Origin: Pseudomonas sp. P8_229
GTDB lineage: Bacteria > Pseudomonadota > Gammaproteobacteria > Pseudomonadales > Pseudomonadaceae
Reading direction: 5' to 3'
Length of the DNA stretch: 64,000 nucleotides
NCBI RefSeq assembly: GCF_034008635.1
Contig: NZ_CP125378.1
Location: forward strand, 6,301,051 to 6,365,050
How positions within the stretch are numbered: the first letter of the stretch is position 1; each line of letters opens with the position of its first letter. Shown here piece by piece: positions 1-64,000 of the stretch. The notes under the pieces were generated by a model that worked only from the letters and a program-made list of their open reading frames with translations, was not told where the DNA came from and did not search any database. Position numbers and translations under genes: made by a program.

Positions 1-1
1 G

Positions 2-514
2 TCAGAGGTGATCATTGTGCTGCTGGTCTTTTTCAAAGAGCTTCACGATGTGCGGCATCACGCTGAAGATCGCCAGTGCCAGAAAGGTGCTGAGCAGCGC
101 AGTCGCCTCTTTACCCAACCCGGCCGCCACGCCAATGGCGGCCGTCATCCACAGCCCCGCTGCCGTGGTCAGGCCTTTGACATGGCCTTCATCACCTTGC
201 TGATTCTTCAGGATCGTCCCGGCGCCGAGAAAACCGATCCCGGCAATCACCCCCTGCAACACCCGGCTCATCGCATCGGATTCGGCCCCCGAGGTCTGCG
301 GCACCAGCACAAACAGCGCCGCACCGAGCGCCACCAGCATGTGCGTGCGTACCCCGGCAGCCTTGCCCTTGTGCTCGCGCTCGAACCCCAATATTCCGCC
401 CAGCACCGCCGCCATCAGCAGGCGCACGGTGATGCGCGTCAGTTGCGAGGCGTCGCCGACGTCGGCGAACTCCGCTTGCAGCGTTGCCCACACTTCATGC
501 CACCAGGCGTCCAT
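2..514 (-). CDS. MgtC/SapB family membrane protein
   Basis: A 170-residue inner-membrane protein with the signatures of the MgtC/SapB family: GGILGFEREHKGK followed by a hydrophobic helix, GIGFLGAGTILK near the middle and VKGLTTAAGLWMTAAIG in the C-terminal half. Four to five hydrophobic segments are visible. The start is placed at position 514 because AAGAAGGAGGGAGCG precedes that ATG. A longer in-frame start 48 bases upstream lacks a ribosome binding site. MgtC proteins are linked to Mg2+ limitation and intracellular survival in Salmonella. In environmental pseudomonads the role is less clear, so no transport function is claimed. The stop codon is at the left window edge, so the gene is complete. 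Confidence 0.88.
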   Translation of the reverse strand: MDAWWHEVWATLQAEFADVGDASQLTRITVRLLMAAVLGGILGFEREHKGKAAGVRTHMLVALGAALFVLVPQTSGAESDAMSRVLQGVIAGIGFLGAGTILKNQQGDEGHVKGLTTAAGLWMTAAIGVAAGLGKEATALLSTFLALAIFSVMPHIVKLFEKDQQHNDHL

Positions 515-635
515 CGCTCCCTCCTTCTTATACGTGGTTAGTCGATGGACAGCGCCGACCATTAATCGGTTGCGTCGAACGATCCCCCCGCGCAGCGCCC
601 TAACCTTTTAGATACCCCTGAAAAAGGACTGCCTC

Positions 636-884
636 ATGCCCCTTCGAGTCGATGAATCCAATCCCGAATCAAAAGTGTGTTTTTTCACCGTCGAAAATGG
701 CGAGGAAATTCGCATTTGCGACACCCTGGAAGTCAGGACCGATAGCGAAAAAGCCATGTCGTTCGTGGAAATAGAAGGCCGGCGCGTTTACGTCACCGAA
801 GTGGAGGCCGATGCATTGACTGTCGCGGGCGCCAAGGACGGCCGTAAACACCTGAAGACCGACGAGAGTGATTCGGTGATTTGA
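636..884 (+). CDS. small conserved protein, DUF3203-like
   Basis: An 82-residue acidic soluble protein with no signal peptide, preceded by AAAAAGGACTGCCTC before the ATG. The C-terminal stretch VTEVEADALTVAGAKDGR resembles the small Pseudomonas family annotated DUF3203. That assignment is from memory of the family pattern and not certain. It stands alone between the divergently oriented mgtC-like gene and ccoG. No function can be inferred. Confidence 0.65.
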   Translation: MPLRVDESNPESKVCFFTVENGEEIRICDTLEVRTDSEKAMSFVEIEGRRVYVTEVEADALTVAGAKDGRKHLKTDESDSVI

Positions 885-1073
885 CTGACCCTGATCAACA
901 CCCGGCGCAAACGTCTGCGATAGGCCTTTGCGCCTTTATCGGCGGGCTGCTTCAAGTTGTCGCAGGGACGCTGCAAAAGCACATCTGATCCGCTTTTTAT
1001 TCAAATACCTGAGTCTGTTATGCAAACAGATCGGCGCTCATAGTTCATTCGCCTGATGGAGGCTGATGAGCGA

Positions 1074-2510
1074 ATGACCATGAGCGAACAAATTCCCGTC
1101 CGAACCGTAGAAGCAACGCCAACCATAAAAAGTGTGCCTGGTCGCCCAATGAAGGCGAAGGCCGGCTCCACCGACAATCACATCCACACGCGCAGTTTCA
1201 CCGGCCTGTTCCGCACCCTGCGGATGAGCGGCGCGGGGTTTCTGTTTTTGCTGTTTTTCGGCACCGTGTGGCTGAACTGGGGCGGCCGTCAGGCGGTGTT
1301 GTGGGACCTTGCCGAAAGCAAATTCCACATCTTCGGCGCGACCTTCTGGCCACAGGATTTCATCCTGCTCTCGGCGCTGCTGATCATTGCCGCGTTCGGG
1401 CTCTTCGCCATCACCGTGTTCGCCGGCCGGGTCTGGTGCGGCTACACCTGCCCGCAGAGTTCGTGGACGTGGATCTTCATGTGGTGCGAGAAAATCACTG
1501 AAGGCGAGCGCAACCAGCGGATCAAGCTGCAAGCGGCGCCCTGGGGCCTGAACAAACTGGCCCGGCGTGCGGCCAAGCACACCTTGTGGCTGACGATCAG
1601 CGTGATGACCGGGCTGACCTTCGTCGGCTACTTCACCCCGATCCGGCCGCTGGCTGAAGAGCTGTTCACCCTGCAGATCGGCGGGGTCAGCCTGTTCTGG
1701 GTGCTGTTCTTCACCGCTGCCACCTACATCAACGCCGGTTGGCTGCGCGAGGCGGTCTGCATGCACATGTGCCCGTATGCGCGGTTTCAGAGCGTGATGT
1801 TCGACAAGGACACTCTGGCGATTTCCTACGACGTGGCCCGTGGCGAAAACCGTGGCCCGCGCAAACGTGAGGTGAAACCTGCCGAAGCGGGACTGGGCGA
1901 TTGCATCGACTGCCAGTTGTGCGTGCAGGTCTGCCCGACCGGCATCGACATCCGTGACGGCCTGCAGATGGAATGTATTGGCTGCGCCGCGTGCATCGAC
2001 GCCTGTGACTCGATCATGGACAAAATGAACTACCCGCGCGGCCTGATCCGCTACAGTTCCGAGCACGAATTGCAGGGCGGCAAGACCCATCTGCTGCGGC
2101 CACGGCTGATCGGTTACGTTGCGGTGCTACTGGTGATGATCGGCGCTCTGGCGCTGGCACTGGTCGAACGGCCGATGGTCTCGCTGGACGTGACCAAGGA
2201 CCGTGGACTGTTCCGCGAGAACGGTCAGGGCCAGATCGAGAACATCTACACCCTCAAGGTCATCAACAAGACCCAACAGCGGCAGGACTACAACCTGAGC
2301 CTGGTGGATGGCGACGGCTTCCAGTTGCAGGGCAAGACCGAACTGAGCCTCGCCCCGGGTGAAATTGTCGATGTGCCGGTGTCGGTGGCGATGACCACGG
2401 AACGCCCGAGCAGCAGTTCGCAGACCTTGAGCTTCAAGATCGCCGACAGCGATGAGCCTGAGGTTTATAGCGTGGCGAAGAGCAGGTTTGTTGCGCCGAT
2501 GAATCGTTGA
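1074..2510 (+). CDS. ccoG: cytochrome c oxidase accessory protein CcoG (RdxA/FixG family)
   Basis: A membrane ferredoxin-like protein of the CcoG/RdxA/FixG family, which acts in copper handling during cbb3 oxidase assembly. Visible features, in order: an N-terminal helix (GAGFLFLLFFGTVWL), paired helices carrying VWCGYTCPQSSW, two more helices, then a dicluster 4Fe-4S domain with GDCIDCQLCVQVCPTG and MECIGCAACIDACDS around residues 275-310. A fifth helix follows, then a C-terminal Ig-like FixG_C domain. Possible starts are at 1056, 1074 and 1080. 1074 is preferred because GGAGG lies 11 bases upstream. It is followed by a MocR-type regulator, the order of PA4131-PA4132 in P. aeruginosa. No ccoNOPQ operon is adjacent, which supports a role with the orphan ccoN at 45.8 kb. 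Confidence 0.9.
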   Translation: MTMSEQIPVRTVEATPTIKSVPGRPMKAKAGSTDNHIHTRSFTGLFRTLRMSGAGFLFLLFFGTVWLNWGGRQAVLWDLAESKFHIFGATFWPQDFILLSALLIIAAFGLFAITVFAGRVWCGYTCPQSSWTWIFMWCEKITEGERNQRIKLQAAPWGLNKLARRAAKHTLWLTISVMTGLTFVGYFTPIRPLAEELFTLQIGGVSLFWVLFFTAATYINAGWLREAVCMHMCPYARFQSVMFDKDTLAISYDVARGENRGPRKREVKPAEAGLGDCIDCQLCVQVCPTGIDIRDGLQMECIGCAACIDACDSIMDKMNYPRGLIRYSSEHELQGGKTHLLRPRLIGYVAVLLVMIGALALALVERPMVSLDVTKDRGLFRENGQGQIENIYTLKVINKTQQRQDYNLSLVDGDGFQLQGKTELSLAPGEIVDVPVSVAMTTERPSSSSQTLSFKIADSDEPEVYSVAKSRFVAPMNR

Positions 2511-2525
2511 TCCCTTAGAATCGTC

Positions 2526-2739
2526 CCCCCTCACCCCAGCCCTCTCCCAGGGGTAGAGGGGGCCGACCGAGGTGTCTATCGCTATACATCGACCTGACAG
2601 ACCGAGTCGATTATGGATTCGGCGAAGCACTTTCCGACCGAGTCGATTATGGATTCAGCAAACCAATTTCAGGTCGGTGTATGCCGCAAGCATCCCCCAA
2701 TCAGTCCCCTCTCCCTCTGGGAGAGGGCTAGGGTGAGGG
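2526..2739. repeat. pair of inverted ccctcacccc...agaggggg repeat elements
   Basis: Two palindrome-rich copies of an intergenic repeat lie at about 2526-2562 and 2706-2739, in opposite orientation. The first reads ccctcaccccagccctctcc and onward, and the second is close to its reverse complement ending ggctagggtgaggg. Both fold into GC-rich hairpins. The first may end ccoG transcription. The family differs from the gcgagcaggct REPs elsewhere in the window. Confidence 0.6.
2600..2656. repeat. two 21-bp direct repeats, period 36 bp
   Basis: The 21 bases beginning gaccgagtcgattatgg occur at 2600-2620 and again, identical, at 2636-2656. They lie between the two palindromic elements in the ccoG-mocR gap. 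The function is unknown. They could be an operator pair or part of a larger mobile repeat unit. Confidence 0.6.
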
Positions 2740-2784
2740 CTTCCTCCCTGACACACCTCAATAACACCAGCACCAAGGTACTCG

Positions 2785-4194
2785 ATGAAACGCTACGAAA
2801 AATTCGCCGACGACATCGCTGAACTGATCCGCTCCGGCGTCCTCGGCCCCGGGCAGCGGGTGCCGTCGGTGCGCTACGCCAGCCAGACTTACGGGGTCAG
2901 CCCTTCCACGGTGTTCCAAGCCTATTACCTGCTGGAACGTCGTGGCCTGATCCGCGCCCGGCCGCGCTCCGGCTACTTCGTCAACACCCACGCGCCGAGT
3001 CCGTTTTCGGAGCCGGTGATCAGCAGCCACGTCAGCGATTCCACCGAAGTCGACGTCAGCGAACTGGTGTTCTCGGTCCTCGAATCGATCAAGGACCCGA
3101 GCACCGTACCCTTCGGCTCGGCGTTCCCCAGCCCGACCCTGTTCCCGCTGCAGCGCCTGTCGCGCTCACTGGCCAGTGCGGCGCGCGAGATGGACCCGCG
3201 CATGGTGGTCACCGACATGTCACCGGGCAACCCGCAACTGCGCCGGCAAATCGCCCTGCGCTACATGGTCGGCGGGCTGATGCTGCCGATGGAAGAACTG
3301 CTGATCACCAACGGTGCCCTCGAAGCGCTGAACCTGTGCCTGCAAGCAGTGACCGAACCGGGTGATCTGGTGGCCATCGAAGCCCCGGCGTTCTACGCCA
3401 GCCTGCAAGTGCTGGAGCGCTTGAAACTCAAAGCCGTGGAAATCCCCGTGCACCCGCGAGATGGCATCGACCTCGGCGTCCTCGCGCAGACCCTGGAACG
3501 CCATCCGATCAAGGCCTGCTGGTGCATGACCAGTTTCCAGAACCCGATGGGCGCAACCATGCCCGAGGCGAAGAAACAGGAACTGGTCGAACTGCTGCGT
3601 CGGCATCAGGTGCCGCTGATCGAGGACGACGTTTACGCCGAGCTGTATTACGGCCAGCAGGCGCCGAAACCGGCCAAGGCCTTCGACACCGAAGGGCTGG
3701 TGATGCACTGCGGCTCGTTCGCCAAGAGCCTGGCCCCCGGCTACCGCATCGGCTGGGTCGCCGCCGGGCGCTACGCGCAGAAAATCGAACGACTGAAACT
3801 GATGACCTCGCTGTGCGCCTCGATGCCGGCACAAGCAGCCATCGCCGACTACCTGCAACACGGCGGCTACGATCGCCACCTGCGCAAACTGCGCTACGCC
3901 CTGGAAGAACAGCAGAGCGCGATGCTCGCAGCGATCGCCCGCTACTTCCCGGCGCAAACCCGGGTCAGCCAGCCGGCGGGCGGCTACTTTCTGTGGCTGG
4001 AACTGCCACCGCAGATGGACTCATTGAAGTTGTTTCAGATGGCATTGGCGCAGGGGATCAGCATTGCGCCGGGGCCGATCTTCTCGCCGACCCAACGCTT
4101 TCGGAACTGCATTCGCTTGAATTACGGCAGCCCGTGGACCGAGGACTCGGAAAAGGCGATGGAGACGTTGGGGCGGATTGTGCGGTCGTTCTGA
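2785..4194 (+). CDS. MocR-type regulator: GntR DNA-binding domain fused to PLP aminotransferase fold
   Basis: A 469-residue MocR/PdxR-type protein. Residues about 1-70 form a GntR winged helix (GQRVPSVRYASQTYGVSPST, then RRGLIRARPRSGYFV). Residues about 110-460 form a fold-type I aminotransferase domain with the expected PLP-lysine motif CGSFAKSLAPGYRIGW. Such proteins bind PLP as a sensor and regulate transcription; they are not usually catalytic. Its place directly after ccoG matches PA4131-PA4132, where PA4132 is MpaR. MpaR was reported to control the cyanide-inducible PA4129-PA4134 cluster, so it is a candidate regulator of the ccoN/reductase genes at 43-47 kb. AAGG lies seven bases before the ATG. 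Confidence 0.85.
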   Translation: MKRYEKFADDIAELIRSGVLGPGQRVPSVRYASQTYGVSPSTVFQAYYLLERRGLIRARPRSGYFVNTHAPSPFSEPVISSHVSDSTEVDVSELVFSVLESIKDPSTVPFGSAFPSPTLFPLQRLSRSLASAAREMDPRMVVTDMSPGNPQLRRQIALRYMVGGLMLPMEELLITNGALEALNLCLQAVTEPGDLVAIEAPAFYASLQVLERLKLKAVEIPVHPRDGIDLGVLAQTLERHPIKACWCMTSFQNPMGATMPEAKKQELVELLRRHQVPLIEDDVYAELYYGQQAPKPAKAFDTEGLVMHCGSFAKSLAPGYRIGWVAAGRYAQKIERLKLMTSLCASMPAQAAIADYLQHGGYDRHLRKLRYALEEQQSAMLAAIARYFPAQTRVSQPAGGYFLWLELPPQMDSLKLFQMALAQGISIAPGPIFSPTQRFRNCIRLNYGSPWTEDSEKAMETLGRIVRSF

Positions 4195-4218
4195 CAGCTC
4201 TGTGTTGTGCGGACTATA

Positions 4219-4290
4219 GCTATCGCGAGCAGGCTCACTCCTACATTTGAAATGCGTTCACCCTGTAGGAGTGAGCCTGCTCGCGATGAG
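4219..4290. repeat. REPIN (inverted REP pair)
   Basis: Two inverted copies of a Pseudomonas REP: gctatcgcgagcaggctcac at 4219 onward and gtaggagtgagcctgctcgc at 4265 onward, with a short AT-rich spacer. It sits between the convergent mocR and SDR genes, where it can act as a transcriptional boundary. Confidence 0.85.
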
Positions 4291-4311
4291 GCCTTACCAG
4301 ACGCCGTTGAA

Positions 4312-5058
4312 TTAACGACCACCACCCAGATCGACAAACGTCCCCGTCGCATACGAAGCCTTGTCCGACAGCAACCAGACAATCGCCTCCGCCACCTCGT
4401 CCGGCCGTCCGCCCCGGGCCATCGGGATCGCCGACTCCAGCTTGCTGACCCGATCCGGATCGCCGCTCAATGCATGGAAATCGGTGTAGATGTAGCCCGG
4501 ACGCACCGCGTTGACGCGAATCCCCTCGCCCGCCACTTCCTTGGACAGACCGATGGTGAAGGTGTCGAGCGCACCTTTGGACGCCGCGTAATCGACGTAC
4601 TCATTCGGTGAGCCCAGGCGTGACGCCACCGACGACACGTTGACGATACTGCCGCCCTGCCCGCCGTGCTTGGGCGACATGCGCAGGATCGCATGCTTGG
4701 CACAGAGGATCGGCGCCAATACGTTGGTTTTCATGATTTTGAGGATGCGAAATTCGGACATTTCATCGACACGCGACTTGTGCCCTACGGTGCCGGCGTT
4801 GTTCACCAGTGCAGTGACCCGCCCCAATTCGGTGTCGACCCGCTGAAACAGCGCGATCACTTCGTCTTCGATGCTGACATCGGCGCGCACGGCAATGGCT
4901 TGCGCGCCCAGCGCCCGTACTTGCTCCAGCACACTTTGCGCGGCCTGTTCATCCGACTGATAGTTGATGCAGATCCGATAGCCCTGCTCGGCAGCCAACA
5001 ACGCCGTAGCGGCGCCGATTCCGCGCCCGCCACCGGTGATCACAATGACTTTATCCAT
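4312..5058 (-). CDS. SDR family oxidoreductase
   Basis: A 248-residue classical short-chain dehydrogenase/reductase. It has the N-terminal dinucleotide motif TGGGRGIG, NNAG after strand 4, a catalytic serine in VNVSSVASR and the YxxxK pair in YAASK. The C-terminal VRPGYIYT and a terminal DLGGGR are typical of the family. NADP(H) use is suggested by a missing acidic residue after strand 2 but not proven. The substrate is unknown. The closest family resemblance is to YgfF/glucose-1-dehydrogenase-like SDRs. It is transcribed alone, convergent with the MocR gene. Confidence 0.85.
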   Translation of the reverse strand: MDKVIVITGGGRGIGAATALLAAEQGYRICINYQSDEQAAQSVLEQVRALGAQAIAVRADVSIEDEVIALFQRVDTELGRVTALVNNAGTVGHKSRVDEMSEFRILKIMKTNVLAPILCAKHAILRMSPKHGGQGGSIVNVSSVASRLGSPNEYVDYAASKGALDTFTIGLSKEVAGEGIRVNAVRPGYIYTDFHALSGDPDRVSKLESAIPMARGGRPDEVAEAIVWLLSDKASYATGTFVDLGGGR

Positions 5059-5147
5059 GCTGGCCCTTCCCCCAAATGCACACGTAACAGTCGGGTGGAA
5101 GAATAACCGCCATTGGCCGGTTTTGCATGGAGTCTGATCATTGCCCT

Positions 5148-5270
5148 GTGGCGAGGGGATTTATCCCCGATCGGCTGCGCAGCAGTCGCCAATTCGGTGG
5201 ATCAGGAGTATCAGATAAGCAGGATCCCGGGGCCGCTTCGCAGCCCATCGGGGATAAATCCCCTCGCCAC
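5148..5270. repeat. inverted repeat of the ggggatttatcccc type
   Basis: The left arm is gtggcgaggggatttatccc at 5148 and the right arm is its inverse, ending cccctcgccac at 5270, with gctgcgcagc/gcttcgcagc inner stems. It is a second REP family, distinct from the gcgagcaggct type, and recurs at 43225-43356. It lies in the gap between the SDR gene and the mucR-like gene. Confidence 0.8.
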
Positions 5271-5277
5271 ATCGATT

Positions 5278-7356
5278 TCAGACCGCTGTCTTCTGCGCAC
5301 TCACGATGTTCTGCATGAACCGGTCCGCCGGCATCGGGTGCCCCAGCAAATAGCCCTGCAACGAATCGCACCCCAACTTCGTGAGGAAATCCTGCTGCAC
5401 ACCGGTCTCCACGCCCTCGGCGACGATTCGCAAACCCAGCGCCTGGCCCAGCGCCACGATGGCCGAGACGATGGCCGCATCATCACTGTCATGCTCGAGA
5501 TCGCGGACAAAACCACGATCGATCTTCAGCTCGTTGGCCGGCAAGCGCTTGAGGTACATCAGGCTTGAATAGCCGGTGCCGAAGTCGTCGATCGACAGAT
5601 CCACGCCCATATCCGACAACTCCTGCAGCACGGTCATGCTTGCATCGGCGTCGCTCATGGCGGTGGTTTCGGTGATTTCCAGGGTCAGGCTGTTGGCTGG
5701 CAGATGGTGCGTCGCCAGCGCCTTCGCCACGCTGCGCACCAGCCCGGTGTGGCAGAACTGCAACGCCGAGAGGTTCACCGCGATACGCCAATTGGTGTAA
5801 CCGAGCACGTACCATTCGCGCATCTGCCGGCAGGCCTCATTCAGCACCCATTCGCCGATGGCGATGATCAGGCCGGTCTTTTCCGCCAGATCGATGAATT
5901 TGTCCGGCAGCAACATGCCTTGGGTCGGATGTTCCCAGCGCAGCAGCGCTTCGGCACCAACCGGCTGGCCATTGGCGGCATCGAACTTGGGTTGGTAATG
6001 CAGGCTGAACTGATTGTGCTCCAGCGCCGCGCGCAGATCCTGCAACAGTTGCAGTTGCTTGCGGGCGTTGCTGTTCATCGAGGCGTCGAAGAAGCTGTAG
6101 CCGTTTTTACCGCCATTCTTGGCGTGGTACATCGCCGCGTCAGCGTTCATCAGCAGTTCCTGAGCACTCTGACCATTGCCCGGGTACAGAGCGATGCCGA
6201 CGCTGGCCGAAATCTGCAAGTCATGTTCAGCCACCCGGAACGACTGGCCGATCAGACCGACCTGGCGCGCCGCCAGGCTCAGGGCATCGTTGGGCTCGGT
6301 CAGGCGCACCAGCAGCACGAACTCATCGCCGCCGATCCGCGCCAGGGTGTCCTGACTGCGCAAGTCCTCGCGCAGGCGGCCCCCGACTTCACGCAGCAAC
6401 TGGTCACCCATGTGGTGACCGAAGGCATCGTTGACCGGTTTGAAACCGTCCAGATCGATGAACATCAGCGCGAAACAACCGCCCTGCTCCTCGACCTTCT
6501 TCATGGCCTGATTGATCCGGTCGTCCAGCAGCATGCGGTTCGGCAAGCCGGTCAGGGTGTCGTGCAGCGCCAGTTGCGTCAGTTCACGGTTGGCCAGGGT
6601 CAGCGAGTTCGCCAGATCGGCGGTGCGCGCTTCGAGGCGGGCATCGAGAATCGAGGTCAGCAAAGCAATCGACAGCACCGCCAGCGTAGTGATCAGCACC
6701 AGACTGTCGACGCCGTTGCCCTTCAGCCCATTGAGCGTCGCGCCACAGAAACTGCCATCGGGAAACTGCGCGGCAGCCATGCCGGTGTAGTGCATGCCGA
6801 CAATCGCAATGCCCATGATCACCGCCGCGCCGCCACGGATCAGGCGCACATAGGGCGAGTGCTGGCGCAGGCGGAAGGCGATCCACAATGCCGCCGCCGA
6901 CGCACCGACCGCGATCAGCAATGACGCGCCGAACAGCGTCGGGTCGTAATCGATCCCCGGGGTCATGCGCAGCGCCGCCATGCCGGTGTAATGCATGGCG
7001 CTGATCCCGCCGCCCATGATCAAGGCACCAAAAGCCAATTGCAAAACAGGCAGTTTCGGCTGGCTGACCAGCCACAAGGCAAACCCGCAGGACAGGACCG
7101 CAATCAGCAGCGACAGCGCAGTAATCGTGATGTCGTAGCCCAGCTCGATCGGCAGCTTGAACGCGAGCATGCCGATGAAGTGCATCGACCACACGCCGAC
7201 CCCCATCGCCAGTGCGCCGCCCGCCGTCCAGAAATGCACTGCACGCCCACGGGCGGTGGCAATGCGCCCGGTCAGATCGAGCGCCGTATACGACGCCAGA
7301 ATCGCCACGCACAGCGAAATCAAAACCAGAGTGAAGGAATAATTACCGATGAGCAT
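5278..7356 (-). CDS. MHYT-GGDEF-EAL membrane protein, MucR/NbdA-like
   Basis: A 692-residue c-di-GMP turnover protein. The N-terminal third is a seven-helix MHYT sensor with the repeated motifs MHFIGM, MHYTGMAAL and MHYTGMAAAQ. This domain is proposed to bind copper and sense oxygen, CO or NO. It is followed by a GGDEF domain with an intact RIGGDEF active site (about residues 250-415) and an EAL domain with EALLRW and DDFGTGYSSL (about 430-685), so both diguanylate cyclase and phosphodiesterase activities are possible. Length and domain order fit P. aeruginosa MucR (685 aa), which supplies c-di-GMP for alginate, better than NbdA. It appears monocistronic. Neither regulation nor substrate system is shown by the sequence. 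Confidence 0.9.
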   Translation of the reverse strand: MLIGNYSFTLVLISLCVAILASYTALDLTGRIATARGRAVHFWTAGGALAMGVGVWSMHFIGMLAFKLPIELGYDITITALSLLIAVLSCGFALWLVSQPKLPVLQLAFGALIMGGGISAMHYTGMAALRMTPGIDYDPTLFGASLLIAVGASAAALWIAFRLRQHSPYVRLIRGGAAVIMGIAIVGMHYTGMAAAQFPDGSFCGATLNGLKGNGVDSLVLITTLAVLSIALLTSILDARLEARTADLANSLTLANRELTQLALHDTLTGLPNRMLLDDRINQAMKKVEEQGGCFALMFIDLDGFKPVNDAFGHHMGDQLLREVGGRLREDLRSQDTLARIGGDEFVLLVRLTEPNDALSLAARQVGLIGQSFRVAEHDLQISASVGIALYPGNGQSAQELLMNADAAMYHAKNGGKNGYSFFDASMNSNARKQLQLLQDLRAALEHNQFSLHYQPKFDAANGQPVGAEALLRWEHPTQGMLLPDKFIDLAEKTGLIIAIGEWVLNEACRQMREWYVLGYTNWRIAVNLSALQFCHTGLVRSVAKALATHHLPANSLTLEITETTAMSDADASMTVLQELSDMGVDLSIDDFGTGYSSLMYLKRLPANELKIDRGFVRDLEHDSDDAAIVSAIVALGQALGLRIVAEGVETGVQQDFLTKLGCDSLQGYLLGHPMPADRFMQNIVSAQKTAV

Positions 7357-7558
7357 GTGGATTCTCGCGACCAGTCGTGCCGTGCTGCAGCCGTTCTCGG
7401 CCGGGCAAATGCGGCGATTGTACTGATTGCGCAGAAGAACGCACTGACAAAGTAATCATTTTGCCATCAACCCGATGAAAGACTTGTGAGATCGCTCTAC
7501 AAGGCTCTGGCCCGGGCCTCGACCGGAAGATTTCTGTCGTCCGAGGCGATCAATGTGA

Positions 7559-7641
7559 AAGCGGGCCTGCTCGCGAAAAAGCCAGCAGATTCGACGCAGA
7601 TGTCGACTGAACTGATGCCTTCGCGATCAGGCTCGCTGCCA
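7559..7641. repeat. degenerate REP pair in the mucR-opmB gap
   Basis: The 7357-7662 gap (306 bp) holds the mucR-like promoter region and, at 7559-7641, a degraded inverted REP pair (gcgggcctgctcgcgaaa and ttcgcgatcaggctcgctgc). No gene was found in the gap. The pair may end opmB transcription. Confidence 0.5.
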
Positions 7642-7662
7642 CCGGTATTGCGCTAGCGCCAA

Positions 7663-9132
7663 TCAGCGGTTGTCGCTGACGTCGAGCTGTCCATCCCAAC
7701 CACCCCCCAGCGCTGCAATCAACTGCACGCTGGCAATCAACCGGCTCTGCAGAATATTGAGCACTGTGCGTTCGTTGTTCAGCGCAGTGGCCTGCACCAC
7801 GACCACGTCGATATAGGCAATCAACCCGGCCTTGTACTGGTTCTGGGTCAGGCGCAACGAATCGCGCGCGGCATCCAGCGCTTCCTGACGCACCGCCGCT
7901 TCGTCTTCATACACCTTCAATTGCACCAGGTAGTTTTCCACCTCGCGGAAACCGTCGAGCACGGTTTGACGGTACTTGGCGACGGTCTGGTCATAGACCG
8001 CTTCGGTGCGGTCGACTTCGGCGGAACGGATCCCGCCATCGAATATCGGCAAGTCCAGTTTCGGACCGACCGACCAGAAGCGGTTGGGCAGCGTAAAAAG
8101 GTCTTTCGAGGTACTGCTGCTGTAACCGCCGCTCATGCTCAGGGTCAGGTCCGGGTAGTACGCCGCTTTCGCCACGCCGATATTGGCGTTGGCGGCGATC
8201 ACCGAGCGCTCGGCCGAGGCGATGTCCGGGCGCCGCTCCAGCAATTGCGAAGGCAGGCTCAGTGGAATCTGCGGCAGGTTCGGAATGTTCTGGGTTTCGG
8301 CGATGCTGAATTCCGCCGGCGCCTGCCCGGTGAGCACGGCGATAGCGTTTTCGAACTGTGCGCGTTGCCAGATCAGGTCCACCAGATCGCCCTGGGTACT
8401 TTTCAACTGGGTCTGCGCCTGCGCCACCGCATCGCGCCCGGAGATCCCGGCACGGTATTGGTTCTGGGTCATTTGCAGCGACTTCTCGTACGCCGCCACC
8501 GTCGACTCAAGCAAGCGCTTCTGTTGATCGATCACGCGCAGTTGCAGGTAGTTTTGCACCAGATCCGACTGCTGGCTCAGGCGCATTGCCGCCAGATCGG
8601 CAAAGCTTGCCTGCGCGCTGGCTTCGTTGGCTTCAAGTCCGCGACGCAACTTGCCCCAGACATCCGCCTCCCAACTCACACCCAACTGCGCATTATAGGT
8701 ATCGCGAATCCCGCTGGAGGAACTGCTCAAACTGGAACTGCTGCTGCCAGTGCCTTGGCTGGAGCGGGTCTTGCCCACGCTCAGGTCGACATTGGGGTAA
8801 AACGCCCCACGGGCACTGCGCACCAGGGCCTGGGCCTGACGGTACTGGGCTTCGGACTGGGCGACGGTCTGGTTGGCGCTGTTGAGTTTCTCCACCAGAG
8901 CGTTGAGTTGCTGATCGCCATACAGTTCCCACCAGGCGCCACGGGCCAGCGAGTCGCTGGGGTTGGCCTGACGCCAGCCCTTGGCTTCTTTGTATTGCGC
9001 GACTTCAGCGGTCTGCGGACGCTGATAGTCAGGGCCGACGGCGCAGGCACTGAGCATCGCCACGCACAGCGACAGGCTCAACAGACGTGAACCCCGAGCA
9101 GTGGCCAGATTGAGAAGCGAACGGTCAGTCAT
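7663..9132 (-). CDS. opmB: RND efflux outer-membrane channel lipoprotein OpmB
   Basis: A 489-residue outer-membrane efflux protein of the NodT/OprM family, the exit duct of the tripartite pump. A signal peptide with lipobox LSAC around residue 30 indicates a lipid-anchored mature end beginning CAVGPDYQRP. Two repeated OEP domains follow; motifs SQSEAQYRQAQALV and LTQNQYKAGL recur in the two halves. Its start overlaps the muxC stop by four bases, so translation is coupled. A channel as the last gene of an operon with two permeases is the arrangement of muxABC-opmB in P. aeruginosa (mdtABC-like). Confidence 0.9.
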   Translation of the reverse strand: MTDRSLLNLATARGSRLLSLSLCVAMLSACAVGPDYQRPQTAEVAQYKEAKGWRQANPSDSLARGAWWELYGDQQLNALVEKLNSANQTVAQSEAQYRQAQALVRSARGAFYPNVDLSVGKTRSSQGTGSSSSSLSSSSSGIRDTYNAQLGVSWEADVWGKLRRGLEANEASAQASFADLAAMRLSQQSDLVQNYLQLRVIDQQKRLLESTVAAYEKSLQMTQNQYRAGISGRDAVAQAQTQLKSTQGDLVDLIWQRAQFENAIAVLTGQAPAEFSIAETQNIPNLPQIPLSLPSQLLERRPDIASAERSVIAANANIGVAKAAYYPDLTLSMSGGYSSSTSKDLFTLPNRFWSVGPKLDLPIFDGGIRSAEVDRTEAVYDQTVAKYRQTVLDGFREVENYLVQLKVYEDEAAVRQEALDAARDSLRLTQNQYKAGLIAYIDVVVVQATALNNERTVLNILQSRLIASVQLIAALGGGWDGQLDVSDNR

Positions 9133-12100
9133 AGCGGAGTTTCCAGAGCGGCGTCAGTACGCACGCCACGCCACTTGTTGAAGCGGTGGCGCAGCTTGTC
9201 GAGATAGAGGTAAACCACCGGGGTGGTGTAAAGGGTCAGCACCTGGCTGAAGATCAGCCCGCCGATAATCGTCAGGCCCAGCGGTTGGCGCATTTCCGCA
9301 CCCTCGGCGCGGCTGAGCAGCAACGGCAAGGCGCCGAGGATTGCCGCCAGGGTAGTCATCAGAATCGGGCGTAGCCGTTGCAGGCAGGCGCTGCGGATCG
9401 ACTCCAGCGGCGACAGCCCCTGATGGCGCTCCAGTTGCAGCGCCAGGTCGATCATCAGGATCGCGTTTTTCTTCACCACGCCGATCAGCAGGAACAGCCC
9501 GAGCAACGAGATCAGGCTGAACTCGCCACCCAGCGCATAGATCGACAGCAACGCGCCGACCCCGGCCGACGGCAGCGTCGAGAGAATCGTCAGCGGGTGA
9601 ATGTAGCTTTCATACAGCACCCCGAGTACCAGATACACCGCCAGCAGCGCGCCAAGAATCATGAACGGCTGGCTTTTCTGGGTCGCGGCAAAGGCGTCGG
9701 CGGTGCCGGCCATTTTCGCAATCACGTCTTCCGGCAAACCGACCTTGGCAATCGCCCGCTCGATCGCCGCGCTGCCCTGCTCCACCGTCACCCCTTCGGC
9801 CATGTCGAAGGCGATGCTTTCGGAGGCGAACTGGCCTTCGTGGCTGACCCGGTCGTCTTCCAGGCTGCTCTCATAGTGGGCGATGGTCGACAACGGAATC
9901 CGTGCGCCGTCAGCAGTGATCACCTGCACTTGCTTGAGCGTTACCGGATCCTGCGCGTACTTCGGATTGACCTCCATCACCACCTGGTACTGGTTGAGGC
10001 TGTCGTAGATAGTCGAGATCTGCCGCTGGCTGTAGGCGTTGTTCAACACCGCCGTGACCATGTTCATGTCGACCCCGAGGCGCTTGGCCTGATCGCGGTC
10101 GACAACCAGCGTTACTTGCTGTGCACCGCGCCCTTCGCGGGCATCGATGGCTGTCAGCTCAGGCAAAGCGCGCAAGGCAGTGACGACTTTCGGATACCAC
10201 TCGCGCAACGCCCCCAGATCGCCGCTTTGCAGGATATAGCTGTATTGCGAGGTGGTCTGTTCGCGGCCACCGCCAAATTGCAGGTCCTGGTCCGCCATCA
10301 ACATCAGTTGGGCACCGGGTACCTTGGGCATTTCCTTGCGCAGGCGTTCGATGACCTTCTGCGCCGACAGGTTGCGTTCCTTGATCGGTTTCAGGCGCAC
10401 CAGCATGAACGCGTTGTTGGTGCCGTTGGTGCCGCCAATGAAGCCGGCCACACTCTCGACCGCTTCGTCCTTGAGCACGGCGCGGCGGAAGGTTTCCATT
10501 TTCGGCTGCATCACGCTGAACGACAGGCCGTCATCACCGCGCACGAAACCGATCAACTGGCCGGTGTCCTGCTGCGGCATGAACGTCTTGGGCACCACCA
10601 CATACAGCGCGACGTTGACGCCGACCGTGATGATCAGGCTGAGCAGGGTCAGACGCCGATGACGCAGCACCCAGTCGAGGCTGCTGGCGTATTTGCCGAC
10701 CATCCAGTCGTTGGTCTTGCGGCTCCAGCGTTGCAGGCGGTTTTCCTGGCCCGGCGTGTGCGGCTTGAGCCAGCGCGCGCAGAGCATCGGCGTCAGGGTC
10801 AGCGAGACCACCAGCGAGACCACGATCGCCGCCGCCAGGGTGATGGAGAATTCGCGGAACAGGCTCTCGACAATCCCGCCCATGAACAGGATCGACAGGA
10901 ACACCGCCACCAGCGAAACGTTCATCGAGAGCAAGGTGAAACCGACTTCCTTGGCCCCGAGATAGGCAGCCTTCATCGGTTTGACGCCGTCGTCGATGTG
11001 CCGGGAAATGTTCTCCAGCACCACGATGGCATCGTCCACCACCAGTCCGGTGGCCAGAATCAGCGCCATCAGCGACAGGTTGTTCAGCGAGAAGCCATAC
11101 AGGTACATCACCGCGAAGGTGCCCACCAGCGACACCGGTACCGCCAGCGTCGGAATCAGCGAGGCACGGAAGTTACCGAGAAACAGGAACACCACCAGAA
11201 TCACCAGCGCCACGGCAATCAGCAGGGTCATTTCCGCTTCGTGCAGCGTAGCCTTGATCACTGGCGAACGGTCCATCGCCAGGTTCAGCTTCACACTGGC
11301 CGGCAGCACCGCTTGCAGGGCTGGCAACTGGGCCTTGATCTCGTTGACCGTCTCGATGATGTTGGCGCCGGCCTGGCGGTTGATCACCAGCAGCACCGCC
11401 GCGTCATCGTTGAAGAAGCCGCTGTTGTAACGGTCTTCGACGCCGTCGCTGACCTTGGCTACGTCCTTCAGCCGCAGGGCCGCGCCGTTGTTGTAATGGA
11501 TGATCAGCGATTCGTAATCCTTGGCCTTTTCCAACTGGTCGTTGGCCTGGATCTGCCACAGGCGCTCGCCGTCTTCGACCGAACCCTTGGGCCGGCGCAC
11601 GTTGGCCCCGGCAATGGTCTTGCGCACATCGTCGAGCGCGACGCCGTACTGATTCAGCGCCTGCGGTTCGAGTTCGATGCGTACCGCCGGCAGCGAACTG
11701 CCGCCGATCTGCACTTCACCCACGCCCTGCACCTGGGACAGGCTCTGGGACAGGATGGTCGAGGCGAGGTCGTAGAGCTGGCCTTTTTCCAGCACGTCCG
11801 AGGTCAGCGACAGCACCATGATCGGCGCCTGCGACGGGTTGACCTTCTTGTAGGTCGGCATGCTGCGCATCCCGCTTGGCAGCAGGTTGCGCGACGCGTT
11901 GATCGCCGCCTGCACCTCACGCGCCGCGCCGTTGATGTCGCGGTCGAGGTCAAACTGCAGAATGACCCGGGTCGAGCCCTGGCTGGAGCGGCTGCTCATG
12001 GTGTTGACGCCGGCGATCGCGCCGAACGAACGCTCCAGCGGCGTGGCGACCGTGGACGCCATCACCTCGGGACTGGCACCGGGCAGGCTGGCCTGGACCA

Positions 12101-12236
12101 CGATCACCGGGAAATCCATTTGCGGCAGCGGCGACACCGGCAACAGACCGAAGCTGACGCCACCCAGCAGCATGATCGCCAGGCTCAGAAGCATCGTCGC
12201 GACCGGGCGCTTGATGAAAGGACCGGAGAGGTTCAT
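9129..12236 (-). CDS. muxC: RND multidrug efflux permease MuxC (second permease)
   Basis: A permease of about 1035 residues in the HAE1-RND family, with twelve transmembrane helices and two periplasmic loops. The proton-relay motif in helix 4 is intact (GLVVDDAIVVLENI), and the N-terminus carries FIKRPVATMLLSLAIM. MuxB and MuxC are expected to form a heterotrimer, as MdtB/MdtC do. An ATG at 12236 with GGGGA upstream is preferred over a TTG at 12245. Unlike the other gene junctions of this operon, the muxB-muxC junction is 142 bp and contains a REPIN (12265-12362), which may lower muxC-opmB expression relative to muxAB. Confidence 0.9.
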   Translation of the reverse strand: MNLSGPFIKRPVATMLLSLAIMLLGGVSFGLLPVSPLPQMDFPVIVVQASLPGASPEVMASTVATPLERSFGAIAGVNTMSSRSSQGSTRVILQFDLDRDINGAAREVQAAINASRNLLPSGMRSMPTYKKVNPSQAPIMVLSLTSDVLEKGQLYDLASTILSQSLSQVQGVGEVQIGGSSLPAVRIELEPQALNQYGVALDDVRKTIAGANVRRPKGSVEDGERLWQIQANDQLEKAKDYESLIIHYNNGAALRLKDVAKVSDGVEDRYNSGFFNDDAAVLLVINRQAGANIIETVNEIKAQLPALQAVLPASVKLNLAMDRSPVIKATLHEAEMTLLIAVALVILVVFLFLGNFRASLIPTLAVPVSLVGTFAVMYLYGFSLNNLSLMALILATGLVVDDAIVVLENISRHIDDGVKPMKAAYLGAKEVGFTLLSMNVSLVAVFLSILFMGGIVESLFREFSITLAAAIVVSLVVSLTLTPMLCARWLKPHTPGQENRLQRWSRKTNDWMVGKYASSLDWVLRHRRLTLLSLIITVGVNVALYVVVPKTFMPQQDTGQLIGFVRGDDGLSFSVMQPKMETFRRAVLKDEAVESVAGFIGGTNGTNNAFMLVRLKPIKERNLSAQKVIERLRKEMPKVPGAQLMLMADQDLQFGGGREQTTSQYSYILQSGDLGALREWYPKVVTALRALPELTAIDAREGRGAQQVTLVVDRDQAKRLGVDMNMVTAVLNNAYSQRQISTIYDSLNQYQVVMEVNPKYAQDPVTLKQVQVITADGARIPLSTIAHYESSLEDDRVSHEGQFASESIAFDMAEGVTVEQGSAAIERAIAKVGLPEDVIAKMAGTADAFAATQKSQPFMILGALLAVYLVLGVLYESYIHPLTILSTLPSAGVGALLSIYALGGEFSLISLLGLFLLIGVVKKNAILMIDLALQLERHQGLSPLESIRSACLQRLRPILMTTLAAILGALPLLLSRAEGAEMRQPLGLTIIGGLIFSQVLTLYTTPVVYLYLDKLRHRFNKWRGVRTDAALETPL

Positions 12237-12264
12237 TGACCACAATCCCCGACTTCACCGCACT

Positions 12265-12362
12265 CCCCTGTAGGAGTGAGCCTGCTCGCGATAGCGGTGT
12301 GTCTGCCCCCACTGATATTGAATGTGCCGGCCTCATCGCGAGCAGGCTCACTCCTACAGGGG
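12265..12362. repeat. REPIN inside the mux operon
   Basis: cccctgtaggagtgagcctg at 12265 and its inverse ending ctcactcctacagggg at 12362 form a long hairpin between muxB and muxC. REP hairpins inside operons are known to affect mRNA stability or cause polarity; the effect here is inference. Confidence 0.85.
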
Positions 12363-12378
12363 TTATGTGTCAGGGCAG

Positions 12379-15300
12379 TCATACCGACACCTCTTCGCGG
12401 TCGGCATTGGTCTTGCCGAAGCGCCGACCCAGGCGGTCGAAATACAGGTAGATCACCGGCGTGGTGAACAGGGTCAACACCTGGCTCACCAGCAGCCCGC
12501 CGACCATCACCAGACCCAGCGGTTGACGCAATTCAGCGCCGGAACCGGTAGCCAGCATCAGCGGCACCGCACCGAACAACGCGGCCAGGGTGGTCATCAG
12601 GATCGGCCGGAAGCGCAGCAGCGCAGCCTGATAGATCGCCTGTTCCGGCGCCATGCCCTGGGTGCGCTCGGCGTCGAGGGCGAAGTCGATCATCATGATC
12701 GCGTTCTTCTTGACGATACCGATCAGCAGGATGATGCCGATGATCGCGATCATGCCCAGGTCATTGCCGCTGAGCAGCAAGGCCAGCAAGGCGCCGACCG
12801 CCGCCGACGGCAAGGTCGAGAGGATGGTGATCGGGTGGATATAACTCTCGTAGAGCACGCCGAGCACGATGTACATGGTCACCACCGCCGCCAGAATCAG
12901 CAGCAAGGTGCTCGACAGCGAGGCCTGGAACGCTTCGGCCGCGCCCTGGAACTGGGTCTGCACGCCAATCGGCATGCCGATGTCCTTCTGCACCTGATCG
13001 ATGATGTCCACCGCGTGCCCCAACGCCACACCGGGTGCGAGGTTGAACGACATCATCACCGCCGGGAACTGACCGATGTGAGTGATCGCCAGTTGCGCCT
13101 GACGCTCCTCGACGTGGGCCAGACTCGACAGACGCACCTGCGCGCCGTCCGTGGTCTTGACGTGAATCTGGTCCAGCGCTGCCGGCCCGATCTTCTCTCC
13201 GGCCTGCGCCTGCAGCACCACACGGTACTGGCTGGCCTGGGTGTAAATGGTCGAAATCTGCCGCTGACCGAAGGCGTCGTACAGCGCGTCGGTGATGTTC
13301 TGCACCGAAACGCCGAGACGCGAGGCCGCGTCGCGGTCGATCACCAGATAGACCTGCAGGCCCTTGTCCTGCAAGTCACTGGCAACGTCGGTCAGTTCCG
13401 GACGCTCGGCCAGTGCCTCGACCAGCCGCCCGCTCCACTGGCCAAGCAATTCGGCGTCCGGCGAGGACATGCTGAACTGGTACTGCGTCCGGCTCACCCG
13501 GTCTTCAATAGTCAGGTCCTGCACCGGCTGCATGAACAGACGGATGCCGACCAGTTTGTCCAGTTGTGGCTGCAGACGCGCGATCACTTGGGTGGCGCTC
13601 AGGTCACGCTGACCGTGAGGCTTGAGGTTGATCAGCAAGCGCCCGCTGTTGAGCGTGGCGTTGTCGCCGTCGACGCCGATGTAGGACGACAGGCTCTCCA
13701 CCGCTGGATCTTCCAGAATCACCTTGGCCAGCGCCTGCTGACGCTCGCCCATGGCGGCAAAGGAGATCGACTGCGGCGCCTCGGAAATGCCCTGGATCAC
13801 CCCGGTGTCCTGCACCGGGAAGAAACCCTTGGGTACCACCATGTACAGGAACACAGTCAGCGCCAGCGTGCCGATGGCCACCAGCAGGGTCAGCGGTTGG
13901 TGCTTGAGTACCCACTGCAACTTGCGCCCGTAGGCGGCGATCATCCAGTCGATGAAGGCGCCGCTGGCCCGGTAGAAACGACCGTGCTCGTGGGCTTCCG
14001 GCTCACGCTTGAGCAGTCGCGCGCACATCATCGGGGTCAACGTCAGCGAGACCACCAGGGAAATCAGGATCGCCACCGCCAGAGTGATGGCGAACTCGCG
14101 GAACAGCCGCCCGACCACATCGGCCATGAACAGCAGCGGAATCAGTACCGCGATCAGCGACAGAGTCAGGGAAATCAGGGTGAAGCCGATCTGCTTGGCG
14201 CCCTTGAGCGCGGCCTGCATCGGGCTATCGCCCTCTTCGATGAAGCGCGCGATGTTCTCGAGCATGACGATGGCGTCGTCGACCACAAACCCGGTGGCAA
14301 TGGTCAGCGCCATCAGGGTCAGGTTATTGACCGAGAACCCGGCCAGATACATCACGCCGAACGTGCCGATCAGCGACAGCGGCACGGCCACCGACGGAAT
14401 GATCGTCGCACTGGCGCGGCGCAGGAACAGGAACGTCACCATCACCACCAATGCAATGGCGATCAGCAGTTCGTGCTGCACATCGGTAACCGAGGCGCGG
14501 ATGGTCTGAGTGCGGTCGGTGAGTACGGTGACGTCGAGGCCGGCCGGCAGGTTGTCGGTGATGCTCGGCAGCAACGCCTTGATGCGGTCGACCACCTCGA
14601 TCACGTTGGCACCCGGCTGACGCTGGATGTTCAGCAGCACCGCCTGATTCTGGTTGGCCCACGCCGCCAGACGCTCGTTCTCGGCACCGTCGACGATCTC
14701 CGCGACATCCTTGAGCCGCAACGGCGCGCCGTTCTTGTAGGCGAGGATCAGGTTGGCGTAGTCCTTGGGCGAGGTCAGCTGATCGTTGGCGTCGAGCATC
14801 GACACCCGCGTCGGGCCGTCAAAGTTGCCTTTCGGCTGGTTGACGTTGGAGGCGCTGATCAAGGTGCGCACGTCCGACAGGTTCAGGCTGTTCGCGGCCA
14901 GCGCTTCCGGGTTGACCTTGATGCGCACCGCCTGACGTTGACCGCCGGCAATGCTGACCATGCCGACACCGCTGATCTGGGCGATTTTCTGCGCCATGCG
15001 CGTATCGACCAGGTCGTTGAGCTTGGGCAGCAGCATGGTTTTCGAGGTGATCGCCAGGGTCAGCACCGGGGTGTCTGCCGGGTTGACCTTGTTGTACACC
15101 GGCGGCGCCGGCAAATCGGTTGGCAGCAGGTTGGTCGCGGCGTTGATCGCGGCCTGCACCTGCTGTTCGGCGACGTCCATGTTGATGTCGAGGCTGAAAC
15201 GCAGGGTCAGCACCGAAGCGCCGCCGGAACTGGTCGAGGCCATTTGCGTCAGGCCCGGCATCTGTCCGAACTGGCGTTCGAGCGGTGCGGTCACGGCGCT

Positions 15301-15480
15301 GGTCATCACGTCCGGACTGGCGCCGGGATACAGGGTCATGACGCGGATGGTCGGGTAATCGACCTGCGGCAATGCCGAGACCGGCAGCAGGCGATAGGCA
15401 ATCAGGCCGGCCAGGACAATGGCCAGCATGCTCAGGGTGGTGGCTACCGGACGGAGGATGAACAGCCGCGAAATGTTCAT
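12379..15480 (-). CDS. muxB: RND multidrug efflux permease MuxB (first permease)
   Basis: A 1033-residue HAE1-type RND permease. The N-terminus is [20 protein letters not shown], and helix 4 carries the proton-relay pair in [17 protein letters not shown]. The C-terminal region ends in a cytoplasmic basic tail. Its ATG overlaps the muxA stop (ATGA), which marks translational coupling. A second permease follows downstream, so it is the B subunit of a MuxABC/MdtABC-type pump. Substrates in P. aeruginosa include aztreonam, macrolides and novobiocin. The substrate in this strain is not shown by sequence. Confidence 0.9.
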
Positions 15481-16784
15481 GCGCCCTTCTTGGCCTTGTC
15501 AGTCACGGCGGTGTCCGGTGCACTGGCGGCGGGCTTGCCCTGCAAGTGCCCGGTCGGCGTGGTCGGCACGTCATTGCTGTCGTTGACCACTTCCACTTCG
15601 CTGCCTTCCTTCAGGCGGTCGGTGCCTTCGAGCACCACGCGGTCGCCCGCCGCCAGGCCTTCGGTGATCACGGTGTTGTTGCCGTCGCTGGCGCCGATCT
15701 TCAACTGGCGAATGGTGACTTTCTTGTCGCCGTCCAATGCGTAAACGAAAGTGCCGTTGGTGCCGAACTGAATCGCGGCCGACGGTGCCAGCACCACGCC
15801 TTTCAGGGTGTCTGCCAGCAGGTGCACATTGACAAACTGATTGGGGAACAGCGACTGGTCGCGGTTATCATAACGGGCCTTGAATTTCAGGGTGCCGGTG
15901 GCGACGTCGATCTGGTTGTCGAGGCTTTGCAGCACGCCGCTGGCCTGGATTCTGGTGTCGCCACGGTCCCACGCTTCGGCCGGCAATTTGGCACCGCTGT
16001 GGTAGCGCGCGAGCACGGTTTCAAGGCTGTTTTCCGGCAGGGTGAAGACCACGCTGATCGGTTGGGTCTGAGTGATGACCGCAAGGAACGTGGTGTCGTT
16101 GGCGGCTACCAGGTTGCCGACGTCGAGCTGACGCAGGCCGACGCGACCGGCAATCGGCGCGCGGATTCTGGTGAATTCAAGATTGAGCTTGGCGTCGTTG
16201 ACCGCCGCCTGATTGGTCTTGACCGTGCCCAGATACTGGCCGACCAGCGCTTCGGCGGTGTCCAGGGTCTGCTTGGCGATGCTGTCTTCCTTGTACAGGC
16301 CGCGATAACGCTCGACATCGACCTGAGCGTTTTTCAGTTGCGCCTGATTCTGCAGCAAGGTGCCTTCCGCCTGCAGCAAGGCGTTCTGGTACGGACGCGG
16401 ATCGATCTCTGCCAGCAGGTCGCCGGCCTTGACCATCTGCCCTTCCTCGAAATTGATCTTCACCAGTTCGCCCCCCACCCGGCTGCGCACATTGATGGTG
16501 TTGAGCGCGGTGACTGTGCCCAGCGCCTTGTAATACAGCGGGAAATCACCGGTGACCGCCGGGGCTACACGCACCGGAATCGGCCCGGCCGCGCCACCGA
16601 AGCCCGGTCGCATCATCCCCGAACGTCCGGCATGGCCGGTCGCAGCCTTGTCGGCGCCCTCCTTGTGGGCCGAACCGGCGGGCCAGAACTTCCAGCACAG
16701 TACGGCGATGACCAACAGGACGAGCAAGCTGATCAGCCAGCGGCGGGAGTTGCGAGGGGACGATTGCATGGATTGATTGACCAT
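15477..16784 (-). CDS. muxA: RND efflux periplasmic adaptor MuxA (MdtA family)
   Basis: A 435-residue membrane fusion protein linking the permeases to OpmB. It has a single N-terminal signal anchor ([18 protein letters not shown]), a barrel-sandwich lipoyl half-motif [20 protein letters not shown], a coiled-coil hairpin around residues 130-190, the second lipoyl half [20 protein letters not shown], and a beta-barrel/MP domain. The C-terminal tail is Lys/Ala-rich. It is the first gene of the operon; the 175-bp gap to tpx should hold the promoter. No adjacent regulator gene is present. Confidence 0.9.
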
Positions 16785-16916
16785 TGGGCGCGTGGGCTTC
16801 TTTTACGGGAGGCTGAACGATAAGCACTGGCAGGGAATTAGCAAAGCAGCTTTACCGGCAATTTACCTTCAACTTACGTTTCAAGGTGTGAGGCAAAACA
16901 CTGATACACAAATGAA

Positions 16917-16942
16917 AACGGCCTGGACAGGGCCAGGCCGTT
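16917..16942 (-). terminator. rho-independent terminator of tpx
   Basis: A perfect 10-bp stem, AACGGCCTGG with CCAGGCCGTT, and a 6-base loop, followed on the minus strand by a T-rich run (TTTTCATTTG). It lies just downstream of the tpx stop, between tpx and the muxA promoter region. Confidence 0.85.
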
Positions 16943-16959
16943 AACAATTGTAAAAGCGC

Positions 16960-17460
16960 TTATTTCAGAACGGCGAGTGCTGCTTCGTAGTTCGGCTCTT
17001 CAGCGATTTCCTTGACCAGCTCGCTGTGCAGCACGTTGTCGTTTTCATCCAGAACCACCACGGCACGGGCGGTCAGGCCTTTCAGCGGGCCGTCAGCGAT
17101 GGCTACGCCGTAGTTCTGGATGAACTCGGCGCCACGCAGGGTCGACAGATTCTGCACGTTTTCCAGACCTTCGGCGCCGCAGAAACGGGCCTGGGCAAAC
17201 GGCAGGTCAGCCGAGATGCACAGCACCACGGTGTTGGCGACGTCGTTGGCCTGGGCGTTGAACTTGCGTACCGAAGTGGCGCAGGTCGGGGTGTCGACGC
17301 TTGGGAAGATGTTCAGCACTTTGCGCTTGCCGGCGAAGCTCGCCAGGGTGACGTCGGACAGATTGCCGGCAACCAGAGAAAAGGCTGGTGCCTTGGAACC
17401 GGCTTGTGGCAACTGGCCGTTGACTTGAACCGGGTTGCCCTTGAGGGTGACTTGAGCCAT
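16960..17460 (-). CDS. tpx: thiol peroxidase Tpx
   Basis: A 166-residue atypical 2-Cys peroxiredoxin that reduces peroxides with thioredoxin. The peroxidatic cysteine lies in [15 protein letters not shown] and the resolving cysteine in FCGAEG, both conserved in Tpx. The real start is the ATG at 17460, preceded by AGAAGGACTCAAGTC; the open frame extends 108 bases further upstream without a ribosome binding site. It is monocistronic with its own terminator. OxyR control is common for this family, but no box was identified here. Confidence 0.95.
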
Positions 17461-17592
17461 GACTTGAGTCCTTCTAGCGTTTTGGTTGGAAAGCATGCAA
17501 GAGGCCGAAGTTAACCACGAAATTGTCCGACGACCTATGCCCAGACTGAAATTGTTAGGTGCTCGCACAAAAAATTGTATACAACCCGCAAA

Positions 17593-17612
17593 AATCCCCC
17601 CTCAGGGGATTT
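17593..17612 (-). terminator. probable rho-independent terminator of the SRPBCC gene
   Basis: The stem AAATCCCC/GGGGATTT has a short loop; on the minus strand the right arm runs into TTTTTG. It lies immediately after the stop of the gene ending at 17619. Confidence 0.65.
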
Positions 17613-17618
17613 GCGTGG

Positions 17619-18062
17619 TCATTTGAGCAATTGCAGCATGTTGCGGTGCCGCGCCTCGAAGATTCGCCGCATGTACGCGTCCACCAGCAGACGCTCGCTG
17701 AACCGCCCGCCAAGCGCTGCATATGTCACCTGATCGGTATAAAGAGTACCGCCCTCACCCGCGGCCACCCGATGTTCATGACGAAAGGCACGCAGCGGCC
17801 CCTTGAGCATCTCATCGACAAAATGGCTGTTACCGACTTCGCGAATCACCACCGTCCAGTTTGATGGAATCAGGTTGAACATCCAGTGCCGAAAGCGGAA
17901 CTGGCGCCCGGCTTCGATCCGTAGATTGTTCAGGTCGACATCGCCCAGCGGCGTGACGCGCTCCGGGAAGATCTTCGGAAAATTCGTCCCGTCCAGACAA
18001 AAGTCGAGCACTTGGGCCGGTGTGCGGGCGGGAATCAACGTTGTGAGTTTCAGGACTGGCAT
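17619..18062 (-). CDS. SRPBCC (START-like) family protein
   Basis: A 147-residue soluble protein with the SRPBCC helix-grip pattern: an N-terminal strand (LKLTTLIPARTPAQVLDFC), FPKIFPERV as the first helix region, alternating strands including RHWMFNLIPSNWTVVI, and a long C-terminal helix ending MRRIFEARHRNMLQLL. Such folds bind hydrophobic ligands; no catalytic residues can be named. The start at 18062 has GGAG eleven bases upstream. A longer start at 18113 is possible but has a weaker site. It is divergent from the yciI-like gene, with a shared 133-bp promoter region. Confidence 0.75.
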   Translation of the reverse strand: MPVLKLTTLIPARTPAQVLDFCLDGTNFPKIFPERVTPLGDVDLNNLRIEAGRQFRFRHWMFNLIPSNWTVVIREVGNSHFVDEMLKGPLRAFRHEHRVAAGEGGTLYTDQVTYAALGGRFSERLLVDAYMRRIFEARHRNMLQLLK

Positions 18063-18195
18063 GGCCGACACACTCCGTATGCAGGGGATGCTTGTTAAAA
18101 CGCAGGTCTGCATCTTTTATTTAGAAGCCTGTCGATTTAAGCCCCGCCCGTTCGACTAAGCAATGAATCCCCACCCAATCCACGGAGCAACCACC

Positions 18196-18621
18196 ATGCG
18201 ATTCATGATCCTTGTCAAAGCCAGCGCCGACTCCGAAGCCGGCATCATGCCCAGCGAAAAGCTGATCACCGCCATGGGCAATTTCAACGAAGAACTGGTC
18301 AAGGCCGGCATTCTCATCGACGCCGATGGCCTGCACCCCAGCAGCAAAGGCGCCCGCGTGCGCTTCTCCGGCGAAAAGCGCACCGTCATCGACGGGCCGT
18401 TCATCGAAACCAAGGAGCTGGTGGCCGGTTACTGGATCTGGGAAGTGAAGTCGAAAGAGGAAGCCATCGAGTGGGTCAAACGCTGCCCCAACCCGATGCC
18501 GGGCGAGTCCGAAATCGAGATTCGGCAAATATTCTCGGCAGAGGATTTCGGCGCCGAGTTCACCCCGCAAGCGCGCGAACAAGAAGAGCGCATCCGCGAA
18601 CAGGCCAAGAAAAACGGCTGA
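18196..18621 (+). CDS. YciI family (DGPF/YCII-related) protein
   Basis: A 141-residue dimeric alpha-beta-barrel protein of the YCII-related family, recognised by FMILVKASADSEAG at the N-terminus and the hallmark VIDGPFIETKELVAGYWIWE in the middle. Family members often partner ECF sigma factors, but none is adjacent. The start at 18196 has GGAG upstream; an earlier in-frame ATG at 18163 lacks one. The last 115 bases of coding sequence (18502-18616) recur at 20514-20628, beyond the neighbouring type VI islet. Confidence 0.88.
   Translation: MRFMILVKASADSEAGIMPSEKLITAMGNFNEELVKAGILIDADGLHPSSKGARVRFSGEKRTVIDGPFIETKELVAGYWIWEVKSKEEAIEWVKRCPNPMPGESEIEIRQIFSAEDFGAEFTPQAREQEERIREQAKKNG
18502..18616 (+). 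repeat. 115-bp direct repeat, left copy (yciI 3' end)
   Basis: Matches 20514-20628 base for base at an offset of 2012, with three mismatches (18507, 18510, 18528). This copy is the intact end of the YciI gene. The two copies bound the low-GC PAAR/effector/immunity islet. Confidence 0.92.
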
Positions 18622-18633
18622 ACCAATATCCCC

Positions 18634-18694
18634 CTGCAGGCTGCGATTTTTTGATATTGATCGACTAAAACAAGATCAAAAGATCGCAGCGACA
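18634..18694. repeat. gctgcgat...atcgcagc inverted repeat
   Basis: The arms gctgcgat (18640-18647) and atcgcagc (18683-18690) have inner ttttgat/gatcaaaa extensions. This is a third intergenic repeat type, lying between the yciI stop and the immunity gene stop. It can serve as a bidirectional terminator. Confidence 0.55.
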
Positions 18695-18707
18695 GCTACT
18701 GAATCGG

Positions 18708-19184
18708 TCAGTCGGGCATCGAGCGGATTATGTCCGCCAGATCATCCTTGGTTATTTCATTGGCTTTGATAGCAGCGGCGATATCTGTTTTGGAAAGAGG
18801 GAAACGCTTGAATATTTCTTTCAAAACTTCCGCATCAACATTGGCCAACCAAAGCGGGTCGATAAAGGAACCACCATACTCAGGTTTCATCGCTACTTCT
18901 TCGTGTGCAATCGCACCTTTATGGTTGAGATACACCACATAACGATCATGCCCTTCAGGGAAACTTTTATCGTGATATAGCGTAGTACCCAAAGGCAGGA
19001 CATAGTAGTTCTCGTCGCCATCGGGTCCTTCAATCAGCAACGGCTCTTTGGTTTTGATCATTTTCATATCGTGCCCCTTCGCAATATCGCCAAAAATCAG
19101 AAAAGCCAAAAAAATCGCATTTACGGATAAAACTGCCACCAACCATAGGCCCAGGCGCCTATTTGTAAACGTTTTTCTTATCAT
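18708..19184 (-). CDS. candidate immunity protein, single-pass membrane
   Basis: A 158-residue protein with one N-terminal transmembrane helix (LGLWLVAVLSVNAIFLAFLI) and a C-terminal soluble domain likely facing the periplasm. No family is recognised. The start at 19184 is supported by CGAGG six bases upstream and overlaps the end of the preceding effector gene by 26 bases, so the two are translationally linked. A membrane-anchored periplasmic protein directly downstream of a PAAR-linked papain-like protein is what is expected of immunity against a cell-wall- or membrane-acting effector. This role is inferred from position only. Codon use is AT-rich relative to the flanks. Confidence 0.6.
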   Translation of the reverse strand: MIRKTFTNRRLGLWLVAVLSVNAIFLAFLIFGDIAKGHDMKMIKTKEPLLIEGPDGDENYYVLPLGTTLYHDKSFPEGHDRYVVYLNHKGAIAHEEVAMKPEYGGSFIDPLWLANVDAEVLKEIFKRFPLSKTDIAAAIKANEITKDDLADIIRSMPD

Positions 19185-19857
19185 AGGGAGCCTCGGTATT
19201 TGCTTCGAGCATGGCTTGTAAATCCGCAGGCATGAAGATCCCATCCTTCGGACTACTTTGCGTACGCGCTGCCTGTCTCTCGATGAAAGAGAGACCTCTC
19301 ATCTCATTATATTTCGCCGGATTCTGCACAATTGACTTACCCGAAACCTTTGCCCCGGCTATTGTCACGGTTGTGCAGTTGTTCGTCGTCGGATGATAGT
19401 TGGACGGCAAGACATACCGTGCTGAAGTCGCAGTCTTTTTTCTCTGTTCTTTTTGCTGAGCGATAATGCCATCGAAATGAGCGATCACCGCCTCCGCCTT
19501 TGCGTTATCCAAAGAATAAACAAAACCTGTTGTTGTACGCCCCAAACTGTTCTCACCAGAGATGTAGGCTTTGAAGGAAGTCCAAACGTTCAGCACGCCC
19601 TCCCCCTCACTATCGAATGTGCCCCACGTCTTACCATAGCGGCCAAAGTCATAGGTGATGTCTTTGCTGCCGACCACCAAGTGTAAAGCCGCGTGTCCGA
19701 AAGGATGCTCTTCTTTATCGCGGGTGTAAGGACCACCCACCAGTACTTCCATGTAGGCACCGGACACGACTATCTGGTTGGTCTTTGTGGTTTTCCCCGA
19801 TGCGCCTGTATTTTTTGCTGCCTGTGTTGTGCTGGTAGTTTTAGTAGGCTGAACCAT
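19159..19857 (-). CDS. candidate type VI effector, permuted papain-like (NlpC/P60/LRAT-type) fold
   Basis: A 232-residue protein with no signal peptide. After a Thr/Lys-rich N-terminal linker of about 30 residues come a strand (AYMEVLVGG), HPFGHAALHLVVG with His55, YDFGRYGKTWG, a helix, and YHPTTNNCTTVTIAGAK with Cys161. A histidine before a cysteine, in GHAAL and NNCT contexts, is the order of circularly permuted NlpC/P60 and LRAT-like enzymes (amidases, endopeptidases or acyltransferases). Its start overlaps the PAAR stop (TAATG) and a membrane protein follows, as in PAAR-effector-immunity modules. The fold assignment is inference from motif order; the target (peptidoglycan or lipid) cannot be stated. 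Confidence 0.6.
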   Translation of the reverse strand: MVQPTKTTSTTQAAKNTGASGKTTKTNQIVVSGAYMEVLVGGPYTRDKEEHPFGHAALHLVVGSKDITYDFGRYGKTWGTFDSEGEGVLNVWTSFKAYISGENSLGRTTTGFVYSLDNAKAEAVIAHFDGIIAQQKEQRKKTATSARYVLPSNYHPTTNNCTTVTIAGAKVSGKSIVQNPAKYNEMRGLSFIERQAARTQSSPKDGIFMPADLQAMLEANTEAPYDKKNVYK

Positions 19858-20362
19858 TAAAGATGTTCCGCATCTTCAAGCTTCGGAAACTTTATGCTGC
19901 AACTCCCCCTGGGAATATTTGCAACATGCACAAAGCCATTTTCGTCAAGGGCGCCTGTCATCAAGGTTCCATCCGGAAGCGTCAATTCATAAGCCTCGTT
20001 GGCCATGGGCTCATCTCTTTCGTTCAGCAACTGAAACTCGACAAAAGTCTTTTCTTTCAGAAACTGCGAGAAGAAACTGGTGGGGGCGCCACCACCAGAC
20101 TCGCCGACGAAGGTATCGGGTGAGCCGGCGGTAATCGTCGCTCCGCATGCCGTTTGCGAGCCAACATGGGCAACGTCTTTCCCCAACCCGAAAACATGGG
20201 GAGCGCCCGTCGTTATGGGATTGCTGCCGTGAACCGGGCAGGAATAGATATCTCCTACCAAAGCCACAGGGGTTGAATTAACAAAAACAGGACTTGATCC
20301 AGTGGTGATATTTCCGCCGTGACTCCCTGGATCTCGAGCCTTGCGACTGGCTTTCCTGCCAT
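19857..20362 (-). pseudogene. PAAR-domain protein with C-terminal beta domain, frameshifted
   Basis: A PAAR spike-tip protein of type VI secretion. The intact downstream frame reads DIYSCPVHGSNPITTG and AHVGSQTACGATITAGS, followed by a regulatory-like beta domain (NERDEPMANEAYELTLPDG). The frame is open only from 20267 (a GTG without ribosome binding site). The natural N-terminus is in another frame: AAAGGAGAGAAACG precedes an ATG at 20362 encoding MAGKPVARL. Continuing in the downstream frame gives RDPGSHGGNITTGSSPVFVN. One base is missing near 20335, after which the upstream frame runs to a stop at 20255. Either the gene is broken or the base is a sequence error. If it is broken, effector delivery would be lost. 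Confidence 0.8.
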
Positions 20363-20513
20363 CGTTTCTCTCCTTTGAATATCACGATTTGCAGATGTTA
20401 CCTGATCTTTGATGAGTCCAGAGCGATCAAGCCCCATTCTTGCTGAACGCCTTGCCTCGTGATTGCGCTGCACTTCCTTGATCAATGCTTTGATTTCTGC
20501 CAATCCCTACTCA

Positions 20514-20628
20514 GGCGACTCTGAAATCGAGATTCGGCAGATATTCTCGGCAGAGGATTTCGGCGCCGAGTTCACCCCGCAAGCGCGCGAACAAGAAGAG
20601 CGCATCCGCGAACAGGCCAAGAAAAACG
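20514..20628 (+). repeat. 115-bp direct repeat, right copy (orphan yciI 3' end)
   Basis: Copy of 18502-18616 lacking the rest of the gene; it reads in frame to a stop (AAAAACGTTTGA) with a final Val instead of Gly. The three differences from the left copy suggest a diverged donor allele and not a fresh duplication. Confidence 0.9.
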
Positions 20629-20656
20629 TTTGAATCCGCAAACACTTGCTGAATTT

Positions 20657-20767
20657 GAGATCGCCATCGCGGGCAAGCCACGCTCCCACAGGTACGTCGC
20701 CAGTCACATCATTTGTAGGCGCCCTCAATCCTGTGGGAACGTGGCTTGCCCGCGATGGCGCGATCTC
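20657..20767. repeat. inverted repeat (atcgcgggcaagccacgctcc type)
   Basis: The gap 20629-20966 (338 bp) has no gene. It contains an inverted pair: gagatcgccatcgcgggcaa at 20657 and its inverse ending gatggcgcgatctc at 20767. The rest, up to the outer-membrane protein gene, should hold that operon's promoter; no clear motif was picked out. Confidence 0.75.
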
Positions 20768-20966
20768 TGGTAAAAAACTTAACCATCAAGTACACAATGC
20801 AAGTGTGACCCTGTACACAAAACTAAAGAATTAACCCATTCGACTGGCTAAGTCCCCATAAGCTGCTAGCGTCAATCGGACGTGTCCTACAGGCTTGATA
20901 AGAAAGGGATTACGACCAAACGGCCGACAAGTGCCGAACTGTCTATAAGCCACCAGGGAAGCGGGG

Positions 20967-21740
20967 ATGACGTTCAATCGAGTGGGGAAGACTCTCTTTC
21001 TGGCCGGATCGCTGGCCGCTACGTGCGCGCAGGCGGACAACGCCGAAGACGCCAATAAAAGCAACAACCCGTTGAACATTGCTCCTGGCGCGAATCTGCA
21101 GGACTACTACACCCCCAGGCTCTACGACACCAACGCGCACACCAACGACGTGTTGCTGCGCGGCGCCCTGCCGCTAGCCCCCAACGACTTCATCGGTGTC
21201 CCGCAACTGGTGCGCGCAACATTGCCGATCAGCACCCGCCCCGACCCGCACAATGGCTACAGCACCGGCATCGGTGATCTGAATCTGTTCGATATCTTCA
21301 TCCTGAAAACCGAGGGTGTGCAGCTCGGCATCGGGCCGCTGATTACCGCGCCGACCGCCGAACAGGACGAACTGGGCACCGGCAAATGGCAGGGTGGCCT
21401 GGCCGCAGTGGCCATCGATTCGTCGCCGCGCGGCCTGCTCGGCGCACTGCTGCAATACCAGAGTTCGTTTGCCGGCGACAGCGACCGCGCCCACGTCGAA
21501 AGCGCCACGATGCAGCCGTTCATCATCCATAACCTGGAAAAAGGCTGGTACCTGCGCTCCACCGGCACCTGGTCCTTCGACCTGAAAAACAACACCCACT
21601 ACATCCCCATCGGGCTGGGCCTGGGCAAGGTCTGGAAGTCCGGCAGCAACATCCTCAACGCTTTATCGAGCCGCAGTGGACCGCTGACCGCAAGGGCGAC
21701 GGCCTGCCGCAGTTCACCCTGTACACAGGCATCAACGTAA
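20967..21740 (+). CDS. outer-membrane beta-barrel protein (phenol MetA-like), C-terminus frameshifted
   Basis: A 257-residue secreted protein with signal peptide (LFLAGSLAATCAQA), then amphipathic strands with LQDYYTPRLY, GIGDLNLFDIFIL and GIGPLITAPTAE. The pattern is that of the MetA-pathway phenol degradation family of outer-membrane channels. The reading frame breaks near 21663: the current tail (SSRSGPLTARATACR) is unlike a barrel end. The +1 frame instead reads FIEPQWTADRKGDGLPQFTL and ends in VTFGK with TAA at 21752-21754, a normal C-terminal aromatic/hydrophobic strand. One base is therefore missing. It heads the DUF1254 operon; GCGGGG lies before the ATG. Confidence 0.7.
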   Translation: MTFNRVGKTLFLAGSLAATCAQADNAEDANKSNNPLNIAPGANLQDYYTPRLYDTNAHTNDVLLRGALPLAPNDFIGVPQLVRATLPISTRPDPHNGYSTGIGDLNLFDIFILKTEGVQLGIGPLITAPTAEQDELGTGKWQGGLAAVAIDSSPRGLLGALLQYQSSFAGDSDRAHVESATMQPFIIHNLEKGWYLRSTGTWSFDLKNNTHYIPIGLGLGKVWKSGSNILNALSSRSGPLTARATACRSSPCTQAST

Positions 21741-21764
21741 CGTTCGGAAAATAAGGATATTGCG

Positions 21765-23216
21765 ATGCACATTGCACTGCGCGCCGCCGGTTTCAGCCTC
21801 ATGACATTGTTCGCCAGTTGCGGCGTCGGTGCGCAGGACCTGGATACCCGCATTGGCAAGATCGCCATGGACGGCGAGTTACCGGCCCATGATTCGATTG
21901 CCAGGCTGTACGCCGAACTGGATTTCCAGCAGGCCACCCAGAGTTATCTGTGGGCCTTGCCGCTGGTGTCTTACGCCCAGTGGCAGGAAGAGTTTCGCGA
22001 CAAGCTGGGTGCGCGCAGCGGCGACCTGATGGTCCTCAACAGCTACGAAGACAAGCTCGGCGTGATCACCGCCAACGCCACCACCCCCTACATTCTGGGC
22101 TTCGTCGACCTGAGTGAAACCGGGCCACTGGTGATCGAGTTGCCGCCAGGCCCCACTGCCGGCGGTATCGGCGATTTCTGGCAGCGGGCAATTATCGACA
22201 TGGGCCAGACCGGTCCCGACAAGGGCCAGGGCGGCAAATATCTGGTGCTGCCTCCCGGCGCCGAGCCACCAGCGGATGCCGGCCAGTATTACCTGGCCAA
22301 ATCGGAAACCATGAACGTGCTGGTGGGGTTTCGCGTACTCGATCCGGACCCGGCCAAAGGCAAGGCGCTGGTCGAGCAGTTCAAGATGTACCCGTACGCC
22401 CAACGCAGCGCCCCTGGCAAAACCCGCCTGCTTTCACCGCAAGGCAAACCGTGGTCCGGCACGCAGCCCCGAGGCATTGCCTATTGGCAGCGCCTGCACC
22501 AGATCATCCAGAAAGAACCGGTCAACGAACGTGACCGCTTCTACATGGCGATGCTTGCCAGCCTCGGCATCGAGAAGGACAAACCGTTTAATCCCAATAC
22601 CCAGCAACGCAAGGCATTGGAAGAAGGGGTGCAGGTCGGCGAATTGATCGCCAAGGCCAACACCTTCGCCAAACGTTTTCCCGACGCCCAGTACTGGCCC
22701 GACCGGCATTGGGACAGGGTGCTGAACATCGCCGAGCCGTCGCAACGCGTGACGTATTACGACCAGTTGTGGGAACGCAGCGCGTGGTTCTACGAGGCGG
22801 TCACCAACACCAAAGGCATGATTTCCCGGACGCCCGGGCTGGGCCAGACCTACCTCGGCGCCTACTCCGACGCCAAAGGTGACTGGCTCGACGGCGGCAA
22901 GAGTTATCGCCTGCACGTCGGCGCCAACCCGCCGGCCAAGCAGTTCTGGTCGATGACCGTGTACGACATCGACAGCCGCTGTCTGATCGACAACCCGCAG
23001 CGCAAGGCTGACCTGTCTTCGCGTCAGGACTTGAAGAAAAACGCCGACGGTTCGGTGGACCTGTACTTCGGCCCTACCGCGCCCAAAGGGTTCGAGAACA
23101 ACTGGGTGCAAACCCTGCCGGGCAAACACTGGTTCAGTTATTTCCGTCTGTACGCGCCGACCGAAGCGTATTTCGACAAAAGCTGGAAACTCGACGACAT
23201 CACGCTCGCGCCATAA
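21765..23216 (+). CDS. DUF1254/DUF1214 domain periplasmic protein (first copy)
   Basis: A 483-residue exported protein with signal peptide (FSLMTLFASCGVGAQ), a DUF1254 domain in the N-terminal half (SYLWALPLVSYAQWQEEF, TANATTPYILGFVDL) and a DUF1214 domain in the C-terminal half (KQFWSMTVYDIDSRCLI, then DGSVDLYFGP). These paired beta domains have no assigned biochemical role. The gene lies 13 bases before a second DUF1254 gene and between two outer-membrane beta proteins, so an envelope or surface function is likely but not shown. Confidence 0.85.
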   Translation: MHIALRAAGFSLMTLFASCGVGAQDLDTRIGKIAMDGELPAHDSIARLYAELDFQQATQSYLWALPLVSYAQWQEEFRDKLGARSGDLMVLNSYEDKLGVITANATTPYILGFVDLSETGPLVIELPPGPTAGGIGDFWQRAIIDMGQTGPDKGQGGKYLVLPPGAEPPADAGQYYLAKSETMNVLVGFRVLDPDPAKGKALVEQFKMYPYAQRSAPGKTRLLSPQGKPWSGTQPRGIAYWQRLHQIIQKEPVNERDRFYMAMLASLGIEKDKPFNPNTQQRKALEEGVQVGELIAKANTFAKRFPDAQYWPDRHWDRVLNIAEPSQRVTYYDQLWERSAWFYEAVTNTKGMISRTPGLGQTYLGAYSDAKGDWLDGGKSYRLHVGANPPAKQFWSMTVYDIDSRCLIDNPQRKADLSSRQDLKKNADGSVDLYFGPTAPKGFENNWVQTLPGKHWFSYFRLYAPTEAYFDKSWKLDDITLAP

Positions 23217-23229
23217 ACAAGGACGCACC

Positions 23230-24873
23230 ATGCACACACGCAGTCTGTTGCTGACCGGCCTCGCCCTTACTCTGAGCACCAGCGTCTGGGCCGATTTCAG
23301 CGCCACCCCCGAAGAGGCTCGGGGCATTGCCAAAGAGGCTTATCTGTATGGTTTCCCGGTGGTGGAGATGTACAAGACCCTGTACACCCAGGCCGTCGAC
23401 AGCAAAAGCCCGAACTACAAGGCGCCATTCAACCAGATCGGCAACACCGCCAAGGCCTTCACCGCCAAGGACACCGCTTTCGTCACACCGAACGCCGACA
23501 CGCCCTACTCGTTCGTCTGGATGGACCTGCGCGCAGAACCGCTGATCCTCACCTTGCCACCGATCGAGGAACACCGTTACTACTCGGTGCAGTTGATCGA
23601 CGCCTACACGCAGAATTTCGCTTATCTGGGCACCCGCAGCACCGGTAACAATGGTGGCCATTTCATGATTGCCGGGCCGGAGTGGCAGGGCCAGCAACCG
23701 GTGAATATCGATCGCCTGCTTCGCAGCGAAAGCAACATCACTTACGCGCTGTACCGCACGCAATTGTTCGATGAAAGGGATCTGGGCAAGGTCAAGCAGA
23801 TCCAGAAAGGCTACAAGGTCGAAACCCTCAGCCATTACCTGAAACAGAAAGCCCCGGCCCCGGCCCCGAAAGTCAGCTGGCCGAAACCCACGCCGACCAT
23901 GAGCGAAACCCCGGATCTGTTCCGTTACCTGAACTTCATGCTCGCCTTCACGCCGCCGCAGGACGTCGAGAAAGACCTGCTCGCGCGTTTCGCCAAAATC
24001 GGCATCGGTGCCGGCCAGCCGTTTGATCCGGGCAAACTCACTGCCGAGCAGCGCAAGGCACTGGAGGACGGCATCAGCGACGCCAAGGCTGAATTCGCCG
24101 CGTTCAAAAAAGACCAGGTCGACGCGCACAAGGTCAGCAGCGGTGACTTGTTCGGCACTCGCGATCACCTCAAGGGCAACTACCTGTACCGCTACGCCGG
24201 GGCCAACATGGGCATTTTCGGCAACTCGGCCGAAGAGGCGAACTACATCGGCTACTTCGTTGACAAGGACGGGCAACCGGTCGACGCCTCGAAACACGAT
24301 TACACCCTGCATTTCGACAAGGGCGCCCTGCCCCCGGCCGATGCGTTCTGGTCGCTGACGATGTACGACGGCAAGAACAAATTGCTGGTGGCCAACCCGC
24401 TCAACCGCTACCTGATCAACTCGCGGATGCTCCCCGAGCTGAAGCTCGATGCCGACGGCGGCCTGACCCTGTATGTGCAGCACAAGAACCCGGGCAAGGA
24501 CCAACAGGCCAATTGGCTGCCGGCACCGAACGGGCCTTTCTACGGGATCTTGCGTCTTTATCTGCCAAAACCGGAAGTGGCCAGTGGCCAGTGGCGAATG
24601 GAGAATGCCGCCACTGACCCCGGTCAACTCAAAACAATAAGCGGAGTCAGTGATGGTCAAGCCTTACGTTGTGCGTCCTCTGTTGGCGCTGTGCATGATC
24701 GGCAGTCCGCTGCTGTACGCCGCCGAGGGTGGTGTGGGTCGACCGATCACCGGTCAACAGGTGTTTTCCAATGCCGGGATCGTACCGCCGGAACCCGGCT
24801 GGGTCGTCTCGGTGACCAGCATCTGGTACGACGGCTCGCTCAAGGGCAATCGTGGTGCACCGATTTCCGGTGA
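23230..24873 (+). CDS. DUF1254/DUF1214 domain periplasmic protein (second copy), 3' end out of frame
   Basis: A secreted protein (signal peptide LLLTGLALTLSTSVWA) with DUF1254 (KEAYLYGFPVVEMYKTLYTQ, TPNADTPYSFVWMDLR) and DUF1214 (DAFWSLTMYDGKNKLLVANP, GGLTLYVQHKNPGKD) domains. The normal family ending is lost. After GQWRM the frame runs on into non-homologous sequence for about 90 residues and overlaps the next gene by 221 bases. The +1 frame at 24602 reads RMPPLTPVNSKQ and stops at 24638-24640, just before the next gene. The reduplicated gtggccagtggccagtggcg just upstream suggests slippage. The native gene was probably 23230-24640. Confidence 0.8.
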   Translation: MHTRSLLLTGLALTLSTSVWADFSATPEEARGIAKEAYLYGFPVVEMYKTLYTQAVDSKSPNYKAPFNQIGNTAKAFTAKDTAFVTPNADTPYSFVWMDLRAEPLILTLPPIEEHRYYSVQLIDAYTQNFAYLGTRSTGNNGGHFMIAGPEWQGQQPVNIDRLLRSESNITYALYRTQLFDERDLGKVKQIQKGYKVETLSHYLKQKAPAPAPKVSWPKPTPTMSETPDLFRYLNFMLAFTPPQDVEKDLLARFAKIGIGAGQPFDPGKLTAEQRKALEDGISDAKAEFAAFKKDQVDAHKVSSGDLFGTRDHLKGNYLYRYAGANMGIFGNSAEEANYIGYFVDKDGQPVDASKHDYTLHFDKGALPPADAFWSLTMYDGKNKLLVANPLNRYLINSRMLPELKLDADGGLTLYVQHKNPGKDQQANWLPAPNGPFYGILRLYLPKPEVASGQWRMENAATDPGQLKTISGVSDGQALRCASSVGAVHDRQSAAVRRRGWCGSTDHRSTGVFQCRDRTAGTRLGRLGDQHLVRRLAQGQSWCTDFR

Positions 24874-25603
24874 AATCAGTGCCGGGATCGACATGAAAGT
24901 CTCCTACACCATGACCAACCTGACCCACATCTGGGACACCGGCAAAGGCCCGTGGAACTTTGCCTCGGCGATCGGCATTCCGTTGCAATACACCGACGTT
25001 GACGCGGCCATCACCGGCCCGCGAGGACGGACCCTCGGCACCAGCGATTCCGGCACTCAGTTTGCCGACGCGCTGGTGACGCCGATTGCCGCCGGTTACC
25101 ACTTCGATGAACTGAATCACATCGCGTTCTCCCTGCCGATCTACGTGCCGACCGGTGCCTATAACGAGAACCGTCTGGCCAACCCGGGCCAGAACAACTA
25201 CACGTTCATGCCGACCGTGGCCTTCACCCATCTGGATGGCAAGGGTGGCGAGTTCACCCTGTCCAGTGGTCTGGAGTTCTATACCGAAAACACCACCACG
25301 GATTATCGCAACGGCAACATCTTCACCCTCGATGCGCTGTGGACCCACGGTTTTGGCAGTGGTTGGAGCGCAGGTCTCGCGGCCGGTTATATCCAGCAGG
25401 TCACCGACGACAAGGGCCAGACCGCCGACGCACTGAATGGCTTCCGTGGCCGCTCGGTCGGTGCCGGCCCGGTGATCGGCTGGGCCGGCAAGTTCGCCGA
25501 CGCCCAGGCCAACATCAGCGCACGCTGGGTACCGGAGTTCGATACCAAGAATCGCCCTGAAGGCAATGGCTTCGCCGTCAACATGACCCTGGCATTCTTC
25601 TAG
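24653..25603 (+). CDS. outer-membrane transporter-like protein, phenol MetA degradation family
   Basis: A 316-residue secreted barrel protein with signal peptide ending LLYAAEGG, then typical alternating strands (GWVVSVTSIWYDGSLKGN, HIAFSLPIYVPTGAYNE, LSSGLEFYTENTTTDYRNG, LAAGYIQQVTDDKGQTAD) and a C-terminal FAVNMTLAFF ending in Phe. It is typical of the MetA-pathway phenol degradation/SphA-like group, thought to admit hydrophobic compounds. The ATG at 24653 has CGGAG seven bases upstream; a GTG three bases earlier is less likely. It lies 19 bases before the moxR gene, so is probably co-transcribed. Confidence 0.8.
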   Translation: MVKPYVVRPLLALCMIGSPLLYAAEGGVGRPITGQQVFSNAGIVPPEPGWVVSVTSIWYDGSLKGNRGAPISGEISAGIDMKVSYTMTNLTHIWDTGKGPWNFASAIGIPLQYTDVDAAITGPRGRTLGTSDSGTQFADALVTPIAAGYHFDELNHIAFSLPIYVPTGAYNENRLANPGQNNYTFMPTVAFTHLDGKGGEFTLSSGLEFYTENTTTDYRNGNIFTLDALWTHGFGSGWSAGLAAGYIQQVTDDKGQTADALNGFRGRSVGAGPVIGWAGKFADAQANISARWVPEFDTKNRPEGNGFAVNMTLAFF

Positions 25604-25622
25604 ACCTGCGAAGGACTGTCTC

Positions 25623-26603
25623 ATGACTGCACTCACCGACCTCAACGCCCTGCAAGCCAGCATCGCCGAAGCGGTACTCGGCCAGGATCAAGTCATTCGG
25701 CAGATCCTTCTCGGTCTGTTGGCCAACGGGCACTTGCTGCTGGAGAGTCTGCCGGGACTGGCCAAGACCCGCACGGTCAAGGCGCTGGCCAAGCACCTGG
25801 ATGCGAAAATGAGCCGGATCCAGTTCACTCCCGACCTGCTGCCCTCGGACATCACCGGCGCCGAGGTGCTGCATCAGGTCGAGGGCAAACACGAGATCCG
25901 CTTCCAGCCCGGCCCCTTGTTCGGCAACCTGATCCTCGCCGACGAGATCAATCGCGCGCCGGCCAAAGTCCAGGCAGCGCTGCTCGAAGCCATGGAGGAA
26001 CGGCAGATCACTGTGGCCGGCAACAGCCATGCGCTGCCGGAGCTGTTCATTGTGGTGGCGACGCAGAACCCGATCGAACAGGAAGGCACTTATCCGCTGC
26101 CGGAAGCGCAGATGGACCGTTTTCTGATGAAAGTCCTGCTGGATTACCCCAGCGCCGCAAACGAAAGCCAGGTGCTGCGCCTGCTGCGTAACGAAGAGTT
26201 CAGCCAGGGGGCGAACACCGCGCCCGCCAAGGGCTTCAGCCTCGCGCAGGAAGTGATTTTTGCCGCGCGCAAGGAGGTCAGCGCAGTGCATGTCTCGCCG
26301 GCCATCGACACCTACCTGATCGACCTGATCAACGCCACCCGCCACCCCACCGACTACGACGAAGACCTCGCTCGCTGGATCGCCATCGGTGCCAGCCCTC
26401 GCGGCGGTATCGGCCTGGACCGCTGCGCCCGCGCCGATGCGTGGTTGCAGGGGCAGGACTTCGTTTCGCCGGACAACGTGCGCGCGGTGGTGCACCCGGT
26501 GCTGCGCCATCGCCTGCAACTGAGCTACGACGCGGTGGCTGATGGCGTGACAGCAGATCAAGTGCTGGACCGGATCCTCGACAAAGTGGCGATTCCTGCC
26601 TGA
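25623..26603 (+). CDS. MoxR family AAA+ ATPase
   Basis: A 326-residue cytoplasmic AAA_3 ATPase. The P-loop variant LLESLPGLAKTRTVKAL lies near residue 45, Walker B in LILADEINRAPAKVQAALLE near residue 105, the sensor in VVATQNPIEQEGTYPLPEAQ, and the lid domain at the C-terminus (RGGIGLDRCARADAW). MoxR ATPases act as chaperones with VWA-domain partners, which follow directly here (DUF58, DUF4381, two VWA proteins, BatD). This is the standard MoxR-Bat cluster. The client is unknown; the arylsulfatase at the cluster end is a candidate. Confidence 0.92.
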   Translation: MTALTDLNALQASIAEAVLGQDQVIRQILLGLLANGHLLLESLPGLAKTRTVKALAKHLDAKMSRIQFTPDLLPSDITGAEVLHQVEGKHEIRFQPGPLFGNLILADEINRAPAKVQAALLEAMEERQITVAGNSHALPELFIVVATQNPIEQEGTYPLPEAQMDRFLMKVLLDYPSAANESQVLRLLRNEEFSQGANTAPAKGFSLAQEVIFAARKEVSAVHVSPAIDTYLIDLINATRHPTDYDEDLARWIAIGASPRGGIGLDRCARADAWLQGQDFVSPDNVRAVVHPVLRHRLQLSYDAVADGVTADQVLDRILDKVAIPA

Positions 26604-26611
26604 GGTTGAAT

Positions 26612-27550
26612 ATGCAGAGCAGCGACGGGCTGGTCTATGTCTCTCTGGCGCAATTGATGGCGCTGGAGTTCAAGGCCCGTGACCTGAGCTTTCTGGCGCG
26701 CCAGCCGCAGGGCAGTATCCTCGCCGGCAACCATGCCTCGCGCCTGCGCGGGCGCGGCCTGAACTTCGACGAGCTACGCCGCTATCAGCCCGGTGACGAC
26801 CTGCGTCACCTCGACTGGCGTGCCTCGCTGCGCACCGGCAAACCGGTGGTGCGCACCTTTACCGAAGAGCGTGATCGCCCGGCACTGATCGTCGTTGATC
26901 AGCGCATGTCGATGTTCTTCGGCTCGCAGCGCAGCTTCAAATCTGCGCTGGCGGCTGAGCTCGCGGCGCTGACGGCATGGATGGTGTTCAACGCCGGTGA
27001 CCGGGTCGGCGGGCTGGTGTTCAACGATCAGCGTATCGACAGCATCGCGCCGTTGCGCAGCCGCAAACGGGTTGAAGCGCTGCTCAGTCGCGTCGTCGAA
27101 CACAATCAGGCACTGAACGCCGCCAACCCCGATGCCGAAGACGAAGACCAACTGGACAAAGCCTTGCAGCGCTGCCTGGCGCTGGCCGGGCATGACCATT
27201 TGATCTGCATCGTCAGCGACTTTGCCGGGGCTGGCGAGCGCACCTTGCAACTGATGCGACAACTGTCGGCGCACAACGACGTGATCGCCTTGCAAGTCTA
27301 CGATCCGCTGGCCTTGAAGCTACCCAGCGATGGCCGGCTGCTGGTCACCCAGGGTCAGTTGCAAGTGGAACTGGCGGTCGAGAAACGCAGCGTGCATCAA
27401 CCACTGGGCGATTACCTCGGCGGCCGCCTCAAGGACGTCGCCACTCTGCTGCGCCGCAGTCAGGTGCCGCTGATGATGTTCAGCACCGCTGAAGAAGCCC
27501 ATCAGCAACTGCGCGCCGAGCTTGGTAAAAGTGCCGGGGCACGACGGTGA
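26612..27550 (+). CDS. DUF58 domain protein (MoxR partner)
   Basis: A 312-residue cytoplasmic protein with the DUF58 hallmark RRYQPGDDLRHLDWRASLRT, followed by a degenerate VWA-like fold (RPALIVVDQRMSMFFGSQ) whose MIDAS is incomplete. It is the near-invariable neighbour of MoxR. The start at 26612 has TGAGG six bases upstream. It overlaps the next gene by four bases. Confidence 0.88.
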   Translation: MQSSDGLVYVSLAQLMALEFKARDLSFLARQPQGSILAGNHASRLRGRGLNFDELRRYQPGDDLRHLDWRASLRTGKPVVRTFTEERDRPALIVVDQRMSMFFGSQRSFKSALAAELAALTAWMVFNAGDRVGGLVFNDQRIDSIAPLRSRKRVEALLSRVVEHNQALNAANPDAEDEDQLDKALQRCLALAGHDHLICIVSDFAGAGERTLQLMRQLSAHNDVIALQVYDPLALKLPSDGRLLVTQGQLQVELAVEKRSVHQPLGDYLGGRLKDVATLLRRSQVPLMMFSTAEEAHQQLRAELGKSAGARR

Positions 27551-28146
27551 ATCCGAATATTCCGAGCATCGACCAGCTCCAGGAGCTGGGCCTGCCTGCG
27601 CCCGTCAGTTATGCGCCGCAGACCTGGGGCTGGTGGGTGTTGCTGGCGATACTGTTGTTGAGCGCGTTGCTGATTGGCCTGCGCCGCTATCGGCAATGGC
27701 GACGGGATCAGTATCGGCGTGAGGCGCTACAGCGCCTGGCACAATTGCGCGGGCGAAGTGATGACCTCAGCGCCCTGCGCGAATTGCCGGAGCTGTTAAA
27801 ACGCGTAGCCCTCTCAATACCCGCACATTCCCGGCACTGGAACACAACCAATGTAGGAGTGAGCCTGCTCGCGATAGCGTCATCACATTCAACCTCTGCA
27901 TCGACTGACAGAGCGCTATCGCGAGCAGGCTCACTCCTACAGGGGCCCGCGGCGCTTGGGAGAGACGACTGGCAAGCCTTCCTGCAGCAGCACTGCAAAA
28001 CCAGGCTGCCCGCCGATTTCAGCGAACAACTCGCACAACTCGCCTACGCCCCCGACGCCACCCTGCGCGCCCTCCCCGCCGAACAACGCCAGGCGTTGTT
28101 CGACACCTGCCAGCACTGGGTGGAGCAGCACCATGTGGCAGCTTGA
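27547..28146 (+). CDS. DUF4381 membrane protein interrupted in frame by a REPIN
   Basis: A 199-residue protein with one transmembrane helix (WGWWVLLAILLLSALLIGL) and an Arg-rich cytoplasmic region, as in the DUF4381 family of MoxR-Bat clusters. A GTG start overlaps the DUF58 stop. Residues about 103-132 (VGVSLLAIASS and then RALSRAGSLLQG) are encoded by a complete inverted REP pair at 27853-27940. It keeps the frame open, adds roughly 30-40 residues and leaves the conserved domain to resume at GRDDWQAFLQQHCKTRLPADF. The family is usually near 160 residues. Whether the protein tolerates the insert is unknown. Confidence 0.85.
   Translation: MNPNIPSIDQLQELGLPAPVSYAPQTWGWWVLLAILLLSALLIGLRRYRQWRRDQYRREALQRLAQLRGRSDDLSALRELPELLKRVALSIPAHSRHWNTTNVGVSLLAIASSHSTSASTDRALSRAGSLLQGPAALGRDDWQAFLQQHCKTRLPADFSEQLAQLAYAPDATLRALPAEQRQALFDTCQHWVEQHHVAA
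27853..27940. repeat. REPIN inside the DUF4381 coding sequence
   Basis: gtaggagtgagcctgctcgc at 27853 onward and its exact inverse ending ctcactcctac at 27940. It is the same element as the intergenic copies at 12.3, 42.0 and 45.6 kb, but lies within an open reading frame. Confidence 0.9.
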
Positions 28147-29125
28147 TTACCCGTGGCTGTTGCTGCTGTTGCCGCTGCCCTGGCTGGCTTACCGCTACCT
28201 GCCTGCCTACAACGAAGCGCGCAGCGCCGTGCGCGTACCGTTTTTTGCTGCCATGAGCCGCGCGGTCGGGCAAACACCGAGCAACGTCGGCAATCGGCGC
28301 AATCGCTGGCAACTGCTGTTGAATCTGCTGATCTGGGCGCTGATCCTGTTGGCCGCCGCGCGCCCGGTATTCGTCGAAAAACCCATCGAGCGCCAACAAC
28401 CGGTGCGCGACCTGATGCTCGCCATCGATATCTCACAATCGATGGAAACCGAAGACTTCACCAACGCCGGCGGCGAGAAGATCAATCGCCTGGCGGCCGT
28501 CAAACAGGTGGTGCAAGGCTTCATCGACAAGCGCAAGGACGATCGCATCGGCCTGATCGTGTTCGGCAGCGGTGCCTATCCGCAAGCGCCGCTGACCCTC
28601 GATCACGCCAGCCTGTCGCTGTTGCTGGCCGACACTGGTATCGGCATGGCCGGGCCCAACACCGCCATCGGAGACGCGATCGGCTTGAGCCTGAAGCTGC
28701 TGGACCAGGCCCACGAGCAGGAAAAGGTGCTGATCCTGCTCACCGACGGCAACGACACCAGCAGCGCGATCACCCCGGACCATGCCGCCGAAATGGCCGC
28801 CAACAAAGGTGTGGTGATCCACACCATCGGCATCGGCGATCCGACCGCCTCGGGCGAGGCGAAGGTCAATCTGCAAGCTCTGGAACAAATCGCTCAGACC
28901 ACCGGCGGGCAGTTTTTCCGGGCCGAAGACCGCAGTGCGCTGGATCAGGTCTACAGCACCCTCGACCGCCTCACCCCGCATCAGGTGAAAACCCTCAGCC
29001 ACCAGCCGCAGCGCGAGTTGTTCTACTGGCCGCTGAGCGCCGCCCTGGTTCTGCTGACCCTGTATCACCTCGGCGCGCTGCTGCGTCCTCGGCTATCACT
29101 CGTCCGCCAGCGGCAGGAGGCCTGA
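28133..29125 (+). CDS. VWA domain membrane protein, BatA-like
   Basis: A 330-residue protein with N-terminal helices (DYPWLLLLLPLPWLAYRYLP, then LLLNLLIWALILLAAARPV), a VWA domain with intact MIDAS (LAIDISQSME, TDGNDTS), and a C-terminal helix (FYWPLSAALVLLTLYHLGAL). This is the BatA/aerotolerance operon architecture: a membrane-anchored metal-dependent adhesion domain. The ATG at 28133 overlaps the DUF4381 gene by 14 bases; upstream in-frame codons belong to that gene read in another frame. Confidence 0.88.
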   Translation: MWQLDYPWLLLLLPLPWLAYRYLPAYNEARSAVRVPFFAAMSRAVGQTPSNVGNRRNRWQLLLNLLIWALILLAAARPVFVEKPIERQQPVRDLMLAIDISQSMETEDFTNAGGEKINRLAAVKQVVQGFIDKRKDDRIGLIVFGSGAYPQAPLTLDHASLSLLLADTGIGMAGPNTAIGDAIGLSLKLLDQAHEQEKVLILLTDGNDTSSAITPDHAAEMAANKGVVIHTIGIGDPTASGEAKVNLQALEQIAQTTGGQFFRAEDRSALDQVYSTLDRLTPHQVKTLSHQPQRELFYWPLSAALVLLTLYHLGALLRPRLSLVRQRQEA

Positions 29126-29126
29126 G

Positions 29127-30707
29127 ATGGACATCAACCTCAGTGACCTGCATTTCCTGCGTCCGCTGTGGCTGTTGCTGGCATTGTTTGCGGCACTGCT
29201 GCCGCTGATCTGGCGCCGCAGCCGCGACCTGCAGCGGCGGCTGCGCGGCAACATCGCCGAGCATCTGCTACCGCACCTGTTGGTCACTCCGCAGGATCAC
29301 CAGCGCCTGCGTCCGGTGCATTGGCTGTGTACGCTGCTGATACTCGGCGCCATCGCCGCCGCCGGGCCGACCTGGGAGCAGGATCGCCCGGACTTCCTGG
29401 AGAACCGTGCGCCGCTGATTGTCGCCGTCGACTTGTCACCATCGATGGACGCCGCAGACGTGCAACCGACACGCCTGGAAGCGGCCAAACATAAGCTCCA
29501 CGAGTTGATCCAGCGCCGCGCCGGTGCCCACACGGCGTTGATCGCCTACGCCGGGAGCGCGCATCTGGTGCTGCCGCCGACCGACGATCCGGCGCTGCTC
29601 GACAGCTTCATCCAGGCCTTGGGCACCGGGCTGATCGACAAACCGGGCAAGGACGTCGGCGCCGTCATCGAGCAAGCCAAACACCTGCTCAGCGCCGAGA
29701 AAACGCCCAGCACGCTGCTGCTGATCAGCGACGGCGCCGACACGGCGCAACTCGAGGGGCTCGACAAACAACTGCGCGGCAGCGCCTTGCAAGTGCTGGT
29801 GCTCGCGGTCGGCAACGAGGACGGCGGGGTCATTCAGGGCGCCAATGGCCAGCCGAAAATCGACAGCAACGGGCGCCCGGTGCTCGGCAGTTTCGATCAG
29901 GCGGCGCTCAAGCAATTGGCGTCCGCCGTCGACGCGCCGCTGGGCAGCCTGACCCTCGACGACGATGATCTGGACTGGATCGAATTGCACGCCCAACAGC
30001 ACTTCCAGAGTGCCAGCGCCGAGCAGCAGGAACTGCACTGGAAAGACGCCGGTTACTGGCTGTGCTGGCCGCTGTTGCTGCTGGCACTGGTCGGCGTGCG
30101 CAAGGGCTGGAGCGTCAACTGGGTGCCGGCGCTGCTGTTGGCCGCAGGCCTTGGCTGGCCGGCCGCACCGGCGCAGGCCAACGCGCTGACCGATGCCTTC
30201 TTCACCCGCGATCAGCAAGGACGCTGGGCCTTCGAACATGAGCACTGGCCGCAAGCGGCGGCGCTGTTTGTCGATCCGTACTGGAAAGGTGTGGCGGCGT
30301 ATCACGCGTCTGACTACGACCTTGCACTGGCGACCTTTGCCCGGCTGGACACGCCGCAGGCTTACTTTTATCTGGGCAACATCTACGTGCGGCGCTTCAA
30401 GTTCGTTCAGGCGATTGCCGCCTACACCCAGGCCTTGAAGCTGCAACCACAGTTCCCTGAAGCCACGGCCAATCTGGCGCTGGCGCAGGCCCTGCTCAAG
30501 GACACCGACAGCGCCGAGAAAAACGCCCCCGAGACCAAACCGGACGAAGTGAAATTCGACAAGGCACCGGGCAAGGGCCAAAGCAAAAAGGTCGAGACCG
30601 AACAAGCGGCGTCGGATGCGTTGTGGCTGCAGAACCTGAACACCTCGCCGGCGAAATTCCTCAAGCAGAAGTTCAGCTTGCAGGATCAGGCGGGAGGCAA
30701 GCCATGA
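29127..30707 (+). CDS. VWA-TPR membrane protein, BatB/BatC-like
   Basis: A 526-residue protein with two N-terminal helices, a VWA domain ([30 protein letters not shown]), a transmembrane pair around residues 310-350 ([16 protein letters not shown]), then periplasmic TPR repeats ([40 protein letters not shown]) and a charged Lys-rich tail. It is a fusion of the BatB and BatC roles, common in gamma-proteobacteria. It starts one base after the BatA-like stop and overlaps BatD by four bases, so is tightly coupled. Confidence 0.88.
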
Positions 30708-32061
30708 ACCTGAACCCCAGTTGGAGCGAGCCTGCTCGCGAAGAGGCCAGATCAGTGGCCGCAAAAATCAGCAGCCTGCTGCTGACCAGCCTGCTCAGCC
30801 TGAATGCCTTCGCCGCCACCCCGCAACTCAAAGTCCAGGCCCACCTGCAACCCGCCGAAGGCGCCATGGTCGGTGGCCTGGTCGAGCTGCAAGTCGACGT
30901 GCTCACCGACACCTGGTTCACCAGCGCTGCCACCCTGCCCGACTTGAAACTCGACGGCGCGCTGGTGATGCCGTCCGACGGCCAGGCGCAGCACCTGAAC
31001 CAGACCTTCGACGGTCAATCCTTCAGCGGCATGCGCTACAGCTACCTGATCACCCCGAATGTCGCGCAGCGCTACGACATTCCGGCGCTGACCGTCAGCG
31101 CAACGCCGGGGCAGGCCAGCACCGCGATCAGTGCGCAAAGCCAACCGCTGCAGTTCAGCGCCGCCCAGCCGCCCGGTTTCAACCCCGGAGAAACACCGTT
31201 GGTGGCCAACGGCGTGCGCTTTACCCAGAGCGTAATCAACTCGGCAACGCCATTGAAAGTCGGCGACAGCATCACCCGCCAACTGACCTTGCAAGCCGAC
31301 GGCGCATTGGCGATGGCCCTGCCCGTGCCGATGCTGGGTGACGTCGCCGGCCTGAGTCGCTATGTGAAAACCCCGCAAGTGAGCAACCTCGATGACGGGC
31401 GCGGCGACATTCTCGGCGGCCAGCGCATCGACAACGTCACCTACCGCATCGACAAGGCCGGCACGCACACGCTGGCCGCCATCGAGGTGAAATGGTGGGA
31501 CGCCAGAACCCGCCAGATACGCACCACGCAAGTGCCGGCGGTGACATTCGAAGCGGCAGCCAACAGCGCCGACAAACCGGTGTTTTCGATCACCGAAGAC
31601 CTCAAGCAACTGGGCCGCAACAACCTGTATTTCTCCACGAAGTGGCTGCTGTGGCTGGCGCTGCTCGCGGCCGTTGTTAGCGGCGGTTACTGGCTGCGCC
31701 TGGCCATCCTGAGCGCGCACCGGCAATGGCAGGCACGCCAGCACGCGCGGCAACTGGCTCGGGAACACTCGGCGGATTTCGCCTGGCAGCAAATCGAGCC
31801 GCAACTGCAAGCGCAACCGGCGCAATTGACTGCGCTGTACCTGTGGCTGCGGCGCAGCCGGCTGGGGCTGAAGCTGCTCGATGCCGGCCCACGTCTGCAA
31901 GGCCTGTTGCGCGGCCTTTACGGTCGCGAACCGACACCCGGGCAAACACTCGTTCAGCTGCGCCAATCGTTGGCTACGCTTCACAGTCAGGCCAGGCAAC
32001 AGCAGCACAAACCGGCCCCGGCCCTGCGCCCGCTCAACCCCGTCCATGAAAAGGATTTCCC

Positions 32062-32065
<4 letters not shown>
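30704..32065 (+). CDS. BatD family protein
   Basis: A 453-residue exported protein of the BatD family (oxygen-tolerance operon). It has an N-terminal signal, an extended series of Ig-like beta domains ([39 protein letters not shown]), a transmembrane helix near residue 320 ([16 protein letters not shown]) and a cytoplasmic helical tail. The start overlaps the previous stop (ATGA). The n-region of the signal peptide, residues 6-16 ([11 protein letters not shown]), is encoded by a REP half-element at 30721-30750. This gives an acidic, unusually long leader before the hydrophobic core [15 protein letters not shown]. Confidence 0.85.
30721..30750 (+). repeat. single REP within the BatD leader
   Basis: gagcgagcctgctcgcgaag with flanks ttg and aggccag is the same sequence as the intergenic REP at 36051-36071, here read through as signal-peptide codons. 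Confidence 0.8.
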
Positions 32066-33084
<1,019 letters not shown>

Positions 33085-33156
33085 GAAAAAGCGTGATGCA
33101 GGACTGCAAGAAACGTAAGTCGCAATAAACGACCCCCACAAAAAGGAGCAAGTCAG

Positions 33157-34746
33157 ATGACTCGCATACGCAAGTGGCTACCGAAATTCGCCCTGGTGGC
33201 AACCTCGGTGATGGCGCTGTCGGCAACCGCCACAGCGGCCGAAAAACCCAACATACTGGTGATCTTTGGCGATGACATCGGCCAGACCAACATCAGTGCC
33301 TATTCCATGGGCGTGGTGGGCTACAAGACCCCGAACATCGACCGGATTGCCAAAGAAGGCATGATGTTCACCGATTACTACGCCGAGAACAGCTGCACGG
33401 CGGGACGATCGTCGTTCATCACCGGGCAGACGCCGTTGCGTACAGGGCTGTCGAAAGTCGGCGCGCCGGGCGCTACTGTAGGCCTGCAAAAACGCGACAT
33501 CACCATCGCTCAGGCTCTCAAATCGCAGGGTTACGCCACCGGGCAGTTTGGCAAAAACCACCTTGGGGACAAGGACGAATACCTGCCGACCAACCATGGC
33601 TTCGACGAATTCTTCGGCAACCTCTATCACCTCAACGCCGAAGAGGAGCCCGAACGCCCCTACTGGCCCAAGGATGACCCGGATTTCGTCAAGGCCTACT
33701 CTCCGCGTGGCGTCATTCACAGTTTTGCCGACGGCAAGATCGAAGACACCGGCGCCCTGACCACCAAGCGTATGGAAACCATCGACGACGAAACCACCGC
33801 GGCTGCGCAAGCGTTCATCGAAAAGCAGGCCAAGGCGGACAAACCATTCTTTGTCTGGATGAACACGACTCGCATGCACCTGTTCACCCACGTGCGTGAT
33901 TCGATGAAAGGCCAAAGCGGCATGCCCGGCAACGAATACGCGGACGGCATGCTTGAACATGACGGCGACGTCGGCAAACTGCTGAAAACCCTCGACGACC
34001 TGAAAATCGCCGACAACACCATTGTTGTCTACACCACCGACAACGGCCCGAACCAGTTCTCCTGGCCGGACGCGGCGACCACCCCGTTCCGCAACGAGAA
34101 GAACTCCAATTGGGAAGGTGCGTACCGGGTCCCGGCGATGGTCCGCTGGCCGGGCAAGATCAAGCCAGGTGAGGTCTCCAACGAGATGTTCTCGGGCCTG
34201 GACTGGTTCCCGACGCTGCTGGCCGCTGCGGGCGATACCGACGTCACGAGCAAGCTGCTGAAGGGCTGGGCGCCGACCAGCGGCGGCAACACCTTCAAGG
34301 TGCATCTGGACGGTTACAACCAGTTGCCTTACCTGACTGGCCAGCAACCCAACGGTGAACGTAAGGAGTTCTACTACTTCAACGACGACGGCATGCTGGT
34401 TTCGATGCGCTTTGGCAACTGGAAAGCGGTATTCGCCGAGCAGCGTGCACCGGGTGGCTTCGCCGTATGGAGCAACCCGTTCACACCGTTGCGTGTGCCG
34501 AAAATATTCAACTTGAGAATGGACCCGTATGAGCGCGCCGACGTGGTCTCGGATCAGTACTATGACTGGTCGACCAAGAACGTTTATCTCGTCGCGGTAG
34601 CAACGACGAAGGCCGCGCGTTTCCTCCAGACCTTCATCGAGTACCCGCCCAGCCAGAAACCGGCGAGCTTCAGCATCGACCAGATCCGTGCTGCGGTTGA
34701 CGCCAGGATTGCCGAGAAAATGAAAGCGGCACCATCTGCACAGTAA
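33157..34746 (+). CDS. arylsulfatase (type I sulfatase)
   Basis: A 529-residue exported sulfatase. Signal peptide is KFALVATSVMALSATATAA; metal ligands are in ILVIFGDDIGQTN. The formylglycine site is NSCTAGRSSF with Cys80 as the modified residue, and a late metal site is YTTDNGPNQ. The C-x-A-x-R form needs conversion of Cys80 to formylglycine, and no maturase (FGE/anSME) gene is in the window. AAGGAG eight bases before the ATG supports the start. It ends the MoxR-Bat operon. Whether MoxR/VWA proteins help its folding is a hypothesis. Confidence 0.9.
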   Translation: MTRIRKWLPKFALVATSVMALSATATAAEKPNILVIFGDDIGQTNISAYSMGVVGYKTPNIDRIAKEGMMFTDYYAENSCTAGRSSFITGQTPLRTGLSKVGAPGATVGLQKRDITIAQALKSQGYATGQFGKNHLGDKDEYLPTNHGFDEFFGNLYHLNAEEEPERPYWPKDDPDFVKAYSPRGVIHSFADGKIEDTGALTTKRMETIDDETTAAAQAFIEKQAKADKPFFVWMNTTRMHLFTHVRDSMKGQSGMPGNEYADGMLEHDGDVGKLLKTLDDLKIADNTIVVYTTDNGPNQFSWPDAATTPFRNEKNSNWEGAYRVPAMVRWPGKIKPGEVSNEMFSGLDWFPTLLAAAGDTDVTSKLLKGWAPTSGGNTFKVHLDGYNQLPYLTGQQPNGERKEFYYFNDDGMLVSMRFGNWKAVFAEQRAPGGFAVWSNPFTPLRVPKIFNLRMDPYERADVVSDQYYDWSTKNVYLVAVATTKAARFLQTFIEYPPSQKPASFSIDQIRAAVDARIAEKMKAAPSAQ

Positions 34747-34757
34747 ACCGCTGGAGC

Positions 34758-34783
34758 GCCGCCCGTCCTCAGCGGCGGGCGGC
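34758..34783 (+). terminator. hairpin terminator after the sulfatase operon
   Basis: The stem gccgcccg/cgggcggc with a 10-base loop is followed by ccctgttt. The T-run is short, so termination strength is uncertain. Confidence 0.55.
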
Positions 34784-34814
34784 CCTGTTTCACACGTGGG
34801 ACCGTGTCGGCCTC

Positions 34815-34842
34815 ATTCGCGAGCAGGCTCGCTCCCACAGGG
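34815..34842. repeat. REP, left half of a REPIN split by the IS110 element
   Basis: attcgcgagcaggctcgctc and following bases form one arm. The opposite arm is cut by the transposon: its outer part (actgtgggag) ends at 34874 and its core (cgagcctgctcgcgaag) resumes at 36051. Confidence 0.8.
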
Positions 34843-34897
34843 ATTTTCGCAACGCCCGAGATCCACTGTGGGAGATTCTATGGTTCATGCCTAGCCC

Positions 34898-35845
34898 CTA
34901 AACGGCTTTAGGTGAGTATTCGCTCTGGTTTTTCAACAGAGCAAATACCACCCGGGCAAGCTTGCGGGCTAGTGCGACCAGTGCTTGGGTAGTGCTCAAT
35001 CCGCGCTCTCTTAAAGCCTCATAAAACCCTTTCCACGCCGAGGTCCGGCTCGCCGCCATTGCAGCGTTGTGCAGCAATCGACGTGCCTCTGAGTCGCCTC
35101 GTTTGGTCAGGCAGCGACGGCCTTTCTTTTTGCCTGAGTCCGATATGCGCAGATCCAGGCCTAGAAAGGCGATGAAAGCGTCGGCATTCCTGAAGTCCCC
35201 ACGCTGAAAGGATGCGAGCAAGCGGGCGCCGGTCAACGTACCGATGCCTTCTACCTTCATGCAACGCTTGAGCTGAGCGCCTAAACCGGCTTCGTCTATC
35301 TGCGCCAGGATCGTTTTCTCCAGCAGGATTTCCAGTCTTTGCATGGCGTTTATCTGATTTTTGAAAGCGGTTTTGAGCAATGGCTCATTCTCCCAGCTCT
35401 GCTTGAGGCTGACACGAGCCTGGACCAGAGCCGCACGGCGCCGGAAAAGACTGATGAGCCGGCAATACAAGGGCGACGGCGGTGTCCAAGGGCGTAAGTG
35501 GTCCCCTTCGTTTGTCAGATAACGGGCCAGTAATCGGGCATCCAGCGCATCAGTTTTGGCGCGAACGTTCACGCCTTTGCGGTAATGGCTGAGCTCATAA
35601 CCGCCAACCATATAGATCACGCAACCATCGGCATACGCCAGATCAGCAAATTCCTGGTGATAGATATTGGTGGCTTCGATGGCGATTGCCACTGGCTTGG
35701 CAGCGGTTTTGAGCCATTTCTTGATCGCCGCTTTGGTATTGGAGATTGTCTCGAGCTGATCTGATTCGGCGTGATAAATCACCAGTTCGTCCTTGGCGAC
35801 ATCAACCCCGATAATCGACTGAGTGGTAACGACGGGCATTGCCAT
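34898..35845 (-). CDS. IS110 family transposase (DEDD recombinase)
   Basis: A 315-residue transposase with the N-terminal RuvC-like DEDD domain (GVDVAKDELVIYH, IAIEATNIYHQEF, AKTDALDARLLARYL) and the C-terminal Tnp domain with GIGTLTGARLLASF and RRLLHNAAMAASRTSAWKGF carrying the conserved serine. It is full length for the family, with no frameshift. GGAGG lies seven bases upstream of the ATG at 35845. The element is therefore probably active or recently active. Confidence 0.93.
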   Translation of the reverse strand: MAMPVVTTQSIIGVDVAKDELVIYHAESDQLETISNTKAAIKKWLKTAAKPVAIAIEATNIYHQEFADLAYADGCVIYMVGGYELSHYRKGVNVRAKTDALDARLLARYLTNEGDHLRPWTPPSPLYCRLISLFRRRAALVQARVSLKQSWENEPLLKTAFKNQINAMQRLEILLEKTILAQIDEAGLGAQLKRCMKVEGIGTLTGARLLASFQRGDFRNADAFIAFLGLDLRISDSGKKKGRRCLTKRGDSEARRLLHNAAMAASRTSAWKGFYEALRERGLSTTQALVALARKLARVVFALLKNQSEYSPKAV

Positions 35846-35874
35846 GAGAAATCCTCCGGGCTAAGGTTTGAACG

Positions 35875-36036
35875 CTTGAAGGGTTCACCCAGAGGCGCAG
35901 GCTTGTTCCTATCGTCGGTCTAGGCCAGATGCATTCTTTATCGGCGCTTGGGTGAAAGGAGGAGGGGTGAAATCTCCCACGGTCTGTACTGCGCTAACAG
36001 TCAGAATCGAGCCTTGTCCCTCCTCCTCCCTTCAAG
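35875..36036 (-). ncRNA. candidate IS110 bridge RNA
   Basis: Three stems abut without gaps: 35875-35883 pairs with 36028-36036, 35884-35890 with 35950-35956, and 35957-35966 with 36018-36027, a perfect three-way junction with two large loops. The loop 35967-36017, read on the minus strand, contains AGGCTCG and GTGGGAG. These match, respectively, the target sequence left of the crossover and the complement of the target to its right. The loop 35891-35949 carries AGAAT and ACAAG, which fit the element's two ends. This is the layout of the target- and donor-binding loops of IS110 bridge RNAs, encoded upstream of the recombinase. The RNA limits are approximate. Confidence 0.75.
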
Positions 36037-36050
36037 TCCTACCATACAAG

Positions 36051-36071
36051 CGAGCCTGCTCGCGAAGAGGC
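36051..36071. repeat. REP, right remnant beyond the IS110 element
   Basis: cgagcctgctcgcgaagagg continues the REP interrupted at 34874. With the 34815 arm it would form an ordinary REPIN once the IS is removed. Confidence 0.8.
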
Positions 36072-36115
36072 CAGCACCGTCACCGCCATTTCCGAATTGA
36101 AATAAGGCAATCCGC

Positions 36116-38620
36116 ATGTCCTCACGTATCGCCAGCAAACCGTCGGCCATACCCGCCCCGCAAGTCGCCAGCGCCGCGCTGCTGATTCCTGCCCTGCTGC
36201 TGTGCCTCTCCGGTGCCGCAGCGCTTGTGTATCAAGTGTTGTGGATCAAGCAGCTGTCGCTGGTGGTCGGGGTCGAGGTCTACGCCATCACCACCGGTAT
36301 CAGCGCGTTTTTCGCCGGCCTGGCGATCGGTGGCTGGCTGTTCGGGCGCTGGGCCGATCGTCTGCAACAGCCGGTTCTGCTCTACGCCGGGCTGGAGGTG
36401 CTGGTGGCGCTACTTGGCGTTGCCGCGACGGTGACCATGAGCCTGGCGGCCAGCCCGTTTGCCTGGCTGCAAGGTCACGTCGGCCTGTTGGCGTGGCTGC
36501 TGCCATTTCTACTGGTCGGCATCCCGGCGGTCTTGATGGGCGGTACGTTGCCGGTGCTGGTGCGCTCGCTGGCGACTGCCCCGGACAAGGCCGGCGGTCA
36601 GTTGTATGCCGCAAACACGTTGGGCGCGATTGTCGGCACCCTGCTCGCCGCATTCGTGCTGATCGCCACCCTCGGTGTGCGCGGTAGCGCGCTGTTTGCC
36701 GCGATGCTCAATCTGCTGGCCGCCGCCGGTGCGCTGTGGCTGCAGCGTCAGCACCTGACGATACCTGTTGCCCCGGTCAAACATCATGCGGAGAAAGCCA
36801 CGGATCGCACCGCGCTGTGGTTGTACTCCATCGCCGGCGGCGTGGCGCTGGGCTACGAAGTGGTCTGGTCGCAATCGATCGTGCAGTTCATGAGCACCCG
36901 CACCTATGCGTTTGCCGTGGTCCTCGCCACTTACCTGAGCGGGCTGTTCCTCGGCAGCGCCCTGCTCGCCCGTCGCGTCGAGCGCATTCGTGATCCGTGG
37001 GGTGTGTTCGGGCTGTTGATTGCCGGTGCCGGGCTGATCGCACTGCTGGAGATCGCCCTGCTCGGTCGCTGGCTGGTGTTGGCGCAAAGCCTTGCCGAAG
37101 AAACGCTGCGGTCGATGGGCGCCAGTGAACTGGTCGGCATGAGCGCACGTTTTGCCGTGGCGGCGCTGAGCATTGTGTTTGTGCCGACCTTGTTGCTGGG
37201 CGCAGCTTTCCCGCTGGCACTGCGGCTGAGCGTCGGCCACGGGCATGTCGGTCGTGATGTGGGCGCCGTCGTGGCGTTCAACACGCTGGGCGGGATCGTC
37301 GGGGTGATGCTCTGCGGCTTCCTGCTGATCCCGTTGCTCGGCTTGGTACACACGCTGGGTCTGCTGGCGATCATCGCCGCCGGCATCGGCTACATGGCCG
37401 TGCGCAAGGGTCACCACGTCAAGAAAGGCCGACGCCAGGCGGTGGTTGCATTGGGGCTGGTGTCGGTCGCGCTGGCCGTGCTGACGCCGGTCGACAAACT
37501 CGCAAACCTGTTGCCCGGTGCGCGCAACGGCACGCTGGCGTTCTATGAGGAAGGCCGAGGCGGTACGGTGGCGGTGGTCGCGCAGGGCCGTGGCGAAAAC
37601 GCTTTCCACCGTTTGTACATTCAGGGCGTGTCCAACACCGGCGATGCCATGCCGTCGCTGCGCTACATGCGTATTCAGGCCCTGTTGCCGCTGCTGATTC
37701 ACAACGGCGAACCGCGTTCGACGCTGGTGATCGGCTTCGGCACCGGCATCACCGCCGGTGCAATGTTGCGCTATCCCGGGCTTGAGCATCGAGTGGTCGC
37801 CGAGCTGTTGCCGTCAGTGGTCAAAGCCGCGCCGCTGTTCAAAGGCAATTTCAACGCGGCCAGCGATCCCGGGGTTGATGTGCGCCTGCGTGATGGCCGC
37901 CAGGAACTGCTGCGCAGCGAACAGACTTACGACCTGATCACCCTCGAACCGCCCCCGCCATCGGCGGCCGGCGTGGTCAACCTGTATTCGCGGGACTTCT
38001 ATCAGTTGGCGGCCAGCCGCTTGCAGCAACAAGGCATTGTCGCGCAATGGCTGCCGCTGCCGACGCAGAACATCGATGACTCACGCTCGCTGGTGCGCAG
38101 CTTCCTCGACGTGTTCCCGTATGCCTCGCTGTGGTCCAGCGAGTTCCACGAGATGCTGCTGGTTGGCTCGCTGCAACCGATGGAACTGGACGCGGCGAAA
38201 ATCACCGAGCGCTTCCAGCAGGACAGCGTGCGCAGCACCTTGCAGGATGTCGGGATCGGCTCGGCGGCGGCGTTGCTCGCGACCTGGGTCACCGACCGTG
38301 CAGGCCTTGAACGTTTCGCGGCGAATGCCCCGGCGGTGACGGACGATCAGCCGCGCATCGAATACGCACCGTGGGTGCGCAGCAAGGAAATCACCCGGGT
38401 GCTGCCGGCGCTGCTGGACCTCTATCAACCGCCGACACTGGTCAATGCCGATGCCGGATTCAGTGAGCGGATGCAAACGCACCGTCAGCGTCTGATGCAG
38501 TTTTACCGCGCGAGCCTGCATGCGTATGACGGAGATCGGGATGCGTGGGGGCGGGATATGCGTGAAGTGATGCGTTGGGATGGCGGGAATCCGTACTTCC
38601 GTTGGTTTACCGGACAATAA
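36116..38620 (+). CDS. fused MFS-like membrane domain and spermidine synthase-like domain protein
   Basis: An 834-residue protein. The first two-thirds contain about 12-14 hydrophobic helices (starting LLIPALLLCLSGAAALVYQV) of the kind fused to polyamine synthase-like domains. The C-terminal third is a Rossmann methyltransferase/aminopropyltransferase fold with the nucleotide motif VIGFGTGITAGAML. The usual catalytic Asp region of spermidine synthase is replaced by LITLEPPPPSAAGVVNLYS, so polyamine synthesis is doubtful and another group transfer may occur. AAGG lies about nine bases upstream of the ATG. It stands between the IS110 element and a REPIN. Its substrate is unknown. Confidence 0.8.
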   Translation: MSSRIASKPSAIPAPQVASAALLIPALLLCLSGAAALVYQVLWIKQLSLVVGVEVYAITTGISAFFAGLAIGGWLFGRWADRLQQPVLLYAGLEVLVALLGVAATVTMSLAASPFAWLQGHVGLLAWLLPFLLVGIPAVLMGGTLPVLVRSLATAPDKAGGQLYAANTLGAIVGTLLAAFVLIATLGVRGSALFAAMLNLLAAAGALWLQRQHLTIPVAPVKHHAEKATDRTALWLYSIAGGVALGYEVVWSQSIVQFMSTRTYAFAVVLATYLSGLFLGSALLARRVERIRDPWGVFGLLIAGAGLIALLEIALLGRWLVLAQSLAEETLRSMGASELVGMSARFAVAALSIVFVPTLLLGAAFPLALRLSVGHGHVGRDVGAVVAFNTLGGIVGVMLCGFLLIPLLGLVHTLGLLAIIAAGIGYMAVRKGHHVKKGRRQAVVALGLVSVALAVLTPVDKLANLLPGARNGTLAFYEEGRGGTVAVVAQGRGENAFHRLYIQGVSNTGDAMPSLRYMRIQALLPLLIHNGEPRSTLVIGFGTGITAGAMLRYPGLEHRVVAELLPSVVKAAPLFKGNFNAASDPGVDVRLRDGRQELLRSEQTYDLITLEPPPPSAAGVVNLYSRDFYQLAASRLQQQGIVAQWLPLPTQNIDDSRSLVRSFLDVFPYASLWSSEFHEMLLVGSLQPMELDAAKITERFQQDSVRSTLQDVGIGSAAALLATWVTDRAGLERFAANAPAVTDDQPRIEYAPWVRSKEITRVLPALLDLYQPPTLVNADAGFSERMQTHRQRLMQFYRASLHAYDGDRDAWGRDMREVMRWDGGNPYFRWFTGQ

Positions 38621-38640
38621 CCCGTTGCCTGATAGAGCGC

Positions 38641-38717
38641 TTTCGCGAGCAGGCTCGCTCCCACACTGAACTGTGTCGTGCACAAATCCAATGGGGGAGC
38701 GAGCCTGCTCGCGAAGC
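38641..38717. repeat. REPIN
   Basis: tttcgcgagcaggctcgctc at 38641 and the inverse gagcgagcctgctcgcgaag ending at 38717 lie between two convergent genes. Confidence 0.85.
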
Positions 38718-38726
38718 TTTCAGCGG

Positions 38727-39404
38727 TTATTTGGAGTTGGCCCTGAGCTTCACATACATCTGATGCATGTCATTGGCCCAGCCGTCGATCACTGGCTTGA
38801 CGTCGGTTGCCTTCATTGCCTGGGTGTCATTTTCCAGCGGTTTGCCGGTGCCTTTGCGTACCACTTGCGCCACGACCTTGTTGGTCGCGCCATCGAGGAA
38901 CACCGCTTCAGTGGCCAGGGTGGTTTCCTGATCGCGGATACCGCTGGCGGTGCTGACTGCCGCCGCCACCAGGGCAATCGGGATCACTTCATAAGCGTGC
39001 AGGCCTTCGGTCTTGCTGCTCACGGCGGTGATCGCCGCACGCACCACGATCACGCCCGGGCCTGGACCGGTAGCCAACGGCAGGTCTTTGCCGATTTCAC
39101 GCTTGAGCGCCTGATCGTAGTAGGAGGTGATGCCGTTGAGGGTTTGCTGGGAGATCTTCGCGGTCGGTTGGGGTTTGGGATAGAGCTGAGTCGGCTCGAT
39201 GTAGGCACTGGTGAATTTTTTGATGTCGACCTTGGGGTCGATCCAGCGCATCACTTCGGCACCGGACGGGGATTTGGCCTCCTTGAGTTGGCTGTAGTCC
39301 TTGAGGAAGCCTGAATACTCGTCGGGAGCGACGGTTTTGCTGGAACAGCCCACCACGCCGAGGGTGGCAATGCAGAGGGTGCCCATCATTACTGCTAGCT
39401 TCAT
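38727..39404 (-). CDS. DUF3313 family lipoprotein
   Basis: A 225-residue lipoprotein: signal peptide MKLAVMMGTLCIATLGVVGC with lipobox GVVGC, then a conserved region starting DEYSGFLKDYSQLKEAKSPS, a motif common in DUF3313 proteins, and a hydrophobic Ala-rich stretch (YEVIPIALVAAAVSTASGI). The start at 39404 follows AGGAG. No enzymatic function is known. It is divergent from the cytochrome gene with a 215-bp gap holding no other recognised feature. Confidence 0.82.
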   Translation of the reverse strand: MKLAVMMGTLCIATLGVVGCSSKTVAPDEYSGFLKDYSQLKEAKSPSGAEVMRWIDPKVDIKKFTSAYIEPTQLYPKPQPTAKISQQTLNGITSYYDQALKREIGKDLPLATGPGPGVIVVRAAITAVSSKTEGLHAYEVIPIALVAAAVSTASGIRDQETTLATEAVFLDGATNKVVAQVVRKGTGKPLENDTQAMKATDVKPVIDGWANDMHQMYVKLRANSK

Positions 39405-39619
39405 GCTGTAACTCCTGTCAGAAGGCCAGAAACTTTTTGGATTGGGGGAGTTACAGGTATAGCTAAAACCCCGGCAATTGCGATTCGAAAACACAAAATT
39501 CAACTCAGGCTGCGCGGCGGATCACAACCGTCATTTGACAGACGCCGAGCATCCGGCAAAGCTGCATCGAGCTTGAACGCACGCCAGATGGCAAATGCAC
39601 CTGGACCATGGAAGTCGTA

Positions 39620-41980
39620 ATGCCCAAGCATAAAAATAAAACCGTGCAGCCTGATCCCGATTCATCCCGACCGTCATTCTCCCGCTTGTTCTTCCCTGTT
39701 GCGATTGGCGTATTGCTGGCCGCCGTGGCAGGCATCGGCTGGTTTCTCCTGAACCCCGCGCCGGCGCCGGCCAGACCTGTACCGGTCGCCGCGCCTGTGG
39801 CTGCGCCCGCCAAACCGCAACCGGCAGTCGCCAGCAAACCGGCGACCCTGGTCGATGAACAGCAATGCCAGGGCTGTCACACCGAGCAGGTCAAGGACTG
39901 GCAAGGCTCGCATCATCAACTGGCGATGCAGGCAGCCACTGCCGAGACCACGCTCGGCGACTTCAACAACATCACGTTCAAGGCGCAAAACGAGACCACG
40001 CGGTTCTCGCGCAAGGGCGACGAATTCTGGGTCAATACGTCCGGCATCGACGGCAGGAACGCCGACTTCAAGGTCGCCTACACCTTCGGCATCGCGCCGC
40101 TGCAGCAGTACCTGATTGAGGTCGGCGAAGGCCGCTTGCAGGCGCTCGGCGTGGCATGGGATACCGAGCAGCACCGCTGGTTTCACCTCTACCCCGGCCA
40201 GGGCGTGAACTTCAAGAACCCGCTGCACTGGAGCAAACCGAGCCAGAACGCCAACTTCATGTGCGTCGAATGCCACACCACCGGCTTCAAGCGCAATTTC
40301 GACGCGGTCAGCAACACCTTCAACAGTCAGTGGAACAGCCTCGGTGTCGGCTGCCAGGCCTGTCACGGCCCGGCATCGAATCACCTGCAATGGGCGCAGA
40401 ACAAGGACGACCTGATCCACAAGGGCTTTGCCGTCGACCTCAAGGACAACAACGCCACGGTCGAGATCGAGACCTGCGCGCGTTGCCATGCCCGCCGTGC
40501 GCCGTTGGGCGATGGTTACACGGTCGGCAAGCGTTTGATGGACGACTACCTGCCGAGCACCCTCACCCGCGAACTGTATGCGCTGGACGGCAAGATCAAA
40601 GATGAAGTGTTCGAGCACGGCTCGTTCCTGCAAAGCAAAATGTTCGACAAGGGCGTGCGTTGCAGCAATTGCCACAACCCGCACAGCACCGAACTCAAGG
40701 CACCGGGCAACGCGGTGTGCCTGCAATGCCACAACAGCGCCGGCAAGACCTCGGTCGCAGGCGTCGACGGCAAGGGCCTGCTGGCAAAGAATTACGACTC
40801 CGTCGAACACACCCGCCACACCATGGGCCAGCCCGGCTCGCAGTGCATCGATTGCCACATGCCCGGCAAGCTCTACATGGGCAACGACTTGCGTCACGAC
40901 CACAGTTTCAGCATTCCCAATCCCGAACGTGCGCAAAAGCTCGGCACCCCGGATGCCTGCCTGACCTGCCATCAGGGCAAGGCCGGCGACAAGGTCACCG
41001 CGCAGTTCAAACTGTGGAGTGCTTCAACCGCCCCACAGGCGCCGCGTTATGACGAAAGCCTGTGGCTGATCCGCAATGGTCAGCCCGGCGCTGCCAACGC
41101 GTTGTACGAGCAATTGCAGCGCAGCAACCTGCCGGCGATCCAGCGTGCCACGTTGCTGGCGGAACTGCCGTTGTACCCGAGTGAGCAGGCGTTGAAACTG
41201 GCGACCCAGGACCTGCAAAGCCCCGAGCCGCAGGTGCGTGAAAGTGCGGTGCGGGCGATCAGTGCATTCCTGCCGCCACCGGAGCGTGCACCGCTGCTGA
41301 CGCCGCTGTTGAATGACCCGGTTAAAGCAGTGCGCATCGTCGTCGCCCGCGACCTGCTGAGCGTGGCCCACAACAACGGCCTTGGCTCGGCGCAAGCCAA
41401 TTGGGACGCGGCAATTGCCGAATACGAGGCGGTGCAGCAGAGCCTGCTGGAGCGTGCCGAGGCCAATCTGAATCTGGCCATGCTGTATCAGGCCAGCGGC
41501 CGCAGCGGTGAAGTCGAAGGCTTGCTGCGCAGCGCACTGCAACGTGATCCGGATTTCTACCCGGCGCTGGTGACGCTGGTGCAATGGCTGGAGGCCAATG
41601 GCCGAGGACCAGAGGCGCAAACGCTGCTGAATGACAGCCTCAAGGCCCACCCGGACGCAGCGCTGTTGCAACACACCCGTGGCCTGTCACTGATTCGCGC
41701 CGGCAAGACCGCCGAGGCCATGACCGCGCTGCACAAAGCCGCGCATCTGGAGCCGCAGAGCGCGCAGTACGGCTATGTGCTGGCGGTGGCGTTGCACGAC
41801 AGCGGCAAGGTCGATGAAGCCTGCGAGGTGCTGGAGCGCCTGCTCAAGGTACTACCGGCGAACCGCAATGCGCGGTTGTCGCTGATCCAGTACTACCTGG
41901 AGAACGGCCAGGAACCGAAGGCGCAGGTGCTGTTGCAGGGATGGAAGAGGATGAACATGGGTGATCCGGCGCTGAAGTGA
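39620..41980 (+). CDS. octahaem c-type cytochrome with C-terminal TPR domain
   Basis: A 786-residue protein anchored by one N-terminal helix (LFFPVAIGVLLAAVAGIGWF), then a Pro/Ala linker. Eight CxxCH haem sites appear in order: CQGCH, CVECH, CQACH, CARCH, CSNCH, CLQCH, CIDCH, CLTCH. The haem part resembles the cytochrome c554 superfamily. After residue about 500 come HEAT/TPR-like helices (AEANLNLAMLYQASGRSGEV, LLQHTRGLSLIRAGKTAEAM). The start at 39620 has TGGAAG upstream. It is not next to nitrogen- or sulfur-reductase genes, so its electron partner is unknown. The TPRs suggest a periplasmic protein-protein docking role. Confidence 0.88.
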   Translation: MPKHKNKTVQPDPDSSRPSFSRLFFPVAIGVLLAAVAGIGWFLLNPAPAPARPVPVAAPVAAPAKPQPAVASKPATLVDEQQCQGCHTEQVKDWQGSHHQLAMQAATAETTLGDFNNITFKAQNETTRFSRKGDEFWVNTSGIDGRNADFKVAYTFGIAPLQQYLIEVGEGRLQALGVAWDTEQHRWFHLYPGQGVNFKNPLHWSKPSQNANFMCVECHTTGFKRNFDAVSNTFNSQWNSLGVGCQACHGPASNHLQWAQNKDDLIHKGFAVDLKDNNATVEIETCARCHARRAPLGDGYTVGKRLMDDYLPSTLTRELYALDGKIKDEVFEHGSFLQSKMFDKGVRCSNCHNPHSTELKAPGNAVCLQCHNSAGKTSVAGVDGKGLLAKNYDSVEHTRHTMGQPGSQCIDCHMPGKLYMGNDLRHDHSFSIPNPERAQKLGTPDACLTCHQGKAGDKVTAQFKLWSASTAPQAPRYDESLWLIRNGQPGAANALYEQLQRSNLPAIQRATLLAELPLYPSEQALKLATQDLQSPEPQVRESAVRAISAFLPPPERAPLLTPLLNDPVKAVRIVVARDLLSVAHNNGLGSAQANWDAAIAEYEAVQQSLLERAEANLNLAMLYQASGRSGEVEGLLRSALQRDPDFYPALVTLVQWLEANGRGPEAQTLLNDSLKAHPDAALLQHTRGLSLIRAGKTAEAMTALHKAAHLEPQSAQYGYVLAVALHDSGKVDEACEVLERLLKVLPANRNARLSLIQYYLENGQEPKAQVLLQGWKRMNMGDPALK

Positions 41981-42002
41981 CCGGCCAATAAACGCCGATC
42001 AC

Positions 42003-42092
42003 CTGTAGGAGTGAGCCTGCTCGCGATAGCGTTGTGTCAGTCACCATCAATGTCACTGACCCATTGCGATCGCGAGCAGGCTCACTCCTACA
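42003..42092. repeat. REPIN
   Basis: ctgtaggagtgagcctgctc at 42003 and its inverse ending ctcactcctacag at 42092 lie between the cytochrome gene and a convergent membrane protein gene. Confidence 0.85.
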
Positions 42093-42098
42093 GTGGCG

Positions 42099-43073
42099 TT
42101 ACCAGGAAGACGTCTCGCCGCTCTTCAACGCCATCTCCCGCCGACTGTTGGCGCGCATCGCCTTGATCAGCGACACCGAGCCCACCAGCAGGATTGCCGC
42201 GCCAAACAGGAAGTCGATGTTGTACAGCTGGAAGTCCTGCACCGGCCCCACCAGCACCACGCGCACCACGGCAATCGCTACCAGCGTCGCAAGGAAATCG
42301 ATTCCCGGTTCGTCGCGATAGAACACGTGCAACAACGGCAGGCAAAGCACCAGCAGCAACAACAGCACCACCACCTTGAACGAGCCTTTGCGCTCGACGC
42401 TGAATGCGCATTCGTGCGGACCGTAGGCCTTGTAGTCCTCGTCGCGGATCATCGAGTTTTTCTCGTTGATGTACTCGACGCGGTTGTACTTCTGGATCGG
42501 CGTGAAGGTGTTGGACATCTCCATCAGCGTGGTGATGTTCTTGAAGCGCAGGTCGATGCGCTCGCTGCCCTTGAGGTAATACAGCACCGGCTTGTAGCCG
42601 TAGCGATACGTGTCGAAGGGGAATTCGGTGACCTGACCCTGTACGCCGATCGGCCTTGGCTCGAGTTCGGCGTAAGCGCTCTTGGTCGGCGACGCGAGGT
42701 TGCGGCTCAGCGGCTGAACCTTGACCTGCTCAAGGAAGATCGGCGTGACGCCGTACGACCACTGCAAGGGTTCCAGACGCAGGCGCAGTTCGTTGCGACC
42801 CAGGTCATAGCGGTTGAAGGTGCGTTCAGAGACCACCAGCGAGCCACTGAGCATGAACTCGCCGCGCAGGTTGTTGGTCACGCGCAAGGTCAGTTGATCC
42901 TTGCCCAGCAACGCCGCTTCGGTGGACGGCGGCGTGCCGCACCACGCAGTGCTTTCACCGGCGCCGCCCAACTGGCCGTCGCGGTTTTCCTTGATCACAT
43001 AGAAGTAACTGGCCCACAGCGTCAGCATCAACAGCATTGCCGTGAGGCCCAAAATCTTTTTGCCCGCACTCAC
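42099..43073 (-). CDS. membrane protein of unknown function, one plus three helices
   Basis: A 324-residue protein starting at a GTG (43073) with GAAGGGAG upstream; the frame is open further but the earlier ATG has no site. One N-terminal helix (LGLTAMLLMLTLWASYFYVI) precedes a periplasmic beta-rich domain of about 190 residues, including a lone Cys in STAWCGTPP. Three C-terminal helices (VVVLLLLLVLCLPLLHVF, then LVAIAVVRVVLVGPV, then FLFGAAILLVGSVSLIKAM) follow. The topology resembles DUF4436-type proteins, but the family is not confidently recognised. It is transcribed alone. Confidence 0.75.
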   Translation of the reverse strand: MSAGKKILGLTAMLLMLTLWASYFYVIKENRDGQLGGAGESTAWCGTPPSTEAALLGKDQLTLRVTNNLRGEFMLSGSLVVSERTFNRYDLGRNELRLRLEPLQWSYGVTPIFLEQVKVQPLSRNLASPTKSAYAELEPRPIGVQGQVTEFPFDTYRYGYKPVLYYLKGSERIDLRFKNITTLMEMSNTFTPIQKYNRVEYINEKNSMIRDEDYKAYGPHECAFSVERKGSFKVVVLLLLLVLCLPLLHVFYRDEPGIDFLATLVAIAVVRVVLVGPVQDFQLYNIDFLFGAAILLVGSVSLIKAMRANSRREMALKSGETSSW

Positions 43074-43224
43074 TACCCAGACTCCCTTCTTCGTTCCGTC
43101 GTCCAGCCGAAAACCCGCTGGCGACGGGGACTCTACCAAAAGGCCAGCATCGACCCAAGGGAAAATCCGGGAATGGTGCGGGATCTAAGGGTTTCCCCTG
43201 TATTGAAGGGGCCACTAGACAATT

Positions 43225-43356
43225 GTGGTGAGGGGATTTATCCCCGACCGGCTGCGCAGCGGCCGCAGAACCCGCCAACAGGTTTTAGCTGAAGAAATGC
43301 TTTGGCAGGTTTTAGGTCCGCTTCGCAGCCCATCGGGGATAAATCCCCTCACCACA
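43225..43356. repeat. inverted repeat of the ggggatttatcccc type
   Basis: The 43074-43381 gap (308 bp) has no gene. It contains gtggtgaggggatttatccc at 43225 and the inverse, ending atcccctcaccac near 43355. It is the same family as 5148-5270. Confidence 0.8.
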
Positions 43357-43381
43357 AAGTATTTATCAGGCATTGGATATG

Positions 43382-43861
43382 TCAGCGTCTGCGGAACAAG
43401 GGGCGCGGTTCAATGACGGAGCGGCCGTACAGCACGCTCATTCCAGCCAGCCCTTTCAGCGCATCTTCAGCCGACTTGTCCTCACGCACCGCAAAGCTGT
43501 CGAACCCGCACTGGCGCATGTGGCTGAGCTGATCACGCAACACATCGCCGATCGCCCGTAGCTCCCCGGCCCAACCAAAACGGCTGCGCAGCAGATACGC
43601 CTGGCTGTAGGCGCGACCGTCGCGAAAGTTCGGGAAGTCCAGGGCAATCAACGGCAGCGAAGCCAGCCACGGCACCACACTTTCAACCTCATCGTCCGGC
43701 CCCAGCCACACCGCGTGGGTCGAGGGCGACTGCAGCCAGTGCGCCAGCGGCAGGATCAGCAACCCTTGCGACCTGCCCTGCTCCGGGTCACGCACCAGCG
43801 TCCACGGATCGTCCTCGACTTGCCGCGCGACGCCCTGTTCCAACCGCAGCAGATTGTTCAT
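43382..43861 (-). CDS. DUF934 domain protein
   Basis: A 159-residue cytoplasmic protein of the DUF934 family, which accompanies sirohaem sulfite/nitrite reductases. The conserved LALDFPNFRDGRAYSQAYL-type block is present (LIALDFPNFRDGRAYSQAYL) with RSRFGWAGELRAIGDVLRDQ after it. Its start overlaps the reductase stop by four bases. In P. aeruginosa the PA4129-PA4130 pair has the same order. Confidence 0.88.
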   Translation of the reverse strand: MNNLLRLEQGVARQVEDDPWTLVRDPEQGRSQGLLILPLAHWLQSPSTHAVWLGPDDEVESVVPWLASLPLIALDFPNFRDGRAYSQAYLLRSRFGWAGELRAIGDVLRDQLSHMRQCGFDSFAVREDKSAEDALKGLAGMSVLYGRSVIEPRPLFRRR

Positions 43862-45531
43862 GCCGTCACCTCCAGCGCTTTCGGATAGACCCGCTCCTTG
43901 AACGGTTCCAGGCCAATGCGCGCCACGGTGTCGACAAACAGCTCCTCGCTTTCGCGGTAACGCACAAAGGTGCCGATGATCCGCTCGATCACCTGCGGCA
44001 CTTCGGCAGCGCTGAACGACGGGCCGATGACTTTGCCCAGCGTGCTGTTTTTACCCTGCGCGCCACCGAGGGTGATCTGGTACCACTCGCTGCCGTTTTT
44101 ATCGACGCCGAGGATGCCGATATTGCCGATGTGGTGGTGGCCGCAGGCGTTGATGCAGCCGGAGATGTTCAGGCTGATGTCGCCCAGGTCGTGCAGGTAG
44201 TCGAGGTTGTCGAATCGCGCCTGAATCGCTTGGGCAATCGGGATCGATTTGGCGTTGGCCAGCGCACAGAAATCGCCGCCCGGGCAGGCGATGATGTCGG
44301 TCAGCAGACCGACATTGGCACTGCCCAGGCCACGCTCGCAGGCCAGTTGCCAGAGCGGGTACAGGTCAGACTTCTGTACATCGGGCAGGACGATGTTCTG
44401 TTCGTGGGCGATGCGAATCTCGCCAAAACCGAAGCGCTCCGACCAGTCGGCGACGGCCAGCATCTGCAACCCGGTAACATCCCCCGGCGGCGCGGCCAGG
44501 CCCGGTTTGGTCGACAGCACCACGCTGGTGTAACCGGGTTTTTTGTGCGGTTGCACGTTACGCGCCACCCAACGAGCGAACGCCGGGCTCTCGGCCAGGC
44601 GCGTGCCGAAGTCCAGATCAGTGTCGGCCAGGGTGTGATAGATCGGCGGCACGAACGCACTGGCGACCCGCTCGTATTCAGCCTCGGTCAACTGCGCCGG
44701 GCCATCCTTGAGGTGCTGCCATTCTTCTTCGACTTCCCGGGCGAACGCCTCGATGCCCAGCGCCTTGACCAGAATCTTGATCCGCGCCTTGTACTTGTTG
44801 TCACGCCGGCCATGGCGGTTGTAGACCCGCAAGATCGCTTCGACGTAAGACAACAGATGCTGCCACGGCAAGCCTTCGCGGATCTGCAGACCGAGAATCG
44901 GCGTGCGCCCCAACCCGCCGCCGACGATCACCCGCAGGAGCATTTGCCCCTCGCGCCCGGGATAAAGATACAGGCCGATGTCGTGCATCATGATCGCCGC
45001 GCGATCCTGCTTCGCCGAGCAAATGGCGATCTTGAACTTGCGTGGCAGGAAGAGGAATTCCGGGTTGATCGTCGACCACTGCCGGAGGATTTCTGCCAAC
45101 GGACGCGGATCGATCATCTCGTCCGCCGCCACCCCGGCGAACGCCTCGGTGGTGATGTTGCGCACGCAGTTGCCGGAGGTCTGGATCGCATGCATGTTGA
45201 CCTGCGCCAGACGTTCGAGAATGTCCGGCACTTCGCTCAGTTCGATCCAGTTGAATTGCAGGTTCTGCCGGGTGGTGAAGTGGCCGTAACCGCGATCGTA
45301 ATCGGCGGCGATGCTCGCAAGGGTGCGCATCTGTTCGGCACTCAACGTGCCGTAGGGAATCGCCACCCGCAGCATGTACGCGTGCTTTTGCATGTACAGG
45401 CCGTTCTGCAGGCGCAGCGGCAGGAACTCCTCCTCGCTCAACTCGCCGGCCATGAAGCGCTCGACCTGATCGCGAAACTGCGCAACGCGCTCGAACACCA
45501 GCGCCCGGTCGTAATCATCGTATTGATACAT
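43858..45531 (-). CDS. sirohaem nitrite/sulfite reductase, orphan CcoN-linked type
   Basis: A 557-residue sirohaem/[4Fe-4S] reductase with two ferredoxin-like halves. The cluster and sirohaem ligands lie in IIACPGGDFCALANAKSIP and NISGCINACGHHHIGNIG. The N-terminal RVAQFRDQVERFMAGELSEEE and QTSGNCVRNITTEAFAG are typical of the CysI/PA4130 group. Position beside an orphan ccoN suggests it is the PA4130-type enzyme, induced by cyanide or nitrite, and not the assimilatory CysI. That distinction rests on context. The 321-bp gap upstream holds a REPIN and the divergent ccoN promoter. Confidence 0.85.
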   Translation of the reverse strand: MYQYDDYDRALVFERVAQFRDQVERFMAGELSEEEFLPLRLQNGLYMQKHAYMLRVAIPYGTLSAEQMRTLASIAADYDRGYGHFTTRQNLQFNWIELSEVPDILERLAQVNMHAIQTSGNCVRNITTEAFAGVAADEMIDPRPLAEILRQWSTINPEFLFLPRKFKIAICSAKQDRAAIMMHDIGLYLYPGREGQMLLRVIVGGGLGRTPILGLQIREGLPWQHLLSYVEAILRVYNRHGRRDNKYKARIKILVKALGIEAFAREVEEEWQHLKDGPAQLTEAEYERVASAFVPPIYHTLADTDLDFGTRLAESPAFARWVARNVQPHKKPGYTSVVLSTKPGLAAPPGDVTGLQMLAVADWSERFGFGEIRIAHEQNIVLPDVQKSDLYPLWQLACERGLGSANVGLLTDIIACPGGDFCALANAKSIPIAQAIQARFDNLDYLHDLGDISLNISGCINACGHHHIGNIGILGVDKNGSEWYQITLGGAQGKNSTLGKVIGPSFSAAEVPQVIERIIGTFVRYRESEELFVDTVARIGLEPFKERVYPKALEVTA

Positions 45532-45564
45532 GCAACTGCCACCTCATCAGGACGCACACAATTC

Positions 45565-45628
45565 CTGTAGGAGTGAGCCTGCTCGCGATAGCGGTGTGTC
45601 GCTATCGCGAGCAGGCTCACTCCTACAG
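45565..45628. repeat. REPIN in the reductase-ccoN divergent gap
   Basis: cctgtaggagtgagcctgct at 45564 and its inverse ending ctcactcctacag at 45628 have a very short spacer. It lies on the reductase side of the 45532-45852 gap; the remaining 220 bp should carry both promoters. Confidence 0.85.
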
Positions 45629-45852
45629 TTTTCTTCAGAGCACTATGACGAAGCAGCGCAGCACGCAACAGATTCACCTGAAACGATAAAAACCGTATCA
45701 GGGCGCGGCAGAACGCCGCAGGCAGCCCCTTGATCTGATCCGTACAAATGAAATATTCCTGAGCCTGTTTTGTTTCTGGCGGTGTTCCTACAGTGCAGTG
45801 CATGCCAGACCGGGTGGCCTGGCAAGACTTTGCAACCGTGGAAGAACTGACC

Positions 45853-47280
45853 ATGAGCACAGCAACAATCGGACAGGTTTATAACTACAAGGTCGTCCGC
45901 CAATTCGTTATCGCGACGGTTTTCTGGGGTGTCGTCGGCATGGCGATGGGGGTATGGATCGCCTCGCAACTGGTATGGCCGGACATGAATCTCGACCTGC
46001 CGTGGACCACCTTCGGCCGCTTGCGGCCACTGCACACCAGCCTGGTGATTTTCGGCTTCGCCGGCAGCGCGCAATTCGCCGCCAGTTACTACGCGGTGCA
46101 GCGTACCTGCCAGGTACGGCTGTACTCGGACAAGCTCGCAGCCTTCACCTTCTGGGGCTGGCAGTCGGTGATCGTGGTCATGCTGATCACCCTGCCGATG
46201 GGCTACACCACCACCAAAGAATATGCCGAGATCGAATTCTCCGGCGCGGTGTGGATGGCGGTGGTCTGGGTCGCGTATGCCATCGTGTTTTTCACCACCG
46301 TGGTGCAGCGCAAGACCAAGCATATCTACGTCGGCAACTGGTTCTTCGGCGCGTTCATTCTGGTGATCGCCATGCTGCACGTGGTCAATCACCTGTCGAT
46401 CCCGGTGGACTGGTTCAAATCCTATCCGGTGTATTCCGGGGCGACCGACGCGATGGTGCAGTGGTGGTACGGGCACAACGCGGTGGGGTTCTTCCTGACC
46501 ACCGGGTTCCTCGGCATGATGTATTACTTCGTGCCAAAACAGGTCAACCGCCCGGTGTATTCGTACCGGTTGTCGATCGTGCACTTCTGGGCGCTGATCA
46601 CCCTGTACATCTGGGCCGGCCCGCACCACTTGCACTACACCGCGCTGCCGGACTGGGCGCAGTCACTCGGCATGGCGATGTCGCTGATCCTGCTGGCACC
46701 CAGCTGGGGCGGGATGATCAACGGCATGATGACCCTCTCGGGCGCCTGGCATAAGTTGCGCACCGACCCGATCCTGCGCTTTCTGGTGCTGTCGCTGGCG
46801 TTCTACGGCATGTCGACCTTCGAAGGCCCAATGATGGCGATCAAAACGGTCAACGCCCTCTCCCACTACACCGACTGGACCATCGGCCACGTCCACGCCG
46901 GCGCGCTCGGCTGGGTGGCGATGATCACCTTCGGCGCGACCTATCACATGGTGCCGAAAGTCTTTGGCCGCGAGCAGATGTACAGCACGCCGCTGATCAA
47001 CCTGCACTTCTGGCTGGCGACCATCGGCACGGTGCTGTACATCGCGTCGATGTGGGTCAACGGTATCACCCAGGGCCTGATGTGGCGCGCGATCAACGAG
47101 GACGGCACGCTGACCTATTCGTTCGTCGAAGCGCTGCAGGCCAGCCATCCGGGGTTCATCGTGCGCTTTGCCGGCGGAGTGTTCTTCCTCAGCGGCATGT
47201 TGCTGATGGCCTACAACGTCTGGCGCACAGTGCGGGTGGCCGACGTGGCGCTGGCGCGCAGTCAGGCGCAGATCGCCTGA
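45853..47280 (+). CDS. ccoN: orphan cbb3-type cytochrome c oxidase subunit I (CcoN4-like)
   Basis: A 475-residue catalytic subunit of a cbb3 oxidase with twelve helices. The low-spin haem ligand is in [18 protein letters not shown], CuB ligands in [16 protein letters not shown], and the high-spin haem ligand in [19 protein letters not shown]. No ccoO or ccoP follows, so it must pair with CcoO/CcoP encoded elsewhere, as CcoN4 (PA4133) does in P. aeruginosa. CcoN4-containing isoforms were reported to resist cyanide better. The start at 45853 has GGAAG upstream. It is divergent from the sirohaem reductase. Confidence 0.92.
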
Positions 47281-47295
47281 GGCAGGGAGCCGAAG

Positions 47296-47517
47296 ATGTT
47301 CGAACTTTTCTTGAATCTGCTGGGGGTGGTGTTTCTGTGGCTGGCGGTGGAGTACTGCCTGCGCCATCAGACTTCAGAGAGCCTGGATGATGCGAGCATG
47401 GTGCCGTTTGCCGATGATCCGGAAGTGGCGCGGCGGGTGGAGCTGGCGACCGGAAAGACCGTGAAGGCTGTGGCGCCGGAAGAGGCAAAACCGGGCTGGA
47501 TCAACCTCGAAATGTAG
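47296..47517 (+). CDS. small CcoQ-like membrane protein
   Basis: A 73-residue protein with one N-terminal helix (FLNLLGVVFLWLAVEYCL) and a soluble tail containing VPFADDPEVARRVE, close to the LPFADDEE motif of CcoQ subunits. It follows ccoN by 15 bases and matches the PA4134 position. It probably stabilises the orphan oxidase; that role is inferred. Confidence 0.8.
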   Translation: MFELFLNLLGVVFLWLAVEYCLRHQTSESLDDASMVPFADDPEVARRVELATGKTVKAVAPEEAKPGWINLEM

Positions 47518-47533
47518 CGACACCACCTTCCAC

Positions 47534-47630
47534 CTGCAGGCGTGAGCCTGCTCGCGATAGCGTCTGATCAGCCAACGCTAATGTTGAATGACACACCGCC
47601 TTCGCGAGCAAGCCCGCTCCCACAAGGGGA
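47534..47630. repeat. REPIN with the ttgaatgacacaccg spacer
   Basis: ctgcaggcgtgagcctgctc at 47534 onward and the inverse ttcgcgagcaagcccgctcc ending near 47630. The spacer gttgaatgacacaccgc recurs in the REPINs at 53.7 and 54.8 kb. Confidence 0.8.
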
Positions 47631-47649
47631 ATTTGCAAGTCCTTGAGAT

Positions 47650-48141
47650 CTAGTTACGGTCGCGCGGAATCAGGCTCTGCAACTGCTGCGCCAGAAAATC
47701 CGCATCAAACACAAACGTGTCCGGATCCTTCAAACCGTTGGTCTTGCGCCATTGCCACTCGCCGTTCGGCAGTCCCACCAGCGAAATACTGCCGTAACGC
47801 GCCGCCGTCAGGCCCATCACCGCCAGGGAAATCTGCCCGGCGCTGCCCATTACATCCGGCACGAACTCCACCGGTTTGCCGGCAATCACGATGCTCAGTT
47901 TTTCGGTCTTGAAGGTCGAGGTTTCCACCGGCGTGCTCGGCCCGAACGCGACGTAGGCCTCGCGGCTCACCTCCAGCAGGTTCGGCGCCTGCACCGGCTC
48001 CAGCCATTGCTGAATATGGCCGAACAGCTCGGTGATCCGGCTGGCCCACGCCTGCGACTGGGTTTCGAACAGTTGCTTCTTGTGCGCTTCACTCTCGGCA
48101 TAGTGACGAAGCATTTCGCCCAGTTGTTGTACGTCGTTCAT
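47650..48141 (-). CDS. conserved hypothetical protein
   Basis: A 163-residue soluble protein with N-terminal helices (MRHYAESEAHKKQLFE-type region) and a C-terminal alpha-beta part with ISLVGLPNGEWQWRKTNG. No family is recognised. The start at 48141 has GAGGA eight bases upstream. It is convergent with the ccoN group. The 214-bp region to the next gene, which is divergent, has no other feature seen. Confidence 0.55.
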   Translation of the reverse strand: MNDVQQLGEMLRHYAESEAHKKQLFETQSQAWASRITELFGHIQQWLEPVQAPNLLEVSREAYVAFGPSTPVETSTFKTEKLSIVIAGKPVEFVPDVMGSAGQISLAVMGLTAARYGSISLVGLPNGEWQWRKTNGLKDPDTFVFDADFLAQQLQSLIPRDRN

Positions 48142-48355
48142 CGGTACGTTCCTCGGGGGAGAGCTTGCGAAACTCATAGTGACAGATCAACACGCCAGTG
48201 CGCGTAAAACCTCGAATGCCAACCCGCACCAATCCGGGACTGGCACGACGGACGGTAGGTCTTTTGCGCGGCCACCTGTCAGATCTGACAGTAGGCAAGC
48301 GGTACGCGAAGGTTTTAGATAAAACCAGAGAGCAATCCTTTGCGGAGCGAACGAA

Positions 48356-49747
48356 ATGGCCAACCAGATCAACGATAGTCAACTGCTGAAGATCGACCCG
48401 GTAAGGATTCCGGGGTGGGTGTCACCGATCCAGCATCCGCAGAATCCGCACGGCGGGGTTCCGCTCGTGCTGGTCGCCAATGGATTTATCCGGATTCTTG
48501 TCGATCCATGGACCAGCCAGAGCCTGGAGGACAGTGCTCAGCTACTGCTCAACGAGTCGCAAACCATTGTTGCCACACAAATCATCGGACCAACGCAGCT
48601 GAATCAACCGTTCAGCATGAGTTTTGCGGCGTCGTTGCTGAGGGATGGAATCAACCTGCTGCGCCTGCGGGTGGCGCGGATCACGCAACCGATGCCCGAA
48701 ACTTCAGAGCCGTTACGTGTGCTCTTCCATACACCTCGCCCAGGTGGAGAGATCGCCGGGGGCGGTGATAATCCGAACTTGCTGAAGACCCTGCCGGCCG
48801 ATGTCATCGCCAAAGGCATCGATGCAGCACGTGCGGCACAAGGCGTTGACGTTACGCTGCGCTATGTCTACATGCGGGCGGGGGACGTCATCACTGTCGA
48901 TCTTGACGGGCGCAATCTCCAGCATACCGTGACCGAGGCACAGGCTGCCGCCAGTCAACTGGTGATCACGCTGACCACCAATGACTTCTGGCAGGACAAT
49001 GCCCGGTTCGCCTTGCGTTTTCGCGTCACCGACCTGCTCGGCAACTCCTCGGGGCCACAGGCGATCTGGTCGGCAACCACCTACGTCGATGTGCATATTC
49101 GTCGGCCGGTGCTGGACCTGCTTGCCCCCAAAGTGCTCGAAGCCAGAGACGCCAACGGCTCTGTGCTGAATTTTGTTCGCGACTTCTATGCAGCCCAGTA
49201 CGCGACCGTCGAAGTGAAATACACCGGCTCGGCGCCGGGGCAATCGGTGAAGGTCTACTGGAAAGGCCGCAACTCCACTTATAGCAGTGAGGTTCAAATC
49301 GTCACCGCTGTCGGGCAGACCTTGCAGTTTCGGATTCCGCGCGAAGAAGTGGTCGACACCGTTGGCAGCGGTGCTGAAGTGGCCTACACCGTCCGTTTAC
49401 CGGACACCACCGAGGATCGCCCGTCCAAACCGCTGAACATAACCATTACCGGACAAAGGCATCACCTGCCGGAACCGACGCTGAATGCCGCCAAGGACAA
49501 CCTGAGAACGTACTACCCGACGCTGGACGGTACTTACAAAGTACGAATATCGCTGACCGTTGAAACGATCCGCTATGACAGCGAGGAATTCTTCATCACC
49601 CAGCCGTCGTCCTATACCGACGTCGTCGTCCCGTCGAGCTGGATCCCGCCGAACAGGGGAAAACCCGGCCTGTTCAATTACACCCTCAGAAAGACGGGCA
49701 CGGGCGAACCAATCATTTTTTCCTGGTACCTGCGAGTGACTCTTTAA
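48356..49747 (+). CDS. Ig-like beta-domain protein, function unknown
   Basis: A 463-residue protein without signal peptide or membrane helix. It is built of beta-sandwich-like repeats: DVITVDLDGRNLQHTVTEAQ, VKYTGSAPGQSVKVYWKGRN and AYTVRLPDTTEDRPSKPLNI resemble one another and the Ig-like repeats found in large Pseudomonas surface or invasin-like proteins. GGAG lies eight bases before the ATG. It precedes the halovibrin-type gene by 55 bp and may share its operon. Export route and role are unknown. Confidence 0.65.
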   Translation: MANQINDSQLLKIDPVRIPGWVSPIQHPQNPHGGVPLVLVANGFIRILVDPWTSQSLEDSAQLLLNESQTIVATQIIGPTQLNQPFSMSFAASLLRDGINLLRLRVARITQPMPETSEPLRVLFHTPRPGGEIAGGGDNPNLLKTLPADVIAKGIDAARAAQGVDVTLRYVYMRAGDVITVDLDGRNLQHTVTEAQAAASQLVITLTTNDFWQDNARFALRFRVTDLLGNSSGPQAIWSATTYVDVHIRRPVLDLLAPKVLEARDANGSVLNFVRDFYAAQYATVEVKYTGSAPGQSVKVYWKGRNSTYSSEVQIVTAVGQTLQFRIPREEVVDTVGSGAEVAYTVRLPDTTEDRPSKPLNITITGQRHHLPEPTLNAAKDNLRTYYPTLDGTYKVRISLTVETIRYDSEEFFITQPSSYTDVVVPSSWIPPNRGKPGLFNYTLRKTGTGEPIIFSWYLRVTL

Positions 49748-49802
49748 CACTTCGAAGCCTATCCCGGAACAACGCGCGATATTGCACTAAACAGGGGTTC
49801 TC

Positions 49803-50732
49803 ATGAGTAAATTGCTGCTGTCACTGCTCATCGCGCTGCTATGGGGCTGCTCTCAAACCGCCACCCAACTGCCAACCGAGATTGGCGTCAACAATGCCCA
49901 GCCCCGCACTGGTCCTGCTATCGCGACCTATCTGAACACGCTTTATGCACGGCAGTTTCCCAACTGCAACAAGATCGATTCACAACCGGCCTTTTTGTGT
50001 TCAGGTGTGACACTGCGGGTCACCGCCAGGGATCCGGCAGGCCAATACAAAGTCTGGGATCCGAGCCCAACCTCGGTAAAAAGCGGTGGTGTTTCATTCT
50101 CGTACCTGCGCCAGGATGCCAATTTCGGCCGACTGGCATGGGGTTACGGTAACGGCTATATCGTTTACCCGTTCCTGGAACAACCGGCGGGCAAGCTTCA
50201 GCTCCAAGTGTTGTGCTCTTACCCCATGGACGCGTGGGGCTGGCATCGCAGCGCAACCGCTGTGTGCGTTCCCACTCCGCAATATCCGAACGTCAGTGGC
50301 CATTGTCAGGATGCCGGTGTTTTAACCGCTGAGCAGTTCAAGGCAGCCTGGGATTATTCATACGAGAACAAAAATCTTCGTCAATGCGACTTCGATGTCA
50401 GGGATGAACGTAACCACCTCGCAGGCCCGGCATTTTATCAATCTCTCAGAGCCAAGACGTTGCTGGGAGAGACCGGCTTCGGCGAACAGAACGAAGTCAT
50501 TATCAGCACTTGGGCAGCCGGGAGCGCCAACCAGCTTCCGATCATGGCCTTTTTCTTTATCGCCGGCGGCACCAATGCCGGCCTGGCAGACGCGCAGTAC
50601 AACCAGCGTGACTTCTACAACTCGACCACCCCGAAAATCGTCGTCCCCATTATTCGCCTGACGCCTGCGACAAGCGCCGCAGCGCCGGCGGCTTTCACCT
50701 ATTCGGCAGCAGATCAGGCGGTGGCTCAATGA
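49803..50732 (+). CDS. halovibrin HvnA-like lipoprotein (first copy)
   Basis: A 309-residue lipoprotein with signal LLSLLIALLWGC (lipobox LWGC). The core carries PAFLCSGVTLRVTARDPAGQ, WDPSPTSVKSGGVSFSYLRQ and NAGLADAQYNQRDFYNST, and six cysteines fit disulfides. This block structure is what I recall for Pseudomonas proteins annotated halovibrin HvnA. Vibrio fischeri HvnA/HvnB are secreted NAD-glycohydrolases with ADP-ribosyltransferase ancestry, so an NAD-directed toxin is possible. Catalytic residues were not identified, so the function is inference. A paralogue lies at 51250-52218 with the DUF2599 gene between. Confidence 0.7.
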   Translation: MSKLLLSLLIALLWGCSQTATQLPTEIGVNNAQPRTGPAIATYLNTLYARQFPNCNKIDSQPAFLCSGVTLRVTARDPAGQYKVWDPSPTSVKSGGVSFSYLRQDANFGRLAWGYGNGYIVYPFLEQPAGKLQLQVLCSYPMDAWGWHRSATAVCVPTPQYPNVSGHCQDAGVLTAEQFKAAWDYSYENKNLRQCDFDVRDERNHLAGPAFYQSLRAKTLLGETGFGEQNEVIISTWAAGSANQLPIMAFFFIAGGTNAGLADAQYNQRDFYNSTTPKIVVPIIRLTPATSAAAPAAFTYSAADQAVAQ

Positions 50733-51190
50733 ATTTGCACCAACAAAACGGGCGAGAAAGATCAGGTTTCACCTTGATTGCCTTGCTCAATCGCTGCATG
50801 GCGCTGCCCTTCGGTGCCCCTGCAATCGCACAGGCAACGGAACCGGACTCCGTCATCGTGACCGTGGAGCGCTGTACTCGATACATCGCAAGTGCGAAAT
50901 GGCTCTACCGTGACGATGAGTGGGTGTTTGCCATCACCCCAACGCCCTGTGCACGTCGTACCCCGGAACAAGCAACGCCGTTTCTGATGGATGAATTGCT
51001 GAGGGACTACTCCAACAGCCGCTACTGGTCCAATACCCACGGTCTTCGCCATCAATTGATCTGCCACCTGGCGATCACCCGCGACAAACCGGAGTGGAAC
51101 ATCGAACCGTGGCGGCCTGACGTGGGATATGCCCGAACGCTGGCAGCCGGCTGCAACCCTGTCGAGCCGTTGCCTGAACCTGCACCGTAA
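50729..51190 (+). CDS. DUF2599 domain exported protein
   Basis: A 153-residue exported protein (signal ending PAIAQA). The family motifs are visible: KWLYRDDEWVFAITPTPCAR, then LICHLAITRDKPEWNIEPWR and VGYARTLAAGCNP with conserved Cys and Trp residues. Its start overlaps the stop of the upstream halovibrin-like gene (ATGA). It could be an immunity or accessory partner of the two flanking halovibrin-like proteins, but no direct evidence exists. Confidence 0.7.
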   Translation: MNLHQQNGRERSGFTLIALLNRCMALPFGAPAIAQATEPDSVIVTVERCTRYIASAKWLYRDDEWVFAITPTPCARRTPEQATPFLMDELLRDYSNSRYWSNTHGLRHQLICHLAITRDKPEWNIEPWRPDVGYARTLAAGCNPVEPLPEPAP

Positions 51191-51249
51191 CGCTTAACCG
51201 CGTTTTTGAACTGACAAACACAATCCCCATTTCAGGCCAGAGGCTCATC

Positions 51250-52218
51250 ATGAGAAAAATAGCCGCAGCGTTTTTTATTGCATTACTGATGGGTTGCGTG
51301 CAGACCGCAACCCAACCGCCGGTGGCCATCGGCGTCAGTGGTGTTGAGGTGCTCAACGGCCCGGCCATCGCCACTCAGCTCAATACGCTTTACGGGCGCA
51401 AATTTCCCAACTGCAACAAGAGCGACTCCCAGCCAGCGTTCCTGTGTTCCGGTGTGACCCTGCGGGTGACGGTCAAAGATCCCGCCAACAAATACAAGGT
51501 TTGGGACCCAAGCCCGACATCTGTGACCAGTGGAGGCGTGTCCTTTTCCTACCTGCGTCAGGATGCCGACTTCGGCCGACTCGCCTGGGGCAATGGCAAC
51601 GGCTACATTGTTTATCCGATCTTTGAGTCCCCCCAAGACAAGCTTGACCTCGATTATCTGTGTGCCTATGCCTACGATGCCTGGACCTGGACACGCCGGG
51701 CTGACGCTGTCTGCGCTGCCCACCCGAGCTATCCCGTGCAAAGTCAGCTCTGCCAGAACGCCGGTGTCACCACCGCAGAGCAATGGTATGCGGTCTGGAG
51801 GATAGCGGGAGGCAACCCGCACCAGCGGCAATGTGGCTTTGACGTCAGAGACGAGCGCAATCATCTGGCGGGCCCGGCGTTTTATCAATCCGTGCGCGCC
51901 AGGGCGTTTGTGAGTCTCACTGGCTACAATGAACACAATGAGTTGCTGATAAAAACCTGGTGCAATCCGACCTCCCCCGACCCGGCAAAATCATGTGCTT
52001 CGAGTTTTCCTCCCAACCGATTCCCCATCATGGCGTTCTTCTATGTTTATGGAGGCGCCAACGCCGGCCTGGCGGACGCGCAATACAACCAGCGCGACTT
52101 CTATAACTCGACCAACCCGAGAATCCTCGTGCCCATCATTCGGTTGACACCCTCCGCCAGTAACGGGGGTGCGGCGAGCTTTACGTTCGCGCCAGCGGAT
52201 CAAGTGGTTACACAATGA
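51250..52218 (+). CDS. halovibrin HvnA-like lipoprotein (second copy)
   Basis: A 322-residue lipoprotein with lipobox LMGC, closely similar to the gene at 49803: identical or near-identical blocks include QPAFLCSGVTLRVT, DFGRLAWGNGNGYIVYP and NAGLADAQYNQRDFYNST. It differs by an insert with two extra cysteines (WCNPTSPDPAKSCASS). A local duplication followed by divergence is likely. GAGG precedes the ATG by about six bases. Confidence 0.7.
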   Translation: MRKIAAAFFIALLMGCVQTATQPPVAIGVSGVEVLNGPAIATQLNTLYGRKFPNCNKSDSQPAFLCSGVTLRVTVKDPANKYKVWDPSPTSVTSGGVSFSYLRQDADFGRLAWGNGNGYIVYPIFESPQDKLDLDYLCAYAYDAWTWTRRADAVCAAHPSYPVQSQLCQNAGVTTAEQWYAVWRIAGGNPHQRQCGFDVRDERNHLAGPAFYQSVRARAFVSLTGYNEHNELLIKTWCNPTSPDPAKSCASSFPPNRFPIMAFFYVYGGANAGLADAQYNQRDFYNSTNPRILVPIIRLTPSASNGGAASFTFAPADQVVTQ

Positions 52219-52365
52219 ACAGCGGCGGTTGAAGGCGAACGGCACCGTTACACCTGGCAGAAGGATTGGCAGTACAGCTGATTTACGCTGGCGTCCTTCG
52301 ATGAACAAATGGACACTCTGTTCAGACTTGGTGGTTCGTTCCAGGTCCAAGCCAGAGGAATTTCA

Positions 52366-53058
52366 ATGCGCACCATCGGCCTGATCGGCGGCATGAGCTG
52401 GGAGTCCAGCGCCGAATACTATCGCCTCATCAATCAACAAGTGCGCGATCGCCTCGGCCCGCTGCGCTCGGCACAACTGTTGATGCACAGCGTCGACTTC
52501 GGCCCGGTCGAACAGGCCCAGCATGCCGGGCGCTGGGACGATGCGGCGGCGATTCTGGTGGATGCGGCGCGCAGGCTGGAGGCCGGCGGCGCGGAATGCG
52601 TAGTGCTGTGTACCAACACCATGCACAAGGTGGCGGAACAGATTCAGGCAGCGATCAGCATCCCGTTCCTGCACATCGCCGAACCGGCGGCGCAGGCGGC
52701 GCTGGACATCGAGGCGCACACGGTCGGCCTGCTCGGCACAGCGTTCACCATGGAGCAGGACTTTCTCAAGCAGCGCCTGATTGCCAAGGGCTTGACGGTG
52801 CTGGTGCCGGACGCGGCCGAGCGCAAGGACGTGCACCGGATCATCTACGACGAACTGTGCGTCGGGGTGATCAGCGATGAGTCGCGCAAGATCTATCAGC
52901 GAGTGATCGAATCACTGACCGCACGCGGCGCTCAGGCGATCATTCTCGGCTGCACGGAAATCGGCCTGCTGGTCAAACCCGAACACAGCGCCCTGCCCCT
53001 GCTCGACACCACCGAGCTGCATGCGCAGTCGGCGGTGGCGTTCGCCCTGGACGATTGA
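52366..53058 (+). CDS. aspartate/glutamate racemase family protein
   Basis: A 230-residue cytoplasmic enzyme of the Asp/Glu racemase superfamily, YgeA-like. The two catalytic cysteines are in VVLCTNTMHKV and LGCTEIGLL, and the N-terminal GLIGGMSWESSAEYY is typical of YgeA. AGAGGAATTTCA precedes the ATG at 52366. Substrate (aspartate, glutamate or another amino acid) is not determined. Confidence 0.9.
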   Translation: MRTIGLIGGMSWESSAEYYRLINQQVRDRLGPLRSAQLLMHSVDFGPVEQAQHAGRWDDAAAILVDAARRLEAGGAECVVLCTNTMHKVAEQIQAAISIPFLHIAEPAAQAALDIEAHTVGLLGTAFTMEQDFLKQRLIAKGLTVLVPDAAERKDVHRIIYDELCVGVISDESRKIYQRVIESLTARGAQAIILGCTEIGLLVKPEHSALPLLDTTELHAQSAVAFALDD

Positions 53059-53080
53059 GTCAGGGGTTGGCGCGGCTGAG

Positions 53081-53599
53081 TCAGGCGGTGACGCGGCTGC
53101 GCAGACGGGCCATGCTCAGGGTGTCGACCCATTGCCCGTCGCGTACTGCGTAGTCACGGAACAGGCCTTCGTTCTCGAAGCCGAACTTGCGGTACAGACC
53201 GATAGCCGCTTCGTTGTCGGCGTAGACCGTGAGTTCGACGCGGTGCAGGTTCATCCAGTTGTCGGCGACGTCCAGCGCGGTCGCCAACAGTTTTGAGCCC
53301 ACACCCTTACCCTGCCACGCCACGGCGACGCCCATGCCGACGCTGCCGGCGTGGCTGCGGCGAATCCGTGAATACTGCTCCAGCCCCAGATTGCCAATGA
53401 CCACACCCTCATGCAGCGCCACCAGCTGCACCACCCGTTCGTTGTCCGGCGCCAGGCGTTTGCGCCACACCTCAGCGGACTGAAACGGCATCTGCAACAC
53501 CTGCCGGGTCACGGCCGGATCGTTGTACAGCGCAGTGATGCCTGCAATGTGCGATTCGTTGAAGCGTTCGATTTTGATGGCGGGGTTGTGGTCGGGCAT
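53081..53599 (-). CDS. GNAT family N-acetyltransferase
   Basis: A 172-residue GNAT enzyme with the acetyl-CoA loop VAVAWQGKGVGSKLL and C-terminal motif NEAAIGLYRKFGFENEG. It resembles YhhY/AaaT-type L-amino-acid acetyltransferases. AAGGATCCGCC precedes the ATG at 53599. Convergent with the racemase gene. Confidence 0.88.
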   Translation of the reverse strand: MPDHNPAIKIERFNESHIAGITALYNDPAVTRQVLQMPFQSAEVWRKRLAPDNERVVQLVALHEGVVIGNLGLEQYSRIRRSHAGSVGMGVAVAWQGKGVGSKLLATALDVADNWMNLHRVELTVYADNEAAIGLYRKFGFENEGLFRDYAVRDGQWVDTLSMARLRSRVTA

Positions 53600-53670
53600 G
53601 GCGGATCCTTCCTGGATCGATGTGTGGCCAATCACTCTAAACTGCCAGTTATCAATTTGGCGAGGTCAAA

Positions 53671-53765
53671 ACAGTGGGAGCGGGCTTGCTCGCGAAGGGG
53701 CCGTGTCAGACACCTTGTCGTTGAATGACACACCGCATTCGCGAGCAAGTCCGCTCCCACAGGGG
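53671..53765. repeat. REPIN with the ttgaatgacacaccg spacer
   Basis: gtgggagcgggcttgctcgc at 53674 and the inverse ttcgcgagcaagtccgctcc ending near 53760. It shares the spacer gttgaatgacacaccgc with 47.5 and 54.8 kb. Confidence 0.85.
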
Positions 53766-53773
53766 TTATGTGT

Positions 53774-54754
53774 TCAGCTCTGGAACCATTCGTGGCGTTC
53801 GTTGAAGGTGCGCTGGATCAGTTCGACCAGGGTCTGCACTTCGGCGACGTCTCGCGATTCAACGTTGACCGCCAGCCATGCCTGTAGCTGCATCGGCTCA
53901 TCGAACAGCCCCGGCAGCGCAATCAGCCCGCGATCAAAGCGGCTCATGTACGCCGGCAGCAAACCGATGCAAGCACTGCAGCGGATCATTTCCAGCATCA
54001 GCTCATAGGACTGCATCTGCACCACGCCGGCCAGACGCTGTTCGACCAGCTCATTCCACGGCCGGAAACTGTCGATCTGCCGGTCGTGTTGCCATTGCAC
54101 CAACATGAAGTCAGTCAGGTCGTCGGCACTGGCCGGGCGGGCGGTGACGCGGGAATAGCGTTTGGCGATGTGCGGCAGATAGTCCAGGCGCGCCAGTGCC
54201 TGTGGCTGGCTGGTGGCAAAGGTCGGACCGGGGCTGGGGGTTTCGCCGTGGGCCAGCCACAGCACCACGTCGGCACTGACCGCACGCAGCGCCAGTTCGC
54301 TGTCCAGAGCGATGACTTCCAGGCGCACGCTGGCGTTGCGGCGCAGCAGCGCGATCAGGTCGCGACCGAGGATGTCATGCAGGATCGACTCGGCGACGGC
54401 CAGGCGGATCAGCGGTTGCTCGACCACTGGCAGTTTGCGTTCGTGGGCCAGCGCCACCAGTTGCGCCTGGAGTTGCTGACCCTCGCGGGTCAGGCTCAGG
54501 GCGCTGCCCTGAAAGCTGAACAGCGAGTGCTGCAGCGCTTGTTCAAGTTGTGCCAGTTGCTTGCGCAGCAAGGTCGAACGCACATTGAGGCTGCGCGCCG
54601 CCTGCATGAAACAGCCGCAGCGGGCACTGACCAGAAAGTATTGTGCGACGTCGGCATCGAGGGTCGCAGCTTGCGCCAGCCACGGCTCGCGCTCGCCCTG
54701 CGCCCAACGGTAATCGGGGCTGGCCTGCCGTCCTGCGGGTTCGGTGAATGACAT
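53774..54754 (-). CDS. LysR-type transcriptional regulator
   Basis: A 326-residue protein. An N-terminal extension of about 30 residues precedes a helix-turn-helix (FLVSARCGCFMQAARSLNVR, then LLRKQLAQLEQALQHSLF). A substrate-binding domain follows (VEQPLIRLAVAESILHDILG, LRAVSADVVLWLAHGE, IRCSACIGLLPAYM). Its target genes are not evident from neighbours, which are on the same strand but separated by a REPIN. Confidence 0.85.
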   Translation of the reverse strand: MSFTEPAGRQASPDYRWAQGEREPWLAQAATLDADVAQYFLVSARCGCFMQAARSLNVRSTLLRKQLAQLEQALQHSLFSFQGSALSLTREGQQLQAQLVALAHERKLPVVEQPLIRLAVAESILHDILGRDLIALLRRNASVRLEVIALDSELALRAVSADVVLWLAHGETPSPGPTFATSQPQALARLDYLPHIAKRYSRVTARPASADDLTDFMLVQWQHDRQIDSFRPWNELVEQRLAGVVQMQSYELMLEMIRCSACIGLLPAYMSRFDRGLIALPGLFDEPMQLQAWLAVNVESRDVAEVQTLVELIQRTFNERHEWFQS

Positions 54755-54804
54755 CGATGACTCCCTGTCGATCTTTGTATTTTGGAAAACGCCACGGTTC
54801 TAAT

Positions 54805-54892
54805 GTGGGAGCGGGCTTGCTCGCGAAGGGGCCATGCCAGCCAACTTATTTGTTGAATGACACACCGCTTTCGCGAGCAAGCCCGCTCCCAC
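54805..54892. repeat. REPIN with the ttgaatgacacaccg spacer
   Basis: tgtgggagcgggcttgctcg at 54805 and the inverse ttcgcgagcaagcccgctcc ending near 54890. It is the third copy with the conserved spacer. Confidence 0.85.
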
Positions 54893-54915
54893 CCGGGATT
54901 TGCGGTGAATCACGA

Positions 54916-55863
54916 TCAGAGTTTCTCTTCCAGGACCTTGTTCAGCTCAGCCCCGTCGATACTCAGCGTCGCCGTGTTGAGCATCCCGTCCAGATACGCC
55001 TGGGCAATCTGCTCCTGACGCTGGGCACGCAAGGCCTGGGTCAATTGGTCACGCAATTCGTCGAGGGTCGCGGTGCGCGCCGGTTGCTGTTCGGTGAGTT
55101 TGATCACGTGGAACCCGGCGGCGCTCTGCAGCGGTTCGGACACCGCGCCGACCTTGAGCCGCGCCACCGCGCTGCGCACCTGCGGCACCAACTGCTGCAA
55201 GGGTTGCAGTCCGGTGTCACCGCCGCGCTCGGCGGTCAGCCGGTCCTGCGAGTACTGGGTCGCCAGCGCGGCAAAGTCCCCCGGCGTGGCCTGAGCCTTT
55301 TTGCTCAGCTCCGTTGCCTGTTTGCGCACTGCTTCGACGTTCTGCGGGTCATTCACGGCGAGGAAAATCTGGCTCACCCGGTACAACGCCGGGGTTTGCC
55401 ATTCGGCCTTGCCGGCGTCGTAGGCCTGCTGCAACTCAGCCGCACTCGGGTAGTCCGCCGGCACTTCGCTGACCGAGCGCAGGTAATCACGGAAGACGAT
55501 CTGCTCGGTGGCCGCACGGGTTTGCCGCGCCACGTCCGGACGCTGCGCCCAGCCCTGGGCATCGGCCTGTTCGAGCACGGCCTTCTCCGCCAGACGCGTA
55601 CGCAGCCAGCGCTCCAGCGCTTCACGGTTGCCGCGCAGTTGCTCGCGAGTCGCCGGCGGAACGGTCTCCAGCAACGCCTGCAACTCCTGCGGCGTTACCT
55701 GCTGATTGCCCAGCCGCGCCACTGCCGGCCCGGCAGCAACCGCCGCCACTGGCGACGATGGCTGCGCGGCGACCGGGTCTGTGCCCGGTCGCAGCACCAG
55801 CGCCACGGCTACCACCAACAGCGCCACTGCCCCGGCGCCGATCACCATGGCAGGCTTTTTCAC
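54916..55863 (-). CDS. PpiC-type peptidyl-prolyl isomerase (parvulin), pdt locus
   Basis: A 315-residue envelope protein: N-terminal helix (AMVIGAGAVALLVVAVALV), a SurA-like N domain with conserved VARLGNQQVTPQELQALL, and a rotamase domain around residues 165-265 (ALYRVSQIFLAVNDPQ, GGDTGLQPLQQLVPQVRSA, GAVSEPLQSAAGFHVIKLTE). A GTG start overlaps the ybjN stop. It is the last gene of the pdt-type operon, as PA0699 is in P. aeruginosa, and likely helps fold the secreted protein or the PdtB barrel. Confidence 0.85.
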   Translation of the reverse strand: MKKPAMVIGAGAVALLVVAVALVLRPGTDPVAAQPSSPVAAVAAGPAVARLGNQQVTPQELQALLETVPPATREQLRGNREALERWLRTRLAEKAVLEQADAQGWAQRPDVARQTRAATEQIVFRDYLRSVSEVPADYPSAAELQQAYDAGKAEWQTPALYRVSQIFLAVNDPQNVEAVRKQATELSKKAQATPGDFAALATQYSQDRLTAERGGDTGLQPLQQLVPQVRSAVARLKVGAVSEPLQSAAGFHVIKLTEQQPARTATLDELRDQLTQALRAQRQEQIAQAYLDGMLNTATLSIDGAELNKVLEEKL

Positions 55864-56330
55864 AGTGCGACTTCCTCTTGCTCGGCGATGGCAACTTTGG
55901 CCGTCGAGGCTTGCGCAGCCTGGCTGAAATCTCGCAGATAGACGATGAATTCTTGCAGCAGGCGATCCCACAGTTCCAGATTGCCGCGCAGGTGATCATT
56001 ACTCACGCCGGCCGCCACCACCACGTCCATTTCCATCACCAGAAACTCGCCCTGCAACGACAACCGCGCGAACCGGCGAGTGGCGTTCCACTGTTCGGCC
56101 ACACCCTGTGGCAACTCACCTTGCACCCGCAGCGCGCAGCTGAACGTGAAATCGACATAGCTGCCCTGCTCCACCGCCGGGTTGCCGAAACGCACGGCAT
56201 AACCGATGCCCTGACTGGCACTGAGCAACTGCACGATGCCGTTCTGTTCGGTCTGGTTGACGCGATAACCGGCCGCTTGCAGGACTTCAGTCAGCGATTG
56301 CGGGGAAACGTGGGTGATTAATTGAGTCAT
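55860..56330 (-). CDS. YbjN domain protein
   Basis: A 156-residue cytoplasmic protein with a YbjN/type III chaperone-like fold: NGIVQLLSASQGIGYAVRF, then the family block LQGEFLVMEMDVVVAAGV with NLELWDRLLQEFIVYL. It sits in the middle of the pdt operon. A chaperone role is plausible but not shown. Confidence 0.8.
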   Translation of the reverse strand: MTQLITHVSPQSLTEVLQAAGYRVNQTEQNGIVQLLSASQGIGYAVRFGNPAVEQGSYVDFTFSCALRVQGELPQGVAEQWNATRRFARLSLQGEFLVMEMDVVVAAGVSNDHLRGNLELWDRLLQEFIVYLRDFSQAAQASTAKVAIAEQEEVAL

Positions 56331-56350
56331 GACTTCTTCTTCCTTGTTAA

Positions 56351-56980
56351 TCAGTGTGCGAGCGCGGCTTGCGGCGCGTCGAATTGAGTCTTGTACAGCT
56401 CGTCACCAAACCCCTGAGCCAGTTCGTCGAACTTGACCCGGGCGCTGCCCGCAAAGGGCTGGCGGATTTTCATCACCTCGGCCACGTCGATGTTTTCGTA
56501 GGCGGTGAGAATCTGCTTGGCGACGCCGTACATCTGCTGATTCTTGACTGAACATTGCTGCACTTGTGTGTCACGTTCAGCCAATTGCGCCTGAAGCTTA
56601 GACCGTTCTGCCTCTTTGGCGCGGGCCATGACCAGCAACTCGTCGTAGGCCTTCTTGAACTTGCCGGTCTGCTCGTTGCTCGCCGCCACTTGCGCCTGGG
56701 CCTGGCTGTGCAGGATCTGCTGCTGGTCGGCCAACTGCTCGGCGACGCCCTTGGCCTTGGCCAGTTCAGCAGTCAGTTGCTTGATCTGCGCCTGCGCCGC
56801 CCTGGCTTCGTTCTGCGCCGCCAGTTGCGCGGCGCTGGCCTGGGCCTGCTGGCTTTGCAGGGCCTGCAACTGTTGCGTGGTGCTGCGCAGTTGGGTGCGC
56901 AAGCGCTCTTCCATGCCTTCGGCGCTGGCGCCTTGAGCGATGAAAAAACTCAACCCCAACAGTAAAACTCGTGCGTGCAT
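56351..56980 (-). CDS. exported coiled-coil protein
   Basis: A 209-residue protein with signal peptide (LLLGLSFFIAQGASA) and a long heptad-rich coiled coil, Gln/Ala-rich, from residue about 25 to 150. A short C-terminal domain with one Cys (DTQVQQCSVKNQQMY) follows. No enzymatic motif is visible. It lies between the porin and ybjN genes of the pdt operon and is likely periplasmic. Confidence 0.75.
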   Translation of the reverse strand: MHARVLLLGLSFFIAQGASAEGMEERLRTQLRSTTQQLQALQSQQAQASAAQLAAQNEARAAQAQIKQLTAELAKAKGVAEQLADQQQILHSQAQAQVAASNEQTGKFKKAYDELLVMARAKEAERSKLQAQLAERDTQVQQCSVKNQQMYGVAKQILTAYENIDVAEVMKIRQPFAGSARVKFDELAQGFGDELYKTQFDAPQAALAH

Positions 56981-56998
56981 GACCGTACTCCCGGCGCC

Positions 56999-58696
56999 TT
57001 AGAAGCGCGTGTTGATCTCAAGCTGCAAGACGTCGATATCAAACGGCGCGCCGTACACCGCCTCGGTGCTCATCCAGCGGCCGGTGGCATAGACGTTCTT
57101 CGCCAGACCGTAATTGCCGCCAAGGAAATAGCCCTTGGCGTTGGTGCCGCCGAGGTGGAACGAGGAATCGTTGAAGCCGTCAGGCAAGGCGTCCGGCTGG
57201 ATGTACTTGTAGCCGGCGAACAGGTTCCAGTCGCCCTGTCGTTTCAGGTCCAGCGCGTTGCCAAGGGTGAACTGCACCATCCACGCATTGGCGCCGCTTT
57301 CGATGTCGCCGCTGCTGTTGAGGTTGTTGACGATCTGTCCCTCGGAGCGTTTGCGCATGTCGCCTTCGTCGTAACCAAGGTTGTGGATGTAGTTGCCCTG
57401 GCTGCGCAATTTGAAGTCCTGCGGCAGGTCGGCGTCCCACACCAGGTTCAGGTCGAGCAGGTTGAACTCCGAGGCCAGACCGACGAATTGCGGTTGCGGG
57501 GTGGTGGTCGGATTGGCCGGGGTCGGCGTGATGTCACGCAGCAGGAACACGCTGTTGCCCTTCTGCATGAACGCCACCCGCGAGCCGTCGGTGTCGCAAC
57601 CCGGCGCGCCGGCCCACGGTTCGCAAGGGCTGGAGCGCTGGCCCTGAATGTCGTCGAAACGGTAGTAGGCCAAGGCACCCTTGAGGCGGTTGTTGCTGTT
57701 GATCGCCCACTTGGCGCCGATCTGCGCGCCGTACAGCCACTTGTTGTCGCTTTCTTCCTTGTCGAAGCCGTTGCTGGTGCTGGTGTCGTTGGTGTAGTCC
57801 ACCGGGAACGCGCCGACGGTGCCAAACACGCCCCAATCGCGATTGAGCTTGTGGTCGAAAATCGCCGCCACGCCGTCGAAATTGAGGTCGTTGGAATACA
57901 GCATGTCGGTGGACATGAACGGGTTGGCGAAACGGCCACCGGTCACGGTCAATTCATCCGACGGCTTCCAGTTCAGGTAACCCTGATCGAGCCAGATGTC
58001 TTTCTTGGCGAAACCACCGCCCAGGCTCTGGGTGGTCGACACCGGGTTGTTGTCGGAACCGGTGCCAATGCGAATACCGGCGGTCCACTGCGGCGCGATC
58101 TCGGCTTTCATGCCCAGGCGCGCGCGAATGCGAAATTGATTGCTGCGGTCTTCGCGGGTGTTGAGCAGCGGCGGCAGGCTGGTGCTGCTGTTGGGGTTCA
58201 CGTCGTAGGGGCCGTTGTTGTTGAGTTTGGCGAAGTCGACGATCTCGTTGCTGTTGCTGTCCGAGTAGTAGCGTGATTCGTCACGCAGGCGGATATCGCC
58301 ATCGAAACTGATGCGCGAGGTCCACTCCGGGAAGGTGTTGGGCGCCGCCCAGTTTTCCTGCTTGGCGGTGGCCATGACCTCGGCCTTGACCTGATCGCGG
58401 ATCTGATCGCGCACCGCGGCCGGCACGTACTGCACGCGCACATCGCCCGGTGCGGCCACCGGGCCTGCTGCGACGGCGGTGGACGCCGCCGCCTGTTTGG
58501 CCTGGGCCGCTTCGTTCTGCGCCTGAGCGATCAGCGCGTCGGCCTTGTCCTGTTTCAAAATGCCCTGCTCGACCAGCAAGCGGATCAGATTGATCGTGGC
58601 GTTCTCCGAGGGCGCAGGCGCTGCCGCGGCCTGACCGACCAGGGTCGCGATGACCATGCCGACCGCCAGGGACAATCGATTCACATTGGAAATCAT
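56999..58696 (-). CDS. putative outer-membrane porin of the pdt locus
   Basis: A 565-residue outer-membrane protein. After a signal peptide (LSLAVGMVIATLVGQAAA) comes a periplasmic helical segment (KQDKADALIAQAQNEAAQAK), then a beta-barrel with many aromatic-ending strands and the tail DIDVLQLEINTRF ending in Phe. It matches the putative porin family found with PdtB-type loci (PA0696-like). The ATG at 58696 has AGGAG ten bases upstream; a GTG six bases earlier is also possible. Confidence 0.82.
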   Translation of the reverse strand: MISNVNRLSLAVGMVIATLVGQAAAAPAPSENATINLIRLLVEQGILKQDKADALIAQAQNEAAQAKQAAASTAVAAGPVAAPGDVRVQYVPAAVRDQIRDQVKAEVMATAKQENWAAPNTFPEWTSRISFDGDIRLRDESRYYSDSNSNEIVDFAKLNNNGPYDVNPNSSTSLPPLLNTREDRSNQFRIRARLGMKAEIAPQWTAGIRIGTGSDNNPVSTTQSLGGGFAKKDIWLDQGYLNWKPSDELTVTGGRFANPFMSTDMLYSNDLNFDGVAAIFDHKLNRDWGVFGTVGAFPVDYTNDTSTSNGFDKEESDNKWLYGAQIGAKWAINSNNRLKGALAYYRFDDIQGQRSSPCEPWAGAPGCDTDGSRVAFMQKGNSVFLLRDITPTPANPTTTPQPQFVGLASEFNLLDLNLVWDADLPQDFKLRSQGNYIHNLGYDEGDMRKRSEGQIVNNLNSSGDIESGANAWMVQFTLGNALDLKRQGDWNLFAGYKYIQPDALPDGFNDSSFHLGGTNAKGYFLGGNYGLAKNVYATGRWMSTEAVYGAPFDIDVLQLEINTRF

Positions 58697-58750
58697 CTGC
58701 ACACAACTCCTTTTGGCAAAGCTTGAATGCTTGGCGATAAATAAATTGGG

Positions 58751-59455
58751 TTAACCCGGACGCCGCCCTTGCAGGGACAGGCGCACGGGCAAAGTCATGG
58801 AGGCCGGTGGCCGTTCGCTCAGGTGCGGCGCATTGCGCAGCGCCGCCAGCACCTGGGTGTCGATCTCGGGGTTGCCGCTGGACTTGATCAGCTCCACGCG
58901 AGTGATCTCGCCGACGCTGCTCAGCCAGACATCGGCCTGCAACGAGAACGCGAGGTTGCGCAGGTCCGGGTTCTCGCGCAGCAGCTTCTGAAAGGTGAAC
59001 GCGAGGAACTGGCTGTAGGTGCCGGTGCCCAGGCGTCCGCCCCCGGCCCCCGCCATGCCGCCGCCCTTGCCCGCGCCGATGTTGAACGCGTCGCTGCCGC
59101 TCTGGGCGTCGCCGTCCATTTGCATCGGGTTGGCCAGATCGTCCGCTGGCGATGGTGGTGCTTGCTCTTCGGGCTTGACCTCTTGCGGCTCGGGGGTCGG
59201 TTCGGGCTCGACGATTTTTTCTTCCACCGGGGTTTCCGGCTCCGGCGGTTTTTCCGGCGGTGGCGGCGGTGGTGGCGGCAACGGAATGATCGTCGGCACC
59301 TTCGGCGCTTCACGACGGACGCCGCTCATGTCGTTGGCCCACTGCCACAGGAACCACGCGGCGAGCGCGCCGATGACCAGCCCGGCGCCCCACTTCGCAT
59401 AACGCAGCGCTGGCGTCTTCACCGGCAGCGGCTCGATCGGGAGTTGTGCGGTCAT
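58751..59455 (-). CDS. tonB: TonB-like energy transducer
   Basis: A 234-residue TonB protein: a membrane anchor (WGAGLVIGALAAWFLWQWA), a Pro/Glu-rich periplasmic rod (IIPLPPPPPPPPEKPPEPET), a Gly-rich linker, and a C-terminal TonB domain (GEITRVELIKSSGNPEIDTQ). It follows exbD directly, completing an ExbB-ExbD-TonB unit (TonB4-like in P. aeruginosa), here dedicated to the two-partner secretion locus. Confidence 0.88.
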   Translation of the reverse strand: MTAQLPIEPLPVKTPALRYAKWGAGLVIGALAAWFLWQWANDMSGVRREAPKVPTIIPLPPPPPPPPEKPPEPETPVEEKIVEPEPTPEPQEVKPEEQAPPSPADDLANPMQMDGDAQSGSDAFNIGAGKGGGMAGAGGGRLGTGTYSQFLAFTFQKLLRENPDLRNLAFSLQADVWLSSVGEITRVELIKSSGNPEIDTQVLAALRNAPHLSERPPASMTLPVRLSLQGRRPG

Positions 59456-59458
59456 GAC

Positions 59459-59884
59459 TCAGCCCTGCGTCGGTTTGCCGGTCACCAGACCGACCTGGGA
59501 CAGTTCGAGCCGGCGCAACAGATCCAGCACTTCGATGACCTTCTGGTACTGCACCGTCGCGTCGCCGCGCACGATCACCGGGAAATCCGGGCTCTGCGCC
59601 TTCTCGATGCGCAGGCGTTCTTCCAGCTCGGCGAGGGTCACCGGGTAGGCATCGAGGAACACCTGGCCGCCGTCATTGACCGAAATCGCCTTGGTCTTGG
59701 CTTCCGACAGCGATACCGAGGCGCTGGCCTTGGGCAAGTTGATCTGGATCCCGGAGACCTGCGCGGTGGCGGTGAGGATGAACATCACCAGCACCACCAT
59801 CAGCACGTCCACCAGCGGGGTGATGTTGATGCTGTCCACCGCTGCATCTTCGTCATCGTCGTGGGAGGCATTTACAGACGCCAT
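59459..59884 (-). CDS. exbD: ExbD-type biopolymer transporter
   Basis: A 141-residue protein with one N-terminal helix carrying the proton-channel Asp (ITPLVDVLMVVLVMFILTA) and a periplasmic domain with KAISVNDGGQVFLDAYPVT. It lies 11 bases after the ExbB-like gene and three before tonB. Confidence 0.92.
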   Translation of the reverse strand: MASVNASHDDDEDAAVDSINITPLVDVLMVVLVMFILTATAQVSGIQINLPKASASVSLSEAKTKAISVNDGGQVFLDAYPVTLAELEERLRIEKAQSPDFPVIVRGDATVQYQKVIEVLDLLRRLELSQVGLVTGKPTQG

Positions 59885-59895
59885 GTCAGTGCTCC

Positions 59896-61692
59896 TCAGG
59901 CCGGTACGGAGTGGTTGGCGTGATGGCCGCGATGCGACGACTCACTGAACTGGCTCTCGCCATGCATCTCCGCCAGCCGCGTGATGAATTCGTCGACGAA
60001 CACGCGCATGTCGGCGCTGACTTCCTTGTTGCGAGTGATCAGGCGGTTGTAGCCAAACAGCGCCGGGATCGCGACGAACAGGCCCATTGCCGTGGCCAGC
60101 AACGCAGCAGCCATACCCGGGGCGATGGCGTTGATATTCACGTCACCGGCCATCGCCGTGCCGAGGAACACCACCATGATCCCCAGCACGGTCCCGAGCA
60201 GGCCGATGTACGGGCCGCCGGCGATGGCGTTGGACAGGGTCGAGAGTTTCGAACTGAGGGCCTGGTTCTCGCGGGTGCGCACGCCGTCCATCGAGCAGCG
60301 GATGGCTTCAATGGTCGCGGCAGACACCGAGGACGTATCGGCGCCCTGCTCGCGGCGGGTGCGGATCTCCTTGACTGCCACCGAGTACAGACGCCACAGC
60401 GGCGAATGCTGCAGACGCTGGGCCAGTTGCGCGTCATCGGCGAACATTTCCAGGCGCGTGCCGACCTTGGCGAACTGCTCGTGGAAGTCCTCGTTGGCCT
60501 TGCTGACACGGCTGAGGGTGTGGTTCTTGCGCAGCATGATGATCCACGACTGGAACATCATCAGCACCAGCACGGCGATGATCACCCAGGCGTCCACCGG
60601 CACCGCGTTGAGCAGGAAACCGAGGCTGCCGAAACCGAAACCGGACTGTTCTTCGTCGACGCCGTAGGCCACCAGTTTCGACTCGGCGCCTTGCGAGGTC
60701 GCGTCCGCCAGCAGCAGCGGCGCCGGACGAGCGACTTTCGACAGGCGCAGTTCATCGATGGCGCCCACGAACGGCTGGAACGGACCTTCGTGCAGGTCGG
60801 CGCCGATGGCCAGCACCGAATTGAACGCCGGCATCGCCTGAGCGAGGGTCGCGCCTTCACGACCGTTGATGTAGAGGCTGACTTTCGAACCCTCAGCCGT
60901 CAGCGCGACATGCTGCCATTGGCCGGGATTCAGCGCCTGAGTGGCGACCGCGCGCTGGCCGTCGATCTCCACGAACGGCACGCCTTGATTGACGCCGAGC
61001 AGCAGGCTGTTGGCGCCTTCACGACGGGCCAGAATCAGTTGTTCGCCATTGGCCTGATCCAGCCGCAACCAGGCGCTGAAGGTGAACGCGCTACCGGCGC
61101 TGTGCTGCAACGATGGACTGGCCGGCAGCAGCAATGGCTGGCCGCTGAACTGCAAGGCGCGCCCTACCACGCCGTCAATCGCCGCACCGGTGGCGCTTTG
61201 CGCGGTGTTGCCATAGGCGGTGGTGTCTTTGGCCGGGGTGCCGGTGGCACCGTCGAAGTGATGCAGCGCGGTGTAATTCGGGTCGAACGTCAGTTGACCG
61301 TTGCCGGTGGCCGGGGCCTTCTGGTTGCCGTAGTACATCCAGATGTCCTGACGCTGGCCGCCCTCGACATTCGGCACATCGACCCAGATCAGCGCCATGC
61401 CCATCAGCGCGTCGAAGCTTTCGATCTGGTGGTTGAGCACAGTCTTGTCATCGGCAGCGACGAAGCGCAAGTCCGAACCGTCTTCCTTGACGCCGTCGAA
61501 GGTGAAGTTGCCGGTGTGCAGGCGTACCAGCAGCGCGGTGCGGCCCAGCGCCTGATTGATCCCGGCGCCCTGCGGCGTGGTGTCGACGGCGATCTGTTTG
61601 CGGTAGTGCCAGTCGTCCTGCCACCAGGCCTGAGCCGTGGCCGGGAGCACGAAGCCCAGGCAGATCAACAACGAAAGAATGAGGCGCTGCAT
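59896..61692 (-). CDS. exbB: ExbB/TolQ channel fused to a periplasmic DUF2341-LamG domain
   Basis: A 598-residue fusion. A signal peptide (LILSLLICLGFVLPATAQA) leads into a DUF2341 domain (WHYRKQIAVDTTPQGAGIN, IWVDVPNVEGGQRQDIWMYY) and a LamG/concanavalin-like lectin domain (FTFSAWLRLDQANGEQLILA, WQHVALTAEGSKVSLYINGR). It ends in the MotA/TolQ/ExbB channel from residue about 365, with helices VDAWVIIAVLVLMMFQSWII and ISNAIAGGPYIGLLGTVLGI-type sequence. Ordinary ExbB is near 240 residues and lacks the lectin part. The fusion is known at PA0693-type loci. It may couple proton flow to binding of the secreted partner. Confidence 0.88.
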   Translation of the reverse strand: MQRLILSLLICLGFVLPATAQAWWQDDWHYRKQIAVDTTPQGAGINQALGRTALLVRLHTGNFTFDGVKEDGSDLRFVAADDKTVLNHQIESFDALMGMALIWVDVPNVEGGQRQDIWMYYGNQKAPATGNGQLTFDPNYTALHHFDGATGTPAKDTTAYGNTAQSATGAAIDGVVGRALQFSGQPLLLPASPSLQHSAGSAFTFSAWLRLDQANGEQLILARREGANSLLLGVNQGVPFVEIDGQRAVATQALNPGQWQHVALTAEGSKVSLYINGREGATLAQAMPAFNSVLAIGADLHEGPFQPFVGAIDELRLSKVARPAPLLLADATSQGAESKLVAYGVDEEQSGFGFGSLGFLLNAVPVDAWVIIAVLVLMMFQSWIIMLRKNHTLSRVSKANEDFHEQFAKVGTRLEMFADDAQLAQRLQHSPLWRLYSVAVKEIRTRREQGADTSSVSAATIEAIRCSMDGVRTRENQALSSKLSTLSNAIAGGPYIGLLGTVLGIMVVFLGTAMAGDVNINAIAPGMAAALLATAMGLFVAIPALFGYNRLITRNKEVSADMRVFVDEFITRLAEMHGESQFSESSHRGHHANHSVPA

Positions 61693-61704
61693 GAACGTGC
61701 TCCT

Positions 61705-63303
61705 TTAGAAAGTGGCTTGAAGGTTGAAGTGCAGGCGCGATTCCTGTTTCGAGGTGTTCGGCCCTTCGAGTAGCGGATAGCCCCAGTCGAGGCTGCCGGA
61801 CAGCCATTTGCTCAGGCTGGCGCGGGTGCCGAGGCCGACGCTGGCCAGGGCGTAACTGGCGTCCTGATCCGGCAGCTCGTCGCGCAGGTACAGTTGCGCG
61901 CCTTCGGCGAAGGCGTAGAAGCGCCATTCCTGCATCCAGCTGCCGGCGTATTTGGCCAGCGACGGTGTGCGAACCTCCTGGCTCAGCAGCACGCCGTCGT
62001 CAGCGGTGCGTTCAGCGGCCAGGTAACCGCGTACCGAGGTCGCGCCGCCGGCGGAGAATTGTTCGTTGGAGACCAATGGCCCCGACGCGAGCTGGAACGC
62101 GCCCTTGCTCGCGCTCTGCCAGTCGTTGTCGAAGGTCCAGGTGAAGTTGCTGTCGCCCTTGAGCACCGCAAAGCTGGGCTTCGCGCGGTAGCGTTTGTAG
62201 TCGAAGTCTTCGTCGGAGCTGCCGTAGCCGAAGATGCTGCGGGTGGCCGCCACCAGGCTCAGGCCGAGGCCGAGCTGGCTCTTTTCGGTGTAGCGAAAGC
62301 CGTTGTAGGCGAAGGTGAACGGTGCGTATTTCAACGGCACCTTGTCGCTCTCGCCGGACAGGGTCAGGCGCTCGTCGAAGTTCTTGAAGTCGATGCCCGC
62401 CGACAGCGAGTTTGACCAACTGCCGCTGGACGGCAGCGTGTAGATCGCCGACACGCCGTAGGAATGGCCCTTGCCCAACACGTTGCTGCCGCCGATGGTG
62501 GCGACGTTGCTGTCGGACTGGTAACCGGAGAACTGCACGCTCCAGCGATCGGTCAGTGGCGCGGTGTAGGAGCCCGACCAGACCTTGGCGTTGTCGGTGT
62601 CCTGCGGCGCGGTGAAGTACGTCAGGTTGATGCTGTGGCCGAGCTGCCAGAGATTGTTGTAGCCGAGGCTGGTCACGGCGCGCAGTTTTTCGGTGTCGGC
62701 GCTGTAGTCGTTGTTGAGGCCGACGCTGGCGCTCCACGGGTTCTGGTCTTCGACCTGCAAATCCACGTCCATGGTGCCGGGGCGCTGACCTTCACGCACC
62801 AGCGGCATGACCTGGCGGCCCGGGGTCTTGTTCAGTTGCGCCAGCTCGCCCTGGACCTTGGCGAAGTCCGGCACCTCGCCTTCTTTCAGTGCCGGCACGT
62901 TGTCGCGGATGTCCAGCGGCGAATAGTGTTTGGCGCCGACCACACGCACGCGACCGACCTTGGTTTCGCTGACTTGCAAGTAAACGATGCCATCGGCCAC
63001 CGCTTGTTCCGGCAATTCGACGAACACCGATTGGTAGCCGCGTTCCTGATAGGCCTTCTGCAACGCATCACGGGCGCCTTCGATGTCGCTCATGGCTTTT
63101 TGCGGGCCGAGAAACGGATACACCGCCTCTTCAATCGCCCGGGCGTCGAGCACGGTGTTGCCGCGCACGAAGTATTCGTTGACGTCCACCAGACGCTGCG
63201 GCGCGGCGTTTTCGGCAGCCTCGTCGGCGAACGCTGGCTGAGCGCCGGCCGTCACCAGCAGCCAGCCCCACAGCGCCAGCCGTGACGTGAAAATCTGATC
63301 CAC
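61705..63303 (-). CDS. pdtB: two-partner secretion outer-membrane transporter, PdtB/ShlB family
   Basis: A 532-residue TpsB/Omp85-like transporter with signal peptide, an N-terminal POTRA pair (VNEYFVRGNTVLDARAIEEA, VYLQVSETKVGRVRVVGAKH) and a 16-strand barrel with the lid-lock motif GGATSVRGYLAAERTADDG in L6, ending LHFNLQATF. A GTG start lies after GGGGTA. In P. aeruginosa PdtB exports PdtA. Here the exoprotein gene is not in the window and is expected beyond position 64000. Confidence 0.85.
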   Translation of the reverse strand: MDQIFTSRLALWGWLLVTAGAQPAFADEAAENAAPQRLVDVNEYFVRGNTVLDARAIEEAVYPFLGPQKAMSDIEGARDALQKAYQERGYQSVFVELPEQAVADGIVYLQVSETKVGRVRVVGAKHYSPLDIRDNVPALKEGEVPDFAKVQGELAQLNKTPGRQVMPLVREGQRPGTMDVDLQVEDQNPWSASVGLNNDYSADTEKLRAVTSLGYNNLWQLGHSINLTYFTAPQDTDNAKVWSGSYTAPLTDRWSVQFSGYQSDSNVATIGGSNVLGKGHSYGVSAIYTLPSSGSWSNSLSAGIDFKNFDERLTLSGESDKVPLKYAPFTFAYNGFRYTEKSQLGLGLSLVAATRSIFGYGSSDEDFDYKRYRAKPSFAVLKGDSNFTWTFDNDWQSASKGAFQLASGPLVSNEQFSAGGATSVRGYLAAERTADDGVLLSQEVRTPSLAKYAGSWMQEWRFYAFAEGAQLYLRDELPDQDASYALASVGLGTRASLSKWLSGSLDWGYPLLEGPNTSKQESRLHFNLQATF

Positions 63304-63376
63304 ACTACCCCCTGAATTCGCGATGACCTGTTGGCGCTGTTGCGCGCCTTGTGTGTTGCGTCAGTTGCCGGCGCGG

Positions 63377-63988
63377 CTAATTGCTGACGTGCGAGGCACC
63401 GCTGTGCTTGCCGAGCCAGGTGTGCAGCAGCGCGAAGTTCAAGGAGAACTCGGGCATTTGCAGCAAGGCACCGCAGAACACTTCGCCGATGATTTTCTGG
63501 ATGAGCAGCACCGCACGGGGCTCATTGAGCAGCGTGGCGATGTCGCGACTGAGGACGTTGAAGCTCCAGACTTTCTGGTTCAGGCCGAGGCCGACGAACC
63601 AGCGGAACAGCAGGTTGTAATTGAGCTGTTCATACAATTGCTGCTCGCTAGGCACCGAATACAGCAGCTGCAGGAGCAGGATGTGCATGACCGTTTGCGC
63701 GGGAATGAGCATGCCGGGCTCGGCATTGAGGTCGTGCAGCAGGCCTTGGTGGGCGTCGAGCAGGTCGTCGATCTGCGGGCGCAGCAACACCAGCGAATGG
63801 CCCGGCGGAATGTAGCTGGAAACCTCTTTCAAGGCGCCCTGCCAGTCATCCTGCGACACGATCCAGACCCACGGCGCACCGTAGCGATACACCGAGACCG
63901 GCTTCTTGCGCGCCGCTTCGACGATCTTCGACAGGCGCTGATCGAGCTCCTGCATGCCCACTTTCGAGTAGCGTTCCATAGTCCCCAT
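63377..63988 (-). CDS. phdA: PhdA-like protein: Phd antitoxin-type domain fused to transposase N-terminal domain
   Basis: A 203-residue protein. Residues about 1-60 form a Phd/YefM-like fold (YSKVGMQELDQRLSKIVEAA, then PVSVYRYGAPWVWIVSQDDW). Residues about 90-150 carry the DUF772-type transposase N-terminal block (LLQLLYSVPSEQQLYEQLN, then LLFRWFVGLGLNQKVWSF). No catalytic transposase domain follows. P. aeruginosa PhdA (PA0691) lies between pdtA and pdtB and was reported to limit phage-mediated lysis in biofilms. The ATG at 63988 follows GGGAG by seven bases. Only 12 bases remain to the window edge. Confidence 0.8.
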   Translation of the reverse strand: MGTMERYSKVGMQELDQRLSKIVEAARKKPVSVYRYGAPWVWIVSQDDWQGALKEVSSYIPPGHSLVLLRPQIDDLLDAHQGLLHDLNAEPGMLIPAQTVMHILLLQLLYSVPSEQQLYEQLNYNLLFRWFVGLGLNQKVWSFNVLSRDIATLLNEPRAVLLIQKIIGEVFCGALLQMPEFSLNFALLHTWLGKHSGASHVSN

Positions 63989-64000
63989 TGCCTCACTCCC

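Follow-up and report, generated by a model that had tools for sequence, protein, structure and literature searches.

The locus described here raises the question of how an insertion sequence comes to lie exactly within a REP, and of whether that site is chosen by the recombinase or by an RNA which the element itself would encode. The window, i.e., the whole stretch of 64,000 nucleotides of Pseudomonas DNA that was analysed, contains an IS110-group insertion sequence on the minus strand at 34875-36050 (1,176 bp including one CT core, which reads AG on the plus strand), the ends of which were defined from the eight copies in its own genome and from empty orthologous sites. Read in the minus-strand direction, the flanks give TTCGCGAGCAGGCTCG, CT and CCCACAG in turn, a REP split at the CT core, and the junctions with the element run from TTCGCGAGCAGGCTCG into CTTGTATGG on the left and from CCATAGAAT into CTCCCACAG on the right. 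The left half of the interrupted REP occupies 36051-36064 (minus strand), with the left target AGGCTCG at 36051-36057, and the right half, comprising the core CT plus CCCACAG, occupies 34866-34874 (minus strand), with the right target CTCCCAC at 34868-34874. At orthologous loci lacking the element the REP is intact in two relatives (G029 and G011) and degraded in a third (G021); these empty sites thus fix the element ends and leave no duplication beyond the core. The exact insertion at an AG core claimed by the initial annotation is borne out by flanks and empty sites alike, and insertion around a dinucleotide core without further duplication is a trait of the IS110 group.

All eight copies in the host Pseudomonas genome lie between REP halves, and their 205-nt upstream regions are identical. 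The RNA region has eight matches in this genome, which are the eight elements, with none found separate from an element; ISPpu9, in contrast, has detached ssr9 copies. Plasmid and phage records gave no DNA match. The REP pattern used has six intact matches in the window, and the target REP is the second of two inverted REPs (34816-34838 and the interrupted site) lying between two genes, which we take by eye to be a sulfatase-like gene and a gene for a large membrane protein.

Within the element, 205 nt of non-coding sequence lie 5′ of the gene and 23 nt lie 3′ of its stop codon, which is the layout of the IS110 group; IS1111-group elements carry the RNA in the right end, 3′ of the gene, whereas here the non-coding region is upstream. 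The gene (34898-35845, minus strand) encodes a transposase/recombinase of 315 amino acids which carries both IS110-family domains, PF01548 and PF02371, passes the NCBIfam model NF033542 (“IS110 family RNA-guided transposase”) and can be aligned from residue 11 to residue 307 with the structures of IS621 (PDB 8wt6, E 4.7e-21) and ISCro4 (9t56, E 4.8e-18). In the IS621 alignment the DEDD and serine residues correspond to D15, E57, D99, D102, and S237, so that the DEDD RuvC-like domain and the C-terminal Tnp domain with its conserved serine, both traits of the group, are present. The four acidic residues were placed using what we take to be the DEDD numbering of IS621. For the catalytic serine of IS621, its published account gives S241 (PMC11208158).

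The left-end non-coding region (35846-36050, minus strand) is predicted to encode a bridge RNA, a prediction which draws on folding, a 48-sequence alignment and covariation. As the initial annotation had it, the 205 nt fold (-69.7 kcal/mol) into three abutting stems with zero unpaired junction bases. P1 closes the structure (5′ arm CTTGAAGGG, 36028-36036; 3′ arm CCCTTCAAG, 35875-35883), P2 is the first hairpin and bears the target-binding loop (5′ arm AGGAGGAGGG, 36018-36027; 3′ arm CCCTCCTCCT, 35957-35966), and P3 is the second hairpin and bears the donor-binding loop (5′ arm TTCACCCAAGCGC, 35944-35956; 3′ arm GCGCCTCTGGGTGAA, 35884-35898), all on the minus strand, as is a further stem-loop at 35983-36005 which separates the two target guides. 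Fold energy alone is weak evidence, with a z-score of -1.58 and 13 of 200 shuffles folding as well. The relatives were compared in an alignment of 48 upstream regions drawn from 57 distinct ones, with a maximum of two per lineage, a lineage being a single-linkage cluster at ≥94% transposase DNA identity. Folded singly, 39 of the 48 regions yield the same three helices as their best fold and nine do not, and the number of distinct non-empty helix sequences is 28 for P1, 19 for P2, and 22 for P3.

Changes on both sides of a pair were found in 12 of 38 pairs, against 5.6 in shuffled alignments (0/500 reached the observed value) and 3-8 when the structure was slid along the alignment; they affect three of the nine pairs in P1 and four of the seven in the stem-loop between the guides. 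For the covariation score the values are 0.084 in the real structure, 0.059 in shuffles (0/500) and 0.041-0.078 in slid versions, of which the version slid by +3, at 0.078, comes close to the real structure. The proportion of cells able to pair is 87.5%, as opposed to 34-51% when the structure is slid, and the number of pair types in the 48-sequence alignment has no excess over shuffles (444/500). The both-side changes in P1 come from L027 (one pair), L036 (one), L235 (three), and L082 (two), the last of which has a best fold with a 5′ stem-loop and without P1, despite its two both-side P1 changes on the alignment. MAFFT misaligns P2 between lineages with GGAGGAGG stems and those with GGTGG stems; the pair counts for P2 are probably too low as a result, and single-sequence folds were used alongside. 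Covariation, and not energy, thus supports the predicted three-helix fold, and the prospect that the stems would lack covariation can be set aside. No Rfam family matched the window at gathering scores. A promoter scan of the integrated copy found none, and in the rejoined element ends there is no clear sigma-70 promoter, the left end offering a -10-like TATGNT with -35 candidates matching at 1-4 of six positions.

Both words which the initial annotation assigned to the target guides are located in the first loop of the predicted RNA. The left guide AGGCTCG (36008-36014, minus strand) equals the left target and would pair with the bottom strand; AT follows it (36006-36007), so that of the CT core only the second base is matched. 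With the right guide GTGGGAG (35974-35980, minus strand), which is complementary to the top-strand CTCCCAC, both core bases are matched. Next to it, AT at 35972-35973 (minus strand) is a candidate handshake guide for the donor AT under the handshake rule described in PMC11208158.

In the second loop, AGAAT (35933-35937, minus strand) is a candidate left donor guide for the element right end, ATAGAAT, and ACAAG (35902-35906, minus strand) a candidate right donor guide for the left end, which begins CTTGT; the base positions reported for IS621 imply the same right donor, CTTGTAT (PMC11208158). Nearly all copies used end in CATAGAAT and CTTGTATG, and the loop keeps GAAT and CAAG. Ends were recognised by the words CATAGAAT and C[TC][TC]G[TG]ATG, a requirement that favours constant ends. 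The donor guides fit a pairing with the joined ends, these being nearly invariant and also used as search anchors. That both words occur in this loop and suit the two ends, as was proposed, holds to that extent; as a statement about donor guides it was too strong, given ends that hardly vary.

A candidate handshake base, C at 35901 (minus strand), could pair with target base -1, as judged from the sequence and from a variant in cluster 31. This C accompanies G at target base -1 at 162 sites, it is replaced by G where the target base is C throughout the five sites of cluster 31 (one lineage), and in cluster 37 it is T, with the target base C at three sites and G at one. The copies L207-L211 of G080, in which both the handshake base and target base -1 are changed, have a right end about 200 nt further from the end of the aligned transposase, with a REP-like stretch in between. 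Around the donor lies a subterminal inverted repeat, ACCATA/TATGGT (34879-34884 and 36041-36046), of which a variant AACATA accompanies TATGTT. These repeats measure 4-7 bp across the relatives (6 or 7 bp in 37 of 43 lineages) and so fall between the published values of 2-3 bp (IS110 group) and 7-17 bp (IS1111 group).

The agreement between guide and target was followed in relatives of the element. From 207 loci, 19 failed the full-length filter, including five G301 copies (L198-L202) whose alignment started at residue 17, which left 188 full copies in 46 lineages; 38 loci from searches with the RNA region and the REP pattern were excluded as elements. Ends were not recognised in seven of the 188 copies, of which five, all of cluster 31, were restored by a separate rule and two (L034 and L072) were left out. 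The remaining 186 copies with both ends located gave 171 unique sites in 44 lineages once 14 duplicates and a site at a contig end (L069) had been taken out. At most five copies were used per genome other than the host, and right guides were extracted via a list of four guide words seen in the alignment. One omitted copy, L034, the single copy in G091, retains the target loop and is missing the entire donor loop; it is probably a dead copy. Two further copies (L030 and L180) lie on one contig (G066:C45) with starts about 1.35 kb apart, and many relatives (e.g., L017, L027, and L237) have a strong hairpin just past the transposase stop, GGTTGAGGG/CCCTCAACC and variants, which is weak in the window copy.

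Compared in fixed register with the seven bases before the core, the left guide matches 7/7 at 95 sites, 6/7 at 47, 5/7 at 15, 4/7 at three, and 1-2/7 at 11, and it is complete at 112 of the 171 sites once G-U type pairs are counted. The right guide matches 7/7 at 160 sites and 6/7 at the other 11, and both guides are fully matched (14/14) at 87. When guides were reassigned among lineages, none of 5,000 trials did as well for either guide (left, observed mean 6.02 against 4.71; right, 6.94 against 6.64). Only the zero register fits, with a left mean of 6.16/7 against 0.7-3.0 elsewhere and a right mean of 6.94 against 0.3-4.4. Eleven of the 18 sites with left fits of 4-5/7 belong to clusters 28, 29, 32, and 33. 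Clusters 38 and 41 have a loop with one extra base and account for nine of the 11 poor sites; shifted by one base, these match 7/7 at one site, 6/7 at seven, and 5/7 at one. At L240 (G214) the insertion is one base off the usual register, AAGCTCGG followed by CT, and the guide matches 7/7 one base further out. The sole site without a left-guide match even after a shift (2/7) is L019, with the left flank TTGGTAG. At L019/L074 (G186, P. fluorescens ISL-62) a 16-base stretch, CTCCCACATTTGGTAG, occurs to either side of the element.

Changed targets are accompanied by changed guides. L026 and its sisters have the target AAGTTCG-CTCCTAC with the guides TAGTTCG and GTAGGAG, and L235 combines the right target CTCCTAC with the right guide GTAGGAG, its left guide matching just 5/7. 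L082, from a Woeseiaceae MAG, lies in a target that is not a REP, CGGTCCG-CTTTATT, which its guides CGGTCCG and AATAAAG match at 14/14; it has 47% protein identity, the same element ends and an RNA which folds with an IS621-like 5′ stem-loop. The counter-case is cluster 31, in which the right guide GTGAGAG is found on CTCCCAC targets (6/7) at five sites. On the recombinase tree at least 21 left-guide changes are required. Phylogenetically independent pairs include none against prediction, with three to five on supported branches per position and no position significant. As in the IS110 group, the target guides covary with the target, the left guide with respect to the bottom strand and the right guide to the top strand. 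Unchanged loops at unrelated sites, which would have spoken against guidance, are not what the 171 sites contain: loops change with the target, L019 being the one left-guide exception.

A single genome holds REPs of more than one kind, and availability was measured as the counts of five REP variants, plus a sixth class, in 43 genomes. Among 137 sites in the G genomes, 31 fell outside the five counted variants, leaving 106 sites in 36 genomes; the left guide of clusters 38 and 41 was shifted one base in the main abundance test, the host-pool test and the tree analyses. Guides match on average 6.415 bases where abundance would give 5.985, and 0/100,000 simulations reached the observed value; the fixed-register version gives 6.094 against 5.676 (0/100,000). 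For the host genome alone the mean is 6.625 against 5.539 expected (78/100,000); AGGCTCG REPs, of which the genome has 241, hold six of its eight copies, and the remaining two lie one each in AAGCTCG (62 present) and AAGCCCG (674 present). In 16 genomes some other variant outnumbers the best-matching one, and the 47 sites there also follow the guide on average (0/100,000).

Several genomes do not prefer the exact variant. With the guide AAGCTCG, G100 has two of three insertions in AAGCCCG; with the guide AGGCTCG, the insertions of G139 (0/4 exact), G205 (2/2 not exact), and G290 (3/4 not exact) lie in AAGCTCG, a G-U type pair; with the shifted guide AAGCTCG, those of G128 (3/3 counted) and G383 (4/5) are mostly in AGGCTCG; and G213 has one insertion in each of three variants. 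Guides also fit the REP pool of their own host better than shuffled guides do (5.939 against 5.466, 0/20,000; 40 genomes, host kinship uncorrected). The RNA-guided targeting of REPs under the published strand rules, which the initial annotation had put forward, is thus supported both by guide-target covariation and by site choice controlled for abundance.

These results bear on three other ways of explaining the locus. The recombinase could itself recognise the shape or sequence of the REP, the loop matches being a by-product of shared history, and it is true that the REP body word TCGC lies upstream at 160 of the 171 sites and that PMC1525189 ascribes to the transposase the REP-directed insertion of two IS3-family elements. 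Yet in genomes with several REP variants the insertions track the guide beyond abundance, and closely related recombinases with different guides are found in different variants, as in cluster 12 (AAGCCAG) and its sister cluster 19 (AAGCCCG) or cluster 40 and cluster 44. The word TCGC is absent from 11 sites, where L149, L059, L165, L029, and L178 still match the guide at 6-7/7, so that several non-REP sites retain guide-matching bases, and the target of L082 is unrelated to a REP. Recognition by the protein is accordingly very improbable, and the relatives, from dozens of Pseudomonas genomes, indicate that the guides, more than the shape of the REP, choose which REP receives the element.

It is less probable still that the upstream fold serves as a leader controlling translation of the transposase mRNA and not as a guide. 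There is a precedent in ISPpu9, whose 244-nt structured 5′-UTR and antisense RNA affect transposase expression according to PMC8450116, and the region here ends, by eye, at the transposase ribosome-binding site; however, nothing requires a leader to covary with the site of insertion, whereas both loop segments do so, in the register and strand order of a bridge RNA. The region may have a regulatory role besides guiding. Chance is a negligible contender: the genome holds 228 exact REP 14-mers, and with REP-like words so abundant two 7-base matches within 205 bases might be accidental, as the unremarkable fold energy would allow, but the guide shuffles, the register slides and the abundance-controlled site choice refute it. 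We therefore favour, with a probability of about 0.93, an IS110-group element whose left end encodes a bridge RNA that selects REPs by guide pairing.

To what was observed, namely the element, its exact insertion, a recombinase of known family with its catalytic residues, a covarying fold, guides that covary with their targets and insertions that follow the guide within genomes, published relatives add the outline of a mechanism. By analogy with them, the recombinase would excise the element as a circle; the first loop of the RNA would select a REP through two pairings around the CT core, of AGGCTCG to the bottom strand and of GTGGGAG to the top strand; the second loop would hold the joined ends of the element itself; and strand exchange at CT would insert the element without further duplication. 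Production of the RNA and its binding to the recombinase would likewise be expected from these relatives.

The mechanism itself is not new, RNA-guided REP targeting by IS110-family elements being in print in PMC11208160 and PMC11187229. What the clade offers is a natural data set of 44 lineages and 171 sites with REP counts for 43 genomes, in which the REP variants a host holds and the element leaves unused act as an internal control, and in which an RNA-guided recombinase appears to retarget by small changes in one loop with little change in the protein. Two questions thereby become testable, namely how new guides take hold in nature and whether a synapse uses one bridge RNA or two. The structured 5′-UTR of other REP-dwelling elements such as ISPpu9 may, by extension, be a guide RNA as well as a leader. 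Among the titles and opening lines of abstracts in a limited collection of literature on bridge RNAs or IS110 elements with REPs, Pseudomonas and guide evolution, none dealt with guides following host REP repertoires.

The closest comparison is with IS621 of Escherichia coli (IS110 group; structures 8wt6-8wt9), which the element resembles in its recombinase domains and aligned catalytic residues, in having the RNA in the left end, a CT core, a left guide to the bottom strand, a right guide to the top strand and a REP target, and, going by the base positions given in PMC11208158, in the right donor CTTGTAT, the donor AT before the core and handshake bases that fit. The right guide is 7 nt here and 4 in IS621, extendable to 7. 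IS621 has a 5′ stem-loop, which that account calls structurally conserved among IS110 orthologues (PMC11208158); in contrast, the RNA here is without one and its P1 closing stem holds both loops, and only L082 has a 5′ stem-loop among six folds inspected. The linker between the stems of the target and donor loops is 0-5 nt in the 39 junction folds, as against nucleotides 99-109 in IS621, where the target loop at its 3′ end and the donor loop at its 5′ end are placed about 80 Å from each other, hence two RNAs per synapse (PMC11208158). With so short a linker, one RNA could not serve both DNAs and two would be required if the geometry is shared. At somewhat short of even odds, the clade represents natural and continuing guide reprogramming, with at least 21 left-guide changes, guides fitted to host REPs and a donor loop and ends which are near fixed, combined with a compact RNA that makes two RNAs per synapse obligatory.

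Likeness to the other REP-dwelling elements is of varying depth. ISPpu9 and ISPpu10 of P. putida KT2440 (IS110 family) have seven of seven copies each in REPs at one position, and their insertions carry a 2-bp repeat, AG for ISPpu9, a resemblance by description only, from PMC1525189 and PMC8450116; ISPpu10 is also one of six elements given a predicted bridge RNA in PMC11208160, which describes such RNAs, finds covariation over 5,511 target pairs and names REPs as targets. ISPa11 of P. aeruginosa (IS1111 group) shares the REP target, and its seekRNA co-purified with the transposase, but its RNA lies downstream of the transposase and that of the present element upstream; ISEc21, of IS110 type and with a seekRNA, shares the upstream non-coding region and a bottom-strand match before the top-strand match, although its target is linear and in IS3-family genes while the targets here are REPs (PMC11187229). 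We place the element in the IS110 group as a new member whose predicted bridge-RNA fold is compact, and its clade provides unusually clean natural evidence of guide-directed choice of REPs.
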